This document shows, in pieces, positions 1 through 64,000 of a DNA stretch of 64,000 nt. The position numbers were made by a program, and so were the translations under genes. Under the pieces are notes generated by a model. That model ran no database searches. It saw only the letters and a program-made list of their open reading frames with translations, and was not told the DNA's origin. Every line of letters begins with the position of its first letter. Position 1 is the first letter of the stretch. The stretch comes from Ceratothoa steindachneri (Eukaryota > Arthropoda > Malacostraca > Isopoda > Cymothoidae). Where the stretch lies: assembly GCA_963969495.1 (NCBI GenBank), contig OZ018317.1:33047503-33111502 (forward strand). The letters are read 5' to 3'.

Positions 1-714
1 CATGCTGATTTTGGGGCTCTCGCCAAACTCACGGCACAGCAAATGGCTTTGCTTTTCTTACACCTCTCAGCCTGCATCTAAATTTGATCGACAACTTCCA
101 CATATCACATGAGGGGCACATGGTTTTTCTTGGTCACCCATACTCATTACAAAGTAGTCTATAAGCAATCCATTACTTTGCACCTTTCATAATTTTATGT
201 GATACATGCTTAGGTTCAGCATAGAAACCACACAAAAAAACAGAGCGAATTTGGTGAATTTCTCTATCCTCTTGTCGCCATAATCAAGAAAGTCAATATT
301 TATCATATAAACCTGAAAACGAAAATAAATAAATTAGCGACAAATGTAAGTGTGCTTTACCCGGACCCATACATTTATTTATACTAGCATGATTTGTTAT
401 ATCTTTCAAACGGTGGATGAGAGAGGAGGTGTAAGGACATATTTGGAATCAGGGCAAAATTTAGTATTAAAAACGCTAAGAAAAAATAAGAAAAACATAA
501 TTTTGTGAAAGTTTGTACCCAGTGTATTTGAAGTTTGTTCTAAGATCAAAATCCTTTTATCTTGGACGTCATACGTTTACATTGCCACCCAGTGGTCGTA
601 AAGGTAGCAAATAGACCGACAATGTTAGAAAGTGATCTATTTTTCTTAAGTTAATATTGGTAAACCCCTTAAAAACCTGTAGAAACTCGTCCCGCCCAAC
701 ATAGGATGGGAGAA
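1..714. other. AT-rich sequence with no recognised gene
   Basis: No reading frame of useful length, RNA gene or known repeat is recognised. The base composition is AT-rich and the sequence runs directly into the 51-bp satellite. Confidence 0.5.
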
Positions 715-3535
715 CATTCATTAAATTAGGCTAAAGCTCCTCCTAAGTAACATTCTATTAACAAACCACTTTTGAGATGAGCCCTAGCTCCTCCTAAGCA
801 AAATTCTATTAATAAATCCTTTTTGAGACGAGCCCTGGCTCCTCCTAACTAACATTATATTAATAAGCCATTTTTGAGGTTAGCCCTAGCTCGTTCTAAG
901 AAACATTTTATTAATAAACCCTTTTTGAAATGAGCCTTAGATCCTCCTAAGAAACAATTTATTAGAAAACCCTTTTTGAGATGAGCCCTAGCCCTTCCTA
1001 AGTAACATTCTATTAATAAACACTTTTTGAGATGAGCCCTAGCTACTCGTAAGTAACATTCTATTAATAAGCCCTTTTTGAGATGAACCCTAGATCCTCC
1101 TAAGAAAATTATACTAGTAAACCCTTTGTGAGATGAGCCCTAGTTCCTCCTAAGCAACATTCTATTAATAAATCCTTTTTAAGACGAGCCCTAGCTCCTC
1201 CTAAGAGACATTCTAATAATAACCGCTTTTTGAGATGAGCCCTAGATGCTCATGAGAAACATCCTATTAGTAAGCCCTTATTGAGATGAGCCCTAGCTCC
1301 TCCTAAGTAACATTCTGTTAATAAGTCTTTTTTGAGATGAACCCTAGTCACTCCTAAGAAAATTCTATTAACAAAACCATTTCGAAATGAGCCCTAGATC
1401 CTACTAAGAAACATTTTATTAGTTAACCGGTTTTGAGATGAGCCCTAGCTCCTCCGAAGTAACATTCTATTAATAAACGCTTTTTGAGATGAGCCCTAGC
1501 TCTTCTTCCTAAGTAACATTCGATTAATAAGCCCTTTTTGAGATGAGCCCTAGCTCGACCTAAGTAACATTCTATTTGTACACCCGATTTGAGACGAGCC
1601 ATAGCTCCTCCTAAGAAACATTATAATAATAACCGCTTTTTGAGATAAGCCCTATCTCCTCCTGAGAAACATCCTATTACTAAGCCCTCATTGAGGTGAG
1701 CCCTATCTCCTCCTAAGTAACATTCTATTAATAAGCCCTTTTTTAGATGAGCCCTAGCTTCTTCTATGAAACATTCTATTAATAAAACCCTTTTGAGATG
1801 AGCCCTAGATCCTATTAAGAAACATTTTATTAGTAAACCCTTTTTCAGATGAACCCTAGATCCTCATAAGAAACATTATATTAGTAAACCCTTTTTGAGA
1901 TGAGCTCTAGCTCCTCCTAAGTAACATTCAATTAATAAGCCCTTTTTCAGATGAACCCTAGATCCTCATAAGAAACATTATATTAGTAAACCCTTTTTGA
2001 GATGAGCTCTAGCTCCTCCTAAGTAAGATTCTATTAGTAAATCTTTTGGGGGATGAACCATAGCGCCTCCTAAATAACATTCTATAAGTAAACCCTTTTT
2101 GAGATGAGCCCTAGCTCCTCCTAAGTAACATTCTATCAATAAGCCCTTTTTTATGAGTCCTAGATCTTCCTAAGAAACATTCTATTAGTAAACCTTTTTG
2201 AGCTGGGCCCTAAACCCTCTTAAGTAACATTCTATAACAAAACCTTATTTGAGATAGGGCATAGCTCCTCCTAAGTAAAATTTTATTAATAAACCCTTTG
2301 TGAGATGAGCCCTAGCTCCTCCTAAGTAACATTCTATTAGTAAGCCCTTTTTTAGATGAGCCCTAGCTTCTTCTATGAAACATTCTATTAATAAAACCCT
2401 TTTGAGATGAGCCCTAGATCCTATTAAGAATCATTTTATTAGTAAACCCTTTTTGAGATGAGCTCTAGCTACTCCGAATTAACATTCTATTAATAAACCC
2501 TTTTAGAGATGAGCCCTAGGTCCTCCTAAGTAACATTCAACTAATAAGCCCTTTTTCAGATGAACCCTAGATCCTCATAAGAAACATTATATTAGTAAAC
2601 CCTTTTTGAGATGAGCTCTAGCTCCTCCTAAGTAACATTCTATTAGTAAATCTTTTGGGGGATGAACCATAGCGCCTCCTAAATAACATTCTATAAGTAA
2701 ACCCTTTTTGAGATGAGCCCTAGCTCCTCCTAAGTAACATTCTATCAATAAGCCCTTTTTTATGAGTCCTAGATCTTCCTAAGAAACATTCTATTAGTAA
2801 ACCTTTTTGAGCTGGGCCCTAAACCCTCTTAAGTAACATTCTATAACAAAACCTTATTTGAGATAGGGCATAGCTCCTCCTAAGTAAAATTTTATTAATA
2901 AACCCTTTGTGAGATGAGCCCTAGCTCCTCCTAAGTAACATTCTATTAGTGAGCCCTTTTTGTGATTAGTCCTAGCTCCTCCTAAGTAACATTTTATTAG
3001 TAAGCCCTTTGTGAGATCATCCCTAGCTCCTCCTATGTAACATTCTATTAGTAAACGCTTTTGGGGATGAGTCTTAGTTTGTCCTAAGTAACATTCTATT
3101 AGTAAAACCTTTTTCAGATGAGCCACTAGCTCCTCCTAATTAACATTTTATTAGTAAGCCCTTTTTGAGATCAGCCCTAGCTCCTACTAAGTAACACTCT
3201 ATTAGTAAGCCCTTTTTGAGATGAGCCCTAACTCCTACTAAGTAACACTCTATTAGTAAGCCCTTTTTGTGATGAACCCTAACTCCTCCTAAGTAACATC
3301 TTATTAGGAAGCCTTTTGTCAGATGAGCCCTAGTTCCTGCTATGTAACATTCCTTTAGTAAACCCTTTTTAAGATGAGCCTTAGCTCCTCTCAAGTAACA
3401 TTCTATTAGTAAACTCTTTTTTAAATCAGCCCTATATCCTCCTAGGAACCATTCTATTAATAAACCTTTTTTGAGACAAGCCCTAGCTCTATTATTAATC
3501 CCTTTTTGAAATGAGCCCTAGCGTCTCCCATCTAA
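715..3535. repeat. 51-bp satellite array, about 55 copies
   Basis: Imperfect head-to-tail copies of a 51-bp unit fill this stretch. Each unit contains blocks such as GAGCCCTAGCTCCTCCTAAG, ACATTCTATTA and CCCTTTTTGAGATG. Because 51 is a multiple of three, open frames appear on the minus strand (about 2854-3394) as 17-residue repeats around GGARAHLKKGLLIECYL; these are by-products of the period, not genes. Monomers differ by 5-20 percent, apart from one recent duplication block. One to two monomers also occur at about 51.40-51.48 kb in inverted orientation, next to a copy of the sequence that follows this array, so the array probably grew from a unit belonging to a dispersed repeat. Confidence 0.95.
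1733..2952. repeat. Higher-order duplication within the satellite
   Basis: Two adjacent blocks of about 610 bp (1733-2342 and 2343-2952) are nearly identical to each other, including private variants such as a TTTTGGGGGATGAACC monomer, a GAGCTGGGCCC monomer and a TTTGAGATAGGGCATAGC monomer. About twelve 51-bp monomers make one block. This is a recent tandem duplication inside an older, more diverged array. Confidence 0.85.
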
Positions 3536-4086
3536 GTCTTTTATAAAGCCCCTGTAAACTTTATATCATGAGCGACAATCTGGAAAAATCCTTTATTTTG
3601 AATGAAACTAAAAGCCATGCAGCTCCTTGTGCTCCTCGACATCGTACAAGGTCTTCTTCATCAATGATGGTCAAGCACTAGGTCGACTCGCTCTTACCAC
3701 TCAGGGTCACCCGACTTTCTACTACCATCGAATCCCGTACAAGAAACGGAATTCCAGGTCAGTATTCACCGTGCACCAAAGCACCACGCAGTCCTTCCTT
3801 AGCAACAAGGATTCGTTTGCACCGACTGTCTGATCAACCTGACTGCGTGCCCCATCTACCGAATGATTGTCTCTGGCACCACAACACCTACTTACAAGGC
3901 CAAGAGGGAGCACGCTAACACTTTCTCTATTTATTAATCAGATTCTCAAGATATATCATATAACTCACAAATTGGTAACATGGTAAGCGGTAGGTAAACT
4001 CGACTATCTAAAGATGATCCCTGGCATTTTGTTTCCCTTTACGATGCCGTCAGACAAAGCATCCAACCATGAGAACTTGGGGTCCT
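3400..4086 (+). repeat. Dispersed repeat, left copy (inverted partner at 50.9-51.5 kb)
   Basis: This segment matches the reverse complement of 50918-51488 for almost its whole length, starting in the last satellite monomers. Shared blocks include ACAAGGTCTTCTTCA, GCGTGCCCCATCTACCGAAT and CACAACACCTACTTACAAGG. The left copy carries an extra stretch of about 105 bp (about 3722-3827) that is absent from the right copy. The short frames SYKVFFxNDGQAL and TTQGH are readable in both copies, but the frame is broken and no protein family is recognised. The element type is unknown. Confidence 0.8.
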
Positions 4087-4329
4087 TATTTTACCACACA
4101 CATTCTTCTAGAGAGAGCGTCTCCTATGGTTAATATGGAGAATTTAAGGGGATTGGTATTTGTAATTTTTTAAAAATCTTTTTGTATTCATTGCGAATAT
4201 GGCTCGAAAATGAAAACATATTTCCTGGCTTTAGAAGAACTCAAATGCAAAGAATGGCAAATATCAGGTTGGAACGAAAGTAATGACCGATTTTCTAGAA
4301 TGATTCTTTTTATAGTATTTATTAAAGTA

Positions 4330-5900
4330 TTCTCTTGTTAAGGTTTAGGAATGCTACAATGAGTGATTTATACCTTTTTATTTCAGGTATAAAAATATTG
4401 TTCATAATCTTCTTCGGTATTCACCCATATGTCCTTCCATCTATAGATCACATTCGACACTGTGGGGAAATCAATATCGTAAGGATAAAAACAGACGCCA
4501 GTTCGGTTACACAGCGTCAAGAGCTATGCGGCATGTGGGCCGATACTTTACTTCCCCCCTCCCCTTTTGCCCCAATGACTCCACCAGACTCAATCTTCCC
4601 CGCCAAGAAGCTCAGAATCGATTGATTTCATAGCTCGTGAGTGTAAACAAAGGAGGGTAGTAGAGCCTTTCGAATAAAAATCTATAAACAGGCCCACTGT
4701 CCCCTCCTATGGTTTAGATCTAGTTTCGCCAAATAGACGAAAGTGCATTCTCTCCGACGAAAACCAAAAGAGAAATTTAGGGCTAAGGGAGACCACTCTG
4801 AAAAGTGATGCCCCTAGGAGAGAGGCCTAGACATAGGCACTCATTCCCCCTCTCCTACCTCTAGGTGATAGGTGAGGTATATATACGGCGATCTGGAGCA
4901 AAAATAGAGATCGAGTTAGCTAGCGAGAGAAGACGAAGACCGGCGTCAGTCCACGAGCGGGAGTTAAGAAGTAGCTTTCATCCTGAGGCTGTTCCTTTTG
5001 GTCACATCGAAGAGTAGACCATTGGTATAAAGAATCATTCTCATACCTCTCTCGTCAGAGAAACCCCCTATCTCAGTTTTCAAATAAAACCAGAGATATC
5101 CCTCACCATTGAGGAATACCAAAGTGAAATCCCACTCGTAAAAGGATTCACCTCTTGGTCAACGCTCATCATCGAGAAGCCCCCAAAAGCATAACCCTAG
5201 GATTGGAATAATCATACATCCACTGTCCCCTTCGCTTTTATCGCCCCATCGAGAAGCATCTACTCGCCTCGTCTCTCCTTATCTCGAAGGCAGCTGTTTT
5301 CGCCAGTCAGCCTCTCAGTCACACGATCAGCTGGGCGTCCGATTCCCCATCCCGTCTGCTAGAACTCACTCCACAAACCCTCGCCGCAACTCGAATCCCT
5401 CCTCCCCTCCATGAGATTCCCGGTCAAGGTCGTTACTCGTCCGACGTCGCTTACTTTTAAAGGTAAAAGGATTGCTATTTAATTATGTTCTTTAATTAAC
5501 GTTCAGTACCAAAGTGAACTTGTGAGTCAACCATCGCGAATATTCATTGGAAGTAGTAATTTTTATTTAGCCCCTCTTATTATACTCGTTGTAGATTTAA
5601 AGTTTTAATATTTCACTTTTGTCGTAATTAAAAGTATATTTTTGCTCTAGTTGTCTAACTAAATCCTCGAAACGCTGCACATGACAATAGATATCTTCCC
5701 TAGTTAAAGAATCAAATCAAAAGATTAAATAAATAGAATTATAGCACTCTTAAAAAAAAACGGAACAGAGTTATTTAAGTACGGAACAAACGTACGTACA
5801 TACTCAGCCTTGTACCACGATAGACATGTTTGCCTCTTATGAGTTTCATAAAGGTGTCACTGAAAGTACAGCAGCAAAATCCATTCACAACATTTTCTTT
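4330..5900. other. Sequence inserted in the mariner, origin unclear
   Basis: No transposase or other protein family is recognised here. The 4.63-5.46 kb part is richer in GC than its surroundings and has a TATA-like GGTATATATACGG at about 4876, which is the kind of layout seen in LTRs, but no matching ends or target duplication could be found. A 96-codon open frame at 4335-4625 has no recognisable domain. Confidence 0.4.
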
Positions 5901-6099
5901 ACCCCCTTTCCTACACAAAGCTATATCTACAATGGTGCATAAGGCAGGGGAGGGAAAACTTTAGTCCTCGAATAACATTTCCTGACGCCGTTCTCCTCAA
6001 TCCCTCAAAATACGCTCCGCTTCTAGGAAGGGGCCTGTGTACCGTGCGAAAAGTTCAGGTGAGCGGCTTAAATGCTTTGCTTGAATGAGTCTTTTTTGT

Positions 6100-6183
6100 G
6101 ACTCAGGATGGCCGAGTGTTTTAAGGCTCTCGCTAACGGCTATCCAGTGACGAGAGAAGTGCGTTCGAAACTCGTTTCGTTAC
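6100..6183 (+). pseudogene. tRNA-Leu-like body of the SINE (copy 1)
   Basis: The start, GACTCAGGATGGCCGAGTG, matches the 5' half of tRNA-Leu including the D-arm/A box. GTTCGAAACTC near the 3' end is a B-box-like T-arm. The anticodon arm is not well formed, so it is read as a SINE head and not a working tRNA. Confidence 0.7.
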
Positions 6184-6401
6184 TTTTCTATCTTTATTTT
6201 TCTTTACCTCCTTTCCTACACAAAGCTATCTACAATGGTGCCTATACAGGGGAGGGAGAACTTTAGTCCTCGAATAACATTTCCTGACGCCGTTCGCCTT
6301 AATCCCTCAAAATACGCTCCGCTTCTAGGAAAAGGTCTGTTTACCGTGCGAAAAGTCCAGGCAATCGGCTTAACTGCTTTGCCTTAATAAGTCTTCTTTT
6401 G

Positions 6402-6486
6402 GGAGTCAGGATGGCCGAGTGTTTTAACGCTCTCACTAAAGGCTATCCAGCGACGCGGGAAGTGCGTTCGAAACTCGTTTCGCTAC
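6402..6486 (+). pseudogene. tRNA-Leu-like body of the SINE (copy 2)
   Basis: Same layout as the copy about 302 bp upstream: GAGTCAGGATGGCCGAGTG, then GTGCGTTCGAAACTC. It differs from copy 1 at scattered positions, so the duplication is not brand new. Confidence 0.7.
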
Positions 6487-6589
6487 CATTCTTTCTTTAT
6501 TTTCCTTTGCCCCCTTTCCTACACAAAGCTATCTACACCTTTGTCATAACGTTAAACGCCCCGGTTCGTGGATCAGTTGAGGAAGCAGA

Positions 6590-6985
6590 ATTTCTCAACA
6601 ACTGTTGAGTGTATGGTGGGATATTGAAGGAATTGTCCCTTACGAACTATTAGAGAACAATTTCTCCACTACAATTAACTTAGTGGCTTGAAAGCCGTTT
6701 TGGGTCAAAGGCGAACTTCCTTGCTCAACAGAAGGCGTGTCATCCTTCATCACGATAATGCCCGTCCAACACACAACTCGAAGAATGACGAAAGATCTCT
6801 TGGAGGAGCTGGGTTGGGAAATGTTGTTTCATCCTCCATATTCTCCTGACCTTGTTGCTTTTGATTATCACTTGTTTATGGGATCACAGGACCATTTAGA
6901 TGGTCTTTGGTTGACATCAAGAGATTAAAAACGAGTTGGATTCATATTTTCTATCAAAAGGAAATGAACTTTACATGCGTGGCAT
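6590..6985 (+). pseudogene. Mariner transposase, C-terminal fragment
   Basis: Three frames together carry mariner catalytic-domain landmarks in the expected order: VWWDIEGIVPYELLENN, then HHDNARP, then YSPDLVAFDYHLF. The Asp of HHDNARP and the final Asp of the DD34D triad are still readable. Frameshifts separate the blocks, so no functional enzyme can be made. A related fragment with the same motifs lies inverted at 47.06-47.39 kb. Confidence 0.85.
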
Positions 6986-7110
6986 TTTTAATCTTTGGCA
7001 GATGGAAAGAGGGTATAAGAAGCAATGGAGGTTATGTTTAAGATTAAATATTTCCAGTCATTTTTAATAAATACCCTAAAATCAGATATTACTTTCGTTC
7101 CAACCTGATA

Positions 7111-8057
7111 CAACGCTTTATAAAAATTCTGAGACATTTCTACTTCAAAACATTGAACGAATATCTTATTTCTCAACATAACACTCGCCTATCATTGGCA
7201 AATCCTACTAAGCTTTCAAAATTATTCGCACTATTGTTATAAAAGGTCTATAGAATTATAAATTTTAAGGAAAGTTGTAACTTGAATTTCTAGTAGAGTT
7301 ATAAATGTCCGTTGTGCCATCTACTATTTACTGTCTACGGAGAGTTTAGCTGTAACTCCCAAAGGATTGCCCAGTTAAGTATATTTTAAATACATGAAAA
7401 TTAAAGCCGAAAAAGATGAAATCTTTAATTTTGAAAATCCTGAATTTTGTCAGGATTTACTTGGGTGGAAAGTACATATAAAATATAATGTGCAGCAGGG
7501 AGCAGCAACGTAGCGCAGGGATAAAATATTACTATTTGTCTACAAATTTCCCAACTTCGGCAGCCCTGATTATTTCCCGAATTTATGACAACTTTAAAGA
7601 GTATAAATTTTCTTTAGACTACAGCCTCTTTAAACTTGAAGCAGCCTTGTCTGTGAAAGAGAGCGCTGCTCTACCCATCCTACCTCCTCCGAGAGCGACT
7701 AAAACCCCTCTTTCTGTTGTCTTCTCCTACGAAGCGACGTCCAAGCAAGTTTATGGATCATTTCTTACATGTCTTGACCCCCTCTCTACATCATTCCTTG
7801 CCGTCCCCCTTCATTACACCCTCCTCATCTTATGGTAGAACTCATCTTCATTGTCATACGGAGCCTCGCTGGTGAGATCATAACCAACCAACAGTCACGG
7901 GATACATTTGAACCAGGCAAAAGGCGGGCAAGAATCAATAGGCTTTTAACGCCAAAACACCTCACGCTTATTTTTACGCTTTCTTATCTATTAAACAAAG
8001 CAAAAACTGATAAGAGCAATCTCAGTCTTAAACTATTCGAGAAAATGTTCGTAAAGT
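7111..8057. repeat. Repeat block with an inverted partner at 45.0-47.06 kb
   Basis: 7111-7485 matches the reverse complement of 46728-47058, including GTCAGGATTTACTTGGGTGG. 7488-8057 matches the reverse complement of about 44990-45465, including ACGTCCAAGCAAGTTTATG and CGTCATACGGAGCCTC. In the left copy the two blocks are adjacent; in the right copy about 1.26 kb lies between them. Open frames of 116 and 76 codons here (7488-7838 and 7832-8062) are shared in part with the other copy but match no known protein family. Confidence 0.8.
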
Positions 8058-8302
8058 TATAGAGTTTGGTGTATTGGTTATTTTAGTTACCAATTTATGG
8101 GGTTACCCTACTTATATGAAGGTGAATTAAATATCTGACTCCAAATATGATTTCTACACTGTGTTCTTATTTTGGCTGGGCTTACCCAAGGTTTTAAGGT
8201 AAATCGAGGTAAAGAAGGACGTTGCAAAATATATTTTATCCAATATTGGTCTATTAATGGAGCAAGTGCAACGTCAAGAAGTTAATTTGTGGGCTATTAG
8301 CA

Positions 8303-8393
<91 letters not shown>

Positions 8394-9131
8394 TCAACGC
8401 GAAGTATTAAATTCTGGAGCGACAAGACTTGGTGAATTTAAAATGGAGAACTTTAGTAAGATAATATTCACGACAGTAATCAGATAATTTTAATAATACT
8501 ATAATCATTCTAACTAAGCTGCTCAAACTTTATATATACTTATTTTCTAGAGTGCATGGACTAGAATCGTCCGTGAGATGAACTTCAGTTGTTGAGTTTA
8601 TTGTTCTTCACCCATAAGGCGAAGATACCGAAAGCTGTGTATGTCGAATTACTTACATATCCCAAGTTTTATCTAGATAACAGGATATGCTTGTCGCAGC
8701 TTTGTGATACACTGCCTTTTGATGAACGAGTGTATTTACCCAGGTGCTTTGTAGTCTCTCGTCTTTTGATAAATTTATTCTGAGACGCGAATTGTTCGTT
8801 TATGTGTTGTCTTATTGACACAGGTGTCTCTGACCTTTCGCGTGTTCGTACATTCGTGTGTCCCAGGTGCACTTCCAACAAACGCTTGCTTTCTATATAT
8901 ATACATTAACAAATATATTTACATTCCTTATTTTTTGTATTTAACTTCATAGATATAAATTAATCTATATATTTTCATTTCCTTATTCCAATTTTAGACA
9001 TTATTTTATGTGTGTGCAGTATGCTGGGATTTAATAAGACCACCGAGCGTCCATTTTGTGGTATTCGCTGAGCCTATTGATTCCTGCAATTTGGTGTCAG
9101 TAACCTACCTATTACATAATCCGTTTACCAT
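8058..9131 (-). repeat. 3' LTR of the gypsy element
   Basis: Aligns with 13235-14200 from start to end. Shared blocks include ATCTGACTCCAAA, TTCTTATTTTGGCTGGGCTTACC, GTATGTCGAATTACTTACATA and AGCCTACCTATTACATAATCC-like ends. It carries a (TA)n tract of about 86 bp that is only about 10 bp in the other LTR. The 64-codon frames that appear in both LTRs (8589-8783 and 13689-13883) are LTR sequence and not genes. Confidence 0.85.
8303..8389. repeat. (TA)n microsatellite inside the left LTR
   Basis: About 43 uninterrupted TA units. The partner LTR has only CTATATATATTC at the same place (about 13480), so this tract expanded after insertion. Confidence 0.95.
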
Positions 9132-9429
9132 CGTACTCCCATTTCACTAATGGGGTTAGTGAGAAAATAGAGAAGAAAACTACATAGGTAGATACATATG
9201 AAATACTTATATTTGGCACACGAAATATTTGACAGCATTTACAACATACGCACTAGGCATCGACACTTACATAAGCGCATGCCTGTACTAAAACGGGCCT
9301 ATTTATGTCATGTTCTGCCATATAATACAATAATAATATCTAATACTCGTACATTCATATACAATTTATCCACAATTTTGTCTTATTCTTCTTTAGATTT
9401 CTACATAAATTATAATTACGCCACTTAAC

Positions 9430-10660
9430 AAACACATGATAAGGAAGGCAATAAAGTTATAGAGGTAGCGAGGCGTTTATATATTTCTGCATCTTCCTCT
9501 TTCATTAAATGTGTCGCTACAATATTGGCTACACAAGGATTAGAAATACCAAGGATTCCTGGCAAACGTGACTCGCCTCCCGGAGCGAATGAAACGTCCC
9601 TTTTGTCGGATCTTTCTCCGGTTCCTGTAGAGGTGTTCGGTTGACTTGTTGTGGCGTCGTTCTCTTCCGTGCCATGCACTCTACGAAATGAAGTGCACCT
9701 GTTCTGTTCCTATTCCTGTTTTCTGCCTGAGACCATGGGCGTTGCTGATCGCCCGGCACGTTACCATTTGTGAGGGAGGTAATCTCGCCGGTTTTAATCT
9801 GTCCACTGAGACAATGTACCTTCTTCCGTCAGGGAATTACAAAGTGCAAACATTATTGCCACACTCGATTAGCAGCGAAGGGCAAGCATATGGCACTTCT
9901 AGAGCTTGACACACGCGGTCTATTCGGAACCACACAGGAGTTGCTTCGCAAAGATTTGGGGGCACGAAAGGTTTGGGCACCGAGTGCAGGTGCACCATGG
10001 GTGTCAGCGCGAAGTCTACTTGTGCCATGGTTGATGCCAGTTCTTTAATAAATTTGCAGTCGGTTTTCAATGACAATGACGACACTAAAGGTTTTGGGCA
10101 CAAGAGTGTGGTTCCCGTGAATGCGGTAAAGGGTGAAAATCCCTAGTCATTGGGCAAAGAGCGAATGCATAAAGGGACAATTGGGAGTGCCATCAGCTAG
10201 CCTTGTCGACGGGCCATTTTGGAGCACTTCAAAGTCATGTGTGCCCTTTACACTATCCCGTTCGTGGACGGTCGGTACGCCGTGGTGCGAAAACGATGAA
10301 AACCAATGAGGGCAGACAGTTCCTTGGATAGTTCTGATTCGAATTGGGCGCCTCTGTCGGTTATTACGTAAAGCGGGACTCAAAATCTGTAAATCCACTC
10401 GTCTAGGAAATCTAACGCAACCGTTGCGGAACTTATGTCCAGGATTGGCAACGCTTCGATCCATCTCGTCGCTCGGTCAATGCATGATAATAAATACGGA
10501 TTGTTTAAGAGGTAGGATTGTCCAGGCAGTGTACACGGTGGGAATGGTCCAACTATATCGATATGCACAATTTCTAACCTTGAGGATGCAATATCAATGG
10601 GTAGGATCCTGCGAGGCCGCCAAAGCTCGGAGGTCAAAAGAGTCAATTTGAACCAAATTA
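9430..10660 (-). pseudogene. Integrase region of the gypsy element
   Basis: The integrase would join retrotransposon cDNA to host DNA. The catalytic core is readable at about 10380-10646 (HIDIVGPFPP with the first catalytic Asp, then CIDRATRWIEALP). The second Asp region (TDRGAQFE-like) follows in another frame at about 10320-10350. Downstream, 9425-10103 holds the C-terminal tail in broken frames, with no recognisable chromodomain. Several frameshifts and stops are present. The domain sits downstream of RNase H, as expected for gypsy. Confidence 0.8.
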
Positions 10661-10678
10661 ACGTTCCTTGAAAGGCAG

Positions 10679-12030
10679 TCAGTAACTATGATGTCCTGAC
10701 CAAAGCACGTATGCAATATCACTGACGTGCTCTAGAATAGCTCTCATGTGGTGTTGTTGCCTGTCTGTTTTAGCACTTAATGGCGACGCAAAGACTGATA
10801 TTAAAGGCTTGTGATCAGTGCACAAGGTAAAGTGGCGACCTTCAATCAGGTGGCTGAAGTGCATGACAGCAAGATACGCCGCGAGGAGCTCTCTGTGATC
10901 GGTGGAGTATGCTTGCTGCGTCTCTCTTAGCTTCCTCGAAAAGAATGCAACCGGTTTTGCAGATCCGTCAACCATTTGGTGCAGGGCAGCATGTGCGGCG
11001 CACTGGGAGCAGTCTGTCAACAGCTAGTGCGGCAAATCATTGGTCAGCGGGTGACAAGAGTTTAACGGAGCCGATTAAGGTCGATTTGATATTTTCAAAT
11101 GGTTCTCGTGCCTTATCATTCCACACGAGCTCCCGAGCGTTTGGTTGCAGGCGTACAAGTTCGGTCAACAGAGCTGTAATCGCGGCAAAACTAGGAATCA
11201 TTCTGCGGTAGTATTCTAACATGCCAAAATATCTTCGAAGCTCCTTGTAGTCCTTTGGTAATGGTATGTCTCCAGTTTTCTCTATATTCTTCGCTGGTGG
11301 GCACATTCCCTCCACCGAAATGTGATGCCCTAAAATATCTATTTCCTCTTTCGCCAGCTCGCAATACCCCAGGGATATTCTCAGATCTTTTTCGACCAGG
11401 ATATCAAAGACCCACTCTAAATGCTTCAGGTGGTCGTCCATATTGTCTTAGTATATCAAGATGTCGTCTATATACACAAAAACTAACCATAATTTTCGAA
11501 ACAGGATGTGCATGTGCCGTTGGAAGGTGCAGCTTGATTTTCGGAGACTGAATGGGAGCTTAACGTACTCCCATAAACCAAATGGGGTTGTGATCGCAGT
11601 TTTCTCGATGTCTGCCTGGTTCATATTGATTTGTTGATAGGTACGAACCAGGTCTAACCTTGAATAGATCCTTTTGCCATGGCGGTGGTTCATAACACTG
11701 AATTCGCGGCAGCGGATACCTGTCGGGCTTTGTGATTACATTGAGTGCTCGGAAATTGTCGACCACTCTGTGCTCATCAGGCGACTTCTTTGGCACCATG
11801 TGAATTGGAGAAGCCTATGGTGAGTTTGACGGGCGCACGGACCCCTCCTTCAATAGTGTTTCGAAAGTTGCTTTGGTAACCTGTAGTTCCTCTATTGAAA
11901 GAGGCCTTGGCCGTGCGAATGTCGGTGGAACACTACCAGTTTCGATCGTATGCGTCACGGAGTTCGGCGATGACGGGGAGTGCTGAGCGGGTGCGGGTCC
12001 GTACAGAGTCTCATATCTTTTCAATATGGC
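10679..12030 (-). pseudogene. Reverse transcriptase-RNase H region of the gypsy element
   Basis: The enzyme would copy element RNA into DNA. Reading down the minus strand: LSIEELQVTKATFETLLKEG at about 11.85 kb is the N-terminal RT region; [20 protein letters not shown] at about 11.74 kb is a fingers motif; [14 protein letters not shown] carries the first catalytic Asp; YIDDILIY at about 11.45 kb carries the Asp pair; LGHHISVEGMCP and the YYRRMIPSFA block form the connection. RNase H at 10679-11020 keeps its three acidic positions in TDCS, DHREL and TDHKPL. At least three frame changes make it non-functional. Motif wording is closest to arthropod gypsy-like elements. Confidence 0.9.
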
Positions 12031-12051
12031 TCTGCAATGGGGCCGTTGGTA

Positions 12052-12990
12052 CTAAAGGTCATTGATAATTAAGGCTACTGAAGGTTCTCCAGTTAATCTC
12101 ACTTCCGATACAAAGTTAGTTTGTTTGTCTATTAGTATGTCGCGTGCGCAATATACTAAAGGATTATAATCCCTTAAAAGGTCAATACCTAATAACGGTG
12201 AAGTGGTATTCGCGACTACAAGTGACCACCTAAATGATCGGCGAAGACGGTGGATCACTATGTCCGTGTGAATCTCACCGTGCTCTTTTATTTTCCCGCC
12301 ATTATCCGTTGAAATATTTATACTAGATTCGCGCAATTCACTCTATTTCACCAATTTAGCCGGAATTATTGATACACTCGCCCCCGTGTCGATTAAGAAA
12401 TCACATTTATTATTACACACTTGAGCGGTCATGGTGAAAACAGACGGCATACCAGCGGCCGCGCTTGGAATGGCATCTGTGCCTATTTTTCCGCCGGGGC
12501 TGGCGAAGATGGCCTGGAGAAAGATTGCATCTTGACTTTCTCTTCTCTCTAAGTCCACCTGCACCAGGGTTTGCAGAATTTCGCGTTTTCCCAGAACAAT
12601 ACACATGAGTGGCAAACTGCAAGTCTTTGTTTTTTTCGGAAGGGTCGCATCCTCTTGGTATATTATGCGCACTGTAATCACTATTATTTTGCATATAACT
12701 GGTTCGATTCCCATTAGGATACGCACCTTTGAACACTGAGTTTTTTCTGAGTGGCAATTATGGGCGTGATGTTAGCCGGTAGAGACTGAATGAATTTGTG
12801 CCTTACAAGTTCTTCACCAACTCCTAACTGGAGGGAAGTCCTTCGTAGTTCTTCCAAATTGGTCGAGGGTCAGCCTGTGAACGTAGAAGATGCGACGAGC
12901 TTCTCGAAAAGCTCTGGTTTGTTCTTCTCGAAAAGGCCAATCACTTCCACCCTCAAAAGAGGATAACTTCGGTCCAATAAAATGGTCACC
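12052..12990 (-). pseudogene. Gag C-terminus and aspartic protease of the gypsy element
   Basis: At about 12.34-12.40 kb LIDTGASVSIIPAKL is the catalytic motif of a retroviral-type aspartic protease, followed by a stop, then LLGIDLLRDYNPL, the second conserved protease block. Upstream, about 12.54-12.63 kb, a Cys/His-rich stretch (CHSCVLFWENAKFCKPWC) resembles the zinc-knuckle-like end of some arthropod gypsy Gag proteins. About 12.77-12.90 kb reads ELVRHKFIQSLPANITPI, a Gag C-terminal helix. Only about 500 bp lies between this and the 5' LTR, so most of Gag has been deleted. Confidence 0.75.
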
Positions 12991-13220
12991 GGAAGACGAT
13001 CGAGGGTCTCAGGAGGCTAAAACGTGGAAAAATTTAGTCTGCTCTTTTTTTAATTCCAGAGATGTGAAATTGGGTCTCCACAATTTTGAACCAACTTAGG
13101 ACTGCTGTTTCATTAAAGATGGGCAGCTTGATGCTGACAGCGTTCACCAAGTACCTTGTCCTGTCTGACGATGGCTTGTTGCGTCCATTTATTCTATACT
13201 CTCACTGTCCAGTCGAAACG

Positions 13221-13231
13221 AAGGGTCACCA
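13221..13231 (-). other. Primer binding site of the gypsy element
   Basis: On the minus strand TGGTGACCCTT lies a few bases after the 5' LTR. TGGTGACC is a typical start of gypsy primer binding sites (complement of a tRNA 3' end). It supports placing the 5' LTR on the right. Confidence 0.6.
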
Positions 13232-13234
13232 CTT

Positions 13235-14200
13235 TATAGGAGAGTTGGAAGTTTATAGCGGTACCAGCTTATAGGGGTGACCAGTATATGGTGAAGGTGA
13301 ATTAAGTATCTGACTCCAAAGATCATTTCTTCAAGGTGTTCTTATTTTGGCTGGGCTTACCAAAGGTTTCAGGATAATCGAAATAAAGAAGGACGTTGCA
13401 AAAATATACTTTATTCTAATATTGGCTTATTAACAGGCCAAGCGGCATGTCACGAAGTTACTTTGCGGGCGACTAGCAGTCTATATATATTCAACGCGAA
13501 CTATTAAATTCTGGAGTGACAAGACTCGGTGAATTTATAATGGGGAACGTGAACGAGATAATCTTCTTCACGACAGTAATCTAATAATCTTAATAATACT
13601 ATAATCATTCTAACTGTGGCGCTCCGACTATATATATGCCTATTTTCTAGAGGGAGTGGCCTAGAATCTTCCGTAGGATGAGCTTCAGTTGAAGAGTTCA
13701 TTGTTCTCCATCCCTAAGGTAGATCTACCGAAAGCTGTGTATGTCGAATTACTTACATACCCCAAATTCTATCTATATAACAGGATAAGCTTGTCGCAAC
13801 TTTGTGATACCCTTCCTTTTGGTCAACGGGTGTATTTACCCAGGTGCTTTGTAGACTCTCGTCTTTTGATAAATCTATTCTGAGACGCGAGTTGTTTCTT
13901 TATGCGTTGTCTTATTAACACAGGTGTCTTTGACCTTTCGCGCGTTCAAACATTCGAGTGTCCCTCGCGCACTACATTAACAAATATATTTACATTCCTT
14001 ATTTTTTGTATTTAAATTCATAGATGCAAATTAATATATACATTCTCATTTCCTTATTCCAATTTTAGACATTATTTTATATGTGTGGAGTATACTGGTA
14101 TTTAATAAGACCACCACGCGTCTATTTTGTGGAGGTTTCCGCTGGGACTATCCTAAAATTTGGTGCCAGTAGCCTACCTATTACATAATCCAATCACCAC
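13235..14200 (-). repeat. 5' LTR of the gypsy element
   Basis: Partner of 8058-9131. It begins next to the primer binding site and ends at the AAAGT target duplication. It lacks the long (TA)n tract of the other LTR and differs by many substitutions and small indels. Confidence 0.85.
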
Positions 14201-14205
14201 AAAGT

Positions 14206-14640
14206 CAAGTTGGTGAAAATGAAGGTTAATATTTAGTACCAAGCCACATTATTAATTTCGATCGCATCATATTTTATTATATATCATTGTGAAGGGATTT
14301 TTTTCCTGAATTAGCATAGGATACGACATTTTATATTGCTTAATATTAAAGAAAATATGATCAATTTAAAAAGCATTCGGGGGCGGGGCGTAAATCTGGC
14401 CAAGAACATGTTGTAAAACCAATAAACATTAGAGTGCCTAACGACGTCTGGTAATCGCCTTTGAATTCACACCTAATGCTAGTTTTTCGAATTATGAATA
14501 CTACTATCTAATTTAAAATAGCAGGATGTAGGAGGTTCAACCACCTCCATTAAAGTGGTGTATGGGGGAGTTGCCCCCATTTCATAATAATCACTTTAGG
14601 GTTCGCATTCAATGCAGTTCTCAGATGTCAGGAAGATCTT
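14206..14640. other. Unassigned AT-rich sequence
   Basis: The first 30 bp look like the continuation of the repeat interrupted by the gypsy element. A short inverted repeat (GGAGGTTCAACCACCTCC) occurs at about 14531. Nothing else is recognised. Confidence 0.4.
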
Positions 14641-15540
14641 TAATTTTCTGTGACAAATTAGTCTGTTTCTCAATAAAAAATACTCGACTCTGCCTCCACT
14701 ACAAACTGTTAATAAATTAAAGATATTCCTTTCCTTACCATACTTTGGTTACCAATCCGAAAAACTTACAAAAATTGTTAAAACTGTTAAATTCAGCCTA
14801 TCCTCAATTATTACCATCTATTGTTCTCATTAATGACTTCAGACTGGGATCATTATTTAAGTTCAAAGATCAACCACCCACCAATATGCAATCTAATTTT
14901 ATATACGTTTTTCGTTGTACGTGCAGTAGCACTGTATCATATGTGGGGGCAACAAAGCGTACGCTTTACACCCGCTTCATGCAGCATATAGGTGGATCTG
15001 AAAGAACTGGACTAACCTTTCAAAACCTGATCCATCCCCAATTCGAAACCATCTGTCACAATGTGGCTCTAGGGCTACACTAGAGAACTTCACGATACTT
15101 AATGCGGTAAGAAACATCTCGGACCTTTACTTGCTAGAGTCAATTTATATTACAAAACTTCAACCCAGTCTAAATAATAACTCATTATCTGTCCCATTAA
15201 ATATAGTGACTCATTAAAAAACATGCTAATTTGTTAAATTTCACATTGGTTTTTTTTTTTAGGGGGATGCAAGAATAAAATCCACTCAATTATTTTCTAC
15301 CCAATTTTTTAGAAATCCTCTCGTTGGTTTAGTTTGTTTTTCCTCCATATTTCTAATGTAAATAATTAATCTCAAATTTAATATTCATGTTTCACAATTT
15401 TATTACATGAGTTAACTTTTTATGTATACATTTAACTCTGTATTTTGTATTCTTTCTCTAGCACTGATGATGGGATTAGTTATAATCTTGAAACGTTTGA
15501 AATAAATGTTACGAGGCATCTATGGCTCTGCCCTGGTTAT
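14640..15540 (+). pseudogene. Penelope-like element, 3' part with GIY-YIG endonuclease
   Basis: The readable protein passes from a PLE linker (SLPYFGYQSEKL at about 14.74 kb, then LGSLFKFKDQPP) into a GIY-YIG nuclease (FRCTCSSTVSYVGATKRTLY, residues with the Y and YVG-type core, then RFMQHIGG and a downstream ISDLYLLESIYITKLQPSLN block at about 15.11-15.18 kb). Penelope-like elements fuse this nuclease to a telomerase-related reverse transcriptase; the RT part is missing here. One frameshift near 14755 and a stop at 15081 break it. The 3' region ends with a hammerhead-like motif and then a (TA)n tract. Confidence 0.85.
15464..15493 (+). ncRNA. Hammerhead-ribozyme-like motif at the PLE 3' end
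   Basis: CTGATGA (15464-15470), one T, a 7-bp hairpin (GGGATTA with TAATCTT, loop GTTA) and GAAAC (15490-15494) match the conserved core order of a hammerhead: CUGANGA, stem II, GAAA. Hammerhead motifs are known in Penelope-like elements. A convincing stem I/III and cleavage site are not seen, and the extra T beside stem II is unusual, so activity is doubtful. Confidence 0.5.
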
Positions 15541-15541
15541 C

Positions 15542-15726
<185 letters not shown>

Positions 15727-15829
15727 GATATAACTCTTTCTGTATACCATAATACAAGTATGGCTTGAAAAAGAAATATAATCATAAACATGTCAGAAAG
15801 GGTTATAACAGCATCTAACACAACATTCA

Positions 15830-16640
15830 GTCACTTCAAGCCCGAAAAGGAACGGTCGACCTCCCTCGTTCGAGACTGGGAGAATAAGTAAAACTTGGAG
15901 GAGCCTGGCCAGGTTCGGATACATTCGGGTCTGGGCGGGGCAAGAGCATCTCCAACGGATTCAAACTTGATTGTTCACGAATACCAGCACTCTGCTTCCG
16001 CTTTGACCAGGCTCAATGCCTCGATGTTATCCTCGTAGTTTTACCACCTCCATTAAAGCAACAGCATCTCCTTAGACGCCGCTGAGCAGATGTTCGATGC
16101 TGAAGACGAACGGAACAGTTTCGTCCCCGAACTGGCTCTGCAGCTCAATCAACACCTGGTCAATGAACGGGACATAGACAGATTGGTGGCAATATCCTTC
16201 AGCTGTCTGCAAGGGTAAGTTCGCTCCCTGCGTTTGCCGCCTACAGACTTGAAGCAAAGAAATGTTGTGATGTGAGGAGCCGATCTTCTGAAGGAGCTTC
16301 TTTGCCTTCTTAAACACGTCGTGAAAGTTGGTCAGTGCACCTTTCCGGGTCTTGTTGAGATACGTCGCCACTTCACCGATCGTAGCGTATGATGAGACAA
16401 GATCGACCGTAAGAGACTACAGGGGTCAGCTCGGCCTCCTGTGTGGGCTAGAACCGACTCAGCGACGACGAGACCAATCAGAAAGTGTGGCTCTTGGATT
16501 GCGATCACGAGGATTCCCGCCATGGCATTCAAATTGCTCTCATCCTCGAGGAAGATTGCAATAAGTGACAGGAATTCGATGAACACAATGACTGAATGGA
16601 ATTGCTGTGGGGGACGCTTAATGAAATTGCTTCGCTTTTC
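15830..16640 (-). pseudogene. hAT-type transposase relic
   Basis: Reading leftwards, AESVLAHTGGR at about 16.44-16.48 kb, then LTNFHDVFKKAKKLLQ, CRRQTQGANLPLQTAEGY and VPFIDQVLIELQSQFGDET (16.08-16.24 kb), follow the order seen in hAT-like and ZMYM-like transposases. A C-terminal block (YPNLARLLQVLLILPVSNEG, about 15.87-15.94 kb) corresponds to the hAT dimerisation region, which normally reads LP(V/A)(S/T)xxxxERxFS; the ERxFS part is degraded. Stops and frameshifts occur throughout. Confidence 0.7.
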
Positions 16641-16985
16641 ACTATGGTCTGATAAGAGGACAAATTTGTGGGTGGGGCTTCTGCCCCCCTCACCCCCCCC
16701 CCCTCCTTGGATCCTCGCCCTAGCCCAACACTCGATTGGCTCTATATTTTGCCTCAATACACTACGATTTATAAGTCACTTCTCATTCTCTACTCCATTC
16801 AGCCAGTGCCCACCCATCTCATAGCTAATTCTCCATTATCTCTTCCAATGTAAATAACTACATTTTTTAAGGTTAAAACTCAACTGCCACGTTTGTGCCC
16901 AACCTAATAACTTATTTAAATTCCTCTGTACTTTAAAGTTAGCTTCAACTTCATTTACTACAGCTGCCAATTTCATGACTCAGAC
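16640..16985. other. No recognised feature
   Basis: Contains a C-rich run at about 16685-16714 and AT-rich sequence. Nothing is assigned. Confidence 0.4.
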
Positions 16986-17560
16986 GGTTGTTATTATTAA
17001 TTATCAGTCGTAAATATCGTCAATAATTGTAAAATGCAGATGTAATTGAGGTTATTTTAAACATTTAGTGGAGATTATGTGGGCTTATGTCAAGATTAAC
17101 GAAACCAGAATAGCGAACCATTTATTGCAGAGTAACGAAATTTAGAGGCATTAAGAGGAATCGATTAATAAACAGAATTTCAACAAGTTTTATAGATGAA
17201 TCTAATAACACTTTTACAAAAATCGCAACCAAAAAATATTCAATCAATATCATTTTTATTATGATTTTCAAATTCACACAAACAATTTCTGTGAGCTTTT
17301 CATAATAATTTGGATTTGTCCGGAATAGTCTAGAACGTTCTAACAAACCTTTCATATTTATTTGTCTATAAAACTTGTTGAATGTTTGTGGGTGTGTTTA
17401 TCAATTCATTCGGCTCAAAGGCCTTCAAATTTCGTTACCCTGGAATAAGCGGCTCATGAACTATGGCGGAATAATGTGGTATTAAGTAGTGGTATCTATA
17501 CCTTCTGGAACAAGTGTAAATGTAGTGGAAATGAATAAGATAAACATACTGCAATGCTCA
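16985..17560. repeat. Foldback (palindromic) element
   Basis: The left arm (about 17098-17205) is the imperfect reverse complement of the right arm (about 17363-17470). Shared pieces include TCTATAAAACTTGTTGAA, AAATTTCGTTAC and a GGTTCGCTATTC/ATGAACTATGG pair. The outer parts (16985-17070 and 17460-17530) also relate to a second copy at about 33.57-33.87 kb, in mixed orientation, as expected when arms are interchangeable. No coding potential. Probably a non-autonomous foldback or long-arm MITE; its family is unknown. Confidence 0.6.
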
Positions 17561-18320
17561 TTTTATTATTAAAATAGTTGATTAAGTTAGATGGATCAAT
17601 TTGACATAGGCCCCTAATCCCCGCCCCCTCCCACTCCCTCCTCCCAAGTTATGGAAATTGAACAAAGAACATCATCCCTCAAAGCTTCAGTTTAGGTTAA
17701 CCGAAAGTCCCGCTGGCCGCCTTGCTCTTCTTATTCCAATTTTCTCACCCCAAAAATAAATACATGAATCCAAAGCCTTAATTGAAGTCTTGATTTGGCA
17801 AAAATAGATCCAGTTCTTACAGAACTTGTGTTCTTAAAGCATTTTCAAATTTATTCGTTGGTATTTACAAGCAAACGCTTCTGTAAGTGAGTTTGCTTGG
17901 AGCGAATCAATTTAATGGGCGTCAGCACAAGTACAAGCCTAGTTTTTGGAGCATGTCGCTCCATCCTTCAACTGTACAAACACTGACAAAGTATTAGTAT
18001 TTTAAACAAAATAAGAAATAAAAAAGAGTGAAATAACAATAAATAATAACACCAACACCCAAGAGATAGCGAGAGATAAATAAACAAACATGGAGGGGAT
18101 GGAGGCTACCTTCTCTAATGTTCATGTGATTCCTATATGGGAGGCTGCGATCGACCTGATGACCCCGTTAAACTGGAAGTTCCCTTTCGAGAGATCAATA
18201 TGGGAGCGAAACAATTAAAGGGGCCTCATTTACATATCGTTTGAGCCAGTCATTCGATGTATAAATAAATTCTGCTTTGGGATAAAATAATAATAATAAT
18301 AACCAAGAGGATCAGCTGTA
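17560..18320. other. No recognised gene
   Basis: AT-rich sequence with C-runs at about 17623. A 43-codon frame begins at ATG 18090 and shows no recognisable features. Confidence 0.4.
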
Positions 18321-18379
18321 TTTCAGATCAAATGACGCTCCATGGTTTTCCTTGCAAACGCAAAGTCACACTCGTCACA

Positions 18380-18960
18380 GTGTATTGACGGTGAGAACTT
18401 CCGGGACGAGCTGATGGTAATTATCCATGTCCTCTGTGTTAGCGTCGTTGCCGGTTTAATCATCCTAGGTAATGTTATCCACCTAAACATCTGCATCTTG
18501 CTCTGATGTAGCTGTAAAATGGTACAATGTGTTAAGACAGCAAATGTTAAGTATACGCTAAATATCACAATAGAGTAAATCTTAAAACTGTTTGTGAGAT
18601 TCAAAGTGATTAAATTCGCCTTGTTCCTGTATAGGCTGCAGTTTTTTCATTCCTCGTTGCTTGCTGCAGCCATCTTGTCACAAAAACCTTTTCATGAGCA
18701 GACATTTTGCTTTTCCTCTCAGTCTTTTGGTCTTTCTAGAATCTGATATCCTCATATCTCTTCTGTCTGGATAAGACTATGCTGTTCTGTATTTCCTGGA
18801 TTTCATCTGCATATTTTTACAGATGCAGCAAAACAAAAGGCAGTTATTCACGTGGATAACATTACCTAGGATGACTCAACTGCCAACTACGCTAACACAG
18901 AGGACATGGATAATTAGCATCAGCCTCGTCCCGGATATTCTTTGCGTTTCCAGGGAAGGT
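18380..18960. repeat. Pair of inverted repeats (about 100 bp arms)
   Basis: About 18384-18485 is the reverse complement of about 18856-18950 at roughly 85 percent identity. Shared blocks include CTAACACAGAGGACATGGAT and GTGGATAACATTACCTAGGA. The right arm leads into the transposase relic that follows, so the left arm is probably an inverted piece of the same element. Confidence 0.75.
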
Positions 18961-19860
18961 CATGGAATGTGATGCCATCTACAATACAGATGATCGTCTT
19001 GGTTTATAAGATAATCAAGTTACTGTTATAGTTTCTGCAAACTTAAGAGCTAAGAAGTCTGATTTGGATAACTTTGTCATCTCAACCTCAATAACACTTC
19101 GCAACATAATGCTATCCACTTTAAACTATTGTGACACTATTCTCACCCTCACCAACTATATGCTGCTTTACACTAAGATAGAAAGTTGCTCAAAGAATGT
19201 CTTGAGCAGTTAGCCTAGTTGTGCTAGTGTCTGGTCCACCTTCATACACTGAAGGAATGTTATTGGGAGTATCTCTCATCGAGAACCCTTTTGGCACAGA
19301 TCACGCTGAGGCTGCAATGGATTTACTGGAGACATGAGAACTTACGGATCATGTTACTGCCCTTGTTTTTGACACTACATCCAGAAACAATGAAGTTCAC
19401 AGAGTAACTGCCAAACTGCTAGAGAAAATGCTGAATAAAAAGGTGTTTTATACCTACGCAGTAAGCTGTGCTATTTGCCTTGGTTACGGCTAGATTGAGT
19501 AACGCATTGAAGCACTACATTGGCTAAGTTATATGCCAATGAGAAACCAGATAAGTTCCCAACAGCTAAGACCATCCTGGTTGATCTCATTAACCCAGAA
19601 TCACATTTCCTGCTAGACACAGTGAACAGTGGATCCTAGTGGCTTCTGGAACCTGCCACGTCTTGCTCGCAGAATGAGGAACCACAGAAAAACATTGGAC
19701 TGTGTTAAGAAACTGAAAGCAGTGAATGACATTGCTGAAGGTGGTGTCAAGATGATGGGAGACTTGGCAAATGTCATAACAACAGGTGCCAAGCGAAGGG
19801 GATATCTCCTTCAAGCTACAGAGTTCAACAGACGCCGCTTTGACAGATAAAACAGAATGC
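18850..19860 (+). pseudogene. Degraded transposase-like protein (DTTxxN family)
   Basis: Scattered blocks on the plus strand follow the order of a transposon-derived family common in arthropods and cnidarians: GPPSYTEGMLLGVSLI at about 19.23 kb, then ALVFDTTSRNNEVHRVTAKL at 19.36 kb (family pattern FDTTxxNTG), then NDIAEGGVKMMGDLANV and RRGYLLQATEFNRRRF near 19.73-19.84 kb (family pattern AExGVxLxxD then KKxYLLQVVxxHR). Many stops intervene. Its function in the family is not settled; a hAT-like relation is likely but is inference. Confidence 0.55.
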
Positions 19861-19977
19861 ATCTGGAGAATGATTTCAGCCTCTTGACGCCATTTTTCTT
19901 CTGATGTGTTCATTATGTAGCTACAGTGAAATGATAGCAGATCGGTGAATCCCTCTATAAATATTTCTGAAGTATTA

Positions 19978-20002
19978 TTCCAGAAGGTTCTAGAAGCTTC
20001 CA
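19978..20002. promoter_or_regulatory. Heat-shock-element-like array
   Basis: Five contiguous alternating nTTCn/nGAAn pentamers occur without a break, including CAGAAGGTTCTAGAAGCTTC. This is the consensus binding site for heat shock factor trimers. Further TTCTAGAA and TTCTGGAA half-sites follow up to about 20110. No host gene is seen nearby; the closest element is the transposase relic that ends 120 bp upstream. Whether it is bound is unknown. Confidence 0.5.
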
Positions 20003-20880
20003 GTTGTCTATTCTGGCAAGTTCTGGAATATTATTGAAACTTCATAAAGTTCTACTAAATTCTAGAAATTTCTCACTAAATCTAGAATGTTTTGGAAGGT
20101 TTCCTTAAAACAAATATTTTTCTACAATATTCAAATGTTGTTTGTAAATAATATTTACAATTTTCTACCCTTCTTTGAAAGCCTACAACCTTTTATATAT
20201 TCTTACTAATACTGTACATTATTTTCCAAATGGGCGAATTTAGAAATTCAGTGCCCTACCTTCAAAAGCAAAGTTTGGGGATCAAAATACACTGTCTTCA
20301 TTTTTTTTGTTATGAACAACTGAGAATTAACACTTTTAACCCAGGAAATAGAAAATAAGCGAAATTGTGTTACATAATGTTATCATTGTGTTAAAAAGAG
20401 AGGATGCAAGATAGAATTGATTAGGGAGAGATTTTCTATGTTTTATTATTACTACCCATCTTATATTGAGCTGTGGAAACATCGATTTGATGGTGGAGAA
20501 TACTTTGTTTGGAGTGGAAGCGTCATAGAGTGGTCTAATATAGAAGCTCTGCTGAGAAAAAATAGGAAACGCTTTGATATGGCGAAAACAATGTTGATGT
20601 TCTGTTTCATGAAGTTTTCTATGTTAGTTCCGTGGGTTCCTAAAGTTAAATAAATGCTAGAGCTATCTACTAGTAATCGGTTTTTTTTTATAGTGTCGGT
20701 ACAAAATCTTAAATAAAGGTATGTTAGTTTACTTGTGTATTCTGATCTCACGCGTCCAGTTAAGGGTTAATTAAGCCTGAGGCGGTGGGTTATGAACATA
20801 TTATTAATTATAATAATAATAATAGTAATCAAGGTTTTATATGGCACTCTTTAAAACCTTGAAGCCTTCGCAGGGTTCCA
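20003..20880. other. No recognised gene
   Basis: AT-rich. A 78-codon frame at 20417-20653 and a 96-codon frame on the other strand overlap each other and match nothing recognisable. Confidence 0.4.
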
Positions 20881-21840
20881 TTCATTGATTAGGAAAACCC
20901 CTGACAGAAGAGCTGGTTTTAAGAGTTCACTTGAAAGCGCCGGGAAAGGGAGAGGAGCGTATGCCATGATGCGAACCATTCCACACCTTAGAGTCACCTA
21001 CAGAAGGCACGATCACCCATGCAGCAGAGACAAGTGCGAAGAACCTAAAGCAGGAGAACATTTTCCAAGCGAAAGGTTCTTTGTTTCCTTTGCACAGCCA
21101 GTGAGGAGGACAGGTAAGGCGGAGTTGCAGTGGTTGGGATTTTAAATGTGAGAGAGAGGACGTTGAAAGTAATTCGAAATTTAATGGGAGCCAATGCAGC
21201 TCACGGAGCAGGGGTGTGGCACGACAAAACCACCCTTGACGAAGGAGAACTCGCAGGAGAATTTAAAGTTCTAGACAAGGTTAAGGCGACGAATGTAGTG
21301 TTGGAGTCTCCAGCGAGAAGAGAGTTACAGTGATCAAGGCGGAAGGTAACAAAGACATGAATGGGTATCTCGATTTTTTTTTTTGTTAAAGTATGACAGG
21401 AGACGACTGAGGTTACGGAGAAAGCAGAGAAACGATTTGCTAATATTAGCAAGAAAGATTTGCAATCGAGTTTACTGTCAAAGGAAACACCCAGGTTTCT
21501 AACGTTGTCAGAGAAAGCGATCAGGGAGCCACTTGGATTGAGAGAGAAGGGCTACGTTTTACAGCAAGTGACATCTGCTGAGCTGCCCATCAAAATAACC
21601 TGTTTTGTCATTGTTTAGTTTGAGGAAGTTGTCCGATCGCCATTCAGTAATCGTGTCATATGTGGATAAAAGATTGGTGACGGTCACGGCGAACGAGTTT
21701 GGGGAGGAGGAGAGAAATATGTGCGTGTTATCAGCATTTAAATGGAAGAATAAACCTAGGCAACGCAGAAGAAGATAGATAAGAAAAGGGGTGGGGGGTC
21801 AAGGACAGAGCCCTGAGGAACAAAAGGACATGCGTCGGGA
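20880..21840 (-). pseudogene. L2-like LINE, reverse transcriptase C-terminal half
   Basis: Reading leftwards on the minus strand: VPQGSVLDPPPLFLLIYLL at about 21.80 kb (RT motif 4), NADNTHIFLSS at about 21.70 kb (the active-site YADD region with the second Asp changed to Asn), EWRSDNFLKLNNDKT at 21.62 kb, RLDHCNSLLAGD at about 21.32 kb, IKFRITFNVLSLTFK at 21.15 kb, PPYLSSSL, and a final GDRAF block at about 20.99 kb. This order and wording are typical of L2/CR1-clade LINEs. Several frameshifts and stops, plus the lost active-site Asp, show it is dead. The endonuclease half is not seen. Confidence 0.8.
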
Positions 21841-22229
21841 AATTTGCCGCCACTACTCTAGTTAAGACTATAAAACCGTTGACTAATTTCCAACCTTAAT
21901 CAAGTATTCGCTGCTTTAAAATTCGATACCAATTTTCATTCTGTTCGATGGTAGGCCCGATACGAAAACATCTTAAGTAGGGTAATAAGTTTATTTATTT
22001 TTCTTATCACTTAAGAGACCTACTCCCTAATATAACCTCTCCCTAATCCACTCTCCCAAATGCCCACTGACACTCTACATGATGCCCTTGGTGTAATATT
22101 TTCCTGCCAGATTTACTCTCATCTATTTCCCCAAAACACTATATAGCCCAATGATTTGAAAAGCGTCACTATGCTTCATTTCAGCCACAATGTAAACACA
22201 AAAGACCATCTTTCATGACACAATTTGCT

Positions 22230-23765
22230 TTCTCACTCCTCACGATCATGTTGAATCTCTTGATCAACAACTTTCTTAAGGGTTGTCCACTGCCCGAAGA
22301 GAGCACTATCATCAAATTTAATTCCTTTAGTTTTTAAAGCAATGCATGTTGCTTCCAACTGCAGCCAGGCTGGTGGGTTATTTAGCAACATCCATGTAAA
22401 GCAGTGAAACTTTTGCAGAAATGAAGTCCATTTTATGAGATATTGATACCACGAAGCAGAGTAATTGTCTACATCTAGTCTAAATTTAGCTTTAAGTTTA
22501 CGAGAAATGTCGCTTTTTTTTTAAGTACCGAACTGACACTGAGTGGAATAAATCTTTCGTTGTCTTGTTTTGATGGACTCAACAAGATCCTTGAAACATG
22601 AAAGTACTTCAATTACGCTATTTGTTCTCTTTTCAATTTTCATTATTTTATTGAAAATAACATATTGAATGCTGTGTATAAGATTTAAATAGGCTTCACT
22701 TAATGAGTCATTAAAAATGTCGAAGAGAATTTTAGGGGTCTTTTCGTCTGAACTAAAATATGATTTTAGTACCGACTTCAAATAAGCTAAGAATTCACTC
22801 AACTGCATTTGTTAGAGAGAACCAACTGGTTTTTGAATGTGTAAGAACTGATGAATATTGAGCTCCAAGGAAATTCACAAAACTCTTTTAATCGTTAGTT
22901 TTACCTTTACGAATGCACCATCCAAGGTCTGTGTTCATTCTATTACCACTTAATGCAACACATTTTTTCTTATCGATTTCTAAATCAGTAATAGACTTTA
23001 CACAAAAGTTTGGGATATTTTCAGCTGTCTCATTGGGGAGAGATTCTACTTTTAAAAGCTTTAACCTGCAAACCCATTTCACGCGTATAATAGTGGACCA
23101 TTAAGGGGAATATTTTTTCTGCATTGTGGTTACTTGCATCAGTAGATATGTAGATAGCTTAGAGTAGGAAAGAGGGCAAAGAAAAATAAAGAGAGCCTTA
23201 AACCCCCCGGCCATCCTGAGTCCCCTAAGACTCTTTCAAGGAAAGCATTTAAGCCGCTCGCCTGAACGTTTCGCACGCTACAAATATTTCATAAAATGGA
23301 CTTTTTATATCATTGACTACCTTAGCAATTGACAGTGTGGCTAATACATTTTTAAGAAGAGCAGTAGCTTTTGTTCTGGCACTTGAATTTTTTTTCGCAA
23401 TTTTCGAATCGGAAAATATTTCAGGCAATAATTTATTTAATCAGTCATTTGAGTTAAAGGACTGATAAGAATAGGTAGTATGAAAAGCAAATTTAACTTC
23501 AGCTGCAATTACGGCATCATCTTCATTTAAATTTTTCTTAATTAAGAAATTTGTTATTTTGTAGTTTTCTATGGTAGATGTAGAACTCAAACATCTCTTA
23601 TGTTATCGGTTTGACCACCATTTTCAATACAAAATAAACAATTACACAATTACAATATGTTTCATAAATAGTTTTACCTCTTTTAATAAAGCTCCATTGT
23701 TTTAAATATTCATCACGAAATTTGCATTTTCTTTTCGGTAGGTTGGGGTACATATAGGGGCTTGC
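22230..23765 (-). pseudogene. hAT transposase, nearly full length, interrupted by a SINE
   Basis: Reading leftwards: KRKCKFRDEYLKQWSFIKRG at 23.72 kb (N-terminal zinc-finger-like start), NDWLNKLLPEIF and AKKNSSARTKATALLKNVLA at about 23.4 kb, VVNDIKSPFYEIF at 23.30 kb, then after the SINE ISTDASNHNAEKIFPLMVHY at 23.12 kb, VALSGNRMNTDLG at 22.97 kb (family pattern GDNxNTNFGG), KSYFSSDEKTPKILFDIF at 22.74 kb, and a C-terminal WLQLEATCIALKTKGI block at 22.35 kb. This order matches an arthropod hAT family. Multiple stops and frameshifts are present. The SINE split the gene at 23151-23281. Confidence 0.8.
23151..23281 (-). repeat. SINE copy inserted in the hAT transposase
   Basis: On the minus strand the sequence reads GTGCGAAACGTTCAGGCGAGCGG, GGACTCAGGATGGCC and CCTCTTTCCTACTCTAAGCTATC in the same order as the SINE units at 5.9-6.5 kb. 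The B box segment is deleted. Related ATAT(C/T)T sequence on both sides suggests a short target duplication. The reading frame of the hAT gene resumes on either side. Confidence 0.75.
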
Positions 23766-23769
23766 AAAT

Positions 23770-24740
23770 TAAAAGGAAGTATTAGTAAAATACACTTCAA
23801 ATTACAAAGTACCAACTAATATAGCACGAAGGAAAGCTCTGATTATTAACTTATTCGCTAAGTGCACTTATTAGGCGGGCCGCGGAAATGACATCGATAT
23901 GATATCACTTCAGAACTCATTAGATAACTGCGACTGTCCCGGATCCGGACTGGGAGGCCGCCTTGGCGCCCAAGCAACTGCAACCACACTGCAATGAAGC
24001 AGAATGAATGACATCAAACACGTTCTTTACACAAACTGAATAAGCAAATGACTGGACTCAAATGCGATTATTTATGCTGTACATCATTCCAGACGTTTAT
24101 TTTCATTAAAATGATTCTGTGAAAAGTGTTATTAAGATAATATTTATGAAATAGTGGATACTTTCGATAGTTAAGAGGAATAAATAGTTCTGATAAATTC
24201 GTTATTGACTCAACATTTTTCATAATTCAGGACATTTAAGCGTCCTAACAGAGTTGATTTAGGAAATAGGACAAAATCATGCAAAATCAGATGTCCCGAA
24301 ATTTCAGGACGTCTGGCAACCCTACATTAACTTCACTGTCTCCCTCACCGGTGACTAATTCTGTTATTTTGCTTCCTGATAAGATAAACACTGATTACTA
24401 TCTTCATTGCATCTGAGTTAACTCACACATGTACCTAACAGCCAGTGACGTATCAACGACGTAAGTCGGGTGTAATTCCGTGAACGAAAGAACAGCGTCC
24501 TGAACGAATTAATCTGAACTTTCGCTTTTAATTGGGGGGGGGGGGGGGCTAAGCTAATCGAGATTTTGCTTCGTTTGTACCAATCACCTTCTTTCCAAAT
24601 ATAGATGGATCGAGATATAGTCGAAATGGCCGCACCCCATTCAAAAATATGCCGCTCAACACAAACACCAGCCCTACTTTTCATCGCGTGACAAGGAGTA
24701 TAATACCATCTGTGCTAAATGCGGCGCTCTTGTAACCCGC
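23770..24740. other. No recognised gene
   Basis: Includes a G-run at 24534-24548 and AT-rich sequence. A minus-strand frame of 88 codons (24418-24684) has no recognisable content. Confidence 0.4.
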
Positions 24741-24744
24741 TTTT

Positions 24745-25050
24745 GCAGGTTTATGTATTAAAGCCAAATTTTATTAGTGCTTGCATATTTGGGGGTCTTG
24801 TATTAAATATTCAATATGACGAGCCTACTGGTTGATGGTTGATGGTTGATGATGCAATTTTATGGATTCTGATTGTAGTTTTATGGTATTTTGGATATTT
24901 TGACTGGGATGACTTTGATAGGCCTAGTCTGTGGAAACCGAGAGCTTTACCTGCCCCTATACTGGAATTAGCCGGGTCGGTATCGCTTTTCCCTTGTAAT
25001 CTGGACAGGTTTATGCATTCCTAACTATTTAATGTCGGAATGTCTGGAGG
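24745..25050. repeat. Dispersed repeat, empty-site copy (partner at 43.32-43.66 kb)
   Basis: Shares TTTTATTAGTGCTTGCAT, GGTCTTGTA, CTACTGGTTGATGG and TGACTGGGATGACTTTG-like blocks with 43320-43660 in the same order and strand. At about 24802 it reads straight through TA where the other copy carries a 128-bp MITE. Element type unknown. Confidence 0.7.
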
Positions 25051-27380
25051 GAGCGGGCCTCAATGAGTTGGCTGCGCCTTCAGATACCAGAGGAAAGGCG
25101 TCTCTCACTTCCACATGAACCTGCCTTAGTACTCTGTTGTTTCGATTACTCAATTAGTTTTAAATCACAAGATTATATAAATATATAATCTTCCTCATCG
25201 GAATTTTAATCAATTTACATTTTAATTATCAGTTATTTCTCGATACGGAGCACCTGAAAGAAAATGATGTTTAAAGTACGCTTCATATCCTTGTCCATGT
25301 TTGGCAACAGAGGAGTAAGAATGAATAATTCATCATGGAGCCATTCATTGATAACACATCCTGGCTTACATTGATCTTAATAATATTTCAATTTTTAGGT
25401 TTCAAAACACTGACCTTGATTTAACAATGGCGGTGACACATTTATTCAGGACTTTAGGCTAAGGCGTGCGCGCATGCACAGAAAAGGTAATTCTTGCCTT
25501 TTCCTTTACTATTTTGGTACTCATTAATTTCTCGATTTTTTAAAATTATAAATACGCTTTGTAAACAGTCAGACAGCTGCAACAAATACTCCTTTGATGA
25601 AAATATACATATAATACATTTTCTAGCCCAGTAAACGACTGTGCCTTCGTACAATATTGCCAGAACCTGTTGTAGCAACTTGAAGCTCACTACGAGCCGG
25701 GTATCATGAAGGGTTAACAGTAGTTTCAGGCTCAGACGAGGACAGGGTCCAACCGCAGGAAATGCAGTGTGGTCGGTCTCCCGAACTGACCCTGGTGAGT
25801 AAGGAGCTTGTGGAAGCTGGTTCGCCGATGAAGGGGCGAAGAGACGCTGCTGGTTGCCTATCACTGAAGGCGAGGTTTCTGCCAAGAGGAATTGGCGGCA
25901 GCATTTGGCAAGTAAGTTTAGGGGCAATAGAAAGAGGCATTAGGACAGGCTCCTCAGGGATCTCGGAACAATTTGGTATGCCAGTAGAATGAAGAAATGA
26001 TAGAAGCTGTTCAGAGTGAACAGGCGGTCCAGATACGGTATTCTGCTAGGTGCCAAGCTATAGGACAAAGAACTTAAAATTTTTGGAAAGGACCCCAAAA
26101 TGTCTGTCATTAGCGGGTTGAAAGATTGAGTGAACTGAGTAGCAAAGGACAAAGGTATGGGTACAGGTCGTCATTTCCTTTTCCACAAAGTGTTTTAGAT
26201 TATTAACTCCTTTTGGGGGGCGGTATGACGAGTCAACCATTGCCCGTCCCAATTTATGTAGCTACATATGAAGAATAATGACGATATAAAGGTATATTTT
26301 GTCAGAAGAGAACAAAATGAGAACAAATTTCCAAGCATAATCCGCGCGCAACTTCCCCCTCCCCCCATCATACATAAACTTTATAGCGTAGAGACGTCGT
26401 ATAGCGTGTATAGCGTAGAGACGTCGTATAGCGTATATAGCGTATAGCGTAGAGACGTCGTGAGCTGAAAGTGGAACCGTTCTATTATTCCATTGTCCAA
26501 CATAAAAGCTAGAACGAGAGCAAAATGTGCCGATAACAGACATGAGTTTGCCATTGGCGGTATTCGAGTTGGCCAACACAATCAATCATGATCGTAAAAG
26601 AAACAACACTAAATCGAGATACCCAACGACAGCCGAATATTCGACTACTACGCTCTGCTGACAACCTTCGGATAAAGCATTTTTACTTGCTTAGTAACGG
26701 ACTTTGAGCACCGCCTACATAAAAGAACGCCTATTCTGGAAGTCTTACGGTGAATTACGCATCACCCTTCGACTGAGAGATATTTATTTTCCATCGAAGA
26801 TCATAATTCAATGAGGGCTTAAGCACCTCACTGCTCCCGTCCATCGCCCTGCGTGTGAATCTGCTCGGATGTCTGCTATTCATTGAGTTCGTCTTAACTA
26901 TGCCGGCCACTTGGACTGACATAATTAAGCGTTTATGTGAAAACTGGTTTGATGCCTAGCCCACAGAGGAAGCGGAAGTCAGAAATTATCTCGAAACTGG
27001 GGCATAACTGCGAGTCCCGGACGGAGGAGAGAGCCTCATCGCCCGGGGCACCCGGCCAGAATCATAGAGGGAAGTGCACCCATGTCTATGTAGTTGGATG
27101 CAGTTATGGCCTAAGTACCCGAGAGGGGGTGGCAAAACTTTAGCGGTCGTTGATTCGGCCGCTACTGAATCAAGTCCACCACAATTCACCCCTCTTGAGG
27201 TTCCCACTCGAGACCCATCTCATCCATCCATCGTCCATCATTCTGGCAGCAAACGAGCGGGGGAACAACAGGAAAATGGACGGGGGTGTTTTTTCACCAT
27301 TTCTTGGACTCGTACCCAAACCTACCTTCACTATCCATTACCTCCTTTACCACGTCATAACTTTCTTTTTCTCTCCAAAA
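25051..27380. other. Unassigned region
   Basis: No protein family or RNA is recognised. The longest frame is 157 codons on the minus strand (25454-25927); it has no recognisable domain or signal and is overlapped by open frames on both strands, so it is not called as a gene. A small tandem repeat lies at 26384-26463. Confidence 0.4.
26384..26463. repeat. Short tandem repeat, three copies of TAGCGTAGAGACGTCGT
   Basis: The 17-bp core TAGCGTAGAGACGTCGT recurs three times with spacers built from GTATAGC. It explains the repeated LYDVSTLY reading on the minus strand. Confidence 0.85.
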
Positions 27381-27489
27381 CACCATAATTAGACTTTGGT
27401 TTCAGAAAAAAGAAGACATCACAAGAGCACAACGAAGACTATGGAGACCCTCACTTAGAGTGTCCCCCTAAGGACCATCACCGGAAAGA

Positions 27490-28672
27490 AGAACCAAAAC
27501 AAAAGGCACCTATGCGAAACCCTCTACATCGAGCTAAAAGTGGCACTAGTCAAACTTATTGAAGTTTCATCTGGTTTCATCGCCATATGTGCCGAAACCA
27601 AGGACGTAGACCAGCTCCTATCAGAAGAGGGAGCGAGGGTCCTACGGAACACTAGCCTAGAAGCAAAACCCTTTCACAAGCGGCAGCAAACAGAAGCGTG
27701 ATCTGCCGCAAAGTGGAGAGCTGGTTGGATGAGCATACACCCTTGGAGCTCAAGGAAGAGATCACCAAGAGCAACCCCTTGGCCCAAGTTCGCGAAATAA
27801 TCAAATTTTGCGAACATACCCACGTTTTTAAAATAACGTTCGCTCCCACAGAAATGGCAAAAAAAGCAACTCAGAATGGAATACTGGTCTTCAATATGAG
27901 AATACCAGGCGAAAATATACAACAGGAAAAATTTAGTAGCATACAAATGTGCTTTGTATGCTACAAACTCGAAGAGCACACGACAACGACATGCCCAGAC
28001 AAAAACAAACTGTGGTGCAGTGAATGCGCCACAGAAGGGCACCGATTTGACAAATGCGAGAGCACCAAGAAAAGATGCTTAAATTGCAAAGGGAAACACA
28101 GGACTATTGCCTTGAACTGCCCCAAGGGCCGCAAAATTATTAAAAGAAAGGAAGAAGAAGAGAGGAAAGCCAAAGAAACTACATACGCGAATGCCGCCAA
28201 GAAGAAGCCTGCATCTGCACTTGCACAGATGAATATCACAGGAGATTTGAGTACAAAGATATTAAGCTACATTAACCACGCAAATGTGGCAAATGCAGTA
28301 AAACCTGGCTGCTATAACCAGGTACTGAACGCTCTCTTGAAGGCGAATAATCTCCATTCAGTAATTATGCCTGAAGACCCCGAATGCTCCAAGGCATTCA
28401 AGGACTCAGTCATAAAGAATAATAGCGATAAGTCTGGACTGGAGGAGATTATTGAAGCTCCCTCATCGGAGGAATCCGAAGAGGACGACGAAGAGGATAA
28501 GGCTGAAAGTGAGGAGGGATCCTCTTCTTCTGACAACAAAGAGGGCCCCTGCACCCGTACACGAGCTAAAATGAGCAGGTCGAAAACCCCGAGTCCCCCT
28601 CCGAAAAAGGAAAACCCTGGGCCAAGTAAAACCGCCCAGCCAGCCCCCAAGAAGAAGAAGAAACATAGGTAA
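27490..28672 (+). pseudogene. LINE ORF1 (Gag-like) with three CCHC zinc knuckles
   Basis: The main open frame (27698-28672, 324 codons) starts inside the protein; a preceding piece (CAETKDVDQLLSEEGARVL at about 27.60 kb) lies in another frame, so there is a frameshift near 27.69 kb. Residues about 85-150 of the main frame hold three zinc knuckles: CFVCYKLEEHTTTTC, CSECATEGHRFDKC and CLNCKGKHRTIALNC. The tail is acidic (SSEESEEDDEEDKAESEEGS), then Lys/Pro-rich. The protein would bind element RNA. Only the one frameshift is seen, so this part is younger-looking than pol. Confidence 0.85.
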
Positions 28673-28684
28673 AAACAATTCACC

Positions 28685-31432
28685 ATGTTACAGAACGCAC
28701 TGAAGATACTGGAAATTAATACCAACGGCTGGTCGACGAAAGGAATTCTTTACGGAAATGTATTCAGAGAAATTGATGCAGACATCATCTTAATTTCAGA
28801 ACACGGGATCGACACGCGTAGTGCAGAAATGAAAATCTGGAACTACGATGTGTTGAACACAAATTATTCGCAGGAGCGGTACGACGGAGCCGCTATTGCA
28901 ATAAAGAAAGGAATTAAATACAAGCAAATAAGAAATCTAGAAGAATCCTACCTCGTGATTGAGGTCGAAGTCGACTTAGGAAAGTTGGTCATTGCTACCG
29001 GATATCAACCGCCAAGGAGAGATGTGTTACCAATTCACACTCTCACTGGCCTATTTGGCAGAAGAGCCCCCATTAAGTAATGGGGGATCTGAACGCCAGA
29101 TGCCGAGAATCCGGTTACAGGACCTTCAACAGTATACGAAGAATCCTGGACCTGTTGCTGGACAGAAATATTGCCCAGCGAATAGGCCCCGACTTCCCCA
29201 CCTATGTCAGAGCAAGAAGTGCCACAAAACCAGACATCTGTCTGGCGAATCGTCTGCTGCCGTTCAATTATTACATTGAACCAGTCCAGGTACCATGTAG
29301 TGACCATATAGGGGTCCTACTCACTATCAACAGGAACCCTATACAAGTTCCAGCTGTAGTCAGAAAGAACTACAATAGAGCAGACTGGACACGGTATGCG
29401 CGCCTTCTCGAGGCCTACGATCCGCCCAACTTGGACTAAGCAATTCTCGAGGAGATTGACGAGGCACTCGACGACCTCAATAACCATCTCATTAACGCAG
29501 ATATGGCTTGTATCCCTAAATCCGAGTATAGGACCATCTCTACCTACAGATGGACCGAATATATGAAGAAATTATACCGTGAGCTGAAGTTATAGTATAA
29601 AATCAACATCGTGAATGCGTCAGTTCACTCAATGCAGCGAAGTAAAGAAGTCAAAGAAGAACTGAACCAGTTGATCCTCGAACAACAATGTAAAAGATGA
29701 GAGGACGCGATCGATAGCCTCGATCACAAAACGACTCCCAAAGATTTTTGGAAAAAGATCCGAAATCTCAAAGGATCGACTGGGAAGAAGAAGCAGAAGA
29801 TCGAGCGACAAAAGGAAGATGGAAACATCGAAACAGAAGAAGGAAGAATTGAAGAGATATTCCGATTTTATTTGGAAAAGATCTTCAGTATAACTAAAGA
29901 GGAAAACGAAGACTATGACCTAGGTTTTGAAAGCAACATCATCGACGAGCTTAACGAACAAATACACAAGACGCACCCTCACCACCAAGTGGATAGACAG
30001 CGCCACGGAGACGCCGAGATTACCGAAGAAGAACTACTCGGCGCGCTCCGCTCATTCCAACAAAAAAAGCCCCAGGACAATCGGGGCTTACAAAGCTTAA
30101 CTTTGAAAAGGCACCAGCCAATGTCATCGAAGGGATGAGAATAATATATAACGTCTGTCTGAACACGGGATACTTTCCAGATGCTTATAAAATGGCTAAG
30201 ATGATTTTCTTGCCTAAGCACGGAAAGAACCCAACGTTGAAGGAGACCTATTAGCCAGTTTCACTTCTAGAATTTGGCGGGAAGCTCTTCGAGAAGATTC
30301 TCAACAAAAGACGTGTCTCACCGGAGGAGAACTCCCTCTACAACTCACATCAATTCGGGATTAGGAGGAAACGAACTACGGAGATGGCGATTAATGTTAT
30401 CGCAGAAAAGCTAACACAAGCAAAACGGGAAAAGAGTTACGTGGACATTGTTTGTCGGGATGTATCAAAGGCGTTTGGAAGGGTGTGGCAACGGGGAATG
30501 CAGTACAAGATTTTACGACTGGGCCTAAGTGAAAATTTAGAAAGAAATCTCTGTGACTATGTCACGGAGAGAGCGGCGTACACCAGTTTAGGGTGCACGG
30601 ACGGTCCAAAGTTTCCGCTCACTGCGGGCCTCCCGCAGGGCAAGGGGGAGGGGGCTGTCCCCCACTCTCTACTTGATTTACACCGCAGATGTCGCAGTCA
30701 CTGTAAGCCCCACTTGCCTCAACATTCAATTTGCTGATGATTTCACCCAGATAATCACTTGTGCATGGAAGAATGCGCCTTGGCAAGCTCGTATAACAAC
30801 GGCAGAAATTGAAAATCTTCTCCCCTTAGGAGGTCCGGTGGAAGATCCGCACCAACCAGGAAAAGTTCAAAGTAGTCCCCATAGGCAGGAGACTACTTTA
30901 CGACATCAGGGTGGGGTATAGACGATATCCCTACACCACGGAGTGCAATGTAGTCGGAATGAAGATTACCTCATCTGGGTACAAGAAGCACGTTCAAGAG
31001 CGAATCACCAAGGCCACTGCTGCAGTCAAGACTCTATATAGATTCAGAAATCTTCGTCAAAGCAATAAGGAAAAGATCTACAATGCACTTGTAAGATCTA
31101 CGCTGCTATAACCCGCTTCCGCTCTCTAATGTGTCTCGAAGACACAAAAGAGGGAACTACAAGTGGTGCAGAATAAATGTACGTACCTAATTACAGGTAC
31201 ATGCAGATTAGAAAGAAAACGCCAAGAAGAGCTGCAACGGGAGGCGGGGTTAAGTCCCATTAACATTGTCGTAGAAGAACGGACAAGGAATATGCTGCAA
31301 AAGGTTAATCGTGAATTGGACAATAAAATCGTCCAAATGATTGACCAGAATAGAAAAGGAATAGGTCACGTCAGATTTCCAAGCTCCGCCGGGGTTTTAG
31401 CTGGCGGAGCAGAAGTGCCCTTCTACGCATGA
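28685..31432 (+). pseudogene. LINE ORF2 (endonuclease and reverse transcriptase)
   Basis: Begins at ATG 28685. The N-terminal endonuclease reads LEINTNGWSTKG, ILISEHGI, then after a frameshift at about 29078 MGDLNARCRESGYRTF and PCSDHIGVLLT (the SDH motif). The RT reads GYFPDAYKMAKMIFLPKHGK at 30.17 kb, VDIVCRDVSKAFGRVW at 30.45 kb with the first catalytic Asp, AGLPQG at 30.63 kb, FADDFTQI at 30.73 kb with the Asp pair, then a C-terminal QVVQNKCTYLITGTCRLE block at 31.16 kb. Stops at about 29437, 29593, 29698 and 30252 and several frameshifts disable it. Confidence 0.88.
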
Positions 31433-31749
31433 TAATAGAAATGTTTTTGCCCTAAACCAATATAGAAAAACCCGACTAAGAAAAAGCTAACCTAACTATG
31501 AAACCTCACCGAATACTACAAATTCACCAATGAAGACTCAAATCTACCGATGAAGACCGAAATTTACCGAAGAAGACATTCACGAAGAAAACCCATCACA
31601 AATTACGCACATTACAAAATATACGAAAAAACAAAGGCTCTAAGCAAACCAATAAAGTAATTAATAAAGCAATTATTACCACAACAGCAAATGCGCATAT
31701 CATATTCAAAGACATTAATTGATTTTTAAGAGAATTGGCTTGAACGCCA

Positions 31750-31752
<3 letters not shown>

Positions 31753-31829
<77 letters not shown>
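31753..31829. repeat. (TA)n microsatellite
   Basis: Uninterrupted TA units, about 77 bp, roughly 270 bp after the LINE. Confidence 0.95.
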
Positions 31830-31834
<5 letters not shown>

Positions 31835-33950
31835 ACTCAAAGACAACAGGTACTACAAAACCAAAAATACTTAAAAGCGATAGGCCTGATCACCAGGCTC
31901 TAGCATCTCTTTGCACCCTTCCACACTTCTTTCTCTTTTCACCACTGGTCTACTTACCGCTATCTGTCCACACACCCTTACTCTACCCCCTACCTACATC
32001 TACTCTTATAACACATGAGATCCCCAACCTGTGATGAAAACTTGTCAAATTGTCGATGCTCAGATGTCAGAGATCAGCAGTGTCACTCGGTAACGCTTAA
32101 ATCTATCGATAAGACCGTGAATCGATGATAAAAGAAAGTTACAATCACGAGAATTAGGGCAGGGGGGAGGGATTGAGACATTGATCTCGATATTTTCAAT
32201 CCGATTGACAATATCAAGATGAATGGTGTCGAAGGGAAAGAGGCCAGACGAGCTCTTATATGAAACTGGGCTTTGACGCGCTGACTACAAAAGCAGACGA
32301 GAGTCCAAATGAAACGTCTAAATTTATTCTAGGAAACAAATCGACGTGTTGTGATCTTTCGAGTAGTCGAGCACCTAGATGTGAAAAGACATGAATATCG
32401 TCAAAATCGGGTGTATGGCATACGAGAGAAATGAGAGACGAGGACGGTCAGGCGAAGTAATTCATACAAAGATAGGCGTGGAACGGATGTCCTCCAACTG
32501 CTTTCTTGATCGTCGAGTAAAAAATAAATGCAATGTTTGCATCTCTCAGTCCAAGTCCTAAAGAAAGGGTATAGTTGCATGGTTGAAGGGTGAGGGACTA
32601 TAGAGTTGCGTGCCAACCGGCACTCGCAAAGAAATGCAGTCCATAACATCCGTTAGGAATATCCGTATGGTTAGAAGGAGGGAACATATTTTCACAAAGA
32701 GAACTTCACCGGAGAAGTGGCTTAGAGGCAGTCATTTGACCTTAAGCTTTCGTGGTATCAACAGAGTTACAGGAAAACACTGGTGCCTGAACGGAAGACT
32801 ACTCGGAAGAAAACCTGGAACTGATTTTCATTTAATTAACACAGAATGAGAGTAATTAAAAAACAAACAATCGAGCGACAAAACGCATATACAAGTTTGA
32901 ATGGTTACGCATCAAAAAGTATAAAAGAAATATAAAAAAAATACCAAAAAACAGGCGATACATCTTGAAACCAAATAGAAGTATGATGAAAAGATAAAAT
33001 CGGTAATAAAAAGACATTAAAGGGCTGCCCTCCTAACGAGGGCAACTTCTTTTCTATGCGCATTCTCTTTCTTTATCATCCACCCCCTCTAATAACTATT
33101 CTCCTACTTGCATACTCATTTTAACAGATCTAAGGTTCTTCAGGACCATGCGGAGGGGAACTTCCAAGGACTACCCGAGCGAGGAAGATAGGCAGCTGTC
33201 TCCACTTCCTTAAACTTTTTTTTACTAACTGCAATGTAGATTTAGGGGAATTTAGTTCTTCTCATATCTTCTTGAGGCTTAGCTTAAATTTAGTAATTAT
33301 TCTCGAGTTGGTGTCGGAAGACAGTTCATTACATTTCACCATGATGATTGCCTTAAGTATAAGTCTCGAGTTTGCAATGTTGAAGAAAGTGTTGTTAGAA
33401 CGTTTTAGACTATTCTTGACTATCCCAAATTATAAATAAGTAGGATAAACTACTTGCGGGCGGCGAAACTGTATTATAATTTAAACCATATAAATTGAAA
33501 AAATATATTTGGAGATGATATCGTATGAATACTTTTTGGTTAAGAATATTTGTAAAAGGAGTCATTACTCCTTTACTTATCTATCAAACTTGTAGAAATT
33601 TTCTAGGTGTATTTATCCATACATTTGTCTTAATCCTTCCACCTTTCGTTGTCTTGTAATAAACGGTTTATGAACTATGGCTAAAAGTATTGGTATTGGG
33701 AAAGGGTATTAGTATTTTTGGGAGCAAGTCTGCAGTAGGTTCGGTATTCTTGACATGATCCCAGAGAGGTTGCTCTATACGTTTAAAATAACCTTAATTT
33801 CAACCGTATTTTGCAATTATTGACTATATTTCCCACTACTAATTATTAATAGTCTGAGTATTTAAAAGTAACATCCAATCCAATCAAAATAATACAGGGT
33901 ATGGACAAATGGGGAAATCACTGAGTATCTAAAACTCAGTAAGTAAAGAT
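31830..33950. other. Unassigned region with a partial foldback copy
   Basis: 33.57-33.87 kb is related to the foldback element at 17 kb. Elsewhere, frames up to 82 codons (32401-32649, 32610-32849) match nothing recognisable. The sequence AATACAGGGT at 33.89 kb resembles a Tc1/mariner terminus but no partner was found. Confidence 0.4.
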
Positions 33951-34221
33951 AGGGGGAATTTTATAGACCCCCGAACGAGCCTATTGAGATAATGATATGA
34001 TGGAAGGAATTGGAGCAATTTAATGTGTAGAGAGGGCTATAGTTTCCTAGATCAGAGTGTAAATCAGCCAACTCGTCGAAACAATATACTGGACCCAGTC
34101 ATAATCTATCAGGAATTTTGAGTTGGGAGGCATTAAGCATTAGTGACCATCAGATATTTAGATTTACTCTGGGTAATAAGATAATTGTTACTAATAGTTT
34201 AATAATTCTAATCAATGTAAC

Positions 34222-34430
34222 CGCCTTAAGCGGCGAGCACGCGTTCCAGGCGATACATGAATGTCGCGCACAGTTTGCGGACGAAGTCCTTCCTTATGCT
34301 TGCCCACACGCGGTTGGCGGAAGAATTCAGCTCGTTGTCGTTGCCTTCGAACTGCGCCCACACGCTGTAGTCGAGGGGATTGTGGTCGAACGAGTGCGGC
34401 AAATCTTGGCAAGTAGCTTATTTTGGCCAA
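34222..34430 (-). pseudogene. Tc/mariner-like transposase C-terminal fragment
   Basis: On the minus strand DHNPLDYSVWAQFEG is followed by NELNSSANRVWASIRKDFVR and LCATFMYRLERVLAA. It closely parallels the C-terminus of the larger Tc-like relic at 38.13-38.34 kb (DHNPLDYSRWAHVEGKACK). It interrupts the CR1-like LINE. The start and end of the insertion were not resolved. Confidence 0.8.
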
Positions 34431-35344
34431 GTTGACTGGTGAGGGAGTTCACAGAGATAGGAATACTTAAGAAATATGGGACACTTTCAAGAAAGTTTTA
34501 AATATGGTACAGGAGAAATGCATCGCAGGAAAGTTGCTTAGAAATAAACGGGCAAACTTTATGGAGGGATAATGATCCAGTTATCTTTATCAGAAAAAAG
34601 AGAGGTGATTTAAAAAAAATACATGAAAATAATGTGCTTAACCTAAACAGAGCTAGAAATGTTAGGAATAAGTTGAACAAGATGATCAAAAAGAGTGTCT
34701 AAAATTAGGTTAGCAAAGAATAAGGATCAAAGAAAGTTTTTTAGTTATTAGAAAATAAATAATAGCGTCACTCAAGTTAGGATATAGCCTCTTAAAGTTG
34801 AGGGGAACTTTAAAGAAAAGGATGAGGAAATTATTGAGGTGCTAAATTAACATTTTATATCAGTGATTCCTAAACGACATCAAGTCAGTTTTAATCCTAA
34901 TGGTGATATGACACAAGAAAACGTTTTAGACAGTATTAATGTTAATAAGGAAAGTATTAGGGAAATTATTACATGATTACATATTGACAAATCTATGGAA
35001 CATGATAATATTCATTCCAAGATTCTTAAGGACGGAGTGGAAAGTGTTTCAATTGCTCTTGAGAAAATATTTTTAGATCGCTTAGATTTGGAGAGATTCC
35101 AGAGGACTGGAAAAGAGCTAATGTAATTGCAATCTTTAAAAAGGGAGGGAACGATTATCCTAATAACTATAGACCATTAAGTCTAACCTTAATAGTATGT
35201 CAATTATTTAAGAAGGTAGTTTAAAAAAAGGATAGCAGACCTTTTAGAAAGTGATATCTTGTTGAGTGATAGTCAGCTAGGGAGCCAGGGGGGTAAATCT
35301 TGGCTCAAAATCTACTGGTATTTCTAGATTATATCACATTGCAA

Positions 35345-35795
35345 CATAGCCGACCTAAGCCTTTATGGGGCTCTAGGCAGAATTTCATTTTGACCTCCTC
35401 CCGCCACACACACCACCACAACCACACTAGATGCTTGATCATTTCATATGCTACACTGTCTGTGTAACACATCCACTATCATCTGCATTATTCGTAGTTG
35501 GTTTACATCATAATGTCATTCATGTGCCATTCTTGCTATTGCCAGAATGACACATGAATGCTGACTGCTGCACAGTGGCAGCAGTCAGCAGCAGGATTAA
35601 CCTCTTATTGTACCAACTCTGCCAAGGATATAAAAATCGATTTTTCTGTAATACCATTTCATTTATATTAATACTCATTGTTTTTCTTTGATTTAAAAGT
35701 GTTTTATCATGACGTCTTGACATTTCAAGCGCTCTTGTGGGCCCCTTGGTGGCGTGGGGCCCCTAAGTGACCGCTTATGCCTGGGGCCAGCCCTG
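35345..35795. mobile_element. hAT-type MITE with 8-bp target duplication
   Basis: Flanked by CATTGCAA (35337-35344) and CCTTGCAA (35796-35803), seven of eight bases alike, as expected for hAT insertions. The right end read inwards is CAGGGCTGGCCCCAGGCATA; the left end CATAGCCGACCTAAGCC is a weaker partner. Inside are two hairpins: ATTCATGTGCCATTCT with AGAATGACACATGAAT, and GCTGACTGCTGC with GCAGCAGTCAGC. No coding capacity. The host CR1-like RT frame continues on both sides, confirming the insertion. Confidence 0.8.
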
Positions 35796-35989
35796 CCTTG
35801 CAATTGGATAAAGGAAATGACATAGATATAGTTTCCTTAGATTTTTAGTAAGGCTTTCGATAAGGTCACCCATAGGAGATTAGTGTATAAATTAAGAATG
35901 TATGGAGTTTCGAGGAATGTTTTAATTTGGGTGACTGAGGAATAGAAAGCAAATGAGAGAAATTGCAATGGATGGATGTTATTAGTTTG

Positions 35990-37340
35990 GTACCCGGTGG
36001 CGTAGCGGAGGATTTGTCCGCCCTGTGCGGTAGCCAAATTTGCCTCCCCCTTCCTTAAACGTAACACACCTTAGACAGCTACAAACATACGTATATGAAA
36101 GATTGACATTTCATTTATTGATTGATTGATGAGCAAATAAATAATGATAACAAATTAAAACCTGTAAAGACAGACACTAGGAAAAAAATAAAGTGATTAA
36201 ATTTAAAACGTAGAAAACAATAATTTCGAAAATGGGCGAAAATGTTAAGGTAATTAAAAATAAAAACTTTGAACTTAGATATTTCTCCCCCACCTCAGAA
36301 AAATAGGAAAAAACATTGGACTAAGGTATTTATTCTTAACGAGAATATAAAAAAACACCGAACTAAGTGCTTATCCTTCGAACGTTTCGAATTGCGAAGT
36401 CTTTTATGATGTCTTCCCCTTCAAGTGATTCGGTATATTCTCTTTCAATAGAAAGTATCACTATGATTGCTCTTAGTTGAGCTAAGATAATTCTTTGTTA
36501 ATTTCAACTTTAAAAAACTCCGCTCGCAGCTTGCCACGCCGACAGCTTTTGTTAAAAGTACTTAGTATTATCATCAAGTTTGGCCCCTCATTTTGAAACC
36601 ATATTTGATGATGACCTTAGGAGTCTGCATATGCTCTTGTGTGTTGTTGATTTCCGCGAGACCTGTCCCCCAGAAACCCAGAAGACATAGAGAAAAAAGC
36701 GATTGTATTAAACTCGAATTCAGCCTAGCCTCTGACCCTTTTGCTATGTTCGCCTCTATTTCCATAAGCTGCTCGAGTACGAGTACATCAATGATTTCAT
36801 TAAAATATTCTTTTCAACACCTACTTACTGCATGTCCTCTTGCACTCCACCTTGTTTCAATAAGTCTTTTAACACCGTGACCGATGACTTTTATTAGCAC
36901 ATCTCATCGATGTATGGAAGAGGAGAAGAATATAAACAATCCTTCCATAGTTCTACAAAAACAAAAGAAACAAAAAGTAAGTGAATTTGTGATAACAACA
37001 ACTAAATGGACACCTGATAAATGAAGAGAATAATTTGAACGCGGAACAAATTTGTGTTTTTGATTAACTTCCTTTATGCGCTTCGGAACACCATTGTGAT
37101 TGCCAGACATCACAGTCACATTGTCCTAAGTCTATCCTCTACAATTAGCAATATCAATCCCCTGCTCGTTAACTTTCAATGAAAATCATTTTGAAGTGCA
37201 CTCCGCCGTCTTTTCTTTCGTTTCCATAAAATCAACGAACAATTCCACCTCATTCACACTTGACCCTCCAATTAAAACATGACGAAGCACCTGACTTCTT
37301 TGGTCCGTGAGAGATAAATTTGATTTGCTATTAAAGATCA
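35990..37340 (-). pseudogene. ZMYM-like hAT transposase relic, middle and C-terminus
   Basis: Reading leftwards: IGGSSVNEVELFVDFMETKE at 37.25 kb, DIANCRG at 37.14 kb, DNVTVMSGNHNGVPKRIKEV at 37.09 kb (family pattern GQGYDNAxxMSGxxxGVQxRI), FVPRSNYSLHLSGVH at 37.04 kb, GLFIFFSSSIHRW at 36.92 kb, VKRLIETRWSARGHAV at 36.86 kb (pattern TRWSAR), and a dimerisation-type end AIIVILSIEREY then IKDFAIRNVRR at 36.40-36.47 kb. The sequence GGTGGCGTAGCGGAGG at 36.00 kb resembles a hAT terminus. Heavily mutated. A possible N-terminal part lies at 41.0-41.26 kb. Confidence 0.75.
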
Positions 37341-37584
37341 TTGCAAAGTTTTTGCTCCTTAAACTTGACCAACTATTTTCTTTTCCTCATTTTCCCAAAA
37401 GCGATAATAAGCTAATTTGTAATCTGATGCGATATATACTGGGTTTTGCAAGAGTTATGTTGCACTCGGTGTTTTCTTATCTTTCGAGAGGCTAATGTGT
37501 GTGATAGAAAAAGTTCCTATAAACCAACTTAAAATTCTACTTTTCCATCACGTGTCATTAAAACGTCATTTTCATTGTGTGCAG

Positions 37585-38355
37585 ATGTGTTGAGATGGAA
37601 GTGAAAAGAATCAAGAACTCTGCTCTCCTGCGCGCGGGTCACAACAAGTCCGACATCGCTTAGCGGCTCAACATCAGCCGAATGACCGCCCATACACAGA
37701 GTCGTGAAGAGGCTCAAGAACGGGAAAGTCCTCAAAGATTGACCTCATTCAGGTAAACCTCAAGTTGTCAACCGTTTAGCTGTCAAAAAGGTCTTCGCAA
37801 GTGCCTGGAAGTACAAAATGACTTCTCGCGAAGAAGAACATCTCGGTGGCCTCAATGTCCAGGACCGGCAAGGAGGGGGGCGGCAAGAGCTTGAGATGCA
37901 GGGAATGGCCTCTGCTCACAGGCTGTATGTAAGAATAACCTTGGAAGCGCTGTTGTCGCCTTCTCAACGACTTGAAGAAGCATAGCAATGTATTTCTCCT
38001 TATTTCTGATGAAAAAACCTTCACGCTCGATCCGTTGATTGATAGGCAGAACGACCGTGAAGTAAGCTTTGGCCAGGACGTCTTCGAGGTCCACTAGGTG
38101 AAGTTGTGGTCGAATGAATTTTGGCGGCTGCACTCGCCCGACCACAATCCCTCGACTACAGCCGGTGGGCGCATGTCGAGGGCAAGGCCTGCAAGGTCCG
38201 CCACAGCAACGTCGATGAGCTAAATTCCTCCGTCAACCACATGTGGGCCAGCATGAGGAAAGACTTCGTCCGCAACGTGTGCGCGGCCTTCAGGTCTCGC
38301 CTAGGGTACCTGCTCGCCACTCAGGGCGGCTACATTGATTTGCATTACAATTAAA
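37585..38355 (+). pseudogene. Tc-like transposase (IS630/Tc1/mariner superfamily)
   Basis: Begins with an HTH region (MEVKRIKNSALLRAGHNKSD, then LNISRMTAHT at about 37.66 kb). The catalytic region SDEKTFTLDPLIDRQNDREV at about 38.00 kb holds the first Asp. The end, SPDHNPLDYSRWAHVEGKAC at 38.13 kb, SVNHMWASMRKDFVRNVCAAF and the final TQGGYID, matches a widespread arthropod and nematode family. The segment with the second catalytic Asp is deleted between 38.09 and 38.10 kb, and frameshifts and stops are present. It ends 65 bp before the hAT element at 38420. Confidence 0.85.
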
Positions 38356-38686
38356 ACAGAGATTTATATGTTAAAACAACAAAAAAAGTGCCTAACTGCA
38401 TCAAAATGATCATTGAGTCCAGTGGCGGCTCGTGGTAAAAAAAAAGTGGGGGGACTGCATAATAATTTCAAATTACAATATAATGTTAAAAAATAAAACT
38501 ATAGTAATATACTTACTTATTTTGCATTCAATTATCCACAGCAGTCAGCAGTGTACAGCACAACAGTACAGCAGTCAGGTTCTTAGATAGGTAGCTTGGC
38601 TTGGGGAGATGGGGGAGGAGGGTAGACTGGTACTAGTGGCAGCCAGGAAAAGGGGATTATATACAGAAGTAGGCTAGTCAGTTAAC

Positions 38687-39990
38687 CTACTTGAAAATAA
38701 AATCCATGCGCCTGCTTTTACTTGTAACGAAATGATTTATGACAGCTTCATGGAAGTTCTTTGATTCCGTTACCATTGCACTTTCAATTGATGACATTGC
38801 TAAAGCAGACAATCTTTCAGTAGCCATAGTGCTACGCAGAAAAGTTTTAATGCTCTTCAAAGTTGAAAACACCTTTCTGCTTCGGCTGTTGTCATTGGAG
38901 TTGTTATTAGAATTTTCAATAACCTGAATTGCCTGTCTCAGGCAATTCAGGTTTTCTTCATTTTGCTTCAGGTAGCTCTTGCATCTCTGTATCACACTCA
39001 TCACATGCAACTCTTATCCTTTGAAGTGCAGAATTGAAAGCATTCAATGCAGCATTAGCTTTAACTGCATCAATATTTCTGGATTGAAGCTTGAAAACAA
39101 AATATCTACATAGGGCAGTACTTTAGAGAAAAATCCCAGCCAAAAATTGAACTCGGGATCCCTTAACATTCTCTTGATACCAGCTGCTGCTAAACCAGTG
39201 ACCTTTGAGTTCGCTGACTCTAGTTTACTGCAACATTCAATGATTATATCTTTCATTTCATACACAGCATTCACAGTTCTGCTATTGAAGTTCCAGCGTG
39301 TTGTCGAAGGCCTAGCAATTCTGTAGGAATCTGCAACACTCTCTAATGTGGCCATTCTTTGTGGGGGGGGGTTAGAAAAGAAAGCTGGTATTCCTGACAA
39401 ACTGTTGAAAAAGCCTCTAACTTTAGAATTTTGTGATGATGCCTTTTCCAAAATCAATTTCAGTTGGTGTGCATAACAATGTACAAAGTGAGCATGGCTA
39501 TATACTTCTTTTATTCTAACTTGCACACCACTCTTAGCTCCACTTAATGCAGCTGCACCATCGTAAGTCTGAGCGATAAGCTTATGCGGACAATCACCAA
39601 TTAATGCTTGTATCTCTTCAAATAGCACACTTGATAGGTCTTGTGCAGTCAAGCTGAGAGGGTTAAAAAATCCCCAGAATCTCTCAACAGGTTTTCCATC
39701 TATTTCATATCTTAAAACAATTAACATCTGTGTTTTATCATAAATGTCTGTTGTTTCATCACACATCATTGCTACAAAACTTGTAGATTTTACTTCTTCT
39801 TCAATCATGTTTCTGCATATTTCTAGTGTTGATTCCAAGATTTCATTCTGTATAGTTTTAGATGTTCCTCTGAATACTGTTGCAGTTTTTGAATGAGCAT
39901 TTAAGCTAGAATCCAGTTCACAAGCAAACTCTACGATTCCACGAAATACTCCAGGATTCTTGGAAGTAGGCCCCTCATCGTGTCCTCTGA
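38687..39990 (-). pseudogene. hAT transposase (DUF4371-type) with few lesions
   Basis: The longest frame (39044-39838, 264 codons) is preceded in frame by LRGHDEGPTSKNPGVFRG-like sequence up to about 39.98 kb. Catalytic-core landmarks are MMCDETTDI (first Asp), QTYDGAAALSGAKSG (second Asp), HFVHCYAHQLKL and PSTTRWNFNSRTV. After two frameshifts near 39.09 and 39.01 kb, 38687-39010 carries the dimerisation domain (LSALAMSSIESAM with the Glu) and ends at 38687. The N-terminal zinc-finger region is disturbed. This is the best-preserved transposase in the window and its element may have moved recently in evolutionary terms. Confidence 0.88.
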
Positions 39991-40229
39991 GTGGGGGTTC
40001 AAACTTGCCACAACTTTACACAATCCACAAGTTTTGAAAGAACAGCTCTGTTTTTTCTCACTTGTTCATTGTGCTTTGCAAATGAGAGTCTGTATGCATG
40101 AGAAGCTCATTTCAGTATCAATGTTTACACTGCCCAGTAACGAAAGACTAACCAAATTATGTAAGTGTTTGGCTGATTTTTCATGTTTAACTATTTTCTC
40201 TTGTAAATGTCTCAGGTCTCTCATGCCAC

Positions 40230-40660
40230 TCTTCGTCCAGGCTAAGAGGCATGTGCACGGAGAAAATGCTTTATCAGAAAGGAAAGCTCAATAGTGGTTT
40301 TCACGTTTCAAAAACGGTCATTTCAATCTTAATGACGAAGAACGTTCTGGTCGCCCCATTAAGTTGGATGAAGATCGATTGATCGACCTTCTTCATGAAA
40401 ATCCTCGTCAATCGACTAGAGAATTGGGTGTACAATTGGCGTGTGATCAGAAAACTGTAGTGAATCACCTTCATTCGATGGGGAAAGTTCAAAAACTCGG
40501 CGCATGGGTTCCGCGCGCTTTGAGCGAAAGCATCAAACTTCAACGCTCCACGATTGCCGCAGGTTTGCTTGCTCGTCACAAGGATACTCGTGGATATAAG
40601 GACAGATTTCTTCACCGCATCATCGCTAACAATGAGGGAGGACACACTGTAATCCCGGGG
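40230..40660 (+). pseudogene. Mariner transposase N-terminal fragment nested in the hAT element
   Basis: Reads WFSRFKNGHFNLNDEERSGR, then LIDLLHENPRQSTRELGVQL, KTVVNHLHSMGKVQKLG and WVPRALSES, the HTH domains of irritans-type mariners (family patterns EERSGRP and WVPHEL). It extends to FLHRIIANNEGG, just before the usual catalytic DEKW motif, where the frame is lost. One stop at 40290. The catalytic domain is absent. Confidence 0.85.
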
Positions 40661-41009
40661 AATCGGGCTGTACTAGTGCAGCTCACAACGGGTTGGCGCT
40701 GCCACCAACCCTGGAAAAAGTGTTTTACTTTAAAGTTGAATTAATTTATTAAATCTGCAGTATTTTGTGTTAAAAAAAGGATAAAACAATGAAAAAAATA
40801 CTAAATGGAATATAAAAGTATAATATTATTTATTTGTATAAAATTAATTAATAATATGAATTAACCACTTATCTATCATCTGCCTGGCAAGGCTGAGACA
40901 GGGAGGGCTGCAGCTTACCAGCCGCCCCTGACTGAGTCCTTTCTTGAGAGCGTCGCAACGAATGTAACAGGAGTTTTGCAATACTCGGTAGGGCGGTTAT
41001 TTTGTCACT

Positions 41010-41265
41010 CATCTTTATTCGAAGGGGTGTTCTTTCAAGACGGATTCATCTTTGTCCTTAATTGCTTCACGAATTCCGCTTAAGCCAAATTTTGTTTCCA
41101 AAAATATCATAATATCCACTAATCTCGTAAACACGCCTTCATTTTCTAATATTCTACTTGACAATTGTCTATTTTTTATTGTCAATCGTTTGACTTAGAC
41201 GGATTCTGACTTCCAGTTCTTTCCATTGTGTGAACGCCATGCAATGAGCTTAACTCGATTTATGC
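41010..41265 (-). pseudogene. ZMYM-like hAT transposase N-terminal fragment
   Basis: On the minus strand MAFTQWKELEVRIRLSQTID and then VFTRLVDIMIFLETKFGLSG fit the N-terminal region that in ZMYM-like hAT transposases reads W-x-E-L-E...TID...RI..I..FLA...LAFRG. Stops are present. It lies just outside the intact hAT element and on the same strand as the relic at 36.0-37.3 kb, so both may be halves of one older element split by the Tc-like and hAT insertions. Confidence 0.55.
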
Positions 41266-43149
41266 TCTCTCTCTCACTTTTGGGTTTAATATCCAGTAAC
41301 TGTTCCACTCATTTTGAGACGTGAAACATGATTTGCTTATTTGTGCAATTAACCGACATCAAAAGAAGTGAAAATGAAAATGACCTATTTTCAGTCGGAT
41401 TGGGATGGCGTGGTGCTCCTCCAGGTACCAAATGTAACAGGCTCCCTCCTCCTTGAGGCAGAAACAGGAAAGAGTCTGCTTTGTAACTTAGTTTATGCAC
41501 ATTGAAAGTGATTAAGTAGAGTATCAAATTTTAGTAATTCGGAGAGATTTGCGGTATTTAAGTGTTCAAGGGCAAATTGGCTCTCCTGTTCTTGCAAGAC
41601 GATGACTAACATGGGAGCGAGATCGTTACTTTTATTCGAAATTTGTTACTTTAATGAAATAAACAAGAAAATGTAAGAGAATCTGTTCAGATTTCGATAA
41701 TAAATGAGTGTCGGGGTATACTTGTGTAGACTAGCTCGGCGCTCAGAGTCTTACACCAGCACAGGCAGACAGCTGACCACATGCCGCAGGAGATATGGCT
41801 GGGCGATTAATAAAGAGTTCGAATTACAGTTGACCGGGTTTAGATTAATAGCTTGCCAAGTTGCAGTTCAAAGGATATATAAGCACAATACCCCAAAATA
41901 TAATTTTAGTATATATGAAAAAGGGGCAATTTATATATATATATATAAATATACAAGAGGGGGAACAAATTACTTATGGTAGTTAAATGAATTAAGTGAA
42001 GATTTACGGGGTAATCTGGGGATGACCATACACGATCGCTTTACCTTCAAGTGCGGGCGAATTGGATGGAGGGGCGGGGGGAGACAACGGCGTAGGTTTT
42101 CAAGAACATACTTCGGCGAGTCCTGACCAAGAGGACTCGAAGATGGGGTTGGATTACTTCGTGATGAAGAATGAGATTTTCTCTGCTCCAGAGGGACGTA
42201 ATCTCAACTCGAGCAAATTCTGCTGATCGGCAAGGAGTATCAGTCTCGAAAGACGGGAATCCTGAAGGGGTGGTGATGATGAGAGGGCCGCACAACTCTC
42301 CAGGAAAAAGGAGGCTCGATAGCTTTCCTCTGAACAAGGGCTAAATCTTAACGAAGTAGATAGGCTGACAAGATCTTCGACGACGAGTTACGGGGGTTCA
42401 CGGGAAACAGATGGCAGTCTGGACGGAGTGAATGGCGGGCTTTCAATCTTGGCGCAAGTCTAAGCAAACACAATTTATGATAACACGTCGTTCCAAACGA
42501 TCAAACTCACCTCGGAATATGGGGATAGGATTAATATGCCCACGTACGGCGTGTATCGCAGGGAAGGGAGGGGGACGATCGGGGTCGGAAAACAAACACA
42601 GCTGGGACGGATGATTAAGCGAGTGAAGGATTTTTTCTCGAGTTTCTAAACTTTTCACGCTGGCTCACGTGGTCTTGAAAGAATAGAGGGGTATTTCCAA
42701 CAAGGTGCTTTCTCTCATGGTGCTCCTTCGAGGGCATTCCCTCACAATGAGCTAATCCGTTTCGAAGTACCGTGTGGAAAAAATATATCAGTCAGAAAAA
42801 AGGAACAACAAACCTTGAAGATGATTGTAATGCGACCTCTGGAAAATAGAAGTAACTGTGACACAGGTCCTAAATTAACATGTCAAAATTACTTGCCTGA
42901 AGTATCGCTTTTGCCCTGGAATTTGTGGATTGGATGATGAAAACGAGTCACTTTCGGATCCGATTGAAATGGATGGCAGTACTTGGCCTTCACGCCACCT
43001 CGGCGTCTTAAGCATTTGCCCGGTCCACGATTCAAATGTGGTTGCAGAACCTCGGGAATATTGTAGTAATGGAGAAAATGGTATTTAATTATCTGTGGAG
43101 TTGGAATAGAATAAATAGCTACTGAAGGAAATAGAAATATCTCGGACAT
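41266..43149. other. Unassigned region
   Basis: Frames up to 96 codons occur but none has a recognisable domain. Includes a short TA tract at 41932-41945 and a GC-richer block at 42.05-42.70 kb of unknown origin. Confidence 0.4.
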
Positions 43150-43222
43150 TAAGGTTGGATTTAAGAAAATATTATTTCAGTAATAGAGTCGTATATTCTT
43201 GGAACGCATTACCAGGGAAAGG
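43150..43222 (+). pseudogene. CR1-like reverse transcriptase, extreme C-terminus
   Basis: RLDLRKYYFSNRVVYSWNAL followed by PGKG matches the conserved end of CR1/L2 RT proteins (pattern R..FFS.RVV..WN.LP). It is cut off by the (TA)n tract that follows. Confidence 0.65.
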
Positions 43223-43224
43223 TC

Positions 43225-43228
<4 letters not shown>

Positions 43229-43315
<87 letters not shown>
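43229..43315. repeat. (TA)n microsatellite
   Basis: About 87 bp of TA units, followed by a short hairpin (ACCTGAC with GTCAGGT, 43318-43339). Confidence 0.95.
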
Positions 43316-43319
<4 letters not shown>

Positions 43320-43320
<1 letters not shown>

Positions 43321-43660
43321 TGACTTTGCAGGTCAGGTTTTTATTAGTACTTGCATTTGTGGTCTTGTACAGGGTAAAAAAAAAAAAACGGGTCCCAATT
43401 TTCAATAGGCTTCATTTTTTTAATTCGACAAACAATTAAGAAATGAAGCCTATTCAAAGTTGAGTGTGTTTTTTTGAGGGGGGGGAAGGTCACCCTGTAT
43501 TATAAAATCCATATACGAGACTACTGGTTGATGGCTGATAACGCGATTCTTTGTATGCCGATTATACCATGATGGTGAGATTGGTTTTTGGATACTCTGA
43601 CTGAGATGACTTTGTTGGTCCTAGTGACGTTTTTCATCCTTTATGAGCACTGGCCTTAGT
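43320..43660. repeat. Dispersed repeat, filled-site copy (partner at 24.75-25.05 kb)
   Basis: Same order of shared blocks as the partner copy: TTTTATTAGTACTTGCAT, GGTCTTGTA, CTACTGGTTGATGG, CTGAGATGACTTTG. A MITE at 43370-43497 interrupts it at TA. Confidence 0.7.
43370..43497. mobile_element. 128-bp Tc1/mariner-type MITE
   Basis: Ends are CAGGGT and ACCCTG, flanked by TA on both sides (43368-43369 and 43498-43499). Inside is a hairpin of AATAGGCTTCATTT with AAATGAAGCCTATT. The related copy of the surrounding repeat at 24.80 kb has one TA and no insert, so the insertion is documented within the window. Confidence 0.8.
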
Positions 43661-44989
43661 TTGGCCTACTTCTCGTTGCAATTTATAAAATAGTATACGA
43701 CACCTCTTTGGACAAATGAGCCGAATGGAAATACAATGTACTCATCATAATTATTTAAATAAAAGTACAAAAGTTATATGCTGGTCGCCGAATAGGAATC
43801 ATTTGACTTTGCATCAGCTGACATACTTTGAAGTGATACTTGGTTATGAATTTCGGCTAACTTGTATGTCTTGCCTACATACATTAACCCTATTTGAAAG
43901 CCTAAAGGAATTAATAACAAAACAAGGCAACTCAACTATCCCCTCATGTTTCAGATTACTTCACAAAACTTTTTCCTTCTTTTCTTAGTCACCCATTTCT
44001 AATATCTGCATGCAATACCAGCGACCCTCGCATGATCTGTGATCTCAATCTGACACCAGCCGTGCTTGCAATAACATTTCTGTAGATTGTGTTCGTTCTC
44101 TTTTACTAATTGCACTCACATTTTGAATCGTCAACTCTAACATTATGATTTCCAATTGATATTCGTGATGAAAAATTGTTTGTGTTGATTTTTTGCAGCA
44201 GAGGAAGGTAAGATTGAATGTTGTAATACAACCAATATTCTAAAACCAATAGGCCATTACGACAATCGAGAGATCAATGTCAGTCTAGTTGGATATTACT
44301 TAACCATTCATAACAACCTAAAAAAAGGATGCCTAAAGCCACCAGAATGAATCAAAGTCATGCCTCTCCTGTCCGCCATCCCGTAGATTTAAACATCGGG
44401 GGACAAACACACCGCTAAAGGTTCGAATCATACTGTATGTGCTCGTTGGTACATCATTCAGCACTAGGAGTAGCAAATGAGATTCCAAGACTTTTATTTT
44501 CCCCAATTTCATTCAGTCGCATTATAAGAAACGGATTGTTGTGGACGATTCACGACATTGTCTTTAATCAAAAACAGGTGGCAAAATGGTGTGTGTCTTG
44601 AATTCCGGGTTGTTTTTCAACCTCCCCAAATCACAGAACTTGTGAAAAACACTCGACACGGCTCCCCGCCCCACCTACTCCTTCAAAGTCTCTCCTAAGT
44701 CAACCCCGTTAGGATTAGTGGGGTACCGCGTTGCAGGTGACATTTAGAGGATTGTGTGCTCTCATGAGCACGCAATCTGCCTCAATTGTGGAGAGCGTGC
44801 GGGTTTTACACAGTTGAGGCCTCCTTTGTCTCGAACGCCACTCGTAATCTCCTCTCTACACATCTCGGAATCTTTACCATTGCACGTCTTTTTGCTCTCA
44901 AATTTTCCAGTTTGATTGTTTTCGCTTTTAATTCTTTTCAATATACAAAAAAAGGGTCATACTTGAATTTTCATGTTCCCCAACATGAC
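43661..44989. other. Unassigned region
   Basis: A 90-codon frame at 43716-43988 has no recognisable content. A near-perfect hairpin lies at 44750-44777 (GATTGTGTGCTC with GAGCACGCAATC, loop TCAT). Confidence 0.4.
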
Positions 44990-45465
44990 TTTACGAAGAT
45001 TTCCTAAATAGTTTATGACTGAGATTGCTCTTGACAGTTTTGGCTTTGTTTAATAGATAAGAAAGAGTAAGGATGAGCGTGAGGCGTTTTGGCGTTGAAA
45101 GCCTATTGATTCGTGGATGCTTTTTGCCCGGTCAAATGTATCCCGTGGCGATTGGTTGGTTGTGCTCTCACCAGAGAGGCTCCGTATGACGATCAAGATG
45201 AGTTCTCCCATAAAATTGGTAGGGTTTAGTGAGGGGAGAGGCGGAGTAGAAAACATGCAAGAAATGATTCATAAACTTGCTTGGACGTCGCCTCGAAGGA
45301 GAAGACAAGTGACCAACATAGTAAAAGGATTTAGTCGCTCTCGGGAGAGGGGGTTGGGTAGAGAGGCGCTCTCTTTCATAAAGGATGTTCGTAATTTCGC
45401 CGCCGCCAAAATGAGAGTAAAAACTTTTAAAATGTTTAGAGAACCTGAAATTTGATACAATTAGG
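44990..45465. repeat. Inverted copy of 7.49-8.06 kb
   Basis: Reverse complement of the left repeat block, with matches such as CATAAACTTGCTTGGACGTC and GAGGCTCCGTATGACGATCA. It reads through the point where the gypsy element sits in the left copy and so serves as a paralogous empty site. Confidence 0.8.
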
Positions 45466-46727
45466 AGACTATAAAAATTTAAGTCTGGAAATAAGAAACA
45501 GATTTAGAGTTTCTGGGAATGTGGAGAAGACTCGTATGATGTAAATCGAGAGTGAAAGTGTGTTAAAGATGCCTTCCAAGAGAGCGCCAAGACGCCATTA
45601 GATGGGAATAAACTTGAGTAAATGAGTAAGGGGCGCATCCGCTGCTCGCTCGTGGACGCGATCCCCCGAACGAAAAACAAACATGTATAAAGATTAGAAT
45701 GACTGTCGGGGGTAATACCCGATATGGGTACACTATCTGTAGGTTCAGGGGCGGAAGAAAGATTAGGGGTAGGTACAGTGCATCCGCCAATAGGCGATCA
45801 GTTCCTGACAAACGCTGATGTTTTGTATCCGTTCTCGAGGGGACTGAACCCGGTAGAGAGGCGTTAGAAATCCAAAGCCTTATTCAGTAGGCTAACGAGA
45901 CCTCCTCCGGCTAACATTGATTTCGGATGAATCGTGGCCAAAAAAGAGACTGCAAATGAAATGCGAATAAACGCAGTGTTATCCAAGATTCAGAAATCTC
46001 GGCTCAGATGATGAGATTATAAGGAGAGAAAGGTTTTGTAAAAACAAAACAAAAACCAAAACTAGTGAAATAATAAAGGCCAAAGTGGGTTGAGATAAAA
46101 ATGCCCAATAAAAACTTATAGGTTAAAGGAAACTAATAGATTAAAAAGTAACCTCCGAAATTTCCATTGAGAACAGGTAAGGAAAGCGCCGATAGAAAAT
46201 AGCCGTAAATCTGAGTCAATTACGACTGATTTACTTCTATCGAGAAAAAAAAGCGGTTCTTGACAAGTGACAACATTATGTCATAATATTGTCGTTATTA
46301 AGGATATTCTATTAATAATATGCACGTAATACGCAGCGGCTGACCTAACGGACCGCCAGGCTAATTTCTCGGTCACAATGGCGGATTTCACTTACGAAAC
46401 GTCATTTGGGTTGAAACATACACGCAACCTGTTCGAAACAGTTCTTCCACTTTTTATATACAATTATGATAGTCTATTAGTTTCTCGATTGGGTCACATT
46501 CATTTAAAATATTCTTTGTAAACAGACAGAAAAGGCTGCTTCAAGTTCTAAAGAGTCTGTAGTGTGAGGAAAGTTTATACTGTTTAGAAACGTTGGCATA
46601 AATTCAGGAAATAAGCAGGTCTGCCGAAGTTGGAATGTTTGTACTCAAATAGTAATATTTGATCCCTGCTCTACGTTTTACAAATTTTCAAAATCTTTCT
46701 TTCAAAATTACGAAAACTTTGCTCATT
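45466..46727. other. Sequence present only in the right copy of the repeat block
   Basis: About 1.26 kb lies between the two parts that are adjacent at 7486 on the left. No coding region is recognised. It is either an insertion here or a deletion on the left; no target duplication was found to decide. Confidence 0.45.
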
Positions 46728-47058
46728 TTATATATGTACTTTCCACCCAAGTAAATCCTGACAAAATTTAAGCTTTCATCCTGTTTGGCTTAATTTCCTT
46801 TTATTGAAAATATACTTAACTGGATAATCCTTTTGGGATTACAGCTAAACTCTCATGGGACAACTGACATTTCTAATTCTACTAGAAATTCAAGATACAA
46901 CTTCCTTTGAAATTTATAATTCCATAGTCCTTTTATAACAATACTACGATTAATTTAAATTGAAAACTTAACAGGATTGTTATTGTTATGATGAGAAATA
47001 AGAGATACGTTCAATGTTTAGAAGTAAAAATGTCTCAGAATTCTTAGAAAGCATTGTA
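46728..47058. repeat. Inverted copy of 7.11-7.48 kb
   Basis: Reverse complement of the sequence flanking the 3' end of the left mariner, for example CCACCCAAGTAAATCCTGAC. That both mariner copies share flanking DNA means the duplication took the mariner with its flank. Confidence 0.8.
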
Positions 47059-47395
47059 TAAGTTTGGAACAATAGTAATGTCTGATTTTAGGGTATATAT
47101 TAAATATGAAAAAATACGACAGGAAATAGTTAATCATAAACATTAACTCCATTGCTTCTTAGACCCTCATTCCTTCTGTCAACAAGCTTAGAAATGCCAC
47201 GCGTGTAAAATATTTTAGGTTTTGATGCAAAATCTGAATCCAACTCGTTTTCAACGTCTTCTCTTGGTGCCAACCTAATATCATCTAAATGGTTCTGTGA
47301 TCGCCATAACAAGTGATAATCAGAAGGAACAAGGTCAGGAGAATATGGATGATGAAACAATAATTCCCAACTGTGCTTGTCCTGGTACAACTACT
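47059..47395 (-). pseudogene. Mariner C-terminal fragment with 3' terminal repeat
   Basis: On the minus strand SWELLFHHPYSPDLVPSDYH is followed by SQNHLDDIRLAPREDVENEL and KIFYTRGISKLVDRRNEG, the end of an irritans-type mariner transposase including the last catalytic Asp region. The terminal repeat (TAAGTTTGGAACAATAGTAA at about 47058) is a mutated version of the 7.1-kb end. The rest of the element is missing to the right. Confidence 0.85.
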
Positions 47396-48598
47396 CTATA
47401 CCATAAACTACTCCTATATTATGTGAGGGATGACTTAATCACCTACTGCAACGCGAACCGTTGAAGGACTGTTCGCAGGGATTAACGACCGACTAGGAGG
47501 TCACATTTAAGGCGTTGGGTTTCAAATCCTTAATAATCAGAGAGTGCACAATTGGCTGGCGAGATTTACTTGAATAGGTCAAGAGTATCGTTCAAGGTTA
47601 GTTAAAGATGAAACAACAAAAAAATATTTTATTTACAAAGGTCAAAATAAGAATAATAGGCAAAATGGAATTATTTAAATTAAAATAGTCTCTTGATAAT
47701 TATTATGAGGAGGGATTCTCAAATAGAATTAATTGATTAATGCTACTACGCTCATATCAAAAGGGGGAACTTGATAATACTAATAATGGAGGGGGGTTTC
47801 AGTCTTACGTGTCGATGACTTCGAGGAGAGTCCTTGCGATGAGGCGAGTAGGGAACGATCTGATGAGCCAGGTGGGGCACAATCCGAATGAGGCAGGTGG
47901 GACACGATCCGAACCAACCTTCCGATGAAGATAGCCAAACTTCGGAGATGACGTTCGACGTGGAATGTGGGAATTCTCGTAATTCCACTTTAAGATGAAT
48001 CTTCTTTTCCTCAAAGGTAATCGATGGAGATTTTCTTCGGTTCGATTAAACGAAGGGAGCTGTTGCGCAAATTCAAAGGCTTGCCGTTCATATGAGCTAC
48101 CAATTGACTAGGGTAGAATCACGGCTGAGAAAGTCTGCTGTCTGATGAACGCTCACGGTCTTGCACCCTGTTTCCAAAACGAGTTCCTCGAAGATTTAGA
48201 TAAGAGTTATCAGTTTGGGAGGAAAACACAAATCGATAAAAATCCACCCCAAAGGCAGAAACAAATAAATCATTTATTGTCTAATAGGTTAGAAAAAATG
48301 TGAGAATAATTATTCCTTTTCCTATACACAAAGTTCAAAATTTATGATCAACTTCATTCCTAGCCTCCTTTATCCGCAGCAGCTAAAAGATTTTTCTTAA
48401 TAACATTAAGTTAAAAATCACGCAATTTCAAAAAACAGGCGCCTTAAATACTGTACGGAGATTGAATATAAAGATACGTTTAATGCATTTTTCATTTTAA
48501 CATGTTTTATTTTATATTGAGGTTTAAATTTTGATAAGTGTGAGGGAATCCCCACGTGGAAGATCTTTAGCAGAAAGGAACTCCCATGTGCAGCAGAA
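47396..48598. other. Unassigned region
   Basis: No recognised protein. A B-box-like GGGTTTCAAATCC at about 47516 has no convincing tRNA fold around it. The 47.75-48.25 kb part is GC-richer and may be old LTR sequence, but no partner is seen. Confidence 0.35.
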
Positions 48599-49331
48599 GG
48601 CCCGGCTAGGCCTAAAGTGGTAAGCCTACCCCCCCATCTACCCCCCACAAGCGGTAGCCTCGAATCGAGTCCACCACGATTCACCTTTATCCGGGCTAAA
48701 ATAGCTCTGCAAGAAGATTCGAGGCCCTTCGAGAATATAGCTGTTTCCCGCTAACCCCCAACTTCGGGGAGAGCCTCGGACATAAATAACGCTCGACTCC
48801 CCGCGAGAGACACAGAGTTGAGAAGTCTCGTCCAGAACCCAGAAGATTTTCCCATGGTTCCAAGTCAAGTGCTAGCAACAAAGCAAAGTGACAGCTGGAC
48901 CATTTTGTGTATTTGGCATTAGCCCCAGCTAGGAGGTAATTCCACCTGAACGATCGCCCCGAGTGATTTTCCCGACTTCTTTCATCAACTCCTGTCGAAG
49001 CCCTCCTCATTTTGGGTAGCCGAAATACTCTCCCCTGGACCAGAATTTACCCCCCCCCCCTTTGCTTTTGGAGAACCGTCATCACTCCAACCTCCCGCTT
49101 TGAAGTCCGAGCGGCCTCACCTCAAGTGCAGAAGACATCCGTAAGCCAACCCCTCTCTCCCTTTAAGTAACCCAATTGAGTTAATCCCCCCCCCCAATTT
49201 GAATAGTCTCCTCCGGGAATACCTTAAGTTCTAACTTCATAGCCTGATTTATAACTACAATTCCCCCTTTCATTTACTGATGTGATTTTGCCCGTTAATT
49301 CTCTGAGGTAATTTTACCCATCAATTCTCTC
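48599..49331. repeat. Left arm of a large inverted repeat (partner 62846-63542)
   Basis: Reverse complement of 62846-63542 at about 90 percent identity, including GTCCGAGCGGCCTCACCTCAAG, CATCAATTCTCTC and TAGGCCTAAAGTGGTAAGCC-type blocks. Minus-strand frames (48638-49010) have mirror frames in the partner, but no family is recognised. The arms enclose 13.5 kb that includes the NLR-like gene. Confidence 0.9.
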
Positions 49332-50917
49332 ATTATTTTTGTGTAAATAAAATTATATTTTTGTAATGTCTCTTTAAATAACCTTGAGCTTTGCCATTGT
49401 CCATAATCTACCTGACCTCGTTGCACTCTCTCGCTACTCAGCCCGTCTGAACTCGTGGTTTTCCGTCCCTTTTGTCGGTTCGCTTTCAAGTTATTGGTCC
49501 CTCCCTGATAGATATAATATGGTATTGATATAATGTAATGTCATACCACGACAATAAGTTTTTGTGCGTTTTAGTACAATTTCAAAAATATTTCCCCAAT
49601 CTCGAAATAAATTTGGGGAGCCTTAAAAATAGGCCATTAATTCGCAACCTCCTAATGGGAAAGTGGGGTTTTCTAGATATTGTAAGCAGCAGAAGCCAAA
49701 AGATTTACTTATATACATTTTAAGCCAAAAGAAAAGTTTCGGAGGGGAAAAATTATATTTGATAATTTCATTATTTTTAGAAATGGTTATTAAATAGTGC
49801 CGGTTGTAAACTATTTAATGAAATTGTTCAATTTTGGTAAAGCCTATTGCGAAATTAGAGAGGGAACGATTGTTACCAAACGATTAGAAAATATGCACAA
49901 TTTTATTAAATAGTTTAAAACCGGACATCGATGGATTTTTAATAATAATAATAATAAAACACTAATAGAAGCAGATAATGCAACGACCAAATATTATCCT
50001 ATACATGATTCAGGAAGTAACTTGAAAATGTGTTTAAGTTACGTTTCATAGACTTTCAGAGGGTTATTTATGATTGCAATGGAGGTGGGGAGATTTCATA
50101 GACTAAAAAAAAATGATTTTTTTATTTAGGAGATATATTTTCTGGTAATTAGAAATAATTTGTGAATGTTTGAAATTTTTCATAAACACAAGTTTTGTTA
50201 GGTTTTGGTATTATAAGAGGGTTATCCGAGTGATATTTTAAAGGTTAATACTGGTATTCTGTCATCGCCAAATTTGATCTTGTTTGTGTCCTTTTATCTT
50301 GCAAAACATAGTGGAAAAGGTGAATGCGGGTATTACATGGAAGGAAAATCGCTGTCAGATTGGAACTACGTCCATGAATGAGACCGAAAGAGTTAGGTTC
50401 CTAAATGGCACAGAGAAAGCTTTCAAGATTTTAAAAACTAAAATTCTTCCCTTCTCATTCGTCTTGATTCAAGAGTTTTTTAATCCAATTTGTCAATTTA
50501 TCTTGGCAAGATTTTGTATCAATAGGGCCATTCCTCAGCCCCCCGGCAGATAAGCCTCTAGAAATCCGTGATGAAAAGTGGAGTTGAAGAAAGGGAATTA
50601 ATTAATTGATCCTGTTTGCAGCGAAGACGAACGGGGCAGACGATAAGGATTATGAAACGATGGTATTGTTGTGACTGTAACATACTGGATTCCTGTCTAT
50701 CCTTTATCCTTGATCAATTGTTGCTGTGAAGGCGGCGGGGTTTCTGTTACACCTTGTATCGCATGGGGGGAGAATGAAGAAAGTGATGATTTGAGTATTT
50801 AAAAAATCGGAAAAGGACCGAGGCGAACATATACCCGGCCATTGGGCAAAAACAAAGAGCGACCTCTATGAGACGCGAGCGCAACACCGTGACATTCATG
50901 AAGGTGGGTGTTAAAGA
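49332..50917. other. Unassigned AT-rich region
   Basis: Includes a short AAT repeat at about 49940. Frames up to 89 codons show nothing recognisable. Confidence 0.4.
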
Positions 50918-51488
50918 AGGACCCCAAATTCTCATGGTTGGATGCTGCCTCTGAGGGGATCGTAAAGGGAAACGAAATGTCCAGGGATCATCTTCAAATG
51001 TTCGAGTTTACCTACCGCCTACCACGTTACTAATTTGTGACTTATATGATATATTTTGCGAATCTGAATAATTAATAGGGAAAGTGTTAGTGTGGTTCCT
51101 TTTGGCCTTGTAAGTAGGTGTTGTGGCGCCAGAGACACTCATTCGGTAGATGGGGCACGCAATCAGGGTGGTCAGACACGAAAGTCGTGTGACCCTGAGT
51201 GGTCGCAGCGACTCGACATAGCGCTTGGCCGTCATTGGTGAAGAAGACCTTGTACGACGCAGTGTCGGAGAGCAAAAGGAGCTTCATGGCTTTTAGTTTC
51301 AGTCAAAGTAAAGGATTTGCTCAGATTGTCATCAGGATCTAAAGTTTACAAGGGCCTTATAAAATACTCAGATGGGAAGAGCTTGGGCTCATTTCAAATG
51401 GGGTTCACTAATAGAATGTTTCTTAGGAGGAGCTATTGCTCATCACAAAAAGGGTTTACTAATAGAATGGTACTTAGGAGGAGCTAGG
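50918..51488 (-). repeat. Dispersed repeat, right copy with satellite monomers
   Basis: Reverse complement of 3400-4086 without that copy's 105-bp insert. Its right edge holds one to two monomers of the 51-bp satellite, in the same position relative to the rest as on the left. Confidence 0.8.
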
Positions 51489-51504
51489 ACTTTTAATCTT
51501 ACAA

Positions 51505-51920
51505 AAACCTAAATGTATTAACATAAGAAGATATAATAGAGAATTTAGCTATGAAATAGATGGGCATTGGCTGAATGCATTAGAGGGTGAAAGGGAGTTA
51601 GGAGTAGTGGTAGATAGGTTACTGAGGTTTTCTAAGCAGTGCATTGATTCAAAATATAAAGCAAATAGAGTGTTGGGCTTCAGTAAGTGGGGTGTTAGTT
51701 ATAAAAGTAAGAGGTTTTCCTTAAACTATTTAACTCATATGGCAGGCCACATTTAGAGTACTGTATACAATCATGGTCCTTACATTTTGTAACAAGCTAT
51801 GAGTGAGGTGCCTTTTTGACCAGTTCATAACAATCTTTTAGATGCTGTTTATGGGCTGTGGTTGAGTCGGATGACCTATGATAGGCTTTTTTGGCTTTTC
51901 TCGTCCATTGAATTATGTTA
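51505..51920 (+). pseudogene. CR1-like LINE, RT C-terminus and 3' end
   Basis: YEIDGHWLNALEGERELGVV, VDRLLRFSKQCIDSKYKANR, VLGFSKWGVSYKS and a following LTHMAGHI block match the CR1/L2 thumb region (patterns DLGV.I...L.FS.H, KAN..LG, Y..LVRPHLEY). After a stop at about 51753 the 3' sequence leads to TTATGTTATGTTATG at 51906-51920, a repeat type that often ends CR1-like LINEs. Confidence 0.75.
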
Positions 51921-52835
51921 TGTTATGAATCCCGTTATTGCCACTATTAAACAACAACCCACCCCAAAAATATATAAATCTGGAAAACGTGTTATTTATA
52001 TTTCTACATTTCCTAACGAATAAAATAAATTTCAGTTTGATGAGAAACTAGTTGAAGGCAAAGGCTTCGAACTGGTGATCTTCAGTGAGGTGGAGCAGAA
52101 AATTCGACTCCGGTTATGGTCGCCCTCGTCACGAAGTCCCCCTAAGGAGAGGTACCCCGAGTTCACGATAGTTACATATACCGGTACAAAATCAACCCAG
52201 CCCTAGTATCTAAGAGCTGTGCCCCCGAGGTCGAGGGTTCCAATTGCTGTTTAGACATGGGATTTGCCACCGATTCACAATCGTCTGGCGCCTATCTCAG
52301 TGAATACTTTAAGTGGTCTCCGAACCAGCCCCATTAGAAGATAGGCGCCATGTCAATTCGTCCCAGGGCAATTCATTGCGAGGGAAATCTATATATCTAA
52401 CCTGCCTAGTCAAGAATTGACCAGGGACTCAAAATATGCTACCTATTTAATATACTTTAATATTTTATCCATTCCAAAGTCCCTTCCTTTGAGATTCTAT
52501 ATCGAGTCAAATGGGTACCATCTTAGGAGTCTCCTCCAGATAGTTTAAATTTCTAAATTGTTGGTTTAACTCTCAAGCACCAGAGAGAGTCGGGACCCAT
52601 TCCAGTACAGAAACGTGTTTTGCAGATATTTGTTGATATCCTTTTTACTTTTTTTTCTACTTGGACTAAAGATAAGCTTTTTTTAGCACTTCATAGGCCC
52701 TGCCCTGGATGGTAGTCCCCAAAAGGGAGCATATAGCTAAAAAATAAATAAATCCCCCCCCCCCTTCATATCCGCCACCCGTTCCACACTTGATCTTCCC
52801 AGTTACAAAAAAAACAGGGCGCTGAACGCCGCTCT
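51921..52835. other. Unassigned region
   Basis: No recognised gene. Short homopolymer runs occur (T at about 52647, C at about 52754). Confidence 0.4.
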
Positions 52836-53720
52836 TTGATTCGTATCTGCACGGCCTTGGTTCATTCTAAACTGGACTTTGAGTGTGCGGTGTCTCTTAT
52901 TCTCTCCCCAAACCTCTTTAATATGGCATCTCTCTCTCTCTCTCTCGCTACCCATTCAGTCCATCTAAACATCAATGCAAGTCACTTATCGATCAGATCC
53001 CAAGACAAGTGCCCCCAAACTGGTTCAGCCAAAACAGAATGTCTACCTCCTCCCCAAAATCAACGGTGTCCATCTTTGCTCCTGACTATCAAGTGACAAC
53101 ACCACTTTAATCTGGTCCTCTATTGCAAAACCCTTCCACATCCACATCCAACTGTGTGTCTACATCCAAAATCAAAATTGTCACAAACACCAACTTCAGA
53201 TTACACAAAGAAACTAAACATTCTATACAGACTTCAACCTAATGGCACTAAATTACGCATCGTCAGCCTTGGCACCATCCTTATACACCTACAAAAGATG
53301 CAAACAATCTAAAACAATGTCCTCCGCATCGCAACTAGCTGCACAAACACACCCCAATGCACAACATCCGCTCTCAAACAAACATTTTCACCATCGAAGA
53401 TCACCAAACATAATAAGGAGACAATTCTTCAGTTAAATGCACTCCCTTTCCACACCACCCTGCCCTCCCTCCACCAACGACACTTAAGTATTATCTAACC
53501 TACCCCCAACCCATCGTACCGGAACACTATAAAGCAGACACCTTCACTTTATCCGCATTGCACTCTAAAACACCGACTTTACCCGCATAGCTCGTGAAAC
53601 CCAGCCATAAAACGCCTACTCCATAGTTCTCCACCCCACCAATATGAAACAGAGTTTTACTGGCCCGCCTGCGATGAGGACAGCACCCCTTCCTCCATGA
53701 TTACAAAAAATAAATTAAAC
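52836..53720 (+). pseudogene. Jockey/I-type LINE, RT C-terminal remnant
   Basis: In two frames the plus strand reads QNNVLRIATSCTNTPQCTTS at about 53.31 kb and RSPSKITKHNKETILQLNAL-like sequence after it, the end of I/jockey RT proteins (pattern LQTxQNxALRxATGC...T...LH.ET). A later LLARLRCGQHPFLHDYK-like block at 53.66 kb fits the following conserved segment. Stops are frequent. A (CT)n run lies at 52931-52947. Confidence 0.55.
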
Positions 53721-54429
53721 CTTGAGGCCGCTATCGACAGACTACGTATGCTGCAATTCCCAGCAATTTGAAACCACTGATCATCAGAGCTGCTGGATTC
53801 GAATGAAGAGCACCCTGTAGGTGAAAAGTAAGAAGCAAGTCACTCTCGACCCTATCTCCCTTAGATCCAATTGTGAACCTGGTTATTCAATTGTCTACGG
53901 GAGCTTTGAGCTCTTCTAGATTAGCCAGCTCCGTGCAGATTGCAACCTCCCTCCTCTACTGGACAAGCGTTTCTTTTTGTCTGCAGAGACATTCTTCACT
54001 CCTACCTGGTTCCCTCATCTGCAGTTTTCCTACTGGTGTCAAAACCGATCCTATGGGCCGCCAATCTGATTGCCCTTGCAAGGGCTTTCGAGCCCAACTA
54101 ACAACCTCTTAACCTACACGAGGCTATCAGTAGGTAGGGGTAGTAAAAAAAGCTGACCAAGCTTCTCTTTTGGTCTCTGTTTCAGCACGCCCATTTGTAC
54201 ACATAACATTAATGGATGAAAAAAGCTACAAAGGCCTATCAAAGGACATCCGAGTTAATCCAAGCGTCCATAAACTACTTCCAAAGATAGCAGAGTCTTT
54301 AACATAGCCTAGAAGTTATCACCATTCAAGGCTCTTCAAAAGCTCGACCATGCAACTACAATATAAAATAATATCACTATTAAAATATGCACAATTTATA
54401 CCCTAAAACAGCATTTAAAAACCACAATA
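53721..54429. other. Unassigned region
   Basis: A 79-codon frame at 53873-54112 is not recognised. No other feature. Confidence 0.4.
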
Positions 54430-54720
54430 ATCTTTCCTCCCCATATATTCATCCAACCTTTCCATCAAACTATTTCAATTTCTACTCTTAATTACCTCCT
54501 GTGGTAAATCATTGCTGAAATCTGGCACTCTATATAAGAAAAAATATCTTCTTCAATCCAACTTACACTCCCTTTTTCTAAGTGTCAAATGGTGACCCCT
54601 AGTCCTATTGCTACTCTCCAACTTGAAGAATTTTCCAAATTCCAACTTATCGACTCCAGAACAAATTTTAAAAGTTCAATCATATCCTCGTTCACAAACC
54701 TTTCAAATGACAACATATTT
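54430..54720 (-). pseudogene. CR1-like LINE, RT C-terminal tail
   Basis: On the minus strand SSNRTRGHHLTLRKRECKLD is followed by RRYFFLYRVPDFSNDLPQ, matching the last conserved blocks of CR1/L2 RT (patterns TRGH..KL and FF..RV...WN.LP). Orientation is opposite to the CR1-like end at 51.5 kb. Confidence 0.7.
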
Positions 54721-55230
54721 AATATGAAGAAAGGAATTCAGTCGTAAGTCTGGAAACCGAGAGTTAACTTGCATGAGAATTCACTCTTGAGTGTGGTCTC
54801 ACCGCTTCAGGCACATCTAGATCAAAGTGAGACGCTTTTGGGGCAAAAGGAGACGAAATAGGGCAGGTTTGGTGAGACACAGTTTTTAGCTGGATATGAT
54901 TTTTTTTAACTGCTTAGTATTGGCTAATGGAAGTGGGAAGTGAACAAAGTCACGAAGGTCAAAGCGTACAAATATGCCTGAAAAATGGAATGCTGCGATA
55001 TATCTCCTTAAATATGCACAACATTTGATGAAGCTGTGTCTAGGAAACTAAATAGATTTTTTTGTTGATTCCTATCGGAGTCTGGTCAGCCCTTTTCTCC
55101 TCTTCCAAAGGGCTGTGATGGACACATTTTGATTTTAACTTGAGCTAAATTTTCACTTACACTAGACATTTATTATCCTTAATGGAAGCTTGTTAGTAGC
55201 AGACGATTTCCTGATGATATGTTTTCTTTC
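54721..55230. other. Upstream flank of the NLR-like gene
   Basis: No coding region. If the splice acceptor at 55236 is real, this is intron sequence of the gene's 5' UTR. Confidence 0.4.
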
Positions 55231-55237
55231 TTTCAGA
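55216..55237 (+). promoter_or_regulatory. Candidate 3' splice site before the NLR-like gene
   Basis: GTTTTCTTTCTTTCAG is a strong polypyrimidine tract and AG at 55235-55236, with ATATG-type branch-like sequence upstream. An exon starting at 55237 would give about 145 bases of 5' UTR before ATG 55382. The donor site is not identified. Confidence 0.5.
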
Positions 55238-55381
55238 GCGGGTTCCTGGTTTCAGAGGAAATCACATTCGTGGACAGGAAACGTTGAAGTTGCGTCAAAG
55301 TTTGAATAAAAAAAGAAGGGGAGAAGATTAATCTTTATGGAGGAGAGATGACTCTAGTTTCTCGAGTCCAGTTTGTGGACC

Positions 55382-55800
55382 ATGAGTGCCAAGTGGCATT
55401 TGAGTAGGGAGAGCGGCGACCGCGCGAAATACGGCAAGGACTTCGAAAGGGATCTTTCAGCGCTGTTGTTCAAACGCGTCATTGACGCTAACTTCTAAAA
55501 TTTCGACTCTATCAGAGAAAAAAAAGAGGGGTCGGAAAATTCGATGATATCATCGTCATCACCAAGGAAGTGGAGAGGGAGAGAGAGAATTCAGACTGGC
55601 ACAACTCAAACATAAACAAAACGAAAATGGCACCATTGACTACGAGGCACTTGGGCAAAACAGAAACAGCGATTTTTATTTGCCAAAGTATTATGACTAC
55701 TATGTCGAATCCAAGACTAGCATCTTAAGAGACTACGATTTTGATGGCGCAAAGCTTCAAACTCTCTACATGGTGACCAGTTTTGATAGTTTTGGATGAC
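55382..55800 (+). other. PD-(D/E)XK-like nuclease region of the NLR-like gene
   Basis: Three frames in succession give an N-terminal amphipathic segment (YGKDFERDLSALLFKRVIDA), then KFDDIIVITKEV with an Asp pair at the end of a strand, then AQLKHKQNENGTIDYEALG. The spacing of Asp-Asp, about 20 residues, then Gln-x-Lys is the pattern of PD-(D/E)XK nucleases with a QxK variant, as in Mrr-like and Cap4-like (DUF4297) enzymes. Only the motif is seen; the fold is inferred. Confidence 0.5.
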
Positions 55801-57461
55801 AATTTGAGGGATATAAATACAGAGAAAGTGACAAAGGATCCTCTATTTAAAACGGATGCAAGCCTCGTCAAACTAAAGATACCAGATGATGTGAACCGAG
55901 ACATCTTCGCTCACAGTTATCTGACAACACGCCAAAGATTAGCCATTGAGTTAGTGGAGTATTTAATGTGTGATTCGCGCATCAATCAAGCGAGCATTAA
56001 CAAAGACGAAAAGAAGAGCCTCATTAAAGTGTACCAATAAGAACTGGTGGAATACGGAATAGACTCCGACACAAAAGAATTCAAATCGAAATTATGGGCT
56101 TTTTCAGCAGAAGGCAACGTGAAGAACTTCGGAAAATCTTTGGTAGAAGCTTTAGAAAAGTTTGATAAAAAATACAAAAACAAAAAGAAAGAGAACTTGA
56201 TACAGATGCTTGGTGTTAAGGAAACGTTTTGATAACTATAGTAAAAGGCGTGAAGTCTTCTGAATACCTGTCCTCAGAAGAGGAGGTGATTGCTGGACTT
56301 AAAGTTGACGAGAATATCAACGAGTTCCTGAACCTGCTTGTCTTCGTCACCAATCTTAAAGATGTAAAAAGTGTGACAAGAAAACTGATGGAGCCAAGAG
56401 AGTACACGGCCTTCTGCGATGATTTTGAACGATGGTTTGACTATGGAATGAAATCGGAAGAGGATATTCGTATGTGCGAGTGGTTATTGAAGGAAAACCT
56501 TTGTCAACGCGCATTGGTTTCTGATAGCAACTTTCAACGTAAAGTACTAAAGGTTCAAGAAATGGTTAAAGGTGACAGAAACTTACTCACGCCTGATCTG
56601 TTAAGTTTAGTATTCTGTGGTCAACGTACTCTGTCGGTCGACCACCTCAGAATTTTCAGAGACAATGAATTATTACATTCCCCGAAAATAAGTGTGCAAA
56701 AAAAATGATAAAGAACGGGAAGATTTAACTGAAAATGACTTAATTAATGTTACAGCAGCCGTTAAAAGACGAATCTGGATAATAATTGGTGAACCTGGAA
56801 TCGGAAAAACGTGTTTTATCGAAAATATTTCGAGGATATTTACTGAAAGGGGCGAAACTACACTTGGATTATCTTTATTCCTTTGAATGCTATAAAAAAG
56901 AACTGGATACGTTAATATCCTATAGTTATGAGAATATTATTCATTTTTTAGGGATATTGAGAAGTGCGAATGTGACTTTTCAAGTGCATTGCTTCGACAG
57001 TTCATCTTTGGTAGTTGTAGGGGAATCGTCCCTCTCCCGTTCTCTCCCAGTTGAGACACGGGACCTTGACCACAAAAACATCCGGGCAAGGCACCTTGAG
57101 TCTCAAGCTCGTAACCACAGCCCCTCGCCACTCGTCTCTGTAAAAAGCAGAACGGTTTAACTGGCGAGATCTTCCCAACGAGGTATATTCAATTTCACCT
57201 CAAGTACGAAATTGGAGACGCGTTTCTCTCAAGCTCGAAGGCCAGCTGGAGCAGAGGTAAGACTTGATGAGAAAAACCGTTGGAGTAAGACCCCTCCTGC
57301 GGTCCGTCCACAAGACGTCCCCCTCCCCATCCTCCTACCCCTACCTGAGTGTGGTGACGAGGGATAAATACAAGCAGTTGGGGAAAACGAGGTAGAATAT
57401 GTAAGTCGCCAGGCTACGAAGTCTCCGGCAATAGAGGCCGGGCTACCAAGACTGGAACTAA

Positions 57462-57950
57462 GAAGAAGCTCATCCTCGAGCTAGTTCCTGGTTATCAAAC
57501 CGAACATCAAGGTTAACTTGTTCAAGTTCAACTTACTCTCGTCTGAGAGACTCCTCCTATCCTGGTGGATCTTAAAGCCCAGGGATTGTCCTCGCCCTTG
57601 AGCAATTACGTAACGAAGAAGAAAAAGCTCCCCCTCGAGCCCGTTACCCGGTGGTCACCCCAAACTCTAAGTTAACTTGGTTTAGGAACCAAGTTCAACT
57701 GATTCTCGTCAGAGACCCCCCATCCCTATCTTGGTGTAGAACAAAGCAACTTGATAGTCCTCGACCTTGAGGACTTCCAAAACTAAGAAAAAAAAGCTCC
57801 TCCTAGAGTCAGTTACCCAGTGATCACACCGAACTCTAAGTTAACTTGGTTTAAGAACCAAGTTCAACTTACTCTCGCCAGAGAGACCCCGCCTATCCTG
57901 GTACCTCCTAAAGCGCCGTGCTAATTCTCGCACTTGAAGAAGACCCACCC
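57462..57950. repeat. Three tandem repeats of about 160 bp in the LTR
   Basis: Copies start at about 57462, 57617 and 57784 with AAGAAGAAAAAGCTCC-like sequence, then GTTACCCGGTGGTCAC, GTTAACTTGGTTTAGG-AACC hairpins and CTCGTCAGAGA. Tandem repeats in the U3 part of LTRs often act as promoter elements; whether these do is unknown. Confidence 0.75.
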
Positions 57951-58377
57951 CCCCTTCCTGAATACCATGTGGACCCCCATCTGCTACACTCGCTGAAGTA
58001 CCTTGTGACTGCCAAGTCATTCAGTCCACCTCCAACAATCTGGTCGAAGCACGCGTCAAAGGACCCACCAGATTCCTGTGGTTTCTGGGCTCATTGAGTT
58101 CAAGGTCAAACTCAAACCCACGGCAAGAGCAACCAAGGTATTTAAACTCCAGTGGAGACAATTAGCCTATTCCTTTTATATAGAAGTGAGTAGCGAGTTA
58201 GCCAATATTAGAGGGTCAAGTTAAGTGAAGTCATTATTGTGTATGTTAAATTCGTAGTATTTCTGTGGTTCATGTTTTTTGTGTAGTAAATTGTAGTAAA
58301 TTTAAAATATATGTTTGTTTTGGGATAATTCCTGTGCGTTTCTTTATATCCTTACGTGTTGAAGCGGCTCTTCCTGA

Positions 58378-58473
58378 AAAACAACAAAAGCATACTTCAA
58401 AAAAGAAGTATATCACGACAAAAAGGTATACTTCGACAAAAGTATTACTCGATCTAAAAAGTATTCTACGACA
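58378..58473. repeat. Short tandem repeats at the LTR 3' end
   Basis: Four degenerate units of about 17 bp around AAAAAGTATACTTCGAC. The last one forms the end of the LTR. Confidence 0.6.
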
Positions 58474-60659
58474 GTAGTCATCCGATTAGAATATTATTAG
58501 ATGCACTCGATGAGATTTTGAAACCTGCGCAGGACAAGGTAATCAACCTTATCAAGTTTCTTCGCGACAATAGTCAGGTGGATGAAATATGGGTCACGGC
58601 TCGAGTACATCTCCAACAAGAACTCGAACTACGCCTCAAAGAAAGAGCATTCGCTTTACAAGAGCTGGAGGAAAGGGGCCAAATTTCTTTATTAGTTAAA
58701 TATTGGAAACACAATTCGATGCAACAAGACGAGGACAAACTCAGGTATTTTGGTGAAAAGTTAGTGGAAAAAAATCAGTGCTAATATTGATCGCCAGGGG
58801 TTGCACTTTCTAGGTATTCCCCTGCAAGCTTACATGGTGGCTTTTATCTTTTGTAAAAAGGTGGAATGTAAAAACATTGATATTCCTAATATATTTACTC
58901 TGATATCTCTGTATGACAAGTTTGTCGAGGAGAAATTTGAGATTTACTTTCGCAAAGAGAATTGGCACGGACAGGAAGATTGGTTTAAAGAGCATTACCG
59001 ACGAGGCTATCAACACATGGCCATTCTCTATGGTGAAGTCATTTCCATGGATGAAAATACAATTAGTTTCTTCTTAGGTCCTAATCTTCCTCTCTCTTCA
59101 GAAAGACAAGCTCTTTTTAAAATTGGCATTGTTTACGAACGGGAAAATGAAATCTTTTTCATTCATAAGACATTTGCAGAATATTTTGTAGCTAAACTCT
59201 TCGCAGATGTTTGCAAAAGAAAAGATAATTATAAAAATAAAACGAATTATCTCAAAGTAATGAGGACTGCACTAAATTGTGATCATTGATCACCTCTTCG
59301 ATTGTTCTTCGATCTCAAAATTACTGAAGATTTTCCCTTGCAATTTTATGTCTTGAAAGGAGAAATCGCTAAAGTGAAAGAATATGGTAAGGAAGCATTA
59401 AACGAGTTGGATTATTCAGGGAGATCACTTCTATATTACACTTTACAGTATGAGAATGAACACATTCTGGACAAGTTAATCGAAAAAAATATATGTATCA
59501 ATTTAAGTGACGAATATTTTTCTCTATGTTGGGTAATTGAGATGCACCGGCCTGAATGGAATGCGCAAGGATTCTCACGACTTAAATTTGCTCTTTATGT
59601 CCTCCAAAATGAAGCGAATGTCTTTGACGCTGACTCCAACCTACCGGGTATACAATCTACCATTGATGATGACTTCAACATTCCTGCTATCCAATTTAAT
59701 ATAACCAAAGGCCATTTTTCTGATTCTGTCAAAGAGAAAATTGAAATGGGGAAGAAACTTGTGCAGGAAATGACTTTTGATTTCACTGAAATTGCTTCAG
59801 CAGACCTCCCAAGCAAAATAAACGAGTTGAAGAGCAAATAATTACCCTTGGTTAAAGCCCACCTTTACTTTGAAACAAACGGAGAGCGTCTTTTAAATGT
59901 TGAAGAAGCTCAGCTACATAATAATCTTAACCGTGAGGAAGTACAGGCCCACATTGGGGTTCTCACAGAGGCAAAATCTACTTTTTCGGTCATTTATAGA
60001 AATCTTGTGAAAGTCTTATTAAATTATGAATATGAGCAAGCTACATCTGATATTCCTGGAATTTTCGAGATAGTATGAAAACGGTGCCGTAGCCTATATC
60101 TTCTATTGAAAACTTTCATCATAAAAAAATGCCAATAAAGCACACCTATTGGTGTGGATGGAATATTTCGATAGCATGTATTAATCGGACATAAAATTTG
60201 TCAACTGACGTTTGTTATATTTTGGAGCTCTTAAAAGAGCATGAGGAAAGTATGAGAAGAAAGCCAAGTTCTCCAGATACTAGGGAAATTTCTAAACTTT
60301 GGACCAAATGTCTAGCTGAACAGCTCACTTTGAATGAACAAACACTTAGCCAGGCAGTTAAAACAGTAGTTAAAATATTATTAAAAACTAGTCTTGCATA
60401 TCGCACAATTGAATTGCTTAAAAAACTTTTTGATTCGGTTAAGTCTTCCCAGCTGGAAGAAGTTACGAAATATCTACGGGAAGCGAGAGATCTAGGACTT
60501 CTAGACTTAATTTTAAATTCCGTTGAATGCGACGGAAAGACTCTAGAAGATCTCGTCAGAGACACGATGAACGGTGATCATTCCGCAGTTCTACAAAAAT
60601 TGACTCGAGCTAGAGGCGATTTGCAAGCAGATTTGCACAAAGATTCCACATCAGTCTAA

Positions 60660-61039
60660 TCTCCAATATTTATAGTTTGAAGGATCCATGGATTGTTTCT
60701 GTTTCAGAAAACAATGGATGAAAGAACCAAATCAACAACTTTATCGAAGATAAATAGAAATTTATAGTCAGATCAAGACAAGGCTGTTTTACGTATTAGA
60801 AAGTCATGAATTATGTATTTGTTGAGCCTACTTATCATTACAGGAAGTCCGGGCTAAATTTGACGGTTTGCATAAAAGAAAAAAACGTTTAATATCTCGA
60901 GATTTTGGAAAGGATGTAAGTTTACTCAAAGTAGCCAGTCTCAGCTTCCACCACGGCTTCAATTTGGGCAGTACTTGATTCTGGTTAGCTTGAGTTTAGA
61001 CCCTCTGCAAAGCTTTGTCTAATGCTTGTTTTATATCAG
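60660..61039. other. Downstream flank of the NLR-like gene
   Basis: AT-rich, with an inverted pair CAGAAAACAATGGATG-type near 60700. No coding region is recognised. Confidence 0.4.
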
Positions 61040-61440
61040 GAGACACCGTGTTCCCTGTGTGGTCACATGGTCTAACTTGAGGCAGGCTTTCTGTCAGGAA
61101 TGCCAATGACATCCAGATACTTCTCTTCCTTCTGAACCCGAAATTTTTGTTGGCTGTTAAATAATTAGTTGACCTCTAACTACTCCACCAGTCGTCTGCA
61201 CATTATTTTCTCAAGCACCTTTTCGATGAAAATGAGTAGGGAAATCGGGTGATAGTTTGCCACTTCAGTCTATCTTCGCTCGTTTAGGGACAAATACCAT
61301 CTGTTTTGTAAATTGAGGGGAAAATACCCTGAGTTTCACGATGCATTCAAAAGATCTGTTAAGTTGTCAGGCAGGTTGGTATAGTTGTTTGTTGTGAGTC
61401 CGGATGGTCCTGCCCCTCTTTTTCCTCAAACGTTCCTAGT
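61040..61440 (-). pseudogene. Non-LTR reverse transcriptase fragment
   Basis: On the minus strand KRGAGPSGLTTNNYTNLPDN, LTDLLNASWNSGYFPLNLQN, VANYHPISLLIFIEKVLEKI and an FGFRRKRS-like block follow the entry region of LINE RT (patterns GPDGI, G.FP..WK, YRPISLLS...K..E, FGFR...S). It has stops and frameshifts. The active-site region is missing. Confidence 0.7.
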
Positions 61441-61603
61441 CTAGGTTATATTCCACGTTTTCTCATGAGATATCGAGTACCACCTCTCTTCGTCTTCTAC
61501 TTCTGCTTCTTTTGTAGCAGTTCCTCCTTGGCTCATAATTTAAATTTGGGTGGATGTCGGTCTTCCGTGTCTTATAATGCCATTTTCGATCTCTTCGTAT
61601 TTC

Positions 61604-61675
61604 GCCCCACCAAGGACTCTAACCTCAGACCTCTGGTTATCTAGACGAGTGCTCAACCACTGAACTAACAGGACC
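61604..61675 (-). pseudogene. tRNA-like sequence, Thr-type body with AGA anticodon position
   Basis: On the minus strand GGTCCTGTTAGTTCAGTGG contains an A box (TAGTTCAGTGG), GTCTAGATAACC is the anticodon arm with AGA in the anticodon position, and GGTTAGAGTCC is a B box with one or two mismatches. The acceptor and anticodon stems have mismatches, so it is a pseudogene or SINE head. It is followed by no recognisable SINE body. Confidence 0.55.
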
Positions 61676-61694
61676 AACATTACGCAGCCTTTGC

Positions 61695-61712
61695 ACACAC
61701 ACACACACACAG
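61695..61712. repeat. (CA)n microsatellite
   Basis: About nine CA units. Confidence 0.9.
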
Positions 61713-61822
61713 CCTTTAACAGGCAACTAAGCCTGAATGTGGTATATGCTTGCTAGTTTGTCTGCCAAACACAACTGACCGATAGCTTTCGGTCTTACAA
61801 AGAAAAAATGCGTTCACTTTTC

Positions 61823-61825
<3 letters not shown>

Positions 61826-61886
<61 letters not shown>
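61826..61886. repeat. (TA)n microsatellite
   Basis: About 60 bp of TA units, directly next to a Penelope-like 3' end. Confidence 0.95.
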
Positions 61887-61888
<2 letters not shown>

Positions 61889-62066
61889 TCATATGAGTTG
61901 CTGCTGACCAGTCTGATCTTCAATTTCACGGTGAAGGTAAGGACACACAGGAGGTTGAAGTAAATGTGATTTATTTAAAATTAAGGAACAACGTTTCTGG
62001 CGTATCTCCCATCTTCAGGTTCTAAAATCATAAAACAATAAAGTACAGTTAGATATGATTAAATTG

Positions 62067-62068
<2 letters not shown>
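61887..62068 (-). repeat. Penelope-like element 3' end with hammerhead-like motif
   Basis: On the minus strand CTGAAGATGG (62010-62019) and GAAACG (61993-61998) reproduce the CUGANGA...GAAA order seen at 15464-15494, followed by an A-rich AAATAAAT stretch, about 100 bases and then (TA)n, the same layout as the 15.5-kb copy. The stem between the two boxes is short here. Confidence 0.55.

Positions 62069-62137
<69 letters not shown>
62069..62137. repeat. (TA)n microsatellite
   Basis: About 69 bp of TA units. Confidence 0.95.
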
Positions 62138-62139
<2 letters not shown>

Positions 62140-62810
62140 CGAATCACGAAAATATGGAACAGCCACGAAGGAAAATGAAACACGGGAGATCAGCGAGAAC
62201 TTTCGACTATTCGTCCTTTACAAGGCAGACCGAAACAGAAGGAAGCATAGGAAAACTTTTTCACAAAGAAAACGCACGCACATATATGACAGATGGAGAC
62301 TATTAGGATTATAAGGGCATTAACGGGTACCTGGAAACCAACCCTATTAAAGAATTAAGCCTGCCGAAACAGAAGGTGAACATCGAAAAAGGGTTTACTA
62401 AAAAAGAGGAGGGGCCTGAAACCGTCAAAACTAAATTATAAGATTACAATTTCATAATTGTTCTATTGGAGAAGCAATAACAATTCAGCCTCCGTCACAC
62501 CGGCCGATTGATTACCCACTGGAGCCAAGTCAAGCACTGAAACAGTAGATTCCCGTCCGTTAGTGAACAGGGCGTACTGTGGGTTTACCTCCACTAATTC
62601 AACTTCGTCGACAAGAGGGTCAAGCTTCTATTCCAAACATGCCGATTCAATAAAACAGGTCCATGAACAGATAAACAAGTTGGCAATGAATGACCAGTAG
62701 TGGATCGAAGCTGGTAAGAGAAAAGTCTTTCAGGTGGCGTCAGATTAGTCGCTGTACAAAGTAAGGATCTGATAGAATGTAAAGCTTGAGTTAAAACTCT
62801 CCCATTGAGA
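62138..62810. other. Unassigned region
   Basis: No coding region or known repeat is recognised. Confidence 0.4.
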
Positions 62811-62844
62811 CTCGGAAGTTTCTCGCATGCGAGAAACTTCCGAG
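62811..62844. repeat. Perfect 34-bp palindrome
   Basis: CTCGGAAGTTTCTCGCA is followed exactly by its reverse complement, with no spacer and no mismatch. It sits directly at the outer edge of the right arm of the large inverted repeat and is not present at the matching edge of the left arm. Confidence 0.95.
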
Positions 62845-62845
62845 C

Positions 62846-63542
62846 GAGAGAATTGATGGGTAAAATTACCTCAGAGAATTAACGGGCAAAATCACATTAG
62901 TAAATGAAAGGGGGAATTGTAGTTATAAATCAGGCTATGAAGTTAGAACTTAAGGTATTTCCGGAGGAGACTATTCAAATGGATGGGGAGGGGATTAACT
63001 CAATTGGGTTACTAAAAGGGAAAGAGGGGTTGACTTGCGGATGTCTTCTGCACTTGAGGTGAGGCCGCTCGGACTTCAAAACGGGAGGTTGGAGTGATGA
63101 CGGTTCTCCAAAAACAAGGGAAGGAGGGTAACTTCTGGTCCAGGGGAGAGTATTTCGGCTACCCAAAATGAGGAGGGCTTCGACAGGAGTTGATGAAAGA
63201 AGTCGGGAAAATCACTCGGGGCGATCGTTCAGTGGAATTACCTCCTGGCTGGGGCTAATTCCCAATACACAAAATAATCCAGCTGTCACTTTGCTTTGTT
63301 GCTAGCACTTGACTTGGAACCATAGGGAAATCTTCTGGGTTCTGGGCGAGACTTCTCAAATCTGTGTCTCTCCCGGAGAGTCGAGCGTTATTTATGTCCG
63401 AGGCTCTACTCTCGAAGGGCCTCGAATTTTCTTGCAGAGCTATTTTAGCCCGGATAAAGGTGAATCGTGGGGAACTCGATTCGAGGCTACCGCTTGTGGA
63501 AGGAGGGGGGGTTAGGTTTACCACTTTAGGCCTAGCCGGGCC
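62846..63542. repeat. Right arm of the large inverted repeat (partner 48599-49331)
   Basis: Reverse complement of the left arm from GAGAGAATTGATGGG to TAGGCCTAGCCGGGCC. Small indels distinguish the arms. Plus-strand frames (63309-63515, 63364-63651) mirror the minus-strand frames of the left arm and carry no known domain. Confidence 0.9.
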
Positions 63543-64000
63543 GTTTGCTCAAGAGATTCCACGTACGGTTCCCTCACACATCTCCCAACCGAAAGATGAT
63601 GCTTTACAGAGCAGTTGCGTAGGAAAGGATCATCCCAACCCACCAAACTAGAATTATCACATGTCTAGGGAAATTCTGACCTTCTACGACAGGTGTACAC
63701 ACAAAAAAAACGTAAATATGAGCTTAGCGGGGAATTTATGGGCATAAGCCTTAAACAGGTCGATTATAGAGAACTTAACTAATACAATTTTAAACAAAAG
63801 AGAAATCACAGGAGAACATTGGCGACATTTCAGTGGAACCACAAAAAAGGATACAATTAAATGGAGGCATAAATATGGGACAAAAATAACTTAACAATTT
63901 AGTGGACGCCCAAAAAAATCATAATTAGGAACATTAATGAGATAATATATAGACAATTCACGTAGAAAACCTTCGCTCCCGCCGGAGTATGGATGAGGTA
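63543..64000. other. No recognised feature
   Basis: AT-rich sequence without a gene or known repeat. Confidence 0.45.

Follow-up and report, generated by a model that had tools for sequence, protein, structure and literature searches.

On its + strand, between positions 55382 and 60659, the window (the whole 64,000-nucleotide stretch that was analysed, C1:33047503-33111502 of a 3.93 Gb assembly in 529 contigs) carries a decayed gene in which an N-terminal domain is followed by a NACHT NTPase core and then by a short ankyrin stretch, and which contains an insert. We consider this gene to be probably a pseudogene from a small arthropod family, present in multiple copies, whose NLR-like STAND proteins would contain a nuclease effector of their own and work in the manner of bacterial Avs proteins. 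The family has this architecture in multiple copies, its open copies are under purifying selection and its N-terminal motif is conserved. The features are as follows.

55382..60659, + strand: whole decayed nuclease-like/NACHT/ankyrin gene copy, from its frame pieces and its collinearity with paralog L009
55382..55796, + strand: first part of the N-terminal PD-(D/E)XK-like domain, in three frames, with FDD at 55540-55548 and QLKH at 55602-55613, from the frames and the match with paralog L010
55777..56708, + strand: remainder of the N-terminal region, with the linker that leads to NACHT, from the frames and the aligned paralogs
56692..57015, + strand: first half of the NACHT NTPase, with Walker A GEPGIGKT at 56788-56811, from the motif and the paralogs' NACHT matches above the Pfam cut-off
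57016..58473, no strand assigned: solo LTR-like element of 1,458 bp, from its TG...CA ends, the GTAGT duplication and the empty site in L009
58474..59289, + strand: second half of the NACHT NTPase and the part that follows it, from the motifs and the paralogs
59290..60075, + strand: ankyrin-like stretch and C-terminal region, from the frames and Ank_2 matches above the cut-off in L012 and L014
60195..60659, + strand: C-terminal end of the gene, matching the C-terminus of L009

The gene starts with MSAKWHLS at 55382 and its last frame ends at 60659, the order along the + strand being N-terminal domain, linker, Walker A, Walker B, FIHKTFAEYFVA, ankyrin-like stretch and C-terminus. All of the motifs named in the original prediction (FDD, QLKHK, GEPGIGKT, LLDALDEI, FIHKTFAEYFVA and an ankyrin-like stretch) are present on this strand: FDDIIVITKE lies at 55540-55569 and QLKHK at 55602-55616, the region 58474..59289 holds LLDALDEI (Walker B, 58494-58517), VTARVH (58593-58610), FLGIPLQ (58807-58827) and FIHKTFAEYFVA (59158-59193), and the ankyrin-like stretch begins at about 59320. 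The coding blocks are collinear with L009 at 88-93% identity, and the N-terminus of the intact paralog L010 matches 55382-56025 in three pieces of 58-90% identity. Pfam searches of the ten pieces of the window copy gave sub-threshold matches only, the Walker A piece pointing to P-loop families. This arrangement of motifs is not a product of chance, since paralogs with the same arrangement occur in the genome, four of them with N-terminal domain and NACHT in a single open frame, and Pfam NACHT exceeds its cut-off in five of the six paralog proteins scanned.

The lesions of the window copy comprise stops, frame changes and one 1,458-bp insert between Walker A and Walker B. In-frame stops are found at 56038-56040 and 59839-59841, and the frame also changes within 55777..56708. 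Because the motifs are spread over different frames and separated by stops, the copy is broken, and the prediction that an animal genome carries a killed copy was correct in this respect. That it was killed recently is only fairly borne out, given several lesions and a synonymous divergence from L009 of about 7-12%. Measured against its nearest relative, the window copy is under little or no constraint, and its similarity to L009 continues into the flanking DNA, as in a segmental duplication. The insert begins with TG, ends with CA and is bounded by a 5-bp target duplication, GTAGT, at 57011-57015 and 58474-58478, whereas L009 has an empty site with a single GTAGT, so that 57016-58473 is unmatched in the alignment of the two. 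Such ends with a flanking duplication give the appearance of a solo LTR. On these three grounds the sequence that separates Walker A from Walker B is an insertion, and an intron at this position was ruled out. A repeat 72-82% alike to the insert adjoins another locus, L018.

Searches of the genome placed the family at a minimum of 11 loci, the window copy included: the NACHT end piece of the window gave 13 matches, distributed over 11 loci, and the N-terminal domain of L010 gave 14 matches, all in the same 11, these locus counts being lower bounds. Six loci lie within 0.28 Mb around the window (C1 32.90-33.18 Mb), one at C1:175.3 Mb, one on C4, one on C13 and two on C36. At four of the 11 (L010, L011, L013 and L014) a single intronless frame stays open from the N-terminal domain to beyond the end of NACHT, with lengths of 1,210 (from the first Met), 1,040, 1,038 and 1,491 aa respectively, and the open copies show purifying selection. 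The frame of L012 (1,295 aa) opens immediately ahead of the FDD motif, and the first piece of this gene is found approximately 0.8 kb upstream; L009, L015-L018 and the window copy are broken. Intact paralogs, which the original prediction set as the condition for a defence family, are represented by open genes that join N-terminal domain, NACHT and ankyrin stretch in one protein.

The paralogs have the order of NACHT or NLR-like STAND proteins, with an N-terminal domain, a central NTPase and C-terminal repeats. Of the six paralogs scanned as proteins, five scored above the cut-off for Pfam NACHT (PF05729), and the remaining one is an N-terminal piece of L016 that does not include the NACHT region; Ank_2 exceeded its own cut-off in L012 and L014. 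The family alignment shows Walker A, Walker B with a DGxDE-type box, a sensor arginine and a conserved downstream end. When the NACHT end piece of the window was searched against PDB sequences, the only match was Bax1 (E 0.062), and in a PDB profile search with the full-length alignment the best 60 of 212 rows were without exception ankyrin-type or ankyrin-fusion proteins, most of them designed. Against the known defence proteins in PADLOC, three of five proteins gave only weak matches (mads_8, Csx3 and PDC-M72A, best E 1e-4), which fall over the P-loop or ankyrin regions, and the best defence match in ncbifam was antiphage EruA (E 1.5e-6, 26.7 bits with a cut-off of 1,000).

We compared 17 N-terminal domains, including sequences from this genome, an isopod (Armadillidium vulgare) and an aphid. 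The D, D, Q and K of the D-D...QxK motif are invariant in all 17, and an upstream E is kept in 15 of 16 sequences. An AlphaFold model of low confidence (mean pLDDT 54) predicts the alpha-beta-beta-beta-alpha-beta order known from PD-(D/E)XK nucleases, with residues of catalytic type at the appropriate positions and the motif sitting on strands of this low-confidence fold. None of the 419 Foldseek matches to the same model reached E≤0.001; among the structural matches listed, the nuclease domains of Cap4 and Avs3 from bacteria gave the longest alignments. Approximately 40 of the 50 VIA rows belong to what we take to be the restriction-endonuclease-like (PD-(D/E)XK) fold, in a comparison covering the nuclease families present in the fold list. 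No Pfam nuclease profile matched any of the 17 sequences, nor did PF14130 (Cap4_nuclease) in HMMER at E≤10, and a PDB profile search of the domain found no match; an hhalign comparison with E. coli Mrr led nowhere. A whole-genome search for PF14130 likewise came up empty but carries no weight, as its control was detected in 0 of 14 genomes. The domain is, on its motif and modelled fold, probably a PD-(D/E)XK nuclease. The nuclease N-terminus put forward in the original prediction agrees with the motif order, the predicted topology and the high place of Cap4 and Avs3 in the structural comparison, but found no counterpart among Pfam nuclease profiles, PF14130 included; the proposed NACHT match was obtained with the paralogs, the window pieces giving sub-threshold matches only. 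NACHT and the N-terminal domain do occur in one protein, and intact paralogs with an N-terminus of some other fold were not found, as judged from the low-confidence prediction.

Residues 1-260 of L014 retrieved three proteins among 1,075 candidates, P0001, P0002 and P0003, with 61, 50 and 48% identity respectively; these are of 1,401-1,449 aa, all three have NACHT, and L014 alone of the open copies matches their full length, L010, L011 and L013 ending earlier. P0003 is RMT77_009849 of the isopod A. vulgare, labelled UNVERIFIED_CONTAM in its source, yet located on a 60-Mb contig. A profile built from seven full-length proteins added five further relatives (P0004-P0008) among 7,998 scored candidates. 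P0004-P0007 have the N-terminal motif in common, P0006 being AGLY_010283 of Aphis glycines, which is more distant than the isopod relative, while P0008, named an ankyrin repeat protein, has a different start. With a read-through of the broken copy as query, none of 8,000 scored candidates reached E 0.001, and its first 782 residues gave no tblastn match to phages. Pattern-based scans, two of bacterial genomes and three of viral contigs, found no relative, such scans working best for close ones, and the phage records searched yielded only a weak match to the ankyrin region, at E 0.03-0.8 in three records of Wolbachia phages. On the evidence of these relatives the host is probably an arthropod and perhaps a crustacean.

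Other readings of the N-terminal domain were weighed against that of a nuclease. A restriction-endonuclease-like fold could serve as a module for binding nucleic acid or for protein interaction, with signalling through partners as in ordinary NLRs, and it speaks for this that the nuclease role is drawn from fold prediction and motif conservation; however, invariance of all four catalytic-type residues goes beyond what a non-catalytic scaffold would need, and we regard this reading as rather unlikely. Somewhat more doubtful still is that the domain has another alpha/beta fold, the resemblance of KFDD...QLKH and the fold matches being coincidental. The low pLDDT, the non-significant Foldseek E-values and the lack of matches to Pfam nuclease or PDB profiles would fit such a coincidence, but the order of the motif, its placement on strands, the predominance of restriction-endonuclease-like rows and the Cap4 and Avs3 alignments all argue against it.

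The origin of the family could likewise be read in other ways. A selfish or element-borne gene, spread by duplication and without a host role, would account for the multiple copies, for the 7 of 11 that lack a continuous open frame between the N-terminus and the end of NACHT and for the pieces of transposable elements around them, but it is improbable in view of the purifying selection on the open copies, the segmental duplication-like flanks of the window copy and L009 and the full-length relative in an isopod. A recent insertion of symbiont DNA, from Wolbachia or its phage, was suggested by the arthropod-like NACHT-ankyrin protein that phage WO possesses according to PMC5062602; we give it hardly any credence and rejected it, as the pattern-based scans found no bacterial or viral-contig relative, the phage records matched weakly in the ankyrin region only and copies stand at five well separated places in the host assembly.

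A nuclease part joined to an immune-sensor (STAND) core is an arrangement best known from bacterial antiviral proteins (Avs). The present family differs from these, Avs3 especially, in being an animal gene with ankyrins, and no sequence relationship to Avs was found. Cap4, the CBASS effector of PF14130, has a SAVED sensor according to PDB titles, whereas the family has a STAND core instead. By analogy with STAND proteins, in which sensing is C-terminal, NACHT is the switch and the effector is N-terminal, the C-terminal part may sense an intruder or a damage signal, upon which the NACHT core would exchange nucleotide and oligomerize. Clustered in this way, the N-terminal nucleases would be switched on and would themselves cleave nucleic acid, as bacterial Avs proteins do, in place of recruiting an adaptor. 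Nuclease activity, oligomerization, ligand sensing and an immune role are accordingly attributed to the family on the strength of analogy, an effector-NTPase-sensor order being described in PMC10286901.

The nearest animal parallel is SAMD9/SAMD9L, a STAND-like protein that likewise contains its own nuclease effector, but with a different nuclease: a 2025 review (PMC13245274) describes an Alba-region tRNA anticodon nuclease, SIR2, TPR and OB domains and an altered P-loop, sees in SAMD9/9L a departure from the earlier characterized eukaryotic STAND proteins, which recruit adaptors, and likens it to Avs. In arthropods, Bordenstein 2016 reported homologues of the phage WO NACHT protein throughout arthropods and crustaceans (PMC5062602); the phage protein resembles our family in joining NACHT with ankyrins, and the portion of that paper available, compared by description only, does not mention an N-terminal nuclease. 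The shrimp LvNLRC is set apart, by its description in PMC12370184, through an LRR C-terminus where the family has ankyrins, and one NACHT and WD40 protein is noted for a termite in PMC3712931. Among the literature matches listed, judged by titles and the starts of abstracts in a search mostly confined to papers outside subscription, none concerned an arthropod NACHT protein with an N-terminal restriction-endonuclease-like domain. That the family could be undescribed, as the original prediction had it, should be taken with caution in view of the homologues reported in 2016; what is new would be an arthropod NLR-like STAND protein that has a probable PD-(D/E)XK nuclease built in.

More tentatively, crustaceans and insects may share an undescribed NLR family in which this nuclease, unlike that of SAMD9/9L, is the immune effector, an animal counterpart of Avs possibly of ancient bacterial origin. 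If so, it would be a second animal family with a built-in nuclease, and of another fold, which would point to direct nuclease immunity being more widespread among animals, and it would be found in arthropods, for which accounts of immunity usually leave NLRs out; the main text of one 2015 catalogue contains neither ‘NLR’ nor ‘NOD-like’. The open genes in this genome make the idea of a nuclease effector directly testable. About 110 extra residues precede NACHT in L013 and L014, as in P0001-P0003, and are absent from L010-L012.

A stretch of ~110 residues precedes the NACHT domain in the paralogous loci L013 and L014 (around residues 485-600 of the full-length L014) and in P0001-P0003, the full-length relatives found with the L014 N-terminus, and is absent from the paralogs L010-L012. 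This stretch is a domain that was either acquired or lost inside the nuclease-like/NACHT/ankyrin family. In L012, around 6857-7680 (-), the N-terminal domain is split: its opening part (GKHGKEFE...) lies ~0.8 kb from the remainder, and this gap may be either an insertion or an intron. P0008, one of five relatives added by the profile of seven full-length proteins, lies on a JGI contig and is named 'ankyrin repeat protein'; it is 1,722 aa long, with a related NACHT end and a different N-terminus, and its source may be a symbiont.

The solo LTR-like insert in the pseudogene (57016-58473) contains an internal repeat of two copies of 166 bp each. We also observed that a repeat resembling this insert (72-82% alike) adjoins the broken paralog L018.

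Other repeats and mobile-element remains in the window, together with a tRNA-like feature, were as follows.

735-3489: tandem array, 51-bp unit, 54 copies, 79% matches
10682-11023 (-): retroelement RNase H piece, E 5e-22
14721-15080 (+): sub-threshold GIY-YIG match, a type found in Penelope-like elements
27656-30737 (+): non-LTR retrotransposon remains
39047-40015 (-): DUF4371 match, a type found in transposase-derived proteins
61603-61674 (-): tRNA-Ser (AGA), ~1 kb downstream of the pseudogene

The non-LTR remains include an ORF with zinc-knuckle-like cysteines, recognized by eye and without a Pfam match, followed by reverse transcriptase pieces, with Pfam placing RVT_1 at 30255-30734. Adjoining the DUF4371 match is an ORF at 40295-40741 (+), which we take to resemble a mariner/SETMAR N-terminus and which had no Pfam match at E<=0.001. 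By eye, the unit of a two-copy array at 51387-51486 looks like the reverse complement of the 51-bp unit. The tRNA-Ser (AGA) could be either a gene or a SINE-like copy.
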